Source of the DNA: an uncultured marine group I thaumarchaeote
GTDB taxonomy: Archaea > Thermoproteota > Nitrososphaeria > Nitrososphaerales > Nitrosopumilaceae
Direction of reading: 5' to 3'
Assembly (NCBI GenBank): GCA_902552015.1
Contig: CACDFH010000007.1
Span: forward strand, 1 to 41,309
DNA: 41,309 bases
Below, piece by piece: positions 1 through 41,309 of the stretch; the first letter of the stretch is position 1; every line of letters begins with the position of its first letter. The position numbers and the translations under genes were made by a program. The notes under the pieces are model-generated. The model was not told the origin of the DNA. It saw nothing but the letters and a program-made list of their open reading frames with translations, and ran no database searches.

Positions 1-1
1 A

Positions 2-607
2 TTTTTGATAACAGCTGTAAGAAAACAACAAGGATTAGAAAATCACAGGGATTTAGCCAAATGGATAGTTAGACAAAGAATTGAGAGAGGATTAGTCACA
101 TCATTTGGAAAGACTTTGCAAAAAATAGCAAGAGAGTTTTCGGATGAAAAAACAACAAAAGGTTTTACTATGACTTTAAAAAAAAGAAACAAAAAATATA
201 ATTTGATAATCACATCAGGACCAAATCCATATGCTAAACGGCAAGCGAGTGATTTAAGAAGACAATTTATTATTTCAAAAAAAAATGATAAAAACTCTAT
301 ACCTATTTTAGGCATGTGCTATGGAGATGATGACGCTGTATCCTCAATTGTAAAAACAGAGTTAAAAGATTTCAAATATTATGTGGGCAGAGATTTTTGG
401 AGTTTTATTTCAGGTGAAAAAAATTGTAGAGATAAAATATTAAAAATTATGAATGATGTTAGTTATTCATTTAAAGAATTACATACAGAGAATATTCAAA
501 ATATTACCAATCAAAAAATTGATGAGATTGAGAAAATGTTAAAAACAAGATATGGAAAAGATTCAGTTAAATTTTGGAAGAAAATCATTGAAGATCTTTA
601 CATTTAA
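2..607 (+). CDS. Type II restriction endonuclease, PmeII-like, 5' partial
   Basis: The frame is open to the left edge of the window, so the true start probably lies outside; the first in-window start is TTG at 5. The visible 200 residues contain a segment around residues 66-82 (YNLIITSGPNPYAKRQ), then an LGMCYGDD stretch (about 103-110) and a GRDFWSFISG stretch (about 129-138). From memory, this order resembles the C-terminal half of PmeII-type endonucleases, where an I-K-S-G-P-N core carries the catalytic lysine; here that lysine position reads T. It lies 38 nt upstream of a DNA methyltransferase on the same strand, which supports a restriction-modification role. The protein would cleave DNA lacking the partner's methylation. 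The family call is tentative and activity is uncertain given the possible substitution. Confidence 0.6.
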   Translation, partial: FLITAVRKQQGLENHRDLAKWIVRQRIERGLVTSFGKTLQKIAREFSDEKTTKGFTMTLKKRNKKYNLIITSGPNPYAKRQASDLRRQFIISKKNDKNSIPILGMCYGDDDAVSSIVKTELKDFKYYVGRDFWSFISGEKNCRDKILKIMNDVSYSFKELHTENIQNITNQKIDEIEKMLKTRYGKDSVKFWKKIIEDLYI

Positions 608-616
608 GAAATGATG

Positions 617-628
617 TTTATATTTAAA
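617..628 (+). promoter_or_regulatory. TATA box for the methyltransferase gene
   Basis: The sequence TTTATATTTAAA is centred about 24 nt upstream of the methyltransferase ATG at 646. That spacing fits an archaeal TATA box giving a leaderless or nearly leaderless transcript. It suggests the methyltransferase can be transcribed separately from the upstream endonuclease. Confidence 0.45.
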
Positions 629-645
629 AAATTGAGTGTAGATTT

Positions 646-1593
646 ATGAAAGTAGATCAGATAATCAATGCAGATTGTTTAGATGAATTAAAAAAATTCA
701 AAGATAATACTGTAGATCTTATTGTGACATCACCACCATATGCAGGAAAGAGAAAAGATGATTATGGTTCTGTTTCAACTGGAAAGTATGTTGAATGGTT
801 TTCGCCAATCACTAAAGAACTATTACGTGTTTTAAAACCAACAGGCTCTTTTGTACTTAACATAAAGGAACCAGCTGAAAACGGTGAGCGCTCTACATAC
901 ATTATTGAATTGATTTTAGAAATGAAAAAACAAGGATGGAAGTGGACTGAAGAGTACATCTGGAGAAAGACTACATCTTTTCCAGGAAAATGGAATAATA
1001 GATTTAGAGATGGATGGGAAAGATGCTTACACTTTACCAAAGAAAACCCAAATCCAAGGATAGTTATTTCAGATTCAGGTAAAAAAACAAAAATAAATTT
1101 TACAATGAATCAAGATGCAGTTAAAATTCCAGTAGGTGATTGGGCAGATACTAGATTGAAAAAGCAAAAAAATGGCAAACTAGTTGACCGGGAAGAACAT
1201 GAGCTAGATATAGGAGATAAATTCAGAAGAACATCAAATTCTAAGAGTGGGCTTGGCAGACAGGTAGGAAATTGGCTAAAAAGACATAATGTAAATCCCG
1301 ATAATGTACTAGAGGAATATTCAAAGGCGAAAAATAAGGTCTTTTTGAACGCAGATAATGTACTTGAATTTGCACCAATTACAAAAGACAAAGGACACAG
1401 TGCTGCATTTCCAGATCAACTGCCAGAATTTTTCATAAAGTTATTCACAAATGAGGGAGAATTAGTACTAGACCCATTTGTTGGTTCTGGCACTACAGCA
1501 TATGTTGCAAAAAAATTAGGACGCAAATACATTGGAATTGAAAAAGAAGAAACGTACGCAGAAGAAGCTAAAGATTTGATTAAACAGGCCTGA
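646..1593 (+). CDS. DNA methyltransferase, beta class (N4-cytosine or N6-adenine)
   Basis: This 315-aa S-adenosylmethionine-dependent DNA methyltransferase carries catalytic motif IV as TSPPY at residues 28-32 and the SAM-binding motif I as DPFVGSG at residues 276-282. That order (catalytic motif first, SAM motif last) is the beta class. SPPY is commoner in N4-cytosine enzymes than DPPY, so N4-cytosine methylation is favoured but not certain. The central region (about 150-240) is Lys/Arg-rich and is probably target recognition. The ATG at 646 sits at leaderless distance from a TATA box. Together with the upstream endonuclease-like gene and the small downstream gene it forms a likely restriction-modification cassette beside tRNA-Arg. 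Confidence 0.9.
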   Translation: MKVDQIINADCLDELKKFKDNTVDLIVTSPPYAGKRKDDYGSVSTGKYVEWFSPITKELLRVLKPTGSFVLNIKEPAENGERSTYIIELILEMKKQGWKWTEEYIWRKTTSFPGKWNNRFRDGWERCLHFTKENPNPRIVISDSGKKTKINFTMNQDAVKIPVGDWADTRLKKQKNGKLVDREEHELDIGDKFRRTSNSKSGLGRQVGNWLKRHNVNPDNVLEEYSKAKNKVFLNADNVLEFAPITKDKGHSAAFPDQLPEFFIKLFTNEGELVLDPFVGSGTTAYVAKKLGRKYIGIEKEETYAEEAKDLIKQA

Positions 1594-1629
1594 AAGATCA
1601 TTTTAATACTTTACAGAGTAGATTTTTTC

Positions 1630-1833
1630 ATGGTCACATACCAAACCATCAAGGATTATGTGAAAGAAAAGCATGGAATTAACATAAAATCTTCATGGAT
1701 TGCACATGCAAAAGAAGAGTATGGTGTTAAAGTAAAAAAAGCAGATAATAGAAAAGGTGAAAGAAAATGGCCATGCCCAAAGAAACGTTTGCCTGTCATC
1801 AAAGAAGCCTTTGAGCATTTTAAGATGATTTAG
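1630..1833 (+). CDS. Small conserved basic protein linked to the methyltransferase
   Basis: This is a 67-aa protein, starting with ATG, 36 nt after the methyltransferase. It contains a YQTIKDYVKEKHG helix, an S-x-WIAHAKEEYG core and a C-terminal PCPKKR...AFEHFKMI stretch. I recall similar 65-70-aa proteins in bacteria and archaea with a WIAHVKE core and a P-C-P...HFGMI ending, sometimes near DNA methylases. The function of that group is not known to me. Its basic, helical nature and position suggest a nucleic-acid-binding accessory of the restriction-modification cassette. This role is inferred from context only. Confidence 0.6.
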   Translation: MVTYQTIKDYVKEKHGINIKSSWIAHAKEEYGVKVKKADNRKGERKWPCPKKRLPVIKEAFEHFKMI

Positions 1834-1863
1834 ATTTTTTAATTAGAAATTTTGTCAATAGAT

Positions 1864-1938
1864 GGATTCATAGCTCAGCATGGATAGAGCGGGTGGCTTC
1901 GGACCACCAGGTCGGGGGTTCAAATCCTCCTGGGTCCG
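1864..1938 (+). tRNA. tRNA-Arg (anticodon TCG)
   Basis: A full cloverleaf can be drawn. The acceptor stem GGATTCA (1864-1870) pairs with TGGGTCC (1931-1937) with two G-T pairs. The D stem is GCTC/GAGC (1873-1876 with 1887-1890). The anticodon stem GGTGG/CCACC (1892-1896 with 1904-1908) closes the loop CTTCGGA, giving anticodon TCG for arginine CGA. The T stem GGGGG/CCTCC (1914-1918 with 1926-1930) has loop TTCAAAT. The discriminator is G and no CCA is encoded. There is no intron. tRNA genes are common integration sites; the accessory genes lie on both sides of it, but I found no second copy of its 3' end in the window. Confidence 0.95.
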
Positions 1939-1982
1939 TACATTCTTAAAAAAATTTAATAATTTACAGATCAAATATTTAC

Positions 1983-3290
1983 ATGAATTTAGAGGAGTTA
2001 GAAAAACACGTAAGATATTGTATAGAAATTGAAGATTTAACATCTCTATACATTATTCAATATCTTCTATATCATGAAATTGAGACTAGACAAGGAATTT
2101 GGCAAGGATTAATCAAAATTTTACCTGGACAAGAAGAGATAACAGAAGATGAATGTCCCAAATGCGGTAGAAAAAAAGAAGATGAATATGGCTGGGAAAA
2201 ACAAGAGTTGTATTCACCAGATAAAGATGTAGAAGATATTCGACACAAATACATTACATACGTGTGTCAATATTGTGCATATTCAGTAGTTAAGAATCTA
2301 GATACAGGTCAGATTAACATTCCTATACAGAGACATGTAGAAACTAGTTTTGATGTAAGCTTTTCTCTATTACGAGAGAAAAATTTCATTAGAACGGATA
2401 GAAATAAGATGAATGCATTCATGCTTGCATTAGAAAAACCTCCAGAAAAATATCCACAGACAAAGATAACAGAGATTCAACAACTCTGTTTAAAAATAAT
2501 AGATGAACGGATCGGTGTCTTTGGATGGGATGAAATGGCCGATATAGACGCTCCAATCTTTATTGACGACACTGATGAAGCCATAAGGGCATATGAAGAA
2601 ATTGCAAGACAAACAAAGGAAGATTCTCAATCTAAAAATGATTTCAGAAAAATTCGTAAATACAGAGACATAGATTTCAGAGACTTCAAAGAATTAGATT
2701 TTATCAAAAAGGAGAGTACAGAAAAAGAACTTAGAGAAAAGATCAAAGAGACACTAGAGAAGATTACTGAGGATAATTCTGCATTATTTAACACAGGAGA
2801 TGATCTAGAATGGATAAAAAATAAGCCAAAAGAAGAACAAAACTGCATACATATCAAGTCCCTTCTTGATGCAACAGAAAAGCAACTACGAGAATTATTA
2901 ATATGGAAAGGGTTTGAAATATCAAAAAATTGGTTACCAAAGGGTCTAATAGACAAAAAAGAGTTTATCCGCAAAAAACAAGAAACTGCGTTAAAACAGT
3001 TTAGTGGAAATCCTAAAATTCTTACACCTGAAAGGCAGTTTTTGAATGCAATTACTTTAGGAGAATTAATAGAAATTATAATTTACACTCAACGTAATCA
3101 TAAAATTTTCTCTGATGTTTTTGAAGATTTTAAACAAATGGAGGTTTATTTCTTAAAGGAATTAAAAATATTACGAGATCAGATGGCGCATAATGACGAA
3201 CAAATTTCATGTACAGACGATTTAGTTGCAAAAACTAAAACTGTGACTAATGAAATTAATTCACAGATTCTAGCCTGGAGAGGAATATGA
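1983..3290 (+). CDS. Zinc-ribbon protein with C-terminal HEPN RNase-type domain
   Basis: This 435-aa protein starts 44 nt after tRNA-Arg. Residues 58-98 hold two CxxC knuckles (C58, C61, C95, C98), a zinc ribbon. The middle (about 130-330) is charged and helical. The last 100 residues contain helices around R-D-Q-M-A-H (R398 to H403), which matches the HEPN active-site pattern R-polar-x3-H, followed by a last helix. The helical context looks like the Swt1-type HEPN domains seen in bacterial and archaeal proteins. HEPN domains usually cleave RNA in toxin-antitoxin, abortive-infection and CRISPR systems. Being next to a restriction-modification cassette and a tRNA gene, it may be an RNA-cleaving defence protein. 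No antitoxin gene is obvious beside it. Confidence 0.6.
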   Translation: MNLEELEKHVRYCIEIEDLTSLYIIQYLLYHEIETRQGIWQGLIKILPGQEEITEDECPKCGRKKEDEYGWEKQELYSPDKDVEDIRHKYITYVCQYCAYSVVKNLDTGQINIPIQRHVETSFDVSFSLLREKNFIRTDRNKMNAFMLALEKPPEKYPQTKITEIQQLCLKIIDERIGVFGWDEMADIDAPIFIDDTDEAIRAYEEIARQTKEDSQSKNDFRKIRKYRDIDFRDFKELDFIKKESTEKELREKIKETLEKITEDNSALFNTGDDLEWIKNKPKEEQNCIHIKSLLDATEKQLRELLIWKGFEISKNWLPKGLIDKKEFIRKKQETALKQFSGNPKILTPERQFLNAITLGELIEIIIYTQRNHKIFSDVFEDFKQMEVYFLKELKILRDQMAHNDEQISCTDDLVAKTKTVTNEINSQILAWRGI

Positions 3291-3300
3291 GATTAAAAAA

Positions 3301-4077
3301 TCAGATTATTTCTGAAATGATTGATTCTAATTCCGTTCTTAGTTCACTACCCTTTGTATAATCAGGCTTTAGGGGATTCATCTTTCTACTTCTCAACTCA
3401 AACTCCCATTTTTTTGTCCAGACATCTTTAGAATTAATTGCAATACATGAACCACCATGCTTTTCAATCATTGAAAAACACGGAATATCGCTTGGACCAT
3501 CTCCCAGGTAAATCATATTCTCAAAGGGAACTCTTCGTTGCGACTCTTCTACAAAGTTGTTAACGTTGTATGGCTCTTCTCTAATGTTTGAGGTAATTCC
3601 TTTGTTTATGGCAAAGACAAATTTTGTTTTTTCTGTGAATGTTATGGATGATTTTATGCCTGCAATTACTCCATTTTTTTCATATAAACTTCCACCAAAA
3701 ATGTCGGTAAATGATTTTGAAAGTGATGTTCCTTTCATGAGAGATTCTATTCCTGATGATACAACATATCCTTCTACGTTTACATCAAATTCTGCATTAA
3801 TCTCATCAACGAAGGTATCTGCACCAGGAAAAACATCAAGTGATGCACCAAATGCTGCAAGTTTTGCGTTTGTGTTTTGTTTAATTTTTCCTTCTTGGAT
3901 TAGAGTTACCAAATTTGTCATCCATGCAATAGGTGGATCCCACTTTTGCTTTACCTGAATGTCAATTTCATCCCAAAAGTCTTGTGGCTCAAATCCGTTA
4001 TCTTTTAGCAGTAAGCTTGGTGCATCAGGCATTAGGGTATTGTCACAGTCTGAAATTATTGCGATAGTTCTAGTCAT
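3301..4077 (-). CDS. HAD-superfamily phosphatase
   Basis: This 258-aa protein carries all four HAD motifs: DCDNT at residues 10-14 (nucleophile D10, acid/base D12), a V-S-S-G motif II at about 106-109, a lysine motif III at K150/K152 and DGPSD at 193-197 for magnesium. The roughly 90-residue cap between motifs I and II is of the phosphoserine-phosphatase-like type. It should remove phosphate from a small metabolite; the substrate cannot be told. It is the last gene of the leftward operon, overlapping the cyclotransferase gene by 8 nt. It converges on the HEPN gene, leaving only 10 nt between stops. Confidence 0.85.
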   Translation of the reverse strand: MTRTIAIISDCDNTLMPDAPSLLLKDNGFEPQDFWDEIDIQVKQKWDPPIAWMTNLVTLIQEGKIKQNTNAKLAAFGASLDVFPGADTFVDEINAEFDVNVEGYVVSSGIESLMKGTSLSKSFTDIFGGSLYEKNGVIAGIKSSITFTEKTKFVFAINKGITSNIREEPYNVNNFVEESQRRVPFENMIYLGDGPSDIPCFSMIEKHGGSCIAINSKDVWTKKWEFELRSRKMNPLKPDYTKGSELRTELESIISEII

Positions 4078-4765
4078 ACATCGAATCCGAGACTTGTCCT
4101 GCTGAATACAATATGTTTTTGATTGCTACGTGGCCTAAATCATCAATTTTATCAAGATATTTTTTTGGTAACTTGTGCCATCGTCCTCCTTGAAGAATAA
4201 ATTCTAGATATTCGTCTGATGGTCCCAAATACGGCGGTTGTTTTGGGATCTTGTCTTCATATGCAACATATGTTGTTGCTTTGTAAGTTTTACCAGTTTG
4301 AACATCAACCACATTTACTGGAAATCTTTTGTAATCTCCACTTTGTGTACCTTCATAGCCATCAAGAATTTCAAATTCTTCTTCTGTACAAGAATAGATA
4401 ACTCCAAAAACAACACCATTTTTTCGTGGCATTATGTTGGAATAAGTAGTGGCTTGTTCTTTTCCGTCAACTTCACCTAAACCTGCATCTTTGTTAAATT
4501 TGAATTTGAATCCTTTTAATTTTACTAGCTTGACGTCGTAAATTTTTTTGAAAATTTCATAATTTTCTTTTGAAATAACGAAATCACGAACATGTTCTTG
4601 AAAATCACACTCGTCATTTTTACAAATTGGACAGGTATCAGGTTCTTCTCCGCCAAGTACTTCATCAGGATCATATCCATTTGCTGCTAGACGACCAATA
4701 CGTTCCTCGTAACGTTGTAGGTCCAGATTACTTCCATATGCAAAATACCATTGTTTTCTAGCCAT
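4070..4765 (-). CDS. Gamma-glutamylcyclotransferase-like protein with zinc-knuckle insert
   Basis: This 231-aa protein opens with the GGCT/AIG2 signature YFAYGSN (residues 7-13). It has the family's acidic catalytic residue in LDGYEGT (E138) and the later FPV...ATTYVA strands. Family members release cyclised glutamate (5-oxoproline) from gamma-glutamyl amines or peptides. Here about 50 residues (roughly 25-80) are inserted after YGSN and contain a C-x2-C-x4-C cluster (C45, C48, C53) with a nearby His58, likely a zinc site. A C-terminal extension of about 40 residues follows the last conserved strand. It overlaps both operon neighbours. Thaumarchaea are not known for glutathione, so another gamma-glutamyl substrate is likely. 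Confidence 0.8.
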   Translation of the reverse strand: MARKQWYFAYGSNLDLQRYEERIGRLAANGYDPDEVLGGEEPDTCPICKNDECDFQEHVRDFVISKENYEIFKKIYDVKLVKLKGFKFKFNKDAGLGEVDGKEQATTYSNIMPRKNGVVFGVIYSCTEEEFEILDGYEGTQSGDYKRFPVNVVDVQTGKTYKATTYVAYEDKIPKQPPYLGPSDEYLEFILQGGRWHKLPKKYLDKIDDLGHVAIKNILYSAGQVSDSMYD

Positions 4766-4946
4766 TTTTGAACCACTCCTTTGCGTCGTTCTTCACTATC
4801 TCATAATGACTTTGAAACATGTGTATTTGCACTTCCTTCCATGTATCGTAGCCATATCCGCATATCCCACAAAAAACCTCATCGTCTGGATCACCACCCC
4901 ATAATTCGTGCCAATTGGTTGGGTCAACATCTGTAATCATAGTCAA
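4758..4946 (-). CDS. Small C2H2 zinc-finger protein
   Basis: This 62-aa protein has one classical finger, C26-x2-C29-x12-H42-x4-H47, with the linker and helix spacing of C2H2 fingers. It overlaps the upstream 282-aa gene (ATGA-type) and the downstream cyclotransferase gene by 8 nt, so it is translated as part of the leftward operon. Single-finger archaeal proteins of this size are common in archaeal viruses and plasmids, where they act as DNA-binding or protein-binding adaptors. No target is identifiable. Confidence 0.7.
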   Translation of the reverse strand: MTMITDVDPTNWHELWGGDPDDEVFCGICGYGYDTWKEVQIHMFQSHYEIVKNDAKEWFKNG

Positions 4947-5791
4947 GTTCTCACCGTTTGCTTTACCTTTCGTTTTGATCTAGGTGGAGACGAAGGACCT
5001 CCAGAACTCTTGTTAGATTTGCTGCCAGGTTTTCCTTTACGATTTCCAGAACCTATAGATCGTTGGTACAACCAGGTAACAATTTCTTTTAGTGGAACAG
5101 GTTCAGGATTTTCAGACCAGATTTCTGCTTGTGTTGGAATGGATTTTTCATTCTGTTTCGAGTCATTATCGGATAATTTTACTGGTGCTGCTAACGAACC
5201 TGTTTCAGGCATAGAATCTAGTGTGAAAACCCCATATTGAAATCCGCCTAGTATTTGTGAAAAGGTCAAGTATGGATTTTTTACATTTTTTGCAACTTGT
5301 TCATTAACAAATATTGGGTATTCTACAAGCCAAACTTCTATTGCAAGACTAGGAATAATAAGACGATCAGGGTTTATGTCAAGTTTTAATTGTGTTATAG
5401 CCTCAGGTGGGAGATGTTTTTTCAGATGATCATGTAATGCGTATAATATTGATCTATTTGTGAGAACCAAAATTTTTTGTCTAGCATCAACAAATCTGTC
5501 TAATGTGTTAATTTTAGATTTTACAATTCTCAGTTGTCCTCTTTTCATTACCTTTCTATTTTCCATATTTACATTAGGTACAATGGATATTGCGATATCA
5601 ATGGAGTTTTGATTTAAAGCTACAAGATCTGTATCTGGATCAAGTTCTTTGCGTATTTTTTTTTGTGCTTGAACTCTCGATAGAATTTCAACATCGTTGT
5701 TAAAATGAAGTTCCAGAGTTTCCTTTACGAATCTACGTATAACACTTGGACTTAGCTCTTTAGGTCTTGATTGTTTTTTTGATTCGCTCAT
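4943..5791 (-). CDS. Unrecognised 282-aa operon protein with basic low-complexity tail
   Basis: I do not recognise this protein. Residues 1-60 are helical and charged, 85-175 look like an alpha/beta domain (strands around KILVLTNRS and RLIIPSLAIEVWLVEYP), and after about residue 245 there is a disordered tail rich in Gly, Ser, Lys and Arg, suggesting contact with nucleic acid or another protein. The stop overlaps the start of the C2H2 gene, and its own start overlaps the upstream gene's stop by ATGA. It is the largest unknown of the leftward operon. No transmembrane segment or signal peptide is visible. Confidence 0.65.
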   Translation of the reverse strand: MSESKKQSRPKELSPSVIRRFVKETLELHFNNDVEILSRVQAQKKIRKELDPDTDLVALNQNSIDIAISIVPNVNMENRKVMKRGQLRIVKSKINTLDRFVDARQKILVLTNRSILYALHDHLKKHLPPEAITQLKLDINPDRLIIPSLAIEVWLVEYPIFVNEQVAKNVKNPYLTFSQILGGFQYGVFTLDSMPETGSLAAPVKLSDNDSKQNEKSIPTQAEIWSENPEPVPLKEIVTWLYQRSIGSGNRKGKPGSKSNKSSGGPSSPPRSKRKVKQTVRT

Positions 5792-6351
5792 GTGAATTCA
5801 ATAACTCCCCCATCTTCAGGTACTTCTAAAATTACCTGTTGATGTTTTTCTAATCGATGATGTTTAGCTGTGTTTCGATCAATATTTACATAAAGAGCCC
5901 CAACATCAAGAATTGGCACACCTTGACCCTGAATGGCATGTTCATCAGTTATCCAAAGGCCGAAGAGTATGATTTTATTTTGTTGCTGTCTAATTTTTTC
6001 ATATTCTTTTTTCAATTCATCCAAATCATCAGACTCATTATCTGTATGACCCACAATATAGGCTACATCAGTTATGACTGAAAGATTGACTTGATGTAAA
6101 AGTTCATTGCATTTTTCAACAAAATCTTTTGCGGTATATCCTATACGTTGATCACTATGTGGTTTTGGAATATCAAAGAAATATCCATGACCTGAAAGTG
6201 GCTCTATAGGGATATGACTATGAGATAATTTTCTTGCCAAAGGATTGTCTCTGCGGAATTTATCATAGTGAGATGAAGCATTGTCAAATGGGATATTGAG
6301 CGGTCTAACCAATTGATCAGTGAGGTCATTAATGTTAAAATCTTTTACCAT
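5788..6351 (-). CDS. Unrecognised 187-aa operon protein
   Basis: No family is recognised. I chose the ATG at 6351, just after the preceding stop; a GTG at 6369 in the same frame would add six residues. The protein has a His-rich stretch near residues 28-60 (SHYDKF, SHSHIP, SGHGYFF) and a coiled-coil-like segment of Glu/Lys/Gln around residues 110-125. Two or three hydrophobic strands follow (KIILFGLWI, VPILDVGALYVNI). The C-terminal part resembles a small beta-barrel that ends in VILEVPEDGGVIEFT, similar in feel to Mov34/JAB or nuclease folds, but no diagnostic motif is present. It shares a 4-nt overlap with the 282-aa gene. Confidence 0.6.
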   Translation of the reverse strand: MVKDFNINDLTDQLVRPLNIPFDNASSHYDKFRRDNPLARKLSHSHIPIEPLSGHGYFFDIPKPHSDQRIGYTAKDFVEKCNELLHQVNLSVITDVAYIVGHTDNESDDLDELKKEYEKIRQQQNKIILFGLWITDEHAIQGQGVPILDVGALYVNIDRNTAKHHRLEKHQQVILEVPEDGGVIEFT

Positions 6352-6356
6352 TTTGA

Positions 6357-6884
6357 TTAAACACCCCACTGACTATCAGAGTCGTCAAGTCTGGTATGTC
6401 TGCCCTTGATTTGCTCAAATCTCGTATTAGGTCGTAAGGACTTCAAGAATCCGTCCGCGATGAAGAATTCATCTAGTAATTCCTCACCAATATCATTACA
6501 TTCTTTTGATGTAAGGCCGTGCGTTTCGGTGAATTTCTTAATTGTCTTTGCTACGCCCTCCTGAAATCTTGTATGAGGAATATTTTTGATTGTGCCTGTA
6601 GCATATACTGCTACAAACTCCACCACAAATTGCTCACGCTCAGTAAGTTGTTCAAGTTCTTCCCAGTATTGTGGAAGAGCTGTTTCAGGCTGAAATATCG
6701 TAGTCAGATGTTGGTCGGCAGAATTACTGAGTTTCCATGCCTCGTCATTGGTCACGTGACGTGCCCGTGCATCTTTTAGGATGCAGAGGGTTTTAGCTGC
6801 CCGCTCTGGTGGAACACGTGAGACATCTCTGACCAACTTGATGGACACGTAATGTGCGAGGAATTTCTCATTATCTGTTAACAT
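6357..6884 (-). CDS. Unrecognised 175-aa all-helical operon protein
   Basis: This appears to be a soluble, all-alpha protein without Cys motifs or membrane segments. Its start ATG (6884) lies inside the last codons of the small zinc-ribbon gene and overlaps its stop, so the two are translationally coupled. Residues 25-60 are basic (ERAAKTLCILKDARARH). Base composition here is noticeably richer in G and C than the core genes. I cannot assign a function; the position places it mid-operon, in the leftward set controlled from about 7.8 kb. Confidence 0.6.
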   Translation of the reverse strand: MLTDNEKFLAHYVSIKLVRDVSRVPPERAAKTLCILKDARARHVTNDEAWKLSNSADQHLTTIFQPETALPQYWEELEQLTEREQFVVEFVAVYATGTIKNIPHTRFQEGVAKTIKKFTETHGLTSKECNDIGEELLDEFFIADGFLKSLRPNTRFEQIKGRHTRLDDSDSQWGV

Positions 6885-7039
6885 ACAGACACCTCTTTTC
6901 TGTTACTCCACCAATTGCGGCAACGGCCACACTTTTGCAATAGCCTGGTTGCCTTGGACGGATGGGTGAAGATGGAATTGCAACTAACGCAGCGCAAGGT
7001 TTGCCTCCTTGTTCTTTGATCTTCTATTCTTACGGACAC
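6878..7039 (-). CDS. Small zinc-ribbon protein (paralogue of the 8991 gene)
   Basis: This 53-aa frame starts with GTG at 7039 and ends at TAA 6880-6878, overlapping the next gene's ATG by 7 nt. It has C17-x2-C20-x16-C37-x2-C40 in the context R-C-V-S-C ... Q-K-C-G-R-C-R. The same spacing and the Q-K-C-G-x-C-R wording recur in the protein at about 8991-9144 on the other strand. That recurrence is the main reason to believe both are genes. The start is uncertain because no ATG and no clear Shine-Dalgarno sequence is present. Likely zinc-stabilised nucleic-acid or protein binder. Confidence 0.5.
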   Translation of the reverse strand: MSVRIEDQRTRRQTLRCVSCNSIFTHPSKATRLLQKCGRCRNWWSNRKEVSVC

Positions 7040-7118
7040 CTCTATGGAAGTTTCTCACCCACAACTCCTGATTTGTAGTATCCAAGATACATCGCTTAAT
7101 GCATCTGCCCTTGAACAA

Positions 7119-7286
7119 TTAGATGTCCTCCTTGTCTAATCGTTTTGAGATCTTTTGCAGTATGTCCGAACCACTGTCTGTAATACTTATGCGAGTCTTT
7201 CGTCTAGCATTGCAGCTAGAATTAGTTACAATTTCAACTAAACCATGTTTTTCGAGGTCGGCAATAATTTCTCTAAGTGTGGCCAT
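7119..7286 (-). CDS. Short winged-helix DNA-binding protein
   Basis: This 55-aa protein starts at the ATG at 7286, chosen because GGAGAA lies about 7 nt upstream; the same frame is open for 29 more codons upstream. The sequence has a helix TLREIIADLEKHGLVE, a basic wing (NARRKTRISIT) and a last helix, typical of the recognition helix, wing and C-terminal helix of MarR/PadR-like winged-helix proteins. It lacks the usual first helices, so it is half the normal size. It may be an autoregulator of the leftward operon binding the palindrome at 7839-7855. The operator link is inferred. Confidence 0.55.
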   Translation of the reverse strand: MATLREIIADLEKHGLVEIVTNSSCNARRKTRISITDSGSDILQKISKRLDKEDI

Positions 7287-7461
7287 GCTGTATTCTCCTA
7301 TTGTTGTTTGAAAAAAAAGAAGGAGAGGATAGGTATTCTGCATATTCTGCTTGTACCTCATCCAATTCATCATTTGGAACTGTGTCGCTTGGTGCTAAGA
7401 TGACGTCGCCGCGTTGATCATCGGCAAAGTCATTTAGGCCAAACTCATCGTGAAGGTTCAT
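7273..7461 (-). CDS. Unrecognised 62-aa acidic protein
   Basis: The ATG at 7461 shares its first base with the previous stop (TAATG), a strong sign of coupled translation. The product is acidic in its first 40 residues (many Asp and Glu) and ends in a polar segment with a C-terminal Asn/Arg/His stretch. Its 3' end overlaps the winged-helix gene in another frame. There are no cysteines and no membrane segment. Function unknown; an acidic mini-protein next to a DNA-binding protein could be a partner or antagonist, but nothing in the sequence proves it. Confidence 0.45.
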   Translation of the reverse strand: MNLHDEFGLNDFADDQRGDVILAPSDTVPNDELDEVQAEYAEYLSSPSFFSNNNRRIQHGHT

Positions 7462-7775
7462 TAGTTGAGAAACCTCCCACCAAAGTCTGAATCCAATGCA
7501 GTAGTTGGTGGTTCAAATTCTTGGAACGATCTTGAGTTTTGGATCTCTCCGAAACGTCCTAAAATAAAAACAAGGCCATTGGAGGTCTGTACGTCCTTCA
7601 AGATTTGCCACTGGTTCTGCAATTGGTTGTTGAGATCAGTTTGTTGGGTCTGGATCGTTTTAGGATCAAAGTCGATTCCAACAAATTTGACTTCAGTCAG
7701 TCCAAATGAAATCTGTCTCGATGCCTCGCGGCAATCACGACAGTCACATTGTTTACTGTTTTCTAGTTTTGTCAT
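7461..7775 (-). CDS. Unrecognised 104-aa first protein of the leftward operon
   Basis: First gene of the leftward operon. Residues 9-15 hold C-x-C-x2-C (CDCRDC), which could bind zinc or iron. A strand-rich middle (VKFVGIDFD), a Gln-rich helix around residues 43-62 (NNQLQNQWQ) and a VFILGRFGEI strand follow. It is preceded by about 180 bp containing AT-rich promoter sequence and a perfect palindrome. Family not recognised. Confidence 0.55.
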   Translation of the reverse strand: MTKLENSKQCDCRDCREASRQISFGLTEVKFVGIDFDPKTIQTQQTDLNNQLQNQWQILKDVQTSNGLVFILGRFGEIQNSRSFQEFEPPTTALDSDFGGRFLN

Positions 7776-7838
7776 TGTAAAATTTAGAATTTCATCATAT
7801 TTATGTATTATACTAATACTTACATTATGTATCGTATT

Positions 7839-7855
7839 ATTAAGTATTACTTAAT
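7839..7855. promoter_or_regulatory. 17-bp palindromic operator candidate
   Basis: The sequence ATTAAGTA-T-TACTTAAT is a perfect inverted repeat with 8-bp arms. It sits 64-80 bp upstream of the first leftward gene (start 7775). The half-site core AAGTATTA occurs again, inverted, at about 7814-7822 and near 8805 in the promoter of the CARF gene. It is a good candidate binding site for an operon regulator such as the winged-helix protein. Confidence 0.5.
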
Positions 7856-7957
7856 TTCTAAGCACGAATGCTGAAACATATTTTATGACTAAAATATAGT
7901 GAGGACCCCTTCGACAGAGTCACAAAAAGTAGAAATTTTAATTTGTAAAACCAGAGA

Positions 7958-8773
7958 TTATGACGACATTTCATAGATAAATGCCATGCCTGCAGTGGTT
8001 AAACTAACATGATGGCTCTGACCAATTTTGGTTATGTCGATGTATTCCCAATCACTATCTAACTTTTGAATTATATTTTTGTCAAGTGCAGTCAATGTAT
8101 TTCCTGTAGATGGAATTAAATCCTGCTTAACACACTCGTTGGCAAGATCTTTTTTTCTCATTGATCCCCACATATGACCATCACCTTTACTTTCTTCTGC
8201 TTTTAATGGATGTTCTTCTTTACAAGGAAAAGTACAGGTGCCTTCCTGTTTAAGACTATTCTTATAGAGAATGAACAAGGCAGAACGTAGTTTGCCAGTA
8301 GGTAAGATCATTTGCCTTTTTGGAATTGTCTTTGTATCTTTTACGCCTGTTGATAATTGGTGTTTACCAGGTTTGAATCCCTCATATTTTTCAGATTCAG
8401 CATAAAACTCTACAATACCAGTTTGATCTTCTAACGTCATTATTGCCCTATCAAGTGCTATAGCATGATTTTTGGAACCACTAGCTACATTTACAAAAAT
8501 ATCATTTCCAAACTGTTCAAGAATTAGTCTTCTTGCAGCTCTTGTAATTGATTCTACATCTCGCCAGTTAACGGATATCTTTTCTGATTCAATTTTGTTT
8601 GACTTTAATTGTTTAATGATTTGTTCTGCATAGGAACTAGCCTTGTCTTCTTTTTTATTATTATGTACAAGTAAGAAAACTTTATCAGCTTTATTATCAA
8701 CTGCAGGTATGACTACCCTATCTATTTCAAAACCTACTGGTGCAATGTGTATACGTTTCTTACCTAATTTCAT
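7958..8773 (-). CDS. CARF-domain winged-helix transcription regulator (HFX_2341/Csa3-like)
   Basis: This is a 271-aa protein with two parts. Residues 5-150 form a Rossmann-like CARF domain: R-I-H-I-A-P-V-G-F-E-I-D-R at 7-19, the strand KVFLLVHN at 31-38 and the ligand-loop motif VNVASGSK at 94-101. Residues 160-271 look like a winged-helix region. The N-terminal wording closely matches HFX_2341-type (DUF6293) archaeal regulators as I remember them. CARF domains of this group bind cyclic oligoadenylate or related ligands in CRISPR systems; no CRISPR array or cas gene is visible here. It stands alone on the minus strand between two operons, and three AGTATCT repeats precede its ATG. It is probably the ligand-controlled switch of the region. 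Confidence 0.8.
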   Translation of the reverse strand: MKLGKKRIHIAPVGFEIDRVVIPAVDNKADKVFLLVHNNKKEDKASSYAEQIIKQLKSNKIESEKISVNWRDVESITRAARRLILEQFGNDIFVNVASGSKNHAIALDRAIMTLEDQTGIVEFYAESEKYEGFKPGKHQLSTGVKDTKTIPKRQMILPTGKLRSALFILYKNSLKQEGTCTFPCKEEHPLKAEESKGDGHMWGSMRKKDLANECVKQDLIPSTGNTLTALDKNIIQKLDSDWEYIDITKIGQSHHVSLTTAGMAFIYEMSS

Positions 8774-8775
8774 AT

Positions 8776-8819
8776 AGTATCTGTATTATCAATAGTATCT
8801 CAGAAGTATTAAAGTATCT
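8776..8819. repeat. Three AGTATCT repeats at the CARF gene promoter
   Basis: AGTATCT occurs at 8776-8782, 8794-8800 and 8813-8819, spaced 18 and 19 bp start to start. The first copy begins just 3 bp upstream of the CARF regulator's ATG. A further AAGTATTA lies between the second and third. The regular spacing points to an operator array, with autoregulation of the CARF gene the simplest reading; an iteron-type origin is the alternative. Confidence 0.6.
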
Positions 8820-8914
8820 AAATAACGAAATACTTGCACCGTGTTTTTGGGGAAAATACATGAAAATGATGACTGGATTGGGTTCATGGATGGTAATGTC
8901 CATACCCTACATAT

Positions 8915-8937
8915 ATACTATAGTATGCATAGTATGC
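8915..8937. promoter_or_regulatory. Palindrome and direct repeat in the rightward operon control region
   Basis: ATACTATAGTAT (8915-8926) is a perfect 12-bp palindrome. It runs into two direct copies of TAGTATGC at 8921-8928 and 8930-8937, separated by one base, and GATACTA follows at about 8947. The core AGTAT is shared with the CARF promoter repeats. The position, 54 bp before the first gene at 8991, fits an operator or a core promoter of the rightward operon. Confidence 0.5.
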
Positions 8938-8990
8938 TGAGTAGGGATACTAATATATTATACAACCTCCTAAAAATGTAGGGGATGTTT

Positions 8991-9144
8991 ATGGAGGAGA
9001 TAAAAAATTCGTTGTTTAGTGTGTAAGGTCGTGGTTCGTTATGCGTCAACCGCATCAAAGAAGGTGCAAAAGTGTGGATCATGTCGTGCTAGTGAACAAG
9101 AGGAAAATGCAGCAATTAGATCAAGAGGTGGTAGTGATGACTGA
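8991..9144 (+). CDS. Small zinc-ribbon protein, frame broken in an A6 run or started at ATT
   Basis: The frame ending at TGA 9142-9144 encodes R-C-L-V-C ... Q-K-C-G-S-C-R with C-x2-C-x16-C-x2-C, the same spacing and wording as the protein at 6878-7039. It has no ATG, GTG or TTG after the in-frame stop TAA at 9001. Two explanations exist. ATG 8991 (preceded by AGGGGAT) enters this frame if one A is missing from the run 9002-9007, so either a sequence error, a decayed gene or slippage. Or translation starts at ATT 9007, which has GGAGGAG 7 nt upstream. The next gene's ATG overlaps this stop. Product about 45-50 aa, probably zinc-binding. Confidence 0.45.
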
Positions 9145-9433
9145 GAAAAAGAAAACCAAAAAGAAAGAGAAAGTAAGCAAGGATGAATCTCAAAAATGTT
9201 CATGTGGTTGTGGTCAAGATCTAACACCTAGAGAAACACCATACTGGGATATTGAAGGGGATATTGAAGAAAAGAAAGAGGTATTTGGTGAAGGTTGTCG
9301 TGAAGATGAACATCGTATAGCAAATGCGCAAAGGGAATTGCATGCAAGGATGACTGAAGGTGATCGAGATCAAGCATTAAAGTGGGTTGCTTACTATCGG
9401 GCACTTTTGCAGGAGGATTATGATAGGACATGA
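9137..9433 (+). CDS. Unrecognised 98-aa protein with lysine-rich start and CSCGCG cluster
   Basis: I chose ATG 9137 because GAGGTG lies 6-7 nt upstream and it overlaps the previous stop; the frame is open 32 codons further. The first 20 residues are almost all Lys, Glu and Thr, so probably disordered. C-S-C-G-C-G at residues 21-26 is a compact cysteine cluster with a fourth Cys at about 54, plausible zinc ligands. The rest is helical and ends in W-x-A-Y-Y-R-A-L-L-Q-E-D-Y. ATGA overlap with the next gene. Function unknown. Confidence 0.6.
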   Translation: MTEKKKTKKKEKVSKDESQKCSCGCGQDLTPRETPYWDIEGDIEEKKEVFGEGCREDEHRIANAQRELHARMTEGDRDQALKWVAYYRALLQEDYDRT

Positions 9434-9693
9434 TGAGTAGGTGGTGGTTGTTCTGGGGAACAGCATTTTGTTGTAGTGGATTTCTATTACCATTAGGAGT
9501 AATAATACTTGTTTGGTATTTCATAGACTACATCTTCAAAAGCGGTGGAATTAACACGGGTAAGCAGTACATTGACAATACCTACAACATTGCTAACGTG
9601 AACATTCGTCCAGGGCCAGATGTTTCAGACAAAGATGACTTTGATACGCCAATGGATCATATGTCAAAAGAATCCAGAGAGGAGATGAGGTAG
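9430..9693 (+). CDS. Small membrane protein
   Basis: This 87-aa protein begins with an aromatic, hydrophobic region at residues 4-35 (WWLFWGTAFCC ... IILVWYFIDYIF) that makes one long or two short membrane segments, followed by a polar acidic tail of about 50 residues. It overlaps the previous gene by ATGA and abuts the next. Probably membrane-anchored with the tail in the cytoplasm or outside; orientation cannot be told. No family recognised. Confidence 0.6.
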   Translation: MMSRWWLFWGTAFCCSGFLLPLGVIILVWYFIDYIFKSGGINTGKQYIDNTYNIANVNIRPGPDVSDKDDFDTPMDHMSKESREEMR

Positions 9694-10539
9694 ATGATTA
9701 GAAAGATTCCTGATGATTCAGATAGAAATTATGACATTGTTCACATGCTAAAAAAAATTGCAATCGGATTAGAATCAAAGAATGTGGATGATTTACGAGC
9801 AATTGCCCATGAACTTGAGGCGTGGGTGCCACATGGAGATTGGAGCAAATTAGATGTCAAAACCAAGGTGTTTGTAGAACACATTTTGATGGCACTAGGT
9901 AGACTCCAGTTAGGATTCGAGATACTAGACAAAGGAGCAGACGAGTTAACTGACATACGACAAAAAGTGGAAAATGACGAGATCCATGAATTGATAGATG
10001 AAGCCGATCACGAGGATGATTTCGAAAGAAAGATGAGTGGATTGGCAAGTGAATATGATGAAATAGTTGATGGGGCTCAGGAAATAACTACAGAAGACAT
10101 CGATAAATTCACCCGAAGAAATCTAGACAGAGTTGATAGGAGAGAAAAGTTCACTTGTGAAAAATGTGGAATTGAAAAGAGAAGTAGTGCACCAGGTGTC
10201 AATAATTGCAAAGAAGTGGATGGTCATGTAATATGTGGAAGATGCTATAGAGCATTCAAAAATTGGTTTGAAAAGACGAACAGAAAATTAGATGAGTTTT
10301 GGGATGAAAAGTATGTAAGAAAAGGAACTTGGGATGGAGGTCCAATTGATAAAGCAAAGACTAATGCTTTCGTAAGAAAACTAATGCGAGATTACAGTTT
10401 GCCGGATGGTCAAATTGATTGGAAGAAATTTCACAGAGCTAGAAGAGAAATAGAAAAAAGACTTCGGAAAGAAAGACACAACAAAGAACGCTATAGAAAA
10501 GACGAGCTATCTGACGAAGAAAAGGAGGATCTAAAATGA
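9694..10539 (+). CDS. Unrecognised 281-aa protein with five-cysteine zinc finger
   Basis: The N-terminal 140 residues are helical and acidic. Residues 155-184 contain C155-x2-C158 ... C172 ... C181-x2-C184 in a treble-clef-like context (CEKCGIEKR ... VICGRCYRAFKNWF). The last 60 residues are strongly basic and helical (many Arg and Lys, e.g. RREIEKRLRKERHNKERYRK). That layout of zinc finger plus basic helix suggests nucleic-acid binding. A GAGG sequence precedes the ATG. The gene follows the membrane protein without a gap and overlaps the next gene by ATGA. It is the largest gene of the rightward operon and a candidate central protein, but no family match comes to mind. Confidence 0.65.
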   Translation: MIRKIPDDSDRNYDIVHMLKKIAIGLESKNVDDLRAIAHELEAWVPHGDWSKLDVKTKVFVEHILMALGRLQLGFEILDKGADELTDIRQKVENDEIHELIDEADHEDDFERKMSGLASEYDEIVDGAQEITTEDIDKFTRRNLDRVDRREKFTCEKCGIEKRSSAPGVNNCKEVDGHVICGRCYRAFKNWFEKTNRKLDEFWDEKYVRKGTWDGGPIDKAKTNAFVRKLMRDYSLPDGQIDWKKFHRARREIEKRLRKERHNKERYRKDELSDEEKEDLK

Positions 10540-10730
10540 TTCATGGGATGGTTAATTTGACCACAAAGGATTTGCAAACCATACTTCTTTGGTACGAACT
10601 TTACTTCAAAAAGAAAAACAAACCAACACGAGCAGACACCAATGTGTACACCAAGATAAAGGCAATGGCAATTGCTGAAAAAGAAGACGATGAAAAATAC
10701 GACAGAATTAGAATTGGAAGAAATGATTGA
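10536..10730 (+). CDS. Unrecognised 64-aa charged helical protein
   Basis: ATG at 10536 overlaps the previous TGA. The product is helical and mixed-charge, with an aromatic segment (ILLWYELYFKKKNK) early and an acidic/lysine-rich end. There are no cysteines. It is followed by 53 nt before the next start. Function unknown. Confidence 0.5.
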   Translation: MIHGMVNLTTKDLQTILLWYELYFKKKNKPTRADTNVYTKIKAMAIAEKEDDEKYDRIRIGRND

Positions 10731-10783
10731 ATTATGGTAATCAACTATTACAAAAACTCAACAAACACAAAGGAGGTGGTATA

Positions 10784-11203
10784 ATGAGTATGTGCAAAGT
10801 CTGTCATAGAGACAGCGCAAAACATAGTGAAAAGACATGGTTGTTGCATCAACAGAAACAGAGATGCAATTTCTGTGGAGACTATAGGGGAAAACACAGT
10901 GAAAAGCTGTGGAACATACACCAAGAAGCAGTGCCAAATAATACAAAATTGGCTACAATACTTTTAGGTCAAGGACCAAAAGTATTAGCAAAAATTGTAA
11001 AGTGGAATACTGTCAAGGTGAATGGAAGAGATTCATCACATCACATAGAATATGTTCCAATCTATATGAAGTGTAGTGAGTGTGGTGCAACATTGGGCAA
11101 TGCAGAAGAGAAACTAGCAGATGTTTTTGATAAAACATGTCTAGAGTGCTTTTGCAACATGACAGAACAGGAGGTCAAGTGGTATGAACGCCCTAGAGTA
11201 TAA
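10784..11203 (+). CDS. Tandem-finger zinc protein (two C-x2-C-x6-H-x7-H repeats)
   Basis: The ATG at 10784 has an excellent Shine-Dalgarno sequence, AGGAGGTG, 6 nt upstream, so this start is preferred over upstream TTG. The 139-aa product begins with two near-identical units, C-x2-C-x6-H-x7-H, both containing K-H-S-E-K-x-W-x2-H-Q, at residues 4-24 and 29-49. A third zinc site near residues 97-125 is made of two CxxC pairs (CSEC and CLEC). The middle third is basic. Repeat duplication and three zinc sites suggest a DNA- or RNA-binding protein. The family is not recognised. Its 3' end overlaps the next gene by 20 nt. Confidence 0.7.
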   Translation: MSMCKVCHRDSAKHSEKTWLLHQQKQRCNFCGDYRGKHSEKLWNIHQEAVPNNTKLATILLGQGPKVLAKIVKWNTVKVNGRDSSHHIEYVPIYMKCSECGATLGNAEEKLADVFDKTCLECFCNMTEQEVKWYERPRV

Positions 11204-11534
11204 CCTTACAGGAAATGAAAAATTTTCTGTATGGTTTACAACCATGCTGATGATGAGTAATGAGCAACTAGACTATGATTCTAAGGTGAGAATTGTGAAA
11301 ATGGCAAAAGAGGTGTGTGCAGGAGAGGACATAGATATCAAGAAAATAGAAAATGAGGATTCTAAAGAGCTGGCAAAGTATCAAAAAAAAGTCAAAGAGT
11401 TTGAAGCGATGAAGGAGGCCATTAGAAAAGAGATGGATCTGATAAAACAAGTTCTGGATGCATGTTATGGGGAAGTCAAGGTCAAGGAAGACTGTGACCA
11501 TCAAAACAAGAAAAAATATGGGTGGAAGAACTGA
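11184..11534 (+). CDS. Unrecognised 116-aa coiled-coil protein
   Basis: The ATG at 11184 lies inside the previous gene and is preceded by GGAGGTC at the right distance. Residues 1-35 are mixed. Residues 45-95 are a heptad-like run of Lys, Glu and hydrophobics (DIKKIENEDSKELAKYQKK and following), so a coiled coil is likely. The end carries Cys and His (YGEVKVKEDCDHQ). It probably oligomerises or bridges partners; function unknown. Confidence 0.6.
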   Translation: MNALEYNLTGNEKFSVWFTTMLMMSNEQLDYDSKVRIVKMAKEVCAGEDIDIKKIENEDSKELAKYQKKVKEFEAMKEAIRKEMDLIKQVLDACYGEVKVKEDCDHQNKKKYGWKN

Positions 11535-11824
11535 TGGGTCGCTGGGATGAAGACAAGCGTCCAGGTATTGAAATCTTGGGAGACTTTCGCAACTTGCAGC
11601 TACGTCTGCTTCACTGCAGAGACAAAAGAAAAAGGACTAAGGGATTTGATAAAGTGATAATGGCAGATTTGGCAATGAAAGAACTGTACCAAGATATGAG
11701 AGAACTCTATGAAAGAAATCGTAACAGGTTTTACGATATTCTAACTAAGAATGAGGCTACCGGCTTTGAGTGTTTTGCGTGGTACTTGATGCTATCAGAA
11801 GAGACACAAAAGAGGTTAAGATGA
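11534..11824 (+). CDS. Unrecognised 96-aa helical protein
   Basis: I chose ATG 11534, which overlaps the previous stop as TGATG; a GTG at 11522 in frame would add four residues. The product is basic and helical (LRLLHCRDKRKRTKG, MRELYERNRNRFYDIL). It ends close to the next ATG with an ATGA overlap. No motif or family recognised. Confidence 0.55.
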   Translation: MGRWDEDKRPGIEILGDFRNLQLRLLHCRDKRKRTKGFDKVIMADLAMKELYQDMRELYERNRNRFYDILTKNEATGFECFAWYLMLSEETQKRLR

Positions 11825-12021
11825 TTTTCACATACACAGATTTTCCGTTTGGTTTAGTGAATGAAAAGGAAAGAGCAATCAAGCTATATCCATACAGCAT
11901 CCCAAAGACTGTAAGAGACTATCATGAGGATTTTTTGACGTTCTGTCTTGGCAATCATGATGACAAATGCCACTGCAGAGGATGTAAAGAGTTGGAGGAT
12001 AATGATGGAACATTGGGATAG
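11821..12021 (+). CDS. Unrecognised 66-aa protein with CHCRGC motif
   Basis: ATG 11821 overlaps the preceding TGA (ATGA). The product has an aromatic N-terminus (MIFTYTDFPFGL) and C-x-C-x2-C near residues 50-55 after a histidine (N-H-D-D-K-C-H-C-R-G-C), a compact metal-binding cluster like the one in the first leftward gene (CDCRDC). Its end overlaps the next gene's start. Function unknown. Confidence 0.5.
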   Translation: MIFTYTDFPFGLVNEKERAIKLYPYSIPKTVRDYHEDFLTFCLGNHDDKCHCRGCKELEDNDGTLG

Positions 12022-12301
12022 GCGCGAAAAGTCAATTGATGGAGAGACTACAGAAGAAATTATGGAAGATTTTGAGGTAGCTAAAATTTGGGTAAAGTGT
12101 TATCAATACAAAAAAGAGCACTTTCTGATTGGTTTGGATCTAATCTCTGAAGGCAAAAGGATTGACGAACAACTTGATTTTTGGGAGTTAAGACTTGAAA
12201 AGATATGCAGGGAGAATTACAAGTTGTTAAAATCAAAAGGAAAAGAGACCGATGAAGTAATGAATTTTTTTTCAGAGAAAACAAAAGAGAAGCTCAAATG
12301 A
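12005..12301 (+). CDS. Unrecognised 98-aa helical protein
   Basis: Of two adjacent ATG codons (12002, 12005), the second is better spaced from GGAGG at 11994-11998. The frame is open upstream but without a comparable ribosome site. The product is helical with mixed charge, a central K-C-Y-Q-Y-K-K-E-H-F segment and a basic/acidic C-terminal half. It overlaps the membrane-protein gene by ATGA. Family unknown. Confidence 0.5.
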   Translation: MEHWDRREKSIDGETTEEIMEDFEVAKIWVKCYQYKKEHFLIGLDLISEGKRIDEQLDFWELRLEKICRENYKLLKSKGKETDEVMNFFSEKTKEKLK

Positions 12302-12858
12302 TATTCATCAGAAAAAGAATACAGGCGATACTAGATCTCAAAAAAGAACGACATTTCGTTCCTGGATTTATCCTAGGTTCGTACGGAATAGTCATGCTTG
12401 CAACACTGATGGCTTATGGAACCTTTTTGTTCTTTGGAAAGATCGAGAACCCATTCTTTGACAGTTTGATGCCTATTGGTTGGTTGTTTATGCCAATGTA
12501 TGTAACACTAATTACAATAATTGTTGGAAGAGAGATAATTTGGTGTCACATGATGATCTTCAGACAGCTAGATCATCTTACAAAGTGGATTATTGACAAG
12601 TATTCAATTAGATACTTCAAAAAACACAAAAAAGATCCGCCAGTCATTGACTTTCTTGCAAAGGTGCAATACAAGCTATTTGCAAAGTTTACCAAAATGA
12701 CACCACGTGGGAGGAAAAGAATGATGATTTCTGCAATTTCTGTATGGATTGCATGGGTAGTATTAGGAAGGACCGATACTGTCGATGTGATTTTAGGTGA
12801 GGTGGAAAGGCAGTTTACAGATGTTCAGCAATGGTTCATTCTAATAATTTCTTTTTAG
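12298..12858 (+). CDS. Membrane protein, last gene of the rightward operon
   Basis: This 186-aa protein has two clear membrane segments at about 22-46 and 58-80 with a short loop containing a Pro-Ile-Gly turn, and a third hydrophobic stretch at about 143-155 (AISVWIAWVVLG) with a hydrophobic C-terminus. The region between is basic (KKHKKDPP, TPRGRKRMM), likely cytoplasmic. It ends 10 nt before a convergent gene. It resembles small holin-like or transport-accessory membrane proteins only in layout; no family recognised. Confidence 0.65.
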   Translation: MIFIRKRIQAILDLKKERHFVPGFILGSYGIVMLATLMAYGTFLFFGKIENPFFDSLMPIGWLFMPMYVTLITIIVGREIIWCHMMIFRQLDHLTKWIIDKYSIRYFKKHKKDPPVIDFLAKVQYKLFAKFTKMTPRGRKRMMISAISVWIAWVVLGRTDTVDVILGEVERQFTDVQQWFILIISF

Positions 12859-12868
12859 AACAAATTCC

Positions 12869-13090
12869 TTAATTTTCCCTTTCAATAATAGACGCAACTA
12901 GCTGAATCATCATAGAAAACTCCTCTATGTTTGATTTGCAAATCTCTATCATCTCATCTCGTTCAGGGGAGGCTGGCTGTTTTTGTGCATTTTCTACTAT
13001 TCCTGTCTCTCTAATACGATTAGTCTCAAACCATTCCTGTAACATCTTCAAGTCATTAGCAGAATCTTCTTGCATAATTCTATCCTTCAC
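12869..13090 (-). CDS. Unrecognised 73-aa helical protein
   Basis: Small helical protein with heptad-like stretches on the strand opposite the rightward operon, converging with its last gene. ATG at 13090; an internal ATG at 13075 is an alternative start. The sequence (DLKMLQEWFETNRIRETG ... IEEFSMMIQLVASIIE) could form a two-helix hairpin. No motif. A coding call rests on plausible composition and on the tight convergent spacing. Confidence 0.4.
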   Translation of the reverse strand: MKDRIMQEDSANDLKMLQEWFETNRIRETGIVENAQKQPASPERDEMIEICKSNIEEFSMMIQLVASIIEREN

Positions 13091-13283
13091 TTGTAGCTAA
13101 TAACTATCATTTGAAATACCTTTAACCAACTGTGCAGACAACATAATGGAAGAGCTTTAGTAATTTTCTTGTAAAAAGAACTGAAACTACTGTCTCTGCT
13201 CACACTTTTTTCAAAAAATTCTATAGACAAGCTTGTTGCCAAAGTTTCTAAAAAACAAAAAAGGACCGCATTTTTGTTAAGTT

Positions 13284-13454
13284 CTAGATCAGGGCTTGTG
13301 CTTTAGCCTTGTCAGAACCACATATTCTCATAACTGTGATACCTGTTTCAGAAGATGTTCCTTTGATTGCATATCTACCATTCTTTAATTGAACGACTTT
13401 AGGATCTTTAATCTGGACCTTCTTTCTGGCTTTCACGTCATATGCTTCTACCAT
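13284..13454 (-). CDS. DUF5679-like protein lacking its zinc cysteines
   Basis: I chose the ATG at 13454 (56 aa); the longer frame adds a hydrophobic stretch that does not fit the family. The core K-V-Q-I-K-D-P-K-V-V-Q-L-K-N-G-R-Y-A-I-K-G matches what I recall of DUF5679 proteins, small zinc ribbons common in thaumarchaea. In those a CVKC pair precedes this core and a C-x2-C-G-T pair follows. Here the positions read D-V-K-A and S-S-E-T-G-I, so no metal can bind there. A single Cys remains near the C-terminus (MRICGSD). The fold may be kept without zinc. Function of the family unknown to me. Confidence 0.65.
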   Translation of the reverse strand: MVEAYDVKARKKVQIKDPKVVQLKNGRYAIKGTSSETGITVMRICGSDKAKAQALI

Positions 13455-13599
13455 AATATGCCACAATCCAAATAGTATTTGAAATAAAATCATGAGGGAA
13501 AGTTATCTTAGAGCTTGAATTTTTTGACATTTTTCAAGTTTTGTTATATAGTATAATGCCAAAACTGCCAATTCAAGGAAATATTCTGTTTATTTCGTA

Positions 13600-13840
13600 A
13601 TTTTACAATTTCATAGATCAAGACCAATAATTTGTATTATTTTTAAAAAATCATCAAACCGTATAATTAGAAAATTACATTATGAAAATTATGAAATGGA
13701 AATTTTTCAAAAAGAATAACAGTTCAACAAATACACGCTCAAAAAGACTTGAAGAGTATGAAAAAGACTATCTTTCAAGGCTAAACGAAGCAGAGTTGTT
13801 GTAACCATTTTTTTATTTTTACATTTTACAATTTCATAGA
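13600..13840. repeat. 18-bp direct repeat upstream of two small genes
   Basis: ATTTTACAATTTCATAGA occurs at 13600-13617 and again at 13823-13840, 223 bp apart. Each copy ends about 60 nt before a small gene's ATG (13682 and 13897). Further loosely similar AT-rich bases with ATCATCA follow each copy. This looks like a duplicated promoter or upstream control element rather than a transposon end, since no ORF for mobility lies between them. Confidence 0.6.
13682..13804 (+). CDS. Possible 40-aa basic peptide
   Basis: ATG 13682 to TAA 13804 encodes a 40-aa product, basic at the N-terminus (KIMKWKFFKKNN) and with a charged helix (RSKRLEEYEKDYLSRLNE) at the end. It lies downstream of the first copy of the 18-bp repeat, at the same distance as the next gene from the second copy. 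That parallel arrangement is the main support; no family recognised. Confidence 0.4.
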   Translation: MKIMKWKFFKKNNSSTNTRSKRLEEYEKDYLSRLNEAELL

Positions 13841-13896
13841 ATAAGTTTGAATAATCATCATTTGTTTTTTAATCAAATGTACAAGTAAGATAGCAA

Positions 13897-14085
13897 ATGA
13901 TGGATTCATCAATTTGTGAGTTTTGCAAGAAAAAACAGGTCAAATTACAAAAGTTTCATTGCAATCATTGTGAAAAGCCTCACAAGATTTGCGCTTTGTG
14001 TATAATAAAATACAAAACAAAGATGAATCTACGTAAGGTTCACAAGACAACCATTTTTGATAGTAATTTGGCAAAATGGGCTTGA
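13897..14085 (+). CDS. Small three-knuckle zinc-finger protein
   Basis: This 62-aa protein contains C-x2-C (CEFC), C-x2-C (CNHC) and C-x2-C (CALC) with interspersed His residues, compatible with two zinc ions in a RING- or treble-clef-like fold. The rest is basic. It is preceded by the second copy of an 18-bp repeat and converges on the next minus-strand gene with 8 nt between. Function unknown. Confidence 0.6.
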   Translation: MMDSSICEFCKKKQVKLQKFHCNHCEKPHKICALCIIKYKTKMNLRKVHKTTIFDSNLAKWA

Positions 14086-14093
14086 GATTAGAA

Positions 14094-14345
14094 TTACTCT
14101 TTTTTTACAAATTCTGAGCACGGACAGGTAACAACCATGCACTGACGCTTGTCTCCCAAATGTTTGGATTTGAGATGTCTGCAGGCAATGTTTTGGCATG
14201 TGTTTTTCTCAATCTCCTTTTTTACAACTGCTGCAGCAATTCTGTTTGCCTCTTCTTTTGACATTTTTTTCTTGTCAACGTAGTAATGAACAACCTGAGA
14301 CCATAATTTATCCACCTGGAATGGAGTTACATTTTCCCACATCAT
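14094..14345 (-). CDS. Small protein with C-terminal metal cluster
   Basis: I favour the ATG at 14345; an in-frame ATG at 14363 would add MCVYSR. Residues 1-50 are helical (WSQVVHYYVDKKKMSKEEANR, an EF-hand-like but not calcium-binding helix pair). The last 30 residues hold C-x4-C-x3-H and C-x5-C-x-C with extra His, a plausible zinc site (CQNIACRHLKSKHLG ... CMVVTCPC). Such helix-plus-zinc small proteins are common in thaumarchaeal genomes. Function unknown. Confidence 0.55.
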   Translation of the reverse strand: MMWENVTPFQVDKLWSQVVHYYVDKKKMSKEEANRIAAAVVKKEIEKNTCQNIACRHLKSKHLGDKRQCMVVTCPCSEFVKKE

Positions 14346-14444
14346 GCGGGAATATACGCACATGTTGTAAATAAAATGGATCTATCATAACAAAGAGGCA
14401 TAGAGAAATCTAGAGAAATTATACAACATTCCAATCTCTGATGT

Positions 14445-14837
14445 TTAGTTTTTTGTAGGATCACCACTAAGGATGTTCAAGACATGTTCAACAACGTCTT
14501 CTCTTCCACCTTGATGGTAGTCTTCTCTTACCTGGTTTGAGGCCATGCTGACAAAAACCAAATGGTTTTCGCCTGCAGGAAATGTCATTCGTGTTAGTTT
14601 TTCAAATGCTGCAACAGCATATTGTCCTTGACCAATCTTTCGTGACAGTTGTTTTCGTGCCTTCCATGATGTTGCTGCTCGTTTTAGTGATTCAGATGTT
14701 TCTTCATCGCTAAGATAGTTACGAATTCCATCTCGGTGCATTACTGCTTTGATTTCGCCTTCCATGTCAGCTACAATGCAGTTTCGTATGTTAGGATCAG
14801 AGTCCATTATTCGTTTCATGGTTGCATCATATTGCAT
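14445..14837 (-). CDS. Roadblock/LC7-like small protein (DUF6659-like)
   Basis: This 130-aa protein has an alternating pattern of strands and helices: I-R-N-C-I-V-A-D-M-E-G-E-I near residues 18-30, a helix with L-S-D-E-E-T, a basic helix W-K-A-R-K-Q-L-S-R-K-I-G-Q-G and strands near the end (HLVFVSMAS). That order matches the DUF6659 proteins I recall from Nitrosopumilus, which adopt a roadblock/LC7 fold and may regulate small GTPases or be sensory adaptors. No catalytic motif is present. Upstream lies the twin-hairpin region at 14904-14953. Confidence 0.6.
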   Translation of the reverse strand: MQYDATMKRIMDSDPNIRNCIVADMEGEIKAVMHRDGIRNYLSDEETSESLKRAATSWKARKQLSRKIGQGQYAVAAFEKLTRMTFPAGENHLVFVSMASNQVREDYHQGGREDVVEHVLNILSGDPTKN

Positions 14838-14903
14838 GGGATCGTATACGTCACCGTGAGATTTAGGTTTTTATCACTGAATATACTAGCACAATCGTTG
14901 ATT

Positions 14904-14953
14904 CCAAGAACCACAGTTCTTGGGTGGGAGAGAAATTTCGGTTTCTCTTCCAC
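14904..14953. ncRNA. Two strong adjacent RNA hairpins (terminator or small structured RNA)
   Basis: CCAAGAAC (14904-14911) pairs with GTTCTTGG (14916-14923) around a CACA loop. Directly next, 14924-14935 pairs with 14942-14953 over 12 bp (one G-T pair), extended by a T-G pair that closes a TTCG tetraloop on the plus strand. The hairpins start 9 nt beyond the stop (14962) of the minus-strand membrane peptide gene and lie upstream of the roadblock-like gene. They could end the leftward transcript, be part of the next gene's leader, or be an independent RNA. Strand is undecided. Confidence 0.5.
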
Positions 14954-14961
14954 ACTAAATT

Positions 14962-15066
14962 TTACTGACTAGTTTGAAAGTACAAAATTACACATGAAAT
15001 GATAGATGCAGATATTATTGCAATTCCACGAAGAGTAACAATTTTGCTTTCTTCAGCTTCAGACAT
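14962..15066 (-). CDS. Possible 34-aa single-span membrane peptide
   Basis: ATG 15066 overlaps the previous stop as TAATG. The 34-aa product has a short acidic start (MSEAEESK) and one hydrophobic segment of about 20 residues (ITLRGIAIISASIISCVILYF-like), enough to cross the membrane once. It is the third gene of a tightly overlapped minus-strand series starting at 15718. Overlap with the neighbour is the best evidence that it is real. Confidence 0.5.
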   Translation of the reverse strand: MSEAEESKIVTLRGIAIISASIISCVILYFQTSQ

Positions 15067-15182
15067 TATTTCTTCCAGCCAGAGGTCCAATTTTTCAATG
15101 AGCATTTTGCAAGCTCACTTCTAGAATGTTCTTTTAGTTTGCGTCCACACTTTGGACACTCCATGTTCATGTATTTACTCAT
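15066..15182 (-). CDS. 38-aa zinc-knuckle protein
   Basis: ATG 15182 overlaps the secreted-protein stop (ATGA), and its own stop overlaps the next start (TAATG). The product contains one C-x2-C knuckle (ECPKCGRKL) early and a third Cys at about 27 (KCSLKNW), with a Trp-rich end. It is too short for a full ribbon but could bind zinc as a dimer. Likely real because of the double overlap. Confidence 0.5.
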   Translation of the reverse strand: MSKYMNMECPKCGRKLKEHSRSELAKCSLKNWTSGWKK

Positions 15183-15718
15183 GTGTTAGTTACGTCATCA
15201 ACTTGGATAATCTTTTCTTTTATCAAATACTGTAATGCTTGTAACAGTTCTTTTTCTGAAATACTATCTTCGGCATACCAGACAAAGATGTTTCTAACCC
15301 AGTCAGGAATCTTGCTTTGCTCACCTATTACACTAATAGTAGTCTCTGCAGTCTTGTGTGTGCAGATATCTCGATGTACTTCTCTACACATACTCATTAT
15401 GTTTACTAGATAATCACCTGAAGCATCATCATCAGATAATTCAAATGGAAACTCAAACTTTCCAGCTGAATCACTAGTCAAAAAGAAATCAGATACGACT
15501 TTTCCATTTGGATTTGAAATTTTTACACTTAGTAAGACATCTGAAGTTGCTGCATCATCGTATTCGACCCATCCCGTTATGAAAAGATCATCTCCAACAG
15601 AATATACAAAATTTTCATCAATTGTTAGGATTGGCTGGGAGATGTGAGTTGAATATGCATTTTGCGTGCCAATTGCCATAACTGCTGCAATTATGAACAA
15701 GACCAAAATCTTCATCAT
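15179..15718 (-). CDS. Secreted protein with signal peptide and Ig-like domain
   Basis: This 179-aa protein opens with a signal peptide (M-K-I-L-V-L-F-I-I-A-A-V-M-A-I-G, cleavage near residue 24). Residues 30-110 look like a beta-sandwich (GWVEYDD ... SVKISNPNGK ... SDDDASGDYLVNI). The last 40 residues have the pattern I-P-x-W-V-R-N ... ISEKELLQALQYLIKEKIIQ, a short helical motif found repeatedly at the C-termini of thaumarchaeal exported proteins. It is probably anchored to or displayed at the cell surface. It leads a three-gene minus-strand series with two tiny genes. Confidence 0.65.
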   Translation of the reverse strand: MMKILVLFIIAAVMAIGTQNAYSTHISQPILTIDENFVYSVGDDLFITGWVEYDDAATSDVLLSVKISNPNGKVVSDFFLTSDSAGKFEFPFELSDDDASGDYLVNIMSMCREVHRDICTHKTAETTISVIGEQSKIPDWVRNIFVWYAEDSISEKELLQALQYLIKEKIIQVDDVTNT

Positions 15719-15802
15719 AATTTACTCTAGAAAATTAAATAATTTAAAGATGGAAACGGCTTTCACCTTTTTCAAAGCTACTCACCATCTCCGTAACCAC
15801 AA

Positions 15803-15819
15803 CGGTCTAACATAGACCG
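15803..15819. other. Seven-base-pair hairpin upstream of the secreted-protein gene
   Basis: CGGTCTA (15803-15809) and TAGACCG (15813-15819) are perfectly complementary around the loop ACA. It lies in the 155-bp gap between the minus-strand zinc/TM gene (ending 15874) and the secreted-protein gene (starting 15718), about 85 nt upstream of that start. It may terminate the former transcript, regulate the latter's leader or be a protein-binding inverted repeat. Confidence 0.4.
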
Positions 15820-15873
15820 CTGACTGACGAAGACAGTAATCATCATACGTCAATTATCATATTTTAATTTTAA

Positions 15874-16092
15874 TCAGGTTCCGCTAATGTTAGCAGTCAG
15901 TTCCATCAGATATGCTATGATAAAATTCACCACCTGAAAGCCACCAAAGCCCACACCAAAGCCAATTAGAATTTTTTTTGGTAATGAAAGCTTATTCCAC
16001 CATGATAGAGTCTTTTTTGAGGGGGTACTGCATGCTGCGCAATAGTCTCCTCCATGCTCGACTATCTTTATGCCACATTTTTGACAGAACAT
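15874..16092 (-). CDS. Zinc-ribbon single-pass membrane protein
   Basis: This 72-aa protein begins M-F-C-Q-K-C-G and has a second pair Y-C-A-A-C at about residues 18-21, together a zinc ribbon of the type found at the N-terminus of many small archaeal membrane proteins. A basic linker follows, then one membrane segment at about residues 40-62 (ILIGFGVGFGGFQVVNFIIAYLM). The ribbon is probably in the cytoplasm. Promoter context is divergent from the SPFH gene with about 90 bp between the starts. Confidence 0.65.
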   Translation of the reverse strand: MFCQKCGIKIVEHGGDYCAACSTPSKKTLSWWNKLSLPKKILIGFGVGFGGFQVVNFIIAYLMELTANISGT

Positions 16093-16153
16093 ACAATTGA
16101 AAATGTCATACTTAAATTAAGAATTTCTAGTTGTGCGTGTTTTTTGCGCATAC

Positions 16154-16161
16154 TATATTTA
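16154..16161 (+). promoter_or_regulatory. TATA box for the SPFH gene
   Basis: TATATTTA is centred about 26 nt upstream of the TTG at 16184. The spacing gives a transcription start near 16183, making the TTG-started message leaderless, or giving a leader of about 25 nt if ATG 16208 is used. Confidence 0.4.
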
Positions 16162-16183
16162 GAGTAAAATCATAATTGAAACA

Positions 16184-17047
16184 TTGTCTAAATACCAAAA
16201 TCAGCCAATGAACGTAAACTTTGGAAAGGCCAAAGGAGTAGTTTTAGGAATTATAGTTTTAATTATAATTGGTGTTTTGGTTGGTTCTGCAGTATCAATT
16301 GTAGATGCAGGATTTAGAGGCGTACTATTACATTGGAACGCCGTAGATTTAGCAGCACCACCACTAGAAGAAGGACTGCATTTCATAGTTCCATTCCAAG
16401 ATTCAGTTGTTCCACTTGAAGTTCGTACCCTAAAGTATACGAAATCGACAACGTCGGCATCACAAGACTTGCAGACAGTGTCAACTGAGATTACAGTTAA
16501 CTATCATCCAGAGCCAAACTCTGTTCACTATTTGTACAAAGAAGTTGGTTTAGACTATGAGAACCGTATCATTCAACCAACTGTAGAAGAAGTGGTAAAA
16601 CAGGTAACTGCTAATTATAACGCTGAAGAATTAATCACAAAAAGACCTCAGGTAAAACAAGACATTCAAAATGAAATTACTGCACGTCTTGCTGATTTCA
16701 ACATTACAACTGAAATTGTATCAATTACAGACTTTCAATTCTCAATATTATTTGCACAAGCAATTGAAGCTAAAGTAGAAGCAGAACAACGTGCACTACA
16801 AGCAGAAAATGACTTGAAGAGAATCGAGGTTGAAGCAAGACAGTTTGAAGCACAAGCAATTGGTATTGCACAAGCAAACATTGCCGAAGCAGCTGGTGAA
16901 GCAGAAGCAATTAACATTATCAACCAGGCACTTGCAAACAATCCATTCTATTTAGAATGGCTTAAAACACAACAATGGGATGGAGTACTACCACTTGTAG
17001 TTGGCGAAGGCGGAACACCTTTCATACAAATTCCAACACAACCTTAG
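16184..17047 (+). CDS. SPFH/prohibitin-family membrane protein
   Basis: This 287-aa protein has a membrane anchor at about residues 16-40, a prohibitin/stomatin SPFH domain at about 45-200 (start D-A-G-F-R-G-V-L-L-H-W, later Y-H-P-E-P-N-S-V and T-D-F-Q-F-S) and an Ala/Glu-rich coiled coil at about 200-255. The family forms ring-shaped membrane scaffolds that hold proteases or organise membrane regions. The TTG at 16184 is chosen because of the TATA box; ATG 16208 is the alternative. It converges on the next gene with overlapping stops. Confidence 0.9.
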   Translation: MSKYQNQPMNVNFGKAKGVVLGIIVLIIIGVLVGSAVSIVDAGFRGVLLHWNAVDLAAPPLEEGLHFIVPFQDSVVPLEVRTLKYTKSTTSASQDLQTVSTEITVNYHPEPNSVHYLYKEVGLDYENRIIQPTVEEVVKQVTANYNAEELITKRPQVKQDIQNEITARLADFNITTEIVSITDFQFSILFAQAIEAKVEAEQRALQAENDLKRIEVEARQFEAQAIGIAQANIAEAAGEAEAINIINQALANNPFYLEWLKTQQWDGVLPLVVGEGGTPFIQIPTQP

Positions 17048-17343
17048 TTCTTCGGTCTATCTCGTAAATTATCGTACATTGATAGGAATTGATCAGGTTC
17101 GTTTCGACGATAATGTTTTGCTAAGCGTCTAATCTCTGAATCAGAAAGTGTTTCACCTTTCAATTCGTTAAACTCTTTGATAATCTCAAACTGTGTTTTT
17201 TTGATGTTGTACCTTTTCAAGGTGTTGTTGATTGAGCTGTTTGCCAAGATGTCAAAAATCACATATCTGTACACCAAATAGCCAGAAATTCCTAAAATTG
17301 CGACTATTGCGATTGGGATTATCCAAGCATATGCCATACTCAT
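17044..17343 (-). CDS. Small membrane-anchored protein with helical cytoplasmic domain
   Basis: This 99-aa protein has one membrane segment at about residues 5-27 (AWIIPIAIVAILGISGYLVYRYVI) followed by a charged helical domain (LKRYNIKKTQFEIIKEF ... SDSEIRRLAKHYRRNEP). The stop overlaps the SPFH stop by 4 nt on the other strand. Function unknown. Placement next to the SPFH gene on the opposite strand does not by itself imply a shared role. Confidence 0.6.
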   Translation of the reverse strand: MSMAYAWIIPIAIVAILGISGYLVYRYVIFDILANSSINNTLKRYNIKKTQFEIIKEFNELKGETLSDSEIRRLAKHYRRNEPDQFLSMYDNLRDRPKN

Positions 17344-17690
17344 GATTAGGCAAAAGAGTATTTCATTGTTATCAGAAAGGTTTTAGTTTGAATTAAAATT
17401 GATAATTTCTATTGGTTTGCACGCCAACAGGAGATTAATTTCTCTGCCTGAAGAGACGACAAACGTTGTCTTTTCAGGATTCTTCTATTATCAAATGAGT
17501 GATTCTAAATAGGCAATCCATGTTGTATTATTTGCTGATGATTATAGATTAGACGAGGTTCTCTCTGACTTCCTCAAACAGTGATGAGATAAAGTTCATT
17601 TGAACGCCGAATTATGAAGCAAGAAAATATTATTGGAAAAAATTTCTATTAATTGCATAGGATTTTAAGCAAAAAAAGCATCTTTTAATC
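17344..17690. ncRNA. 347-bp gene-free interval with strong hairpin and C/D-box-like motifs
   Basis: No convincing reading frame exists here. A 14-bp hairpin spans 17447-17478, with an AAAC loop and two G-T pairs. From 17536 a TGATGA, a CTGA at 17565, a second TGATGA at 17582 and a TTGA at 17600 resemble C, D', C' and a degenerate D box of an archaeal box C/D guide RNA. The C-to-D' distance of 23 nt is longer than the usual 10-14 and the last box is imperfect, so the call is weak. The interval also contains the promoter of the sugar dehydrogenase. A structured RNA is likely; its kind is uncertain. Confidence 0.35.
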
Positions 17691-18863
17691 ATGAAACGTT
17701 TTGCACCATTGATTTGTATTGCATTTGTTTCATTGATTGCTCCAGCATTTGGAGAAATGAACGTAGATGTTGTAGTTGACGGGTTGAATAATCCATGGGA
17801 AATGGTTTTTGCACCAAACGGAGACATTTACTTTTCAGAAAGAGACGGACGTGTATGGAAGATTGAAAATTTTGGAGAAGCTAAAGTAATTCAAACGTTC
17901 CCAAAGAGTGGATCATATGAGGGAGGAACGTTAGGTCTTGCTTTACATCCAAATTTTGAAGAGAACAAGAAAATTTACATTTATCAGACAAACTTAGAAT
18001 TGGAATTTTTCCAAAACAAAGTTTTTAGCTTTACAGTTGACGGAGATGAACTAGTAGATATGCAGACAGTAATTGATGACATACCAGGTGCACCATGGCA
18101 CGACGGTGGAAGAATTGCATTTGGTCCTGATGATAAACTGTACATAACAACAGGAGATGCAGTTAATCCTGGATGGTCACAGGATCTTTCATCACTAGCA
18201 GGAAAGATTTTACGAATTAATCCAGATGGAACAATACCTGATGATAATCCATTTGATTCAAGTGCAATTTTTTCTTATGGTCATCGTAATCCACAAGGAA
18301 TTGCATGGAATGAAGATGGTTTGCTTGTTTCATCAGAACATGGACCATCTGGAGAAATGGGTTATGGTCATGATGAGATTAACATAATTGTAAAGGGCAA
18401 AAATTATGGTTGGCCAAAAGTTGTAGGTGATTCATCTGATGGCAGTTTTGTAAATCCAATTATTCATAGTGGCGAGCAAACGTGGGCTCCAAGTGGAATG
18501 GTGTTTTACAATTCAGATAAAATTTCTAGCTTAGAAGGAAAATTTTTGGTCGGAGCATTAAGAGGACAGCATTTGATGGTTTTAGATATTGCAAATGACG
18601 GTTCGTTAGTCAGTGCAGAAAAAATGTTTGAAGGTGATTTTGGTAGAATTCGTACTGCACAGATTAGTCCTGATGGAGTTTTGTATTTACTAACAGCAAA
18701 TGGAGACAATGATAAGATAATTCGCATCTCTGAAGCACCACTTGAAGAGGTTACAAAATTTACGTCAAACGAGTCTGGTGATAATCTAACTATAGTATAT
18801 GTGATAGGTGGAATTGTTATTGTAGGAATAATAACTGCTATTGCAATTAAACGAAGAAGATGA
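17691..18863 (+). CDS. PQQ-type sugar (glucose/sorbosone) dehydrogenase, membrane-anchored
   Basis: This 390-aa protein has a signal peptide (residues 1-21), a beta-propeller of about 330 residues with family motifs LGLALHP (81-87), W-H-D-G-G-R-I-A-F-G-P-D (136-147, with H137 as likely base) and HRNPQGIAW near 206-216, and a C-terminal membrane helix at about 365-386 ending in basic KRRR. Family members oxidise aldose sugars outside the cell with PQQ as cofactor and pass electrons to the membrane. PQQ synthesis by this organism is not shown, so the cofactor is inferred. An A/T-rich ATTTTAAG element sits about 25 nt upstream of the ATG. It ends exactly where a convergent gene ends. Confidence 0.85.
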   Translation: MKRFAPLICIAFVSLIAPAFGEMNVDVVVDGLNNPWEMVFAPNGDIYFSERDGRVWKIENFGEAKVIQTFPKSGSYEGGTLGLALHPNFEENKKIYIYQTNLELEFFQNKVFSFTVDGDELVDMQTVIDDIPGAPWHDGGRIAFGPDDKLYITTGDAVNPGWSQDLSSLAGKILRINPDGTIPDDNPFDSSAIFSYGHRNPQGIAWNEDGLLVSSEHGPSGEMGYGHDEINIIVKGKNYGWPKVVGDSSDGSFVNPIIHSGEQTWAPSGMVFYNSDKISSLEGKFLVGALRGQHLMVLDIANDGSLVSAEKMFEGDFGRIRTAQISPDGVLYLLTANGDNDKIIRISEAPLEEVTKFTSNESGDNLTIVYVIGGIVIVGIITAIAIKRRR

Positions 18864-19292
18864 TTATTCTCCTTCTAATTCCTTAACTTTAGCAAAACAG
18901 GTTTCTGCATCTGCATCTTGACCTTTATGCTTTAGAAGTTCTGCTTTGTTATACCATGCATCTGCATAACCAGGAGATACCTCAATTGCTTTTTCATAAC
19001 TGGATAATGCATCATCATATTTTTCTAATTGCGTTAGTGCAACACCACGATTGTACCAGATAAGAGAATCACTTGAATCAATTGTTGCTGCTTTATCGTA
19101 ACATGTTACAGCATCTTCATATTTTTCTAATTCTACAAGTGAGATTCCTTTGTTCAGATAGGTTTCTGAGGTTTCAATAATTTTTAGAGCCTTGTCGTAA
19201 AATTCTACTGCCTCTTCATGTTCATCATAATCTGCTGAGAGAATTCCTTCATTTACAAGAGCTTTGGCATCAGCTTCAGTTAATCCCATCAA
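18864..19292 (-). CDS. TPR-repeat protein
   Basis: This 142-aa protein is made of about four tetratricopeptide repeats of 34 residues (e.g. AIDYDKALKI-type helices with A-Y-x-N-K-G-x-x-L-x-x-L-x-K-Y-E-D-A). It starts with MMGLTEADAKAL. TPR proteins of this size usually act as protein-binding scaffolds. No signal peptide or membrane segment is present. It directly abuts the convergent sugar dehydrogenase gene. Confidence 0.85.
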   Translation of the reverse strand: MMGLTEADAKALVNEGILSADYDEHEEAVEFYDKALKIIETSETYLNKGISLVELEKYEDAVTCYDKAATIDSSDSLIWYNRGVALTQLEKYDDALSSYEKAIEVSPGYADAWYNKAELLKHKGQDADAETCFAKVKELEGE

Positions 19293-19323
19293 GAATAATT
19301 ATCATAATTTTAGATAAACATTT

Positions 19324-19578
19324 CTAAAATTTCTTTTTGTATTTTATTTTTTGACAGTTATGAGGTCTGCCTGTATTTCTGTCAATGGGAATAAATTTTC
19401 CCTCATCTGTTTTAAAATCTTCATCAAAGTAGATTTTTCCTCCACATCCTTTATCACAACTGTTAAGTTTTTGATTTGAATAATCTGAAAATTTTATTCT
19501 TTCAGGAAGTTTATCCTTATCACACGTAGTACAAAATTCACCACTCATTCGGTCATTACATTTTGGGCAAAATTTCAT
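19324..19578 (-). CDS. Small zinc-finger protein
   Basis: This 84-aa protein contains C-x2-C (FCPKCN), C-x2-C (FCTTCD) and a C-x3-C (CDKGC) followed by strands and a C-terminal Cys (HNCQ). It probably forms one or two zinc ribbons. It lies between the TPR gene and the AglB gene on the same strand and ends in a lysine-rich tail. Function unknown. Confidence 0.65.
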   Translation of the reverse strand: MKFCPKCNDRMSGEFCTTCDKDKLPERIKFSDYSNQKLNSCDKGCGGKIYFDEDFKTDEGKFIPIDRNTGRPHNCQKIKYKKKF

Positions 19579-19583
19579 TGAAT

Positions 19584-21887
19584 TTAAGAATTATAATCAT
19601 GATTGATTTTGTAAATTAAAACTGTGGACATAGGTCCTGGTTGTTGACTGTAAAAGCTAGGTGACGCATATACCAAATAGAACGGATCATTCTCAGGATC
19701 TTTTAGTTTCAAATCATTAACGTAAACAGGAATAAAACCACTGTAATAATCATCAAATGTTCTTCCAGTATTAGGTTCAACATATTTCAAAATTGAAAAT
19801 GGAGTTAACAATCCAAGTGTGCTTTTTTCCATATAGTAATCAGTTGGAGTTATGTTATCGTCTTGAATGTATTTGGAAACTTGGTGATTAGAAATTTTTG
19901 CAAACCATGTTTTTTTACTTTCATCACCGCCACCTTCAAGAGTGTATAGAGGAATATTGGAATCTTGTGTATAGAATCTTTCACCTGCTAAATATATCAA
20001 AATATAATCTGCATCCATGCCCTTAGCTATTGGATTACAACTTTCTTCTGGTACTCCAAGATTTTGTGCTTCTGCTTTGAAAATTGGTTTACATCTATCA
20101 TCATATCTATCAGGATTAAGTCGTTTATCTTCCAAATACCCTTCAAACCCACCATCAACTCGTGATGAATCAATTACTTTTTTAAAAAAATCATCACTCA
20201 TGTATTGACTAACATCTGTATTATAATCAGAACTTAGAATATGCCAAGAGTTTTCAGGGTTAGTGATTAGTGTATAACCCATTTTTTTTATTTGCCAATC
20301 AATCAATGTTGCATTATCAGTTATAGTTGTACGTTCACTTAATGTGGTTATCCAATAACCATAATCCCACCACGATGCAATAACAGCATCATCAGGAGTG
20401 TTTTCTTTTACCCAATTCATTGCATCTTTCCAATCACTAGAGCTAAATCCTGAAAATGTTGATCCACCACTCAATATGGATGGTGGAAAATCAGCCCAAG
20501 TTAACCAATTATTACCTTCAGGCGCAGTTACAGGAATAATAAACAAAATTATAATTATAATAGGGAAAATTAGTTTAGTGAAATTCTGATTCTTTTGTTC
20601 AAAAATTTTCTGCGACAAAATTGCTAGTCCGATTGAACCTAGGATTATTATTCCAACAGATGCAAATAATTCTAATCTAACAAATGCTGAACTGACATAG
20701 ATAGCAATAATACTAGTAAATACGGCAAAAATTCTCATATCAGTTTTGAGATTGATTGTTTTTTTAGAGAAAAGAAACCATATTCCAATTACAGCAAATA
20801 TAAGAAAAACAGATAGAAAAGTAAATGAAAGTAACAAACTGGTAGTCGTATGTTCGGCGACAGAATCAGTTAATGTATCAGAGGCTGTTAAGAAAGGATT
20901 TACCGCATTAAGATATCTAAATGAGGGTAATGGAATTATTCCAGAGTTAATAATTCCTATACCAGATGTAACAAATGCGATTAAAACGATTGTGCAATTA
21001 CGAATTTTTGCACGTTCACTAGAAAATTTCATTACAATGCCAGAAATTATTATGAAAATTGTGGGTACAAGAATTGCTAATCCAGCATATCCTATTATGA
21101 ATGTAGAAGTTCTTTCAAAAATTAAAGAAAACAGTATCAACGAAACTGAAAATGTGGGGGCAGCCCACATTATGAAATTGTCTTTATTTTTAAAAAATGG
21201 TAATGAAAAATAAAATAGAACAATAGGGATTAGAAAAAATAGTATCCCCCCCCATGCAGATAATCCAAGTGATAAAAAGAATCCAGCAGCAATTAGTTTT
21301 ACAAAAGAGATTTTTCCTTTATTGAATTTTAATCCTGAAACAAAAAGGTACATTGCTATGAATGCAAAGAATAATCCTAATGGTTCAGATTTGAACCAAC
21401 CAATTAAACCTCTAGTGAATATTGGAACTGATATTGAGAAAATTAATGCAGCAAATAATCCGGCAGTGGTACCACCTAAAACACGAACAAATGCAAAGAC
21501 CACAATTGCAGTTAATGAGCCAAAAACTAATGGCAAAAGTATTGTAAAATCATAAACAGATGAACCAAAATTAAAGATTGGATAAAGCGATGCAGCAGTT
21601 AAATGAAGTGTAACTTGGGATGTTTCAGATACATTTCGTCCAAATGGATGCCAACTTTTTTCATCAATCCAATTAAAATATGCATCAGTACCATTTTCTA
21701 AAATGTATTCGGTTGCTCTAAAATTAAAAAATGGATCAAATTCAAATAATTCAAATCCATATGATGTAGGTGTAGAACGAATTAACATTCCAATTGAGAC
21801 AGCAAGTATTAAAATTCCAATTACTAGTAAGTGTTGTAATCTAAAATCAAAATTTCCTACTGAAAATAATTTCTGATTAGACACCAT
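19584..21887 (-). CDS. aglB: Oligosaccharyltransferase AglB (STT3 family)
   Basis: This 767-aa membrane enzyme transfers a lipid-linked sugar chain onto Asn in N-x-S/T sequons of exported proteins. The first external loop has the acidic metal motif EFDPFFNFRAT at about 49-59. About 12 membrane segments follow, then the soluble domain with W506-W507-D508-Y509-G510, the STT3 substrate-binding signature. The C-terminal domain is about 280 residues. The length fits archaeal AglB. It starts at ATG 21887 and stands in a minus-strand series with small proteins; N-glycosylation of the secreted proteins seen in the window is plausible. Confidence 0.97.
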   Translation of the reverse strand: MVSNQKLFSVGNFDFRLQHLLVIGILILAVSIGMLIRSTPTSYGFELFEFDPFFNFRATEYILENGTDAYFNWIDEKSWHPFGRNVSETSQVTLHLTAASLYPIFNFGSSVYDFTILLPLVFGSLTAIVVFAFVRVLGGTTAGLFAALIFSISVPIFTRGLIGWFKSEPLGLFFAFIAMYLFVSGLKFNKGKISFVKLIAAGFFLSLGLSAWGGILFFLIPIVLFYFSLPFFKNKDNFIMWAAPTFSVSLILFSLIFERTSTFIIGYAGLAILVPTIFIIISGIVMKFSSERAKIRNCTIVLIAFVTSGIGIINSGIIPLPSFRYLNAVNPFLTASDTLTDSVAEHTTTSLLLSFTFLSVFLIFAVIGIWFLFSKKTINLKTDMRIFAVFTSIIAIYVSSAFVRLELFASVGIIILGSIGLAILSQKIFEQKNQNFTKLIFPIIIIILFIIPVTAPEGNNWLTWADFPPSILSGGSTFSGFSSSDWKDAMNWVKENTPDDAVIASWWDYGYWITTLSERTTITDNATLIDWQIKKMGYTLITNPENSWHILSSDYNTDVSQYMSDDFFKKVIDSSRVDGGFEGYLEDKRLNPDRYDDRCKPIFKAEAQNLGVPEESCNPIAKGMDADYILIYLAGERFYTQDSNIPLYTLEGGGDESKKTWFAKISNHQVSKYIQDDNITPTDYYMEKSTLGLLTPFSILKYVEPNTGRTFDDYYSGFIPVYVNDLKLKDPENDPFYLVYASPSFYSQQPGPMSTVLIYKINHDYNS

Positions 21888-21927
21888 AATTCAATTCAAT
21901 TTTGATACTTATTTACAGTTTGTTCAA

Positions 21928-22347
21928 TTATGGAGCAAAAGTACCAGTTAATTTAGCTTCAGCAAGAATGTGACCTTGCATTGCAACTTCTAATTCTTGT
22001 TTGGAATATCCTTCTTTCAAATCTAGTAACGTATCAAGTGCGTATCCTTTGAAGATGTATGTGTGTCTTCCATCTGGAGGTGCAGGCCCACCATAACCAA
22101 TTTCACCAAAATCTGTTTTTCCTTCAATTTTTGAATTGGGGTCAGATACATCATAATATGTCAACCAATGAACCCAAACTTTTCCAACTGCTTTCATTGC
22201 ATCTGGATCATCCATAATTATTGCTAATGTTTTTGCTTCATTAGAAACGGAACTAAATTCAACATTTGGTTGTTCATTTTCATGCTTGTAGCCAAATTTT
22301 TTTGGAATTTCACTTCCTTCTTGAAAATCGCTGCTAGTCAATTCCAT
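21928..22347 (-). CDS. PEBP-like protein (YbhB/YbcL family)
   Basis: This 139-aa protein has the phosphatidylethanolamine-binding fold motifs: I-P-K-K-F-G-Y, M-D-D-P-D-A (LAIIMDDPDA), V-H-W-L-T-Y-Y and G-x-A-P-P-D-G-R-H-T-Y. The conserved Asp and His of the ligand pocket are present. Bacterial and archaeal members are small cytosolic proteins of unclear role, tentatively in membrane-lipid or kinase-related signalling. It sits between the aglB gene and the PIN/aIF2-gamma pair. Confidence 0.9.
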   Translation of the reverse strand: MELTSSDFQEGSEIPKKFGYKHENEQPNVEFSSVSNEAKTLAIIMDDPDAMKAVGKVWVHWLTYYDVSDPNSKIEGKTDFGEIGYGGPAPPDGRHTYIFKGYALDTLLDLKEGYSKQELEVAMQGHILAEAKLTGTFAP

Positions 22348-22381
22348 GTATGATCAAATAATATTTTTAAAATAAAGTTTT

Positions 22382-22750
22382 CTAGCTTTCAAGAACGATC
22401 TTATCATTATGAATTGATAGAATAGAACTTCCTGATTGTTTTATTTTATTTTTTAGTTCTTTATCCATTGTAGCTACAATACTTCTATTTTCTTTAATAA
22501 ATTCAAGAATTGCTGAATCAGCATTATTTCCATCAATATAATTTGTTTTAAAATTTTTAATAAAATCCAAAGTTTGTTCTGAAATAATTTTCTTTTCTGG
22601 ATCACCAGCTAAATGTTCAAGTTCTTTTTTTACAATTTTAGGTACAATAAAGGATAGAGCTCCAATTTCAGTCTCTACAGAATCAATATTTTTTATTCTA
22701 TGAGTGGCTAAATGAATTAGAAAACTAGTATCAGCGATTATCTTAACCAA
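22382..22750 (-). CDS. PIN-domain nuclease co-transcribed with aIF2-gamma
   Basis: This 122-aa PIN protein keeps the four acidic active-site residues: D7 (IADTSF), E43 (KELEHL), D78 (ADSAIL) and D96 (ATMDKEL). PIN domains cut RNA with Mg2+ or Mn2+. This gene overlaps the aIF2-gamma gene by 8 nt, an arrangement that links it to translation or ribosome RNA processing (Fcf1/Nob1-like) rather than to a VapBC toxin pair; no antitoxin gene is beside it. The assignment to rRNA maturation is inferred from position. Confidence 0.85.
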   Translation of the reverse strand: MVKIIADTSFLIHLATHRIKNIDSVETEIGALSFIVPKIVKKELEHLAGDPEKKIISEQTLDFIKNFKTNYIDGNNADSAILEFIKENRSIVATMDKELKNKIKQSGSSILSIHNDKIVLES

Positions 22751-24005
22751 TTATTCCAGCACCGATTAATCTCCATCTATCAGCGATTCTTCTACTAATT
22801 GCAACATTACTTTTTTCAAACAAGCAAACAGGACGCCTTAATGTTACTTCGATATCATTTCCTTTGACTTTGGTAACTTTTCCTGGAATCGGGGCAGTAC
22901 CGATGTTTAATCTTAGCATTTCACCCATGTTAATTGGAGCAATTTTTTCATTTCCTGTAGAACCAACTGCAGAATCAAACAAACTAACTTTTAGTTTTGC
23001 AACATCAGAATTTTCTGGTAATGAATTTGGTTTGCCAATTACAGAACCAATAAATGAATCTCCACGTGTTAAATTTGGATCAAGTTTAGTACCAATTGCA
23101 ACTAAGCCACCAGGTTTGACATTGTCAACAGTTCCGGCACCTGTTCCTAAAGAAACAATTTCAGTAATTAATGGTTCATAGTTTTTTTTCTTTTCGTTTA
23201 ACAATCCGGGTTTAATTTCAATTTCATCACCAATGTTAAACTGACCTTCAGTTAAACTTCCTCCAATTACTCCACCTTTGATGTTTGCGATTTTTGAACC
23301 AGGTTTGTTAATATCAAATGAACGTAATACATGCATTACAGGTGATTTCTTGATATCGTGTTCTGGCGTTTTAATTTCAGTTTCAATTGAATAAATGAGT
23401 GCATCCAAATTTAGATTTGCTTGTGCAGAAACAGGAATTACAGGAGATTTTGCTGCATTTGTTCCTTTGATGAATTTTGAGATATCTGAATAATTACTCA
23501 TTGCCTCTTTGTATGTAATTAAATCAACTTTGTTTTGAACTACAACGATTTGTTTAATTCCTAATGTTTGAAGTGCTAAAAGATGTTCCTTACTTTGCAT
23601 TTGTGGAACTTTTTCATTTGCAGCAACTAGTAAGATAGCTCCATCCATTAATGCAGAACCTGACAACATGTTTGCCATCAAACTTTCATGTCCAGGACTA
23701 TCTACAAAACTAACAACTCTGCTTAATTCTCCTTCCTGTTTACAGTTTGGGCATTTAGGGGATGTAGAATAATTTGTTGGAGGTTCACAATCAGGGCATT
23801 TGTAAAATGCTGCATCAGAATAACCAACTCTAATTGTAATTCCTCTTTTCAATTCTTGACTATGCACACTAGTCCACTTTCCGGTTAATGCCTGAATCAA
23901 GCTAGTTTTTCCATGATCTACATGACCTGCAGTACCAATATTCACACATGGTTGATTGCCATATTTTTTTACATACGAGTCAGGAAGTGAATCTTTCCAA
24001 TGCAT
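22743..24005 (-). CDS. eif2g: Translation initiation factor aIF2 gamma subunit
   Basis: This 420-aa GTPase brings initiator Met-tRNA to the small ribosomal subunit. It has the GTP motifs GHVDHGKTS (27-35), D-S-P-G-H-E (102-107) and N-K-V-D (near 157-160), and the zinc knuckle C70-x2-C73 ... C85-x2-C88 found in archaeal and eukaryotic gamma subunits. Domains II and III (beta barrels) follow to the end. Start ATG 24005. It overlaps the PIN gene downstream. Confidence 0.97.
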   Translation of the reverse strand: MHWKDSLPDSYVKKYGNQPCVNIGTAGHVDHGKTSLIQALTGKWTSVHSQELKRGITIRVGYSDAAFYKCPDCEPPTNYSTSPKCPNCKQEGELSRVVSFVDSPGHESLMANMLSGSALMDGAILLVAANEKVPQMQSKEHLLALQTLGIKQIVVVQNKVDLITYKEAMSNYSDISKFIKGTNAAKSPVIPVSAQANLNLDALIYSIETEIKTPEHDIKKSPVMHVLRSFDINKPGSKIANIKGGVIGGSLTEGQFNIGDEIEIKPGLLNEKKKNYEPLITEIVSLGTGAGTVDNVKPGGLVAIGTKLDPNLTRGDSFIGSVIGKPNSLPENSDVAKLKVSLFDSAVGSTGNEKIAPINMGEMLRLNIGTAPIPGKVTKVKGNDIEVTLRRPVCLFEKSNVAISRRIADRWRLIGAGIIG

Positions 24006-24052
24006 ATCAAAATTACAAATCCAGAGTATGTTAATTTATGCATTAAATTTGG

Positions 24053-25366
24053 TTACTGAGATTTTTTGTTCATCATCGGTAATTTGCCTTTCTTATACAA
24101 AATTGCAATAATTATGCCAATAATGATTATTCCTGCAATAGCACCCATTGGTGAATCGCCTTCTTCAGTATCTAGGATAGATAATGTGGAGACATCAATT
24201 GTCGTATCATATGATAAAGTATGTTCTTCTCTCATAGAATCTTTGTATCTAACTTCAATTGTTATATCATGTTCGCCAGTTAATGATACACCATCAAAAT
24301 CAATTGGAATGTTGAATGGAACAGGACTATCAGGTTCTATTTCATCAATGTATTGTGTTGATTCTTTAATGTTAGAGTCTCCTCTTGGTTTTAGAGTAAC
24401 AAACCCAAATAATCCATCACTGTTTCCTTCATTAAGAATTTCTCCAATTACTGTTTGTTTTCCAGATAAATCAATTACCTTAACACCATAAATTGATGGA
24501 TCAACCAATCCATTAATGTAAAAGTCAGTAACTCTAGTGACAGTTTCTAATTCACCATGAGCATCATAATATGAAATTGTCATAGGAAGATGTAATGGTT
24601 CATTTTTGACTGTTTCAGGAACAAATACCTTTAGTGAAAATGTTACAGACGATTGTGGATCTATTGTTCCAACATCCCAATGTGTTTGATCAAAGATTAC
24701 ATTTTCTAAATTAGTAACAGAAGATGAAGTAGATGCAACAGATGTTTGATCATTTTGTAAAACAATATCTACATTGTTTAACGGTGCACTACCTGCATTT
24801 GAAATTTCAATTATTACATCATTGTTTGTAATTGAGGTTAGAGGTCCAGAGATGGGTCTTAGATTGACTACACTATCACCAGTAAGCTTGAATGTAAATG
24901 GGAAATCTTCAGTACGTTCACCAGATTCTCGTAGTCTTGAAAAGCTTACTTCAACTGTTCCAGAATAATCTTTGATAGGTGCAAGTTCTGACACATCAAC
25001 AAAGAATGTTAAAGCAAATGTGTTTCCTGCAGAAGCTTTTTGATCATTGTCAGCCATCATGGCAACTCCTCTTCCGCTAGGAGATTGATATGCTGAAGGA
25101 AGAGAAAGTTTTCCTTTAATTCCAGTAATATCTTGCGTTCCAACATTACTCATAACTACAGTAAATGGAACATTTTTGTCACCTGGTGCAACTTCAATTT
25201 TATTTCCTTCAGTTCCAAAATATGCATCTAGGAATTTTATGCTGATGACAAAGTCTCTTAACACGCCTAGAGGTGCATCTGCAGGTCCAAGTCTTTCTCC
25301 AAATGATAAAGGAGTAAGTGAGCTTACCATCAGAAATCCTAAAAATACTATAACAAATTTGTTCAT
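24053..25366 (-). CDS. Exported CARDB/COG1361-like protein of an ABC system
   Basis: This 437-aa protein has a signal peptide (1-23), three or four beta-sandwich domains with the wording typical of CARDB/COG1361 modules (VVMSNVGTQDITGIKGKL, IEISNAGSAPLNNVDI, EILNEGNSDGLFGFV) and a C-terminal membrane helix (GAIAGIIIIGIIIAILYKKGK) with a basic end. The domains face outside. Its start overlaps the stop of the ATPase gene (ATGA), so permease, ATPase and this protein form an export operon; it may bind a polypeptide or polymer handled by the transporter. Confidence 0.85.
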   Translation of the reverse strand: MNKFVIVFLGFLMVSSLTPLSFGERLGPADAPLGVLRDFVISIKFLDAYFGTEGNKIEVAPGDKNVPFTVVMSNVGTQDITGIKGKLSLPSAYQSPSGRGVAMMADNDQKASAGNTFALTFFVDVSELAPIKDYSGTVEVSFSRLRESGERTEDFPFTFKLTGDSVVNLRPISGPLTSITNNDVIIEISNAGSAPLNNVDIVLQNDQTSVASTSSSVTNLENVIFDQTHWDVGTIDPQSSVTFSLKVFVPETVKNEPLHLPMTISYYDAHGELETVTRVTDFYINGLVDPSIYGVKVIDLSGKQTVIGEILNEGNSDGLFGFVTLKPRGDSNIKESTQYIDEIEPDSPVPFNIPIDFDGVSLTGEHDITIEVRYKDSMREEHTLSYDTTIDVSTLSILDTEEGDSPMGAIAGIIIIGIIIAILYKKGKLPMMNKKSQ

Positions 25367-26067
25367 GCTGTGATCTCCATTGTAGTTTCTTCTCCGCTGA
25401 ATGCTTTACCATCTTTTATTGTAATCACTCTATCAACATCTGGGAATTGGTGTCTATCATGTGTAACAATTATGAAAGTTTGATTCAATTCCTTGGCCAT
25501 TGTTTTTGCTAATTTTACAATTTTTCCAGCTGTCACTGAATCAAGATTTCCTGTTGGTTCGTCAGCCAAAACTATGGTTGGGCGATTTACTAATCCTCTA
25601 GCGATGGCAGCCCTTTGTGCTTGTCCTCCAGAGATTTTGTTAGAACGTTTGTTGATTTGATCTTCTAATCCAACTTTTATCAATAAATCAATTGCATTTT
25701 GGCGTATATCTTCAGGACTTCCCTGTATTTGCTGTGGAAGCATCACATTTTCTAAAACTGTCAAATCTGGCAAGAGATTTGCAAATTGGAAAACAAATCC
25801 CAATTTTTCATTTCTGTACTGTGAAACCTGTCCATCATTCAGAGTAGTAGTTTCTTTTCCATCCAAAATTACCTTACCACTTGTTGGTTTATCCAAAAGA
25901 CCAATCATGTTTAGTAATGTAGATTTTCCTGAACCTGAACTTCCAACTATTAGAACAAACTCCCCACGTCTAATACTTAATGAGACATCATCTAATGCCT
26001 TTACCTGAGCATCACCCTCACCAAATATTCTTGAAACGTTTTGCAGTTCTAAAACAATATCAGACAT
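25363..26067 (-). CDS. ABC transporter ATPase (LolD/MacB type)
   Basis: This 234-aa ATPase has Walker A GSSGSGKST (42-50), a Q-loop in VFQFANLLPDLTV, the signature SGGQAQR and Walker B I-V-L-A-D-E-P. The wording NLLPDLTVLENVMLPQQ is typical of the LolD/MacB/FtsE group that powers export or mechanotransmission rather than import. It overlaps the permease and the exported protein genes, giving a complete operon. Confidence 0.95.
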   Translation of the reverse strand: MSDIVLELQNVSRIFGEGDAQVKALDDVSLSIRRGEFVLIVGSSGSGKSTLLNMIGLLDKPTSGKVILDGKETTTLNDGQVSQYRNEKLGFVFQFANLLPDLTVLENVMLPQQIQGSPEDIRQNAIDLLIKVGLEDQINKRSNKISGGQAQRAAIARGLVNRPTIVLADEPTGNLDSVTAGKIVKLAKTMAKELNQTFIIVTHDRHQFPDVDRVITIKDGKAFSGEETTMEITA

Positions 26068-27256
26068 TTCTCATAGCCTCCACTGGTTGTAGTTTAGTCG
26101 CCCTATAAGAGGGATATATTGCAGCAAGCATTGCTAAGAAAAAGGCTAAAAGTGCTGTTTCTGCAATTTTTGGCCAGTTATAATTTACCTCAAGTGCTAA
26201 ACTTCCTTGGAATTGCATGTTAGTTTCTTTTGCGTATGTTGTATATGCCAATCCTATTCCAGTTCCGGCACCTGCACCAATTGCACCAATAATCATTCCT
26301 TGTAAGATGAATACCATAAGAATATCTTTTCTTTTTGCACCAATTGCACGCATGACACCAATTTCTCTAGTTTTACTATTTACAAGCATCATTTGAATAG
26401 TGACAATTGCAAAAGCAGAAGAACCCATTCCAAAGTAACCAATTAGATTAATCATTGCAATACCAGAACGAAATCCTTTGAGTGTTGCCTCAGCAGATTC
26501 TTCAATTGTTTGTGCCTTTAGATCATCATTAGCATATGCGGCCAAAAATTGTTTTCTGATATCAATTGCAGCTTCTGGATTTTTTTCATTAAGTTTTACA
26601 AAGATTGAATTTGATTCGTCAGGTCTATCTAACATACTTCGTAAACTATCAATGTGAATAATGACGCTGGTATCAAATCCTTGTCCACCAGCAGTTTTTG
26701 AAATTCCTGTAACCACAAATCGTTTTGATACTTCTTCTCCACCTTGATTTGTCATAATTAATTTAAGGTTATCACCAACTCTCACACCACCAAGATCTTC
26801 TGCAACAGTTTCACCTACTACAATTGAATTTCTAGCATAGACATACTGACCTTCATTAATTGTTGTGTGGATTTTTGATGCAAGTATATCAGAAACAGGT
26901 TCTACACCAACTACAGGAACATCAAATTCTTCATTAAATTTTCCCATGCTTCTAAATTCTATGTCTGCACTGCCCGAAAGCCGGGGTGTCGCGGATTTAA
27001 CCAACGGTACTCTTTCGAACCAATTTGTATAAACTACATGGGATCTTTCTATTGTTGCTTCTTCTTCATGACTTACAAAAATGTCACCAAATCGGTATTC
27101 AGTCATATCACGAATAATAGCATCATAAATTCCTTGGAAAATTACAAAGTTGACATGAATTACTAGAATCCCAATTGATACAGCAAGAACCGCACCAATC
27201 AGACTACCTCTCTTGTTTGCAAGCATTCTAGCTGCCAGATTTACTCTGTAATCCAT
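26060..27256 (-). CDS. ABC transporter permease, FtsX/MacB-like
   Basis: This 398-aa protein has the four-helix layout of the family: one membrane helix near residues 17-40, a large external domain (about 45-265), then three helices (about 265-300, 315-345 and 365-385) ending in the signature SYRATKLQPVEAMR. It partners the downstream ATPase. Start ATG 27256. It diverges from the Lrp-like regulator gene; about 43 bp separate the ORF bounds, enough for a shared promoter region. Confidence 0.95.
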   Translation of the reverse strand: MDYRVNLAARMLANKRGSLIGAVLAVSIGILVIHVNFVIFQGIYDAIIRDMTEYRFGDIFVSHEEEATIERSHVVYTNWFERVPLVKSATPRLSGSADIEFRSMGKFNEEFDVPVVGVEPVSDILASKIHTTINEGQYVYARNSIVVGETVAEDLGGVRVGDNLKLIMTNQGGEEVSKRFVVTGISKTAGGQGFDTSVIIHIDSLRSMLDRPDESNSIFVKLNEKNPEAAIDIRKQFLAAYANDDLKAQTIEESAEATLKGFRSGIAMINLIGYFGMGSSAFAIVTIQMMLVNSKTREIGVMRAIGAKRKDILMVFILQGMIIGAIGAGAGTGIGLAYTTYAKETNMQFQGSLALEVNYNWPKIAETALLAFFLAMLAAIYPSYRATKLQPVEAMRNV

Positions 27257-27350
27257 ATCCTACTATAAAATGTCGAATATATAATACTGATCACCCATAG
27301 TGCTAACATTTAGGACATTATTAGACAAAAAGGCTAGATTTATTAGATTA

Positions 27351-28271
27351 ATGTACTATACACTTTACATATTGGACATTTTAGACATGAAAATTCTCAG
27401 TAGATTGTTAAACAATTGCAGAAAACCAGACAGACAGATTGGAATGGAATTAGGGATTTCTGGAGGAGCTGTTGGTTCAAGAATTAGTAAGATGGAAAAG
27501 CTTGGAATTATAGAAAAATTTTGTCTTAAAGTTGAACCACCACTTTTAGGATTAAACATGTTTTACATTGTAGTAAATAGCCAAAACCAAAAAGAAATTA
27601 TTAAAAATGTAAAATTAGCTGGGATGCCATTTGCAATTGTTCCATGTGTTGGAGGAATTACAGTAATTGGCGTCATAGTGAAAGAAGATATGCAACAAAA
27701 GATAGAATTGTTACAAAAATTAATGCAAGATGTACGCGTAATGTCTGTTTTTGAAGCAGATAACACAAAGATTACACATAATCTTACTAGGACCGATTTA
27801 GAAATTTTAAGTCAGTTAATACAAGATCCTAGAAAAAGAATTGAACAATTATCAAAAGATACTAGCTTATCAACAAAAACAATCAACAGGGCATTAGAAA
27901 AACTACAAAATAATGAATCAATTCAATTTACACTAGTATATGATCCTAGTAAAATTGAGGGTTTCTTGTGTTATGCAGTAGTAGCAATTACACAAGAAGA
28001 TATTCCAAGAATGTTAAAGAAATTTGAAGATGAATTTGGAGAGGATTATCTAATGACACCGTTTTTAGCTAAAAATCAAGTTGTTCTATTCTTGTATAGT
28101 GAAAGTATTTTCAAGATGGATGAAATGACAGAAAGAGTAGCAGGAATAGAAGGAACTATAACAACTGAATTATTTATTCCAAAAAAAATAGATATGCCTG
28201 AGAAATGGTTAGAAAAGAGATTGGAAACTTTAACAAAGTCACAAACATTACATCTTTCTCAGGTAAATTAA
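27351..28271 (+). CDS. Lrp/AsnC-like transcription regulator with two winged-helix regions
   Basis: I chose ATG 27351 (306 aa), which gives the start [13 protein letters not shown]; a GTG at 27300 in frame would add 17 residues. A first Lrp-like winged helix ([28 protein letters not shown]) is at about 17-60. A second helix-turn-helix ([23 protein letters not shown]) is at about 160-200. The remainder is alpha/beta, probably a ligand or effector domain. It probably controls neighbouring genes such as the divergent ABC operon. A near-repeat GGACATT(A)TTAGACA lies at 27312-27328 and 27373-27389. Confidence 0.8.
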
Positions 28272-28273
28272 AA

Positions 28274-28789
28274 ATGAAAAAAGAAAAACTGTACAAAGGA
28301 AGATTATTTGAAGTCAATGCGTATAATATGCAAGTAGAACATAGAAAAGTTAGAAGAGAAGTTATTGAACACCCAGGAGCTGCTGCAATGCTTGCATTTG
28401 ATGAAAAAGGAAAAGTGCTTTTGGTAAAACAACATAGATTTCCACATGGATACATTTTAGAAATTCCAGCTGGAACTTTAGAAAAAGGAGAAAAACCTAT
28501 TGATTGTGCATATAGAGAAATTATCGAGGAAACCGGTTACAAGGCCAAAAAGATGACTAAATTAGTCTCATATTTCCCTTCAGTAGGCTATAACAAAGAG
28601 GAAATTCACATTTTTGTTGCATCTGGAACAAAAAAAGAATTTGATTTAAAATTAGATAATGATGAATTTATCACGGTCGTAAAAATGGATATAAAAAAAC
28701 TAATTGGAATGATTAAAGCTGGAAAAATTATTGATTCAAAAACAATTTGTGCAGTAATGATTTATGCTGCAAAAAAGAAATTACTTTAA
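28274..28789 (+). CDS. Nudix hydrolase (ADP-ribose pyrophosphatase-like)
   Basis: The ATG at 28274 lies 2 nt after the regulator's stop. The 171-aa product contains a complete Nudix box G-x5-E-x7-R-E-x2-E-E-x-G (from GTLEKGEKP to REIIEETGY). Upstream and downstream strands match the ADP-ribose pyrophosphatase group ([13 protein letters not shown]). It likely hydrolyses ADP-ribose or a similar nucleoside diphosphate. It abuts the convergent PhoU gene exactly. Confidence 0.9.
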
Positions 28790-29767
28790 TTATTTGTAAC
28801 TTGGTTTTACTAAATCAGTAATATCAGACCAAGACTGTAAAATCTTTTCAAACATGTAAATTAGATCAAACAATGCAAGAGAAATTTGCTTTTTGTTTTC
28901 TAAAGAAGAACGAATTTTTGAAATCTTTTCAAAGTTATTTCTCTGTAGCGTAATGGCATTAATTGCAAGTGAACGATCATTAGAGATGAAAGAATCAATC
29001 GATTTTATTTGTATTTCATGTATATCTTTAGTAAAACCGTGTAATTTTTTTAATTCAGTTTTAGACAAGTTAGATTTGATTAAAGATTCGGCTAATTCAA
29101 CAACGGTATCTCCAGCAATTTCAAGGGTATTTGCAGCAATTCTGTAATCAAGAATGTCAATATTTTCAAGATTGAAAACTCCAGCTAATCGAGTATCCAT
29201 TATAGTACTACGAATTAATCTAACAAGAAGGAAATATTGTCGATTTATTTCTGCATCACGATTTGCAATAGTTTCAAGATTTGATTTATCACCAGTTTCA
29301 AGGGATGATACCACCTCTGTAAACATTCCAAGTGCAATTGAACTCATTCGTTTTAGAATATTTTGTGGGTTAACAGATGTTTCATCAAGTAAAAATTGAA
29401 CAGAAATGTTTGTTGCATCTTCATCAATAATTTCCATTCCTACTAATCTTCTCATGGAACCACGTACACTTTCTCTATCAGTAATCGATATGGGAGATTT
29501 ACTGACAATTTTGATAATATCAAATCCCAAAAGATATGCACCCGTAATTGTTGGAACAATACTTTCACCTTTTGGTAGCGGATATGAAATTTCAATTTCT
29601 TTAGAAGGTCTTTTACTTAGTTGTGTTCTAATAGAAAGATTGTTTTGATTTGTTTCAATTTCAACTTGATTGGTTTTATCCAAATTATTTGCATCAATCC
29701 ATTCTTTGGGCAAGGATACCAGAATGCTACTTCCAATCTTTTGTAGGCGTCGTGTAAAGGTAGTCAA
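28790..29767 (-). CDS. AbrB-PhoU phosphate-type regulator
   Basis: This 325-aa protein begins with a SpoVT/AbrB-type DNA-binding fold (residues 1-48: R-R-L-Q-K-I-G-S-S-I-L-V-S-L-P-K-E-W) and continues as a two-repeat all-helical PhoU domain (about 110-325). AbrB-PhoU fusions are typical of archaea and regulate phosphate uptake genes or related signalling. No phosphate transporter is next to it. It abuts the convergent Nudix gene and diverges from the CoA cluster. Confidence 0.9.
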   Translation of the reverse strand: MTTFTRRLQKIGSSILVSLPKEWIDANNLDKTNQVEIETNQNNLSIRTQLSKRPSKEIEISYPLPKGESIVPTITGAYLLGFDIIKIVSKSPISITDRESVRGSMRRLVGMEIIDEDATNISVQFLLDETSVNPQNILKRMSSIALGMFTEVVSSLETGDKSNLETIANRDAEINRQYFLLVRLIRSTIMDTRLAGVFNLENIDILDYRIAANTLEIAGDTVVELAESLIKSNLSKTELKKLHGFTKDIHEIQIKSIDSFISNDRSLAINAITLQRNNFEKISKIRSSLENKKQISLALFDLIYMFEKILQSWSDITDLVKPSYK

Positions 29768-29832
29768 TTTATACTAATTTATATTATTTAAGCCAAGTAT
29801 TAATATTTTCCACTCATGTCGATGTGATCATA

Positions 29833-30723
29833 ATGGCGACAGCATTTTGTCCTGCACATATTACCGGTTTTTTCAAAGCCGAGCTAGACAAAGAAGATTC
29901 TAAACAATTAGGTTCTCTTGGTGCAGGATTCTCCATACAAAAAGGCGTCAAGACTACAGTTACAATCAGAGATAAGACAGAGCATGACATTTCAAATTTT
30001 TCAATCAAAGTCAATGGTTTTGAATCAGGAGATATGCGCGTATCAGAGTTAGTTCTCAGTAAGTTCCCAATTAATGAAAAATTTGTTGACGTAACACATG
30101 AAATTGATGTTCCCGTCGGATATGGATTCGGTTGTAGTGCAGCAGTTGCATTATCGTTATCTATTGCATTAAATGATGCATTAGATTGTAAATTATCTAA
30201 AATTAAGGTGGCCCAAATTGCACATGATGTTGAAATAGAATGTAAAACTGGATTGGGTGACGTTTTAGCATCATATCATGGAGGATTTGAAGTGAGAGTA
30301 AAATCAGGTGCACCTGGAATTGGGCAAGTAAAGAAAATTAATTCAAAAGAGAAACGTGATGTCATTATAATTTGTTTTAATCCAATATCAACAAAAAAAT
30401 TCCTTAAAGAAAAAATTTCTTCAATTAATGGATTAGGCGGAAAGATGGTGAATAAATTAATTGAAAGTAATGATACTGAAGAATTTCAAGACATGTCTGT
30501 AAAATTTGCAAAATATGTTAATGTGATAACACCTAGAATGAATCAAGTAATCAATCTTTTACATAAAAATGGAATAAAATGTGGTGTTGCATTATTTGGT
30601 GAAACAATTTTTTCATTAGTAACAAAAGATGAGAAAAATAAGGCAAAAGAAATTCTAAAACAATTTGATGATGGATTAATAATTACATCAAAAATTGATA
30701 ATTCTGGTGCAAGATTACAATAA
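29833..30723 (+). CDS. Pantoate kinase (GHMP family)
   Basis: This 296-aa GHMP kinase phosphorylates pantoate to 4-phosphopantoate, the first step of the archaeal CoA route. I chose ATG 29833 because the protein then starts M-A-T-A-F-C-P-A-H-I-T-G-F-F, as in known archaeal pantoate kinases; GTG 29824 is the alternative. The GHMP motif is G-Y-G-F-G-C-S-A-A-V-A (near residues 97-107), where the Gly-Ser loop binds ATP phosphate. It heads a same-strand cluster with the next three CoA genes. Confidence 0.9.
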   Translation: MATAFCPAHITGFFKAELDKEDSKQLGSLGAGFSIQKGVKTTVTIRDKTEHDISNFSIKVNGFESGDMRVSELVLSKFPINEKFVDVTHEIDVPVGYGFGCSAAVALSLSIALNDALDCKLSKIKVAQIAHDVEIECKTGLGDVLASYHGGFEVRVKSGAPGIGQVKKINSKEKRDVIIICFNPISTKKFLKEKISSINGLGGKMVNKLIESNDTEEFQDMSVKFAKYVNVITPRMNQVINLLHKNGIKCGVALFGETIFSLVTKDEKNKAKEILKQFDDGLIITSKIDNSGARLQ

Positions 30724-30731
30724 AATTTTTG

Positions 30732-31472
30732 ATGCATATGAATATTCCAAAGTCTCATCCTCGATATCTATCTCTACTAACTAGAGAAAAACTAGTAGAT
30801 GGTTTTGATAATAATTTAGTTGCAAAAGAAGGATTGCTAGCACATGGAAGAGGTGAGGCATTTGATTATCTTATTGGTGAAAAAACTACAAAAGCTGCAA
30901 AAAATGCTATCAAGGCTGCTGCATTAATGCTAAATCAGGCACAAAATTCTGTAATTTCTGTAAATGGAAACTTTGCTGCACTTTGTCCAAAAGAGATTAT
31001 ACAGTTAGCAAAAGTAACAAATTCAAAGATAGAAGTAAATTTGTTTTATTCAAGTGAAAAAAGAAAAAAAGCAATTTCAAAAATTTTGAGAAAATCAGGT
31101 GCAAAAGAAATTCTAGGAATGAACAAAAAACAATCTACAAAACTGAAAGGGATTGATAGTGCTAGAAGAATTGTTGATAAAAATGGCATTTTTTGTGCAG
31201 ATGTAGTCTTAGTTCCACTAGAAGACGGAGATAGAACCATTGCTTTGAAAAAGGCAAAAAAGAAGGTCATAACCTTTGATCTAAACCCACTATCTAGAAC
31301 TGCACAGACTGCAGATGTGACAATTGTCGATAATGTTACTCGTGCTATGAAATTACTTGTTTCAGAATCAAAAAAATCTAAAAGAAATATCACATTTGAT
31401 AATAGAAAAAATCTAAAAGCTGCAATTTTAGAAATTCGTAAAAATCTAGAAAGGAGAGCAAAAAATGCCTAA
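30732..31472 (+). CDS. 4-phosphopantoate--beta-alanine ligase (phosphopantothenate synthetase)
   Basis: This is the archaea-specific phosphopantothenate synthetase (about 246 aa; ATG 30732 preferred over TTG 30729). It joins 4-phosphopantoate and beta-alanine using ATP. The N-terminal N-I-P-K-S-H-P-R-Y-L-S-L-L-T-R-E and later N-G-N-F-A-A-L and V-L-V-P-L-E-D-G-D-R-T segments match the family as I remember it. It starts 8 nt after pantoate kinase, and panB overlaps its end, so all these genes are co-transcribed. Confidence 0.92.
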   Translation: MHMNIPKSHPRYLSLLTREKLVDGFDNNLVAKEGLLAHGRGEAFDYLIGEKTTKAAKNAIKAAALMLNQAQNSVISVNGNFAALCPKEIIQLAKVTNSKIEVNLFYSSEKRKKAISKILRKSGAKEILGMNKKQSTKLKGIDSARRIVDKNGIFCADVVLVPLEDGDRTIALKKAKKKVITFDLNPLSRTAQTADVTIVDNVTRAMKLLVSESKKSKRNITFDNRKNLKAAILEIRKNLERRAKNA

Positions 31473-32280
31473 AACAGTTAATGATATTATTAAGATGAAA
31501 TCTAGAGAGAAAATTACCGTCTTAACTGGCTATGATTCAACTATGGCCACATTATGTGATAAAGTCGATGTAATTTTGGTAGGAGATAGTGCGGGGATGG
31601 TAATGCTCGGATATGATGATACGCGAGATGTAACAATGGACGACATGATACGTTTTACAAAAGCTGTAAAAAATGCAAAAACTAATTCATTAATTGTTAC
31701 TGATCTTCCAATTAATTCGTATGAAAATGAAGATTCTGCTATTACTAATTCTAAAAGACTTGTAGAAGCAGGAGCACATGCAGTAAAACTTGAAGGTGGA
31801 AAAGAAATTGGAAAGATTATCAAAGCAGTAGTTGATTCAGGAATCCCCGTTATGGGGCATTTAGGATTACTTCCACAGACTGCAGAGAAATATTCTGTTC
31901 AAGCAAAGAAAAGTGAAGATGCAGTTGATTTATTGCAAGATGCTAAGAAATTAGAAGAATCAGGAGTATTCAGCATTGTTTTTGAAATGGTTACCAGTGA
32001 TGTTGCAAAAATTATTACAAAAAGTGTCAAAGTTCCAACAATAGGCATAGGTTCAGGCATAAATTGTGATGGTCAAGTACTTGTTGTACATGACATGTTA
32101 GGAATGTTTGAAAAAATAAAACCAAAGTTTGCAAAAAGATATCTAAATTTATCAGAGGATATTAGAAATGCAATTAATTCATACGTAAAAGATGTAAAAG
32201 AAGAGAAATTTCCTGGTCAAGAACATACATTTTCTATGGAAAAAGAAGAGTTAGAAAAATTGGAGAAAGAAATTGGCTAA
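31465..32280 (+). CDS. panB: 3-methyl-2-oxobutanoate hydroxymethyltransferase
   Basis: This 271-aa enzyme adds a hydroxymethyl group to 2-oxoisovalerate, giving ketopantoate, the start of pantoate synthesis. Family wording is clear: V-G-D-S-A-G-M-V at about residues 36-43, D-L-P near 71, K-L-E-G-G near 107 and G-H-L-G-L-L-P-Q near 130. Length is normal. It overlaps the previous gene by 8 nt and the CoaBC gene by 8 nt. Confidence 0.95.
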   Translation: MPKTVNDIIKMKSREKITVLTGYDSTMATLCDKVDVILVGDSAGMVMLGYDDTRDVTMDDMIRFTKAVKNAKTNSLIVTDLPINSYENEDSAITNSKRLVEAGAHAVKLEGGKEIGKIIKAVVDSGIPVMGHLGLLPQTAEKYSVQAKKSEDAVDLLQDAKKLEESGVFSIVFEMVTSDVAKIITKSVKVPTIGIGSGINCDGQVLVVHDMLGMFEKIKPKFAKRYLNLSEDIRNAINSYVKDVKEEKFPGQEHTFSMEKEELEKLEKEIG

Positions 32281-33505
32281 AAAATTACCACACCCATCAC
32301 TAGATATCGTTGATAGTCACGGAACCGAACTTACTGGGAAAAATATTGTTCTATGTGTTGCAGGTTCAGTTGCAGCATACAAGTCAATTGAGCTTGCAAG
32401 ATTACTCATGAGACATGGTGCAAATGTCAAATGTGTAATGTCAAATGCCAGTACAAAATTAATCAAACCTGATTATATGAAATGGGCAACAGGAAATAAT
32501 GTAATTACAAAATTAACTGGAGATATGGAACATATCGAATTAGCTGATTACAAGAGATCGGATTTACTAATTGTATATCCATCAACTGCAAATACGTTAG
32601 GAAAACTAGCAACAGGAATTGATGACACACCAATTTCTACAGTTCTTACGGTAGCATTTGGTTCAAAAATTCCAATAATTATGGGATTAGCAATGCATCG
32701 TTCTATGTATGAAAATGCAGCAGTTAAGAAAAACATGGAGTTCTTAAGAAAAAAAATAGATTTTGTTTCACCACAAATGATTGAAGGAAAGGCAAAAGCA
32801 CCAGAACCAGAAGATGTACTTTCATTTGTATTGAAAAAATTTGGTAGTTCAGAAAAGTTACGAGGGAAAAAAGTTTTGATGACAGCAGGTCCAACTGTAG
32901 AAAAAATTGATTCTGTTCGTGTAATTACAAATCAAAGTTCTGGAAAAACTGGAACACTTTTAGCTTCAGAGTTAATTTCAGCAGGAGCCAAAGTTACTCT
33001 GATATATGGGCCAGGAACAAGTGAACCACCAAAAGGAGCAAAGATAATTCGAGTCAATTCTGTAGATGAAATGAACAAGGCTGTAAAAGAAGCTATGAAG
33101 AAAAAATTCGATATTGCAATAATGGCAGCTGCTGCATCAGATTATGTAGTCAAAAATGCCACTTTAAGTAAGATAAAGAGTGACAAAAAGGAGATCAATG
33201 TGAAACTAGTAAGAGCACCAAAAATTATCGATATTGTAAAAAATAAACAAAAAGATATTTTCCTTGTTGGTTTCAAGGCTGAAACTGATATTTCTAAAAA
33301 AGAATTAGTTACTCGTGCAAAAAAGAAATTAAAAGAATCTAAAGCTGAAATTATAATTGCAAATGATATTGGTCGTAAGTATAACAAAAACTCTGACTAT
33401 AATGAGATAATTATTGTTGATTCTAAAGGAACAACAACCATACCAAGAACTAAAAAAGAAAGACTTTCAAAAATAATTTGTAAAAACATTGAAAAAAGAA
33501 TCTAA
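32273..33505 (+). CDS. coaBC: Phosphopantothenoylcysteine decarboxylase/synthetase
   Basis: This 410-aa bifunctional protein performs the cysteine addition and decarboxylation steps of CoA synthesis. The N-terminal flavin-type CoaC domain (about 25-190) has G-S-V-A-A-Y-K-S and the H-I-E-L-A segment. The C-terminal CoaB domain (about 200-405) starts T-A-G-P-T-V-E-K-I-D-S-V-R and has A-A-A-S-D-Y. The start is TTG 32273, overlapping panB. It overlaps the methyltransferase gene downstream. Confidence 0.95.
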   Translation: MAKKLPHPSLDIVDSHGTELTGKNIVLCVAGSVAAYKSIELARLLMRHGANVKCVMSNASTKLIKPDYMKWATGNNVITKLTGDMEHIELADYKRSDLLIVYPSTANTLGKLATGIDDTPISTVLTVAFGSKIPIIMGLAMHRSMYENAAVKKNMEFLRKKIDFVSPQMIEGKAKAPEPEDVLSFVLKKFGSSEKLRGKKVLMTAGPTVEKIDSVRVITNQSSGKTGTLLASELISAGAKVTLIYGPGTSEPPKGAKIIRVNSVDEMNKAVKEAMKKKFDIAIMAAAASDYVVKNATLSKIKSDKKEINVKLVRAPKIIDIVKNKQKDIFLVGFKAETDISKKELVTRAKKKLKESKAEIIIANDIGRKYNKNSDYNEIIIVDSKGTTTIPRTKKERLSKIICKNIEKRI

Positions 33506-34331
33506 AGGAACAAAATACAAACAACGTACCATTTCAGTTTGGAATGAAGTTGCACCATTTTATCATAAACGATGGGCAAAAAATGAAGTTGGGCCATTTA
33601 ATGTTACAAAAAAACTACTAGAATTATCAAAAATAAAAAAGAGGGATACAGTTTTAGATCTTGCATGTGGAACGGGTCTTGTTACTAAGAAATTGATTAG
33701 AAAAGTTGGAAAAGATGGACAAGTTTTTGCAATAGATTCATCAGAATCCGCAATTAAAATAGCAAAAAAGTGGACTGGCTCTTCCAAAAATCTACATTAT
33801 GTTAGAGCAGATGCTGAAAAAATTCAATTTAATACAAAATTTGATGCAATTACATGTCAGTATGCATTATTCTTTTTCCCTAATGAACAAAAAGTCTTGA
33901 AAAATATGAAAAAGTTTTTGAAAAAAAATGGAACAATTACACTTGCAGTTCATGGCAAATACAATGTTCCATACTTTGATAGTATTTTGGAGCCAGTGAA
34001 AAAAATGATTCCAGATTATTTACCAAAATACCCAGAGATGGATAGATTTGGTACAAAAGAGACATTTGCAGATGCAATCAAAAAAGCTGGATTTAGAAAA
34101 ATCGTGGTAAAAAAATTTGTTTTTAGTTACAGTCCAGGCATATTTTCAGATTATTGGAACAATTACAAAAGACATCTATCAAAACCTCTAAAAGAAAAAT
34201 TTGATTCCTTAACGAAATTTCAAAAATCTAATCTTAGAGAAATGATAAAAGATAGAACACTTGAGTACACCAAAAAAGATGGTAAAATTGTATTTCCATG
34301 GGAAGTTCTAGTTCTGACTGCCAGAAATTAG
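33489..34331 (+). CDS. SAM-dependent methyltransferase (UbiE/type 11)
   Basis: This 280-aa protein has the class I methyltransferase motif L-D-L-A-C-G-T-G-L (near 55-63), an acidic loop at D-S-S-E and the post-motif segment Q-Y-A-L-F-F-F-P. The layout is like UbiE/MenG but the substrate is not identifiable. Start TTG 33489, inside the end of coaBC (17-nt overlap), so it belongs to the CoA operon by transcription. Confidence 0.85.
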   Translation: MKKESKGTKYKQRTISVWNEVAPFYHKRWAKNEVGPFNVTKKLLELSKIKKRDTVLDLACGTGLVTKKLIRKVGKDGQVFAIDSSESAIKIAKKWTGSSKNLHYVRADAEKIQFNTKFDAITCQYALFFFPNEQKVLKNMKKFLKKNGTITLAVHGKYNVPYFDSILEPVKKMIPDYLPKYPEMDRFGTKETFADAIKKAGFRKIVVKKFVFSYSPGIFSDYWNNYKRHLSKPLKEKFDSLTKFQKSNLREMIKDRTLEYTKKDGKIVFPWEVLVLTARN

Positions 34332-34373
34332 TAGACATCAAACATAAATTCAGATTAACAATGCAATTAGAGT

Positions 34374-35441
34374 GTGAGAGTTAGAAGAAAACGACTTTTG
34401 AAGCACTGTAAAGAAATTACAGGATGTGATATGATAATCGCATTAGAGCCTGAAAATCTATTTTACATGACCGGATTTTGGGGAGAGGCTATAGGAATTT
34501 TAGAAAAGAACGGAAAGACTACCATAATTGCACCAGAACTAGAAGTTGGACGTGCAAAAGAAGAAGGAATTGATTGCGAAGTAATTCAATCTGATCGTGG
34601 TATGAGTTCTTTGTTAACATTAAAGAAATTTGTAAAAGGAAAGGTCTGTACAGATTGTCAGAATTATTCTGTAATGCAATCATTAAAAAAATCATTTCCA
34701 AAGATTAAAAGCTCAATTGAGCCATTCAATAAATCAAGAGAAGTAAAAGATGATGTAGAAATTAAAATTCTAAAAAAGGCATCAAAGATAATTGATGAAA
34801 TGTTTGGAATTTGCCAGAAGAAAATTAAAGCTGGACAGAAAGAATCAGAGCTTCAAGCGATTTTAATGTCATATGCAGTTGAAAATGAGATGTTTGATAC
34901 AGGTTATCGCTCTACATTAAATCCATTAATTATTGCAGGCGGACCAAATGGTGCACTACCACATGCACAAGTAACTAGTAGAAAGTTTAAGAAAAATGAA
35001 TTGATTGTTGTTGATTTAACATTACGTTACAAAGGTTATGTTTCAGATGCAACAAGAACATTTGCAATAGGAAAAGTATCTAATGAAGAAAAAAATGTTT
35101 ATGAAATTGTTAAAGAGTCACAAAAAGCTGGATTAAAAACTGTTAAACCAAAAATTGATTGCAAAAAAGTTGATGATGCATGTAGAAAGATTATTGATGA
35201 ATCAGGTTATGGAAAATATTTCATTCATTCAACAGGACATGGAATAGGATTAGATGTACATGAACTACCGACAATTGGACCACGAAGTTCTACAAAATTA
35301 GAAAAAAACATGGCTATTACTGTGGAACCAGGCATTTACATTCCAAAAAAGTTTGGTGTACGAATTGAAGATTCATTAGTTGTAACACAAAAAAATCCAA
35401 TCTTATTACACAAATTTACGAAAGAACTTCTAACACTTTAG
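34374..35441 (+). CDS. M24 aminopeptidase (Xaa-Pro type)
   Basis: This 355-aa protein has a creatinase-like N-terminal domain (1-110) and a pita-bread metallopeptidase domain. Metal ligands are in V-D-L-T-L-R-Y-K-G-Y-V-S-D-A-T-R-T, H-G-I-G-L-D-V-H-E, V-E-P-G and I-E-D-S (D, D, H, E, E). The family removes N-terminal residues before proline. GTG 34374 is chosen as start; no nearer ATG gives a full N-terminal domain. Confidence 0.9.
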   Translation: MRVRRKRLLKHCKEITGCDMIIALEPENLFYMTGFWGEAIGILEKNGKTTIIAPELEVGRAKEEGIDCEVIQSDRGMSSLLTLKKFVKGKVCTDCQNYSVMQSLKKSFPKIKSSIEPFNKSREVKDDVEIKILKKASKIIDEMFGICQKKIKAGQKESELQAILMSYAVENEMFDTGYRSTLNPLIIAGGPNGALPHAQVTSRKFKKNELIVVDLTLRYKGYVSDATRTFAIGKVSNEEKNVYEIVKESQKAGLKTVKPKIDCKKVDDACRKIIDESGYGKYFIHSTGHGIGLDVHELPTIGPRSSTKLEKNMAITVEPGIYIPKKFGVRIEDSLVVTQKNPILLHKFTKELLTL

Positions 35442-35534
35442 AGATTATTATTCAGGGTAATTACGCACAAAAAATATTGTCAATTTTTTTTAAGATCAAA
35501 AGAGTTTATGAAGGTGTAGATCGCCAGTAAGCTC

Positions 35535-35813
35535 ATGCAGAAACAAGAAAATACAACGTACTTGAAAGCGATAACCATTCGTGATCCAAGTGATTTGCAT
35601 TCAATAAAAGAAGACATCAAAAAAGGAATGGTGTTAATTTTGAGAGTTACACCATTAGCACAAAAAGATGTCGAGAAATTACGCAAAGTTGTTGAAGAGC
35701 TTTATGTTATTGCACGCAATGCAGAAGCAGACATTGCAAGATTAGGAGAAGAAAGAATTATTGTAACTCCACCAAATGTAAAAATTTGGAAACCAGATTA
35801 TGATTTAAAATAA
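35535..35813 (+). CDS. SepF-like cell division protein (DUF552)
   Basis: This 92-aa protein has the SepF fold: a N-terminal amphipathic segment, strand-helix-strand around T-Y-L-K-A-I-T-I-R-D-P-S-D and the G-M-V-L-I-L-R-V-T-P-L and A-R-N-A-E-A-D-I-A-R-L segments. In archaea that use FtsZ, SepF tethers FtsZ to the membrane; in thaumarchaea it is present along with the Cdv system. ATG 35535 follows an AT-rich promoter. Its end overlaps the convergent aCPSF1 gene by 9 nt. Confidence 0.9.
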   Translation: MQKQENTTYLKAITIRDPSDLHSIKEDIKKGMVLILRVTPLAQKDVEKLRKVVEELYVIARNAEADIARLGEERIIVTPPNVKIWKPDYDLK

Positions 35814-37742
35814 TCTTATAGCTTCTTGAACTTGTGGATAATGAGTTGTAACTCTATACATTCTATTAATTGATGATGAAAGATTTTGTGATTTTCTTCT
35901 TTCTCCATGATTAACAAGAACTCTACGAAGTTTTGGTCTTAATCTTTGTACATATGACATTAATTGATTGTAATCACTATGACCACTGAATCCTTCAAGT
36001 TTTTCTGTACCACAGTTAATTGTAACAACTTCCACTTTACCATCTCGTCCCATGATTGTTACTTGTCTTGCTCCATCCATGACTCTTCTTCCTAGTGTTC
36101 CATTTACTTGATATGAAACAAAGAGGATTTTGTTTTTTGGATTTGGTGCAAAGTTTCTGAAATATTCTAAGACTGGACCGCCTTCAAGCATACCAGATGT
36201 AGCAATTACTATACATGGAGTATCTTCTCTTAATGGTTCGTCTCTTCCATCTGCGTGTTCAATGTTTGTGAAATATTCTGAATCAAATGGATTATCATCA
36301 GTTTCTAGAATTTTTTGTTTTAATGATCTTTCAAGGTACTCAGGATGTGCTTCATGTATAGCAGTTGCTTCTTGAATCATTCCTTCCATGAAGACAGGAG
36401 ATTCTATTAACTGACCAGATTTCATATACTTGTCAATAACCATCATCAATTCTTGTGCACGACCTACTGCTGGAATTGGAATGAGAACTTTGCCTCCACC
36501 CTTGAGAATTTCATTTACAGATTTGATGAATGCACCTTCAACCTCTTCTCTTGTAGGCTGAATGTCTTCTTTTGCACCGTACGTACTTTCTACGAGTAAT
36601 GTTTCTACACGTGGGAATCTTGTATCAGCACTTTCTAAAAGCATACTTTTTCCATATTTGATATCACCAGAGTAAACAAAGTTGTGATCACCGTTACCAA
36701 TATGGAAATGACATGATGCCGAACCTAAGATGTGACCAGCATTTGCTAATACGAGTTTAATGTCAGGAGAAATATCAGTTACAGTTCCATACGATAAACC
36801 GATTGTTTGTTTCATAATTTGATGAACATCTCTTTCAGCATACATTGGGGTACGACCCTGTGCACCTGCAACCTTGATTGCATCTAACTGAATCAAGTTC
36901 ATCATAGGGAGTGTAGGTTCTGTGCAGTAGATTGGTCCTCTGTATCCATATTTGGTTAAAACAGGCAAAAATCCTGTATGATCTAGGTGTGCATGTCCAA
37001 TAACAATAGCATCTAATTCATCTAATGAAATATTGGCCCAATCTAAACGAGGATATGCTTCAGAAGGAGTTCGAGCACCGGGGTTAACACCACAATCAAT
37101 CAAAACTTTGCTATCTGGTGTAGTCAATAACATACAAGAACGACCAACCTGTCCGAATCCTCCTAATGTTAGTAAGGATACTTCGGATTTTTGAACAAGT
37201 CTAGGTCTAAAAATTTCTTCTCCAACAGATTTTAGCTGTTTTGCTCTGTCTGATGATGAGACTTTTAATTGATAATTGATAGATTTGATTGTGTTAGATG
37301 GTTTTGTAGTAGATTTTCTTATTCTTAATCTCCAGCCAGTCTGTTCAGTTACTTCTGTATGATTAAACTCATCAGCATTTCTTTGACATAGCCATGGTCT
37401 TTTTACTTCAATTGAAACCTCACCAGTTGCAGTATCAAAAAATGTAGCTTCTAATCCTGCATCATCGGGAACAAGAGAATCTAAAATTTTTCTTGCATCT
37501 TCTTCAGACTTTCTAATTTTTTCATCAGTTCGTATTACAATTCGTTTTTTGATTTGATTAACAAGATTGGAAATTATTTCATTGTTTTCCATCAAGAAAC
37601 GTGGCTTGTCTGTGTAAAGCGCAATGCGAGGTCCTTCATAATCAATTTTTGTGACATTTGCATCTTTGGGTATACTTGTCAGTATGGTAGCCATTATATT
37701 CTGACTAGATTGATCTGCTTGCTGCTGTTGTTTTTTTTGCAA
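35805..37742 (-). CDS. Archaeal CPSF/transcription termination nuclease (aCPSF1/FttA)
   Basis: This 645-aa protein has N-terminal KH domains (about 1-150), a metallo-beta-lactamase core with G-H-A-H-L-D-H-T-G (near 251-259) and the beta-CASP region with zinc-binding H/D residues further on (e.g. L-V-E-S-T-Y-G, H-S-D-Y). This enzyme cuts nascent RNA at termination sites. It is archaeal-specific in this arrangement. It starts 5 nt after the proteasome stop, on the same strand. Confidence 0.96.
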   Translation of the reverse strand: MQKKQQQQADQSSQNIMATILTSIPKDANVTKIDYEGPRIALYTDKPRFLMENNEIISNLVNQIKKRIVIRTDEKIRKSEEDARKILDSLVPDDAGLEATFFDTATGEVSIEVKRPWLCQRNADEFNHTEVTEQTGWRLRIRKSTTKPSNTIKSINYQLKVSSSDRAKQLKSVGEEIFRPRLVQKSEVSLLTLGGFGQVGRSCMLLTTPDSKVLIDCGVNPGARTPSEAYPRLDWANISLDELDAIVIGHAHLDHTGFLPVLTKYGYRGPIYCTEPTLPMMNLIQLDAIKVAGAQGRTPMYAERDVHQIMKQTIGLSYGTVTDISPDIKLVLANAGHILGSASCHFHIGNGDHNFVYSGDIKYGKSMLLESADTRFPRVETLLVESTYGAKEDIQPTREEVEGAFIKSVNEILKGGGKVLIPIPAVGRAQELMMVIDKYMKSGQLIESPVFMEGMIQEATAIHEAHPEYLERSLKQKILETDDNPFDSEYFTNIEHADGRDEPLREDTPCIVIATSGMLEGGPVLEYFRNFAPNPKNKILFVSYQVNGTLGRRVMDGARQVTIMGRDGKVEVVTINCGTEKLEGFSGHSDYNQLMSYVQRLRPKLRRVLVNHGERRKSQNLSSSINRMYRVTTHYPQVQEAIRLF

Positions 37743-37747
37743 TTATT

Positions 37748-38380
37748 CTAAAGAGGGAGTACTGCTTTCTTTTGTTCTTCTGTTAAAAGACGGAATCCAT
37801 TTTTATCAACCAATGCTACGTTGATTCCGTCACCAGTTCCAATATTTCGTGTTATGGCTGCTTTGACTGCACGCAATGCAACAACTTTTGCATCTTCTAG
37901 TGTCAAGTCTTTGTTGTATTCTTCTTCTAACAGACCATATGCAACTGGAGAACCACTACCAGTTGTGACATAATTTTTATTTTCTACAGATCCAAACATG
38001 TCGATATTAAATAATGCCGGACCTTTTGCATCAACACCACCTACTAAGATGTCTGCAATGAATGGATAACCTCTATTCTGATGGAACATTAAGGAGGTTA
38101 ATCTTGCTAATGAGTTAACTGGAATTGGTTCTTGATTTTGAATTCTATGTAAATTTGCATGATAACGTAATACATCAACAATGTTTTGTGCATCGGCTAC
38201 ACCACCTGCTAATGTAAGACCAACGTGTTGTTCAATTTTTTGAATTTTCATTGTATTGTTATTTGCAATAAAATATCCTGCACTTGCTCTCATATCAGCA
38301 CACAAGACAACACCGTCTGTAGCCTTGATACCTACAGTGGTTGTTCCGTGTAATATTTTTTCTTCTACGTTGTTTGACAT
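37748..38380 (-). CDS. psmB: Proteasome beta subunit
   Basis: This 210-aa Ntn hydrolase has a short 12-residue propeptide (M-S-N-N-V-E-E-K-I-L-H-G) followed by T13, the catalytic nucleophile, in G-T-T-T-V-G-I-K. The D-M-R-A-S and G-S-G-S-P-V-A-Y-G segments, containing active-site residues, are in place. It forms the proteolytic core of the 20S proteasome together with alpha subunits encoded elsewhere. The gene precedes aCPSF1 by 5 nt. Confidence 0.95.
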   Translation of the reverse strand: MSNNVEEKILHGTTTVGIKATDGVVLCADMRASAGYFIANNNTMKIQKIEQHVGLTLAGGVADAQNIVDVLRYHANLHRIQNQEPIPVNSLARLTSLMFHQNRGYPFIADILVGGVDAKGPALFNIDMFGSVENKNYVTTGSGSPVAYGLLEEEYNKDLTLEDAKVVALRAVKAAITRNIGTGDGINVALVDKNGFRLLTEEQKKAVLPL

Positions 38381-38422
38381 AAGATTACCTCGTTTTGAGA
38401 CAATATCAATGATATTAGACCC

Positions 38423-38432
38423 TTTTAAATAA
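38423..38432. promoter_or_regulatory. TATA element usable by two divergent genes
   Basis: TTTTAAATAA lies between the divergent psmB and egsA starts. Read plus, it would start transcription about 25 nt on, near 38453, consistent with egsA starting at GTG/TTG 38451-38454 without leader or at ATG 38472 with a short leader. Read minus (TTATTTAAAA), it gives a start near 38402, 22 nt before psmB ATG. One element for two genes is possible but not proven. Confidence 0.4.
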
Positions 38433-38471
38433 CTTTGTCATAGGAACGAAGTGTTGAGCAAGAAGAGTGGA

Positions 38472-39512
38472 ATGTCACATACAATGGAACTTCCAAGACA
38501 GATCGTTGTTGGTGAAAAAAACATTGGACAAGTTGGAGAGTTTTTACGATCACTATCCAACCCAAAAAAAGTTTCAATAATTTCAGGAAAAAATGTAAAA
38601 AAGATAATTGGAAAAGAAATTGACAAGTCATTAAAAAACGCAAAGATATCGGCCGTATGGCATTTAGCAAAATCAAATGAAGTAAAAGAAACAGTTGTGA
38701 TTCAGAAAAAAGTCAAATCAACAAAAAGTGATATAATCATAGGTCTAGGAGGAGGACGTTCAGTCGATATTGCAAAATTATGTGCATTTAATCTAAAAAA
38801 ACCATTTGTCAGTATACCTACCTCTGCCTCACATGATGGAATTGCAAGTCCATTTGTTTCAGTAAGAGGTGACAAACCTCACTCATTAGTAGCAACTGCA
38901 CCACTTGGTGTTTTTGTAGATTTAGACATAATCAAAAAGGCGCCTAGAAAATTACTTGCAAGTGGATGTGGTGATTTAATGGCAAAGGTAACTGCAGTAC
39001 ACGATTGGGAATTAGGCCGTGACAAAGTTGGAGAATATTATGGAAGATATTCAGCAAATCTTGCTTCAATGAGTGCAGAAATATTAATTGAAAGTGCTGA
39101 AAATTTTTCAAAAAATAAGATAGATGTTAGAGTAATTGTTGAAGCGTTAATCAGTGCAGGAGTTGCATCATGTATTGCGGGAAGTAGTAGACCTTGTTCA
39201 GGTGCAGAACATCTATTTTCACATGCAATTGATCATTTAGAATTTGGAATTGGATTACATGGAGAAAAATGCGGTATAGGTTCAATAATGATTGCAAAGT
39301 TACAAGGACAAAATTGGAAAGAAATTGTTAAAACACTAAAAAAATCAGGTGCGCCTACAACTGCAAAAGAGATTGGATTAAAACCAACAATACTAGCTAA
39401 AGCACTTGTCATGGCACAATCATTACGACCTGAGAGATATACAATACTAAAAGAAGTTAAAATGACTGAAAAAGATGCGTTAAAGTTAGCAAAAAGTACA
39501 GGCGTTCTATAA
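38472..39512 (+). CDS. egsA: sn-Glycerol-1-phosphate dehydrogenase
   Basis: This 346-aa enzyme makes sn-glycerol-1-phosphate from dihydroxyacetone phosphate, the backbone of archaeal membrane lipids, so it marks the genome as archaeal. The NAD(P) loop G-L-G-G-G-R-S-V-D (near 94-102), S-H-D-G (near 124-127) and zinc-ligand segments with H-L-F-S-H-A-I-D-H (near 255-263) are present. I chose ATG 38472; upstream GTG 38451 and TTG 38454 in frame are alternatives suggested by the TATA position. It abuts the convergent FKBP gene. Confidence 0.93.
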   Translation: MSHTMELPRQIVVGEKNIGQVGEFLRSLSNPKKVSIISGKNVKKIIGKEIDKSLKNAKISAVWHLAKSNEVKETVVIQKKVKSTKSDIIIGLGGGRSVDIAKLCAFNLKKPFVSIPTSASHDGIASPFVSVRGDKPHSLVATAPLGVFVDLDIIKKAPRKLLASGCGDLMAKVTAVHDWELGRDKVGEYYGRYSANLASMSAEILIESAENFSKNKIDVRVIVEALISAGVASCIAGSSRPCSGAEHLFSHAIDHLEFGIGLHGEKCGIGSIMIAKLQGQNWKEIVKTLKKSGAPTTAKEIGLKPTILAKALVMAQSLRPERYTILKEVKMTEKDALKLAKSTGVL

Positions 39513-40250
39513 TTACTTAGATTTTTTTTCAGCAGCAGGTTTTGCTGGTTTTTCTTCTTTTTTGGCTTGTTTGTTCTCGTATGATTCTACAAAGTTAACT
39601 TTGCCAAGAGATGGAACAAACTTGAATAGATCCATTTGAGTAAAATGTTTGATTATTGCTAATCCATCTGCTCTGTAGATTTCTTCAGGAATTGTAATGT
39701 CTACTGTAGTACCTGTTTTTTTGAAATTTATTTTATCATTTTCTACAGGTAGTCTTGATTTTAGAATTTCAGTTACTTTGTCATCGTCTGAATCAAGAGA
39801 TTTTTTTACATCAACATCGTAAACGATTGTTTTTCCTGCAAATCTATGATTGTAATCAATTTGAACTCTACCAGAACCAATGAAACGAATAATTCCTTTT
39901 TTGTTATCAATTTCTACAGTATCACCTACAGATACTTTTTCTGCATCTTCTCCGAGTTTTCTTAGAGGAATCATTCTAACTTTACCTTTGTCTCTTGCAC
40001 CAAATCCTTTGTCAGGTGAAACTTCAATTGTCTTTTTTTCGCCTGCTTTTGTTTCAGGTAAAGCATCATCTAATCCTTTGAGAACCCATGCTTCTCCCAC
40101 AGAAACTAATTTTGGCATATATTTTACATTAGGATCATGGATGGAGTGTTTTTTTGCTTCATCTTCACTTGTGGTTTCAAAAACTTCTCCACTGTCTTTA
40201 ATCTTAGCAGTGTAATCAAGTAAAATTAATTGTCCTTTTTTGAATGTCAA
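39513..40250 (-). CDS. FKBP-type peptidyl-prolyl isomerase, large archaeal form
   Basis: This 245-aa protein has an N-terminal FKBP domain with a flap insert (SlyD-like: K-G-Q-L-I-L-L-D-Y-T-A-K-I and G-L-D-D-A-L-P-E and P-D-K-G-F-G), to about residue 150, followed by a second alpha/beta domain of about 90 residues and a Lys/Ala/Pro-rich tail. The long form with the extra domain is known in archaea. It helps protein folding in the cytoplasm. Confidence 0.92.
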   Translation of the reverse strand: MTFKKGQLILLDYTAKIKDSGEVFETTSEDEAKKHSIHDPNVKYMPKLVSVGEAWVLKGLDDALPETKAGEKKTIEVSPDKGFGARDKGKVRMIPLRKLGEDAEKVSVGDTVEIDNKKGIIRFIGSGRVQIDYNHRFAGKTIVYDVDVKKSLDSDDDKVTEILKSRLPVENDKINFKKTGTTVDITIPEEIYRADGLAIIKHFTQMDLFKFVPSLGKVNFVESYENKQAKKEEKPAKPAAEKKSK

Positions 40251-40281
40251 CGTAGTCGATTTTGAATTTCCTTATATTAAG

Positions 40282-41309
40282 TTAGAGCGACTCTAGTGGC
40301 TTTAGTTTTTCTTCAGCGACCTTAAGACCTGCTTGTGCATCGGTATCATAACCCATCATTGCCAATGTAGATGCAATTCCTGATATGCATCTCATAACAT
40401 GATAACGATCTACTTCACCCATACAACCAACTCTGAAAACTTTACCTTTTAAATTTCCAAATCCACCTGCTACTAAAATTCTAAATTTCTTTGCAAGTGT
40501 ATCACGGAATATTTTATCTTCTAATCCATCAAGATAGTTTAGTGCAATTACAACAGTAGAACGAGAGTTTTCATCAGCAAATGGAGATAAACCAATTGCA
40601 GAAAGACCAGAGTATAATGCATCTGAACATGTTCTATGTCTTTGAATTCTTTTTTCCATTCCTTCTTCTAGAATAATTCTCATTGCTTCTCTGTATGCAT
40701 ACAAAACAGGTAATGCAGGAGTGAAAGGTGTATGCTTTGCTTCGTCATAATACTTGAAGTATCGTGGTAAATTGAAATACATTGTATTTGGTGGATTATC
40801 TTCCATGTATTTTCTAGTTCTTCCATTAATACAAATTGGTGAAATTCCAGGTGGGCATGCAAATGCTTTTTGAGCGCCGGTCATTGCAATATCAATTCCC
40901 CATTTATCCATGTGAAGTTCTTCTCCACCAACAATTGAAACTCCATCTAAAACATAGTAGGAATCGTTTCTTGATGTTAGATCTTTTATTCTATCTAAAT
41001 AATTAATCATAGTTCCAGTGGATGTTTCATTCCAAACACAATAGAATGCTTTTACATCTTTGTTATTATCAAATGCCTCTTTGACCTGATCATATGTTGC
41101 ATTAACACCAGGTTCAGTCTCAATTCTAATTGCTTGACCACCTGCCCATTCAATTTGTTGTGCTAAACGAGTACTAAATTCACCGTTAACAGGAATTATT
41201 ACTTTATCATCTTTTTTAATTAAATTTACAACAGAACATTCTGTTGCACCAGTTCCAGAAGCAGAAAGACAAACTGCGTCTCCTTCTGTTTCAAATATTT
41301 TTTTTGTAT
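40282..41309 (-). CDS. Class V aminotransferase (alanine/serine-glyoxylate type), 5' partial
   Basis: The frame continues beyond the window's right edge, so the N-terminal part is missing; the internal ATG at 41010 is not the true start. Visible residues include the cofactor-phosphate segment S-A-S-G-T-G-A-T-E, the G-V-S-I-V-G-G-E strand with the pyridine-binding Asp (V-L-D-G-V-S) and the Schiff-base lysine in G-A-Q-K-A-F-A-C-P-P-G. It transfers an amino group between serine or alanine and glyoxylate or pyruvate using PLP. In the window it ends the core-gene block. Confidence 0.92.
   Translation of the reverse strand, partial: TKKIFETEGDAVCLSASGTGATECSVVNLIKKDDKVIIPVNGEFSTRLAQQIEWAGGQAIRIETEPGVNATYDQVKEAFDNNKDVKAFYCVWNETSTGTMINYLDRIKDLTSRNDSYYVLDGVSIVGGEELHMDKWGIDIAMTGAQKAFACPPGISPICINGRTRKYMEDNPPNTMYFNLPRYFKYYDEAKHTPFTPALPVLYAYREAMRIILEEGMEKRIQRHRTCSDALYSGLSAIGLSPFADENSRSTVVIALNYLDGLEDKIFRDTLAKKFRILVAGGFGNLKGKVFRVGCMGEVDRYHVMRCISGIASTLAMMGYDTDAQAGLKVAEEKLKPLESL

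What the first reader, a model, noticed from the sequence alone, without database searches (positions are those of the whole stretch)
8991..12858. Rightward operon of about eleven overlapping unrecognised genes, rich in metal clusters and membrane segments
Ten junctions overlap or abut and most starts have clear ribosome sites (GAGGTG, GGAGGTC, AGGAGGTG, GGAGG). Predicted products: several zinc proteins (residue clusters CSCGCG, CHCRGC, tandem C-x2-C-x6-H-x7-H, five-cysteine finger), a coiled coil, two membrane proteins. I recognise none. The combination with a CARF regulator and a paralogous zinc ribbon in each operon looks like an undescribed coordinated system or a mobile element's cargo.
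Basis: partly seen in the sequence, partly recalled or inferred. Interest (0 to 1): 0.8.

Follow-up and report, generated by a model that had tools for sequence, protein, structure and literature searches.

The report
CARF-controlled small-protein operon in defence island
An ocean ammonia-oxidising archaeon carries, in a chromosomal hotspot full of virus-defence genes, a tightly packed set of eleven unknown small genes next to a nucleotide-sensing-type regulator, and both promoters carry the same DNA switch that recurs across the family, which suggests an undescribed inducible defence module.

Summary
Eleven short rightward genes (about 9007-12858) form one unit: 9 of 10 junctions overlap or abut (one 53-nt gap), and none has a credible Pfam, PHROG or PADLOC match. 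The window is a contig of a Ca. Nitrosopelagicus-genus genome. The operon ends where host chromosome begins, at a hotspot that holds different gene sets in related genomes, usually with restriction-modification, McrBC, Dnd or DISARM-like genes.

Two new findings. (1) The CARF gene 7958-8773 (HFX_2341 family) and the operon share a candidate operator: ATAGTAT/ATACTAT half-sites every 9 bp, between TATA box and start. The same array lies 18-22 bp from this CARF family in 24 genomes of several genera, and recurs at other promoters in related islands. In the genus, 11/11 CARF-positive genomes have it against 1/20 CARF-negative. (2) Four products end in one shared peptide, h-S-[DEK]-[DEK]-x-x-[EK]-x-h-[KR]-stop; it recurs in relatives.

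Best reading: a CARF-repressed, inducible module, probably anti-virus, with tail-bearing proteins assembling at the membrane. Regulation is well supported; ligand, assembly and defence are inferred. No virus or plasmid replication match for the window's genes, but mobile origin is not excluded.

The parts
9007..9144 (+). gene 1: small zinc ribbon (CxxC...CxxC), paralogue of 6878-7039; start codon uncertain (ATT 9007 after GGAGGAG, or GTG 9019)
   Evidence: BLASTP 41% over 27 aa with 6881-7039
9137..9433 (+). gene 2: CSCGCG motif plus C-terminal DxRIxxAxRxLHxRM...W module (family F5)
   Evidence: alignment A5 of 8 relatives; homologue in G067 68%
9430..9693 (+). gene 3: small membrane protein with C-terminal tail HMSKESREEMR (family F2)
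   Evidence: alignment A4, 98/57/68/38% identity in four genomes
9694..10539 (+). gene 4: 281-aa mostly helical protein with a five-cysteine finger; tail ELSDEEKEDLK
   Evidence: 85% identical in G067 only, 2 of 250 family genomes; low-confidence model
10536..10730 (+). gene 5: 64-aa unknown
   Evidence: no family match
10784..11203 (+). gene 6: tandem zinc-finger protein (C-x2-C-x6-H-x7-H twice, then CxxC...CxxCF) (family F3)
   Evidence: A1, zinc ligands invariant; found in 17 of 250 family genomes
11184..11534 (+). gene 7: 116-aa coiled-coil-like protein
   Evidence: homologue in G067, L005 560-895
11534..11824 (+). gene 8: 96 aa, begins MGRWD, tail MLSEETQKRLR
   Evidence: homologue in G067 L005 1103-1393
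11821..12021 (+). gene 9: 66 aa with CHCRGC
12005..12301 (+). gene 10: 98 aa, begins MEHWD, tail FFSEKTKEKLK
   Evidence: homologue in G067 L005 1348-1689
12298..12858 (+). gene 11: 186-aa multi-pass membrane protein (family F4)
   Evidence: A3; 6 of 400 genomes of the order, three genera
8920..8953 (+). candidate operator at the operon promoter: ATAGTAT GC ATAGTAT GC TGAGTAG GG ATACTAA, four half-sites at 9-bp spacing
   Evidence: best 4-unit array in the 41-kb window, score 24 against a maximum of 22 in 60 random windows; conserved in G067
8908..8917 (+). TATA-box-like element of the rightward operon
   Evidence: sequence, (inference)
8774..8798 (-). candidate operator at the CARF promoter, three half-sites
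   Evidence: best 3-unit array in the window, score 19 against a maximum of 18 in 60 random windows; conserved in ten aligned CARF promoters
8807..8815 (-). TATA-box-like element of the CARF gene (CTTTAATAC)
   Evidence: sequence, (inference)
7958..8773 (-). CARF plus winged-helix regulator, HFX_2341/DUF6293 family
   Evidence: PF19810 1.8e-29 and PF22665 7.9e-9; PADLOC CARF3 1.1e-42
7461..7775 (-). leftward gene after CARF: family F6 'KFVGVxFDP...GxVxALG', recurs near CARF in five related loci
   Evidence: sequence comparison by eye
6878..7039 (-). paralogous zinc ribbon in the leftward set
3301..4077 (-). HAD-like phosphatase; relatives lie next to the CARF islands of G067 and G072
   Evidence: (weak Pfam match)

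Best explanation
The eleven genes are the output operon of an inducible island module controlled by the divergent CARF regulator. Shown from sequence: one polycistronic unit; a CARF/winged-helix protein of the HFX_2341 family beside it; an array of ATAGTAT/ATACTAT half-sites at 9-bp steps between the TATA box and the start of both divergent genes; the same array at the start of this CARF family across the family of archaea; hypervariable placement among known defence genes. Inferred: the CARF protein binds the array as a repressor and shuts off itself and the operon; a ligand, possibly a cyclic oligonucleotide or another infection-derived nucleotide, releases it; the operon then makes two membrane proteins and several zinc proteins that assemble at the membrane, held together by a common C-terminal helix-like tail found on four otherwise unlike products; the assembly acts against viruses or other invading DNA. 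I rate the regulatory part at about 0.8, an anti-invader role at about 0.5, and tail-driven assembly at about 0.35.
For: Operator: A7 shows the motif in all ten CARF promoters, from three genera. It recurs at further promoters inside islands: L025 12 matches against 1.8 expected, L026 12 against 1.5, L074 9 against 1.6, L078 11 against 1.1. It is absent, at chance level, from islands without this CARF subfamily (L030, L079). In 24 genomes it lies 18-22 bp from the CARF domain match. Genome-level association within the genus is 11/11 against 1/20, p = 1.4e-7, and over 250 genomes the odds ratio is 19. In the window the two best arrays are exactly the two divergent promoters. Repressor: HFX_2341 of Haloferax mediterranei represses many genes, including cas genes when over-expressed (PMC11434293). 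Defence setting: restriction-modification, McrB-like, Dnd-like and DISARM-like helicase/PLD/methylase genes beside homologous modules. Tail: 4 of 11 operon products against 0 of 46 other window proteins, per-protein chance about 9e-6; repeated in relatives.
Against: No expression, binding or phage-challenge data exist. No Cmr2-type Cas10 was found in 31 genus genomes, so the source of a cyclic oligoadenylate is unknown and the ligand may be something else; Csm-type Cas10 and CD-NTases were not searched. None of the operon proteins matches a PADLOC model. The G052 island keeps zinc and tail relatives without the CARF or the operator, so this control is not universal. The last residues of the tail are partly dictated by the ribosome site of the overlapping next gene. 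The tail motif was defined after looking at the data. The defence labels in relatives are mostly my reading of sequences, not HMM-tested one by one.
Confidence: 0.5

Rival explanations
1. The operon is the remnant or satellite of an integrated virus or plasmid: early-type small genes (zinc proteins, membrane proteins) kept in a hotspot, with the CARF protein as the element's own repressor.
For: Short overlapping genes, no cellular homologues and a divergent repressor look like an element's control region. Relatives carry a DUF7220 membrane protein, a phage family (PF23858 2.9e-16, phrog_4276 3.6e-16). G067 ends its longer operon with an AAA+ ATPase weakly like a phage primase (phrog_864 4e-5). 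The module lies at different chromosomal sites in G067 and the window. A tRNA-Arg lies at 1863-1939.
Against: No match in 50,697 phage records for gene 4, nor in viral contigs for genes 4 and 6. No repeat of the tRNA 3' end. No integrase or capsid gene was recognised in the loci read. The CARF gene with its operator occurs in many genomes of the family without these genes.
Confidence: 0.25
2. The module is a stress or envelope-remodelling regulon that merely shares a recombination hotspot with defence genes.
For: HFX_2341 is described as a global regulator acting mostly on transport and envelope genes, and is found in archaea lacking CRISPR (PMC11434293). The operon has membrane proteins and surface-protein neighbours in relatives.
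Against: Patchy presence: gene 6 in 17 of 250 family genomes, gene 4 in 2 of 250. Gene content is shuffled, and neighbours are repeatedly defence-like.
Confidence: 0.15
3. The shared C-terminal tail is only a by-product of translational coupling: the ribosome site of the overlapping next gene is read as E-[DE]-h-[KR].
For: Every tail inspected is followed closely by the next start, and GAGG-type sequence encodes its last residues.
Against: The hydrophobic-serine pair and acidic residues lie 21-30 nt upstream, outside the ribosome site, and serine is encoded by both TCN and AGT. A DNA pattern for the whole tail, run over 31 genus genomes, gave nine hits without an in-frame stop in the recognised islands; the few others were in-frame-stop hits, one intergenic copy in G070 and one unverified. 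Genes 1, 2, 5, 6, 7 and 9 of the same operon lack the tail though most also overlap the next start.
Confidence: 0.25

Closest known systems
HFX_2341 (DUF6293) regulator of Haloferax mediterranei (PMC11434293)
   Same: Same protein family (PF19810 and PF22665); CARF-like domain plus winged helix; repressor activity is reported there.
   Different: Here it sits in a variable defence island with a divergent operon. The cited paper does not mention operators, binding sites or autoregulation.
Csa3 CARF transcription factors of Sulfolobales (PMC8844856, PMC8699464)
   Same: CARF plus winged-helix architecture; ligand-controlled regulation is the likely logic.
   Different: Csa3 is CRISPR-associated. 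No CRISPR genes were recognised beside this locus and no Cmr2-type Cas10 was found in the genus. The Csa3 N-terminal Pfam model gives only 0.0052.
BrxR/CapW-type WYL repressors of bacterial defence islands (PMC9122601)
   Same: A repressor with a ligand-type sensor domain, encoded in a defence island, binding inverted repeats at more than one promoter.
   Different: A WYL sensor instead of CARF, bacteria instead of archaea, and known effectors (BREX, restriction) instead of an unknown small-protein operon.
Thaumarchaeal integrated mobile elements (PMC6563490)
   Same: Variable regions with unknown genes in thaumarchaeal chromosomes.
   Different: That survey reports no identifiable element in Ca. 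N. brevis CN25. The present islands show no integrase or tRNA 3' repeat in what I read.

Membership tests
HFX_2341/DUF6293 regulator family (gene 7958-8773) | N-terminal CARF-like domain PF19810 | tested here: met
   1.8e-29, 103 bits against cut-off 30
HFX_2341/DUF6293 regulator family (gene 7958-8773) | C-terminal winged-helix domain PF22665 | tested here: met
   7.9e-9, 36.3 bits against cut-off 27
HFX_2341/DUF6293 regulator family (gene 7958-8773) | represses transcription | not testable with these tools
   only the placement of the candidate operator over the inferred start region supports it
Csa3 (CRISPR-linked CARF regulator) | Csa3 N-terminal domain PF22662 above cut-off | tested here: not met
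   E 0.0052, 17.2 bits against cut-off 27
Csa3 (CRISPR-linked CARF regulator) | type III CRISPR Cas10 in the genome as ligand source | tested here: inconclusive
   TIGR02577 absent in 31 genus genomes; Csm1-type model not searched; window genome 59% complete
Known anti-phage defence systems (PADLOC) for the operon proteins | match to any PADLOC model | tested here: not met
   six operon proteins scanned, best E 0.013-0.034, not credible
Virus or plasmid replication module | replication, integrase or virion gene in the window's operon | tested here: not met
   PHROGs best 0.0024, unknown function; no phage or viral-contig match for the genes searched
tRNA-integrated mobile element | direct repeat of the tRNA 3' end at the other boundary | tested here: not met
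   no repeat of tRNA-Arg in the window; contig starts at window position 1, so the left side is not fully visible
Defence-island resident (hypervariable hotspot with defence genes) | same flank, different content in related genomes | tested here: met
   host genes right of 12869 are shared by G052, G065, G068, G066 and G072 with different islands; G073 has the 73-aa flank gene
Defence-island resident (hypervariable hotspot with defence genes) | known defence genes adjacent | tested here: met
   EcoO109I-like enzyme PF14511 2.3e-12 and DNA methylase 5.2e-48 at 5-1593, though they lie beyond the tRNA; others read by eye in relatives

The most novel reading that the evidence does not exclude
A previously undescribed archaeal antiviral system: a CARF sensor-repressor with a 9-bp-periodic operator controls, in defence islands of Nitrosopumilaceae, a set of membrane and zinc proteins that carry a common C-terminal docking peptide and assemble into a membrane-bound effector, without CRISPR.
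Probability: 0.3. Interest if true: 0.85.

Novelty: new variant of a known kind. Interest (0 to 1): 0.62.

Why it matters
CARF regulators without CRISPR are common in archaea, yet what they control and what they sense is mostly unknown. The 9-bp-periodic array gives a directly testable DNA target for a whole CARF subfamily across an ecologically major group, the marine ammonia-oxidising archaea, and a way to list its regulon by sequence alone. If the operon is a defence effector it would be a new kind; if the shared tail is a docking signal, it gives a handle for finding further members in islands of otherwise unreadable small genes.

Tried and rejected
Family searches of all operon genes in Pfam and PHROGs, and of six in PADLOC: only chance-level hits. 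tblastn of gene 4 in phage records and pattern scans of viral contigs with genes 4 and 6: nothing. PDB sequence search with the zinc and CARF profiles: nothing. Structure prediction of genes 6 and 4 gave low confidence (pLDDT 56 and 48), so I ran no fold search on them. A tRNA-mediated integration was tested by repeats and not supported. My first tail pattern was written in the wrong frame and found nothing; the corrected one is. I first thought the gene-3 relative of G072 was the last gene of its operon, which would have ruled out the ribosome-site rival; reading the DNA showed another overlapping start, so that argument was dropped. Genes 8 and 10 looked like paralogues by eye, but BLASTP does not support it (E 0.91). 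Whether the operator also controls the leftward genes separately: no array lies between 7776 and 7957, so they probably read through from the CARF promoter, if they are regulated at all.
Full report
WHAT IS THERE. Gaps between neighbours are -8, -4, 0, -4, +53, -20, -1, -4, -17 and -4, so nine of ten junctions overlap or abut. Ribosome sites are visible before most starts. Gene 1 has no ordinary start that includes its first CxxC; ATT 9007 after GGAGGAG, or GTG 9019, are the candidates (inference). Composition also marks the block: GC skew is about +0.3 in the windows from 9001 to 12000, among the highest in the window, consistent with one long same-strand unit.

WHERE IT IS. The window is contig C7 of a 0.84-Mb, 59% complete genome. 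Contigs of the same genus are titled Candidatus Nitrosopelagicus. To the right of 12869 lies ordinary chromosome: an SPFH-type protein, a sugar dehydrogenase, STT3 and others (my reading). That flank is found in 18 of 31 genus genomes, and next to it other genomes hold different sets: G065, G052, G068, G066 and G072; G073 has the flank's 73-aa gene too. This is a hypervariable hotspot. G067 has the closest operon (gene 4 85% identical; gene 11 79%) in a different chromosomal setting, with a longer tail of genes ending in an AAA+ ATPase.

RECURRING PARTS. The 281-aa gene 4 is rare (2 of 250 family genomes). The tandem zinc protein (gene 6) is in 17 of 250, the gene-11 membrane protein in 6 of 400 genomes of the order. 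The small membrane protein of gene 3 has relatives in at least four islands and in genus g16. So the set is modular: a smaller core is reused with different additions, among them DnaJ-domain membrane proteins, DUF7220, Cas4-like nucleases and Zn ribbons (others by eye). Neighbouring genes in relatives include type II restriction, McrB-like, Dnd-like and DISARM-like sets (labels mostly by eye).

THE CONTROL ELEMENT. Aligning the start regions of ten CARF genes from these loci showed one conserved block, ATAGTATnnATACTATnnATACTAT, between a TATA-like box and the start codon. In several relatives the start codon lies inside the block, so the proteins begin MHTVHTM or MDTMNTI. In the window the best three-unit array is 8774-8798, at the CARF promoter, and the best four-unit array is 8920-8953, at the operon promoter; both exceed the maxima of 60 random windows, the first only narrowly (19 against 18; 24 against 22). 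The simple consensus search of the window alone is not significant (6 matches, 9 of 100 shuffles reach it); the strength comes from conservation. In related islands the array is enriched well above shuffles and lies before other genes too. Islands without this CARF subfamily show none above chance.

Family-wide, the 25-bp pattern with up to three mismatches occurs in 123 of 250 genomes and the CARF family in 114. They go together: 95 genomes have both, 19 CARF only, 28 pattern only, 108 neither (p = 2e-24; genomes are related, so this overstates independence). In Nitrosopelagicus it is 11, 0, 1 and 19. In 24 of the roughly 32 genomes of the first half of the list with a strong CARF match, the pattern lies 18-22 bp from the domain match. 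Seven sampled loci, six of them in other genera, were read and in each the pattern sits at a CARF start. Placement over the expected transcription start suggests repression. That fits the reported repressor activity of HFX_2341 (PMC11434293), a paper that does not describe an operator.

THE SHARED TAIL. Genes 3, 4, 8 and 10 end HMSKESREEMR, ELSDEEKEDLK, MLSEETQKRLR and FFSEKTKEKLK. Four of 11 operon proteins fit the motif and none of 46 other window proteins; composition gives about 9e-6 per protein. The motif was defined after seeing it, so the probability is only a guide. Independent support: a DNA pattern for it, run over 31 genomes, hit chiefly these islands, and new instances turned up afterwards in other genera: YDDNTKEKFK in L078 and FSKDVLEEFR in L117. 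Its end overlaps the ribosome site of the next gene, which explains the last four residues but not the hydrophobic-serine pair. As a working idea it is a capped helix that docks to a common partner. This is inference.

MECHANISM. I commit to a CARF-repressed, ligand-released operon whose products assemble at the membrane and act against invading elements. The regulatory half rests on conserved DNA; the rest rests on company kept, metal and membrane motifs and the shared tail. No Cmr2-type Cas10 was found in the genus, so if the ligand is a cyclic oligonucleotide it comes from elsewhere.

COMPARISON. The regulator is a member of the HFX_2341/DUF6293 family. It is not a Csa3 by the tested domain. 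The arrangement works like the BrxR repressors of bacterial defence islands (PMC9122601) but is not a member of that family. The operon itself belongs to no family I could find. Filed as a new variant of a known kind, regulated defence islands, with an effector set that may prove categorically new.

Noticed in passing
window 5-1593: EcoO109I-like type II restriction enzyme (PF14511 2.3e-12) and DNA methylase (5.2e-48), just left of tRNA-Arg(TCG) 1863-1939; a methylase and the 67-aa gene 1630-1833 recur beside the same tRNA in G065.
   Followed up: partly
window 4070-4765: AIG2/gamma-glutamylcyclotransferase-like protein (PF13772 8.8e-17; phage auxiliary family phrog_2520) in the leftward set.
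   Followed up: no
L025, L026, L027, L031, L074, L079, L110: A metallo-beta-lactamase-fold, RNase-J-like protein of about 460-520 aa recurs in these islands and near the CARF gene.
   Followed up: no
L028 (G229) 2140-8400: HFX_2341-type CARF and the small membrane protein precede genes that read as DndB, DndC and DndD.
   Followed up: no
L077 1983-6583; L081 2014-2886; L079 1003-1980: A second, divergent CARF protein lies in the islands, in L077 beside a Cas4-like nuclease (phrog_1706 1.6e-20), a MoxR-like ATPase and a vWA-type protein.
   Followed up: partly
L082 10080-10125 (G070:C3): An intergenic stretch between housekeeping genes encodes LMLSDETQKRFR-stop, nearly the end of gene 8, with no intact gene; possibly the scar of a lost copy.
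   Followed up: partly
L030 (G052, complete genome): The island of the Nitrosopelagicus complete genome keeps relatives of genes 2, 4 and 6, with a tail, but has neither the CARF family nor the operator.
   Followed up: yes
L074 13627-15142: Two adjacent genes read like a DarT-type enzyme and a macro-domain partner, beside a DISARM-like set.
   Followed up: no
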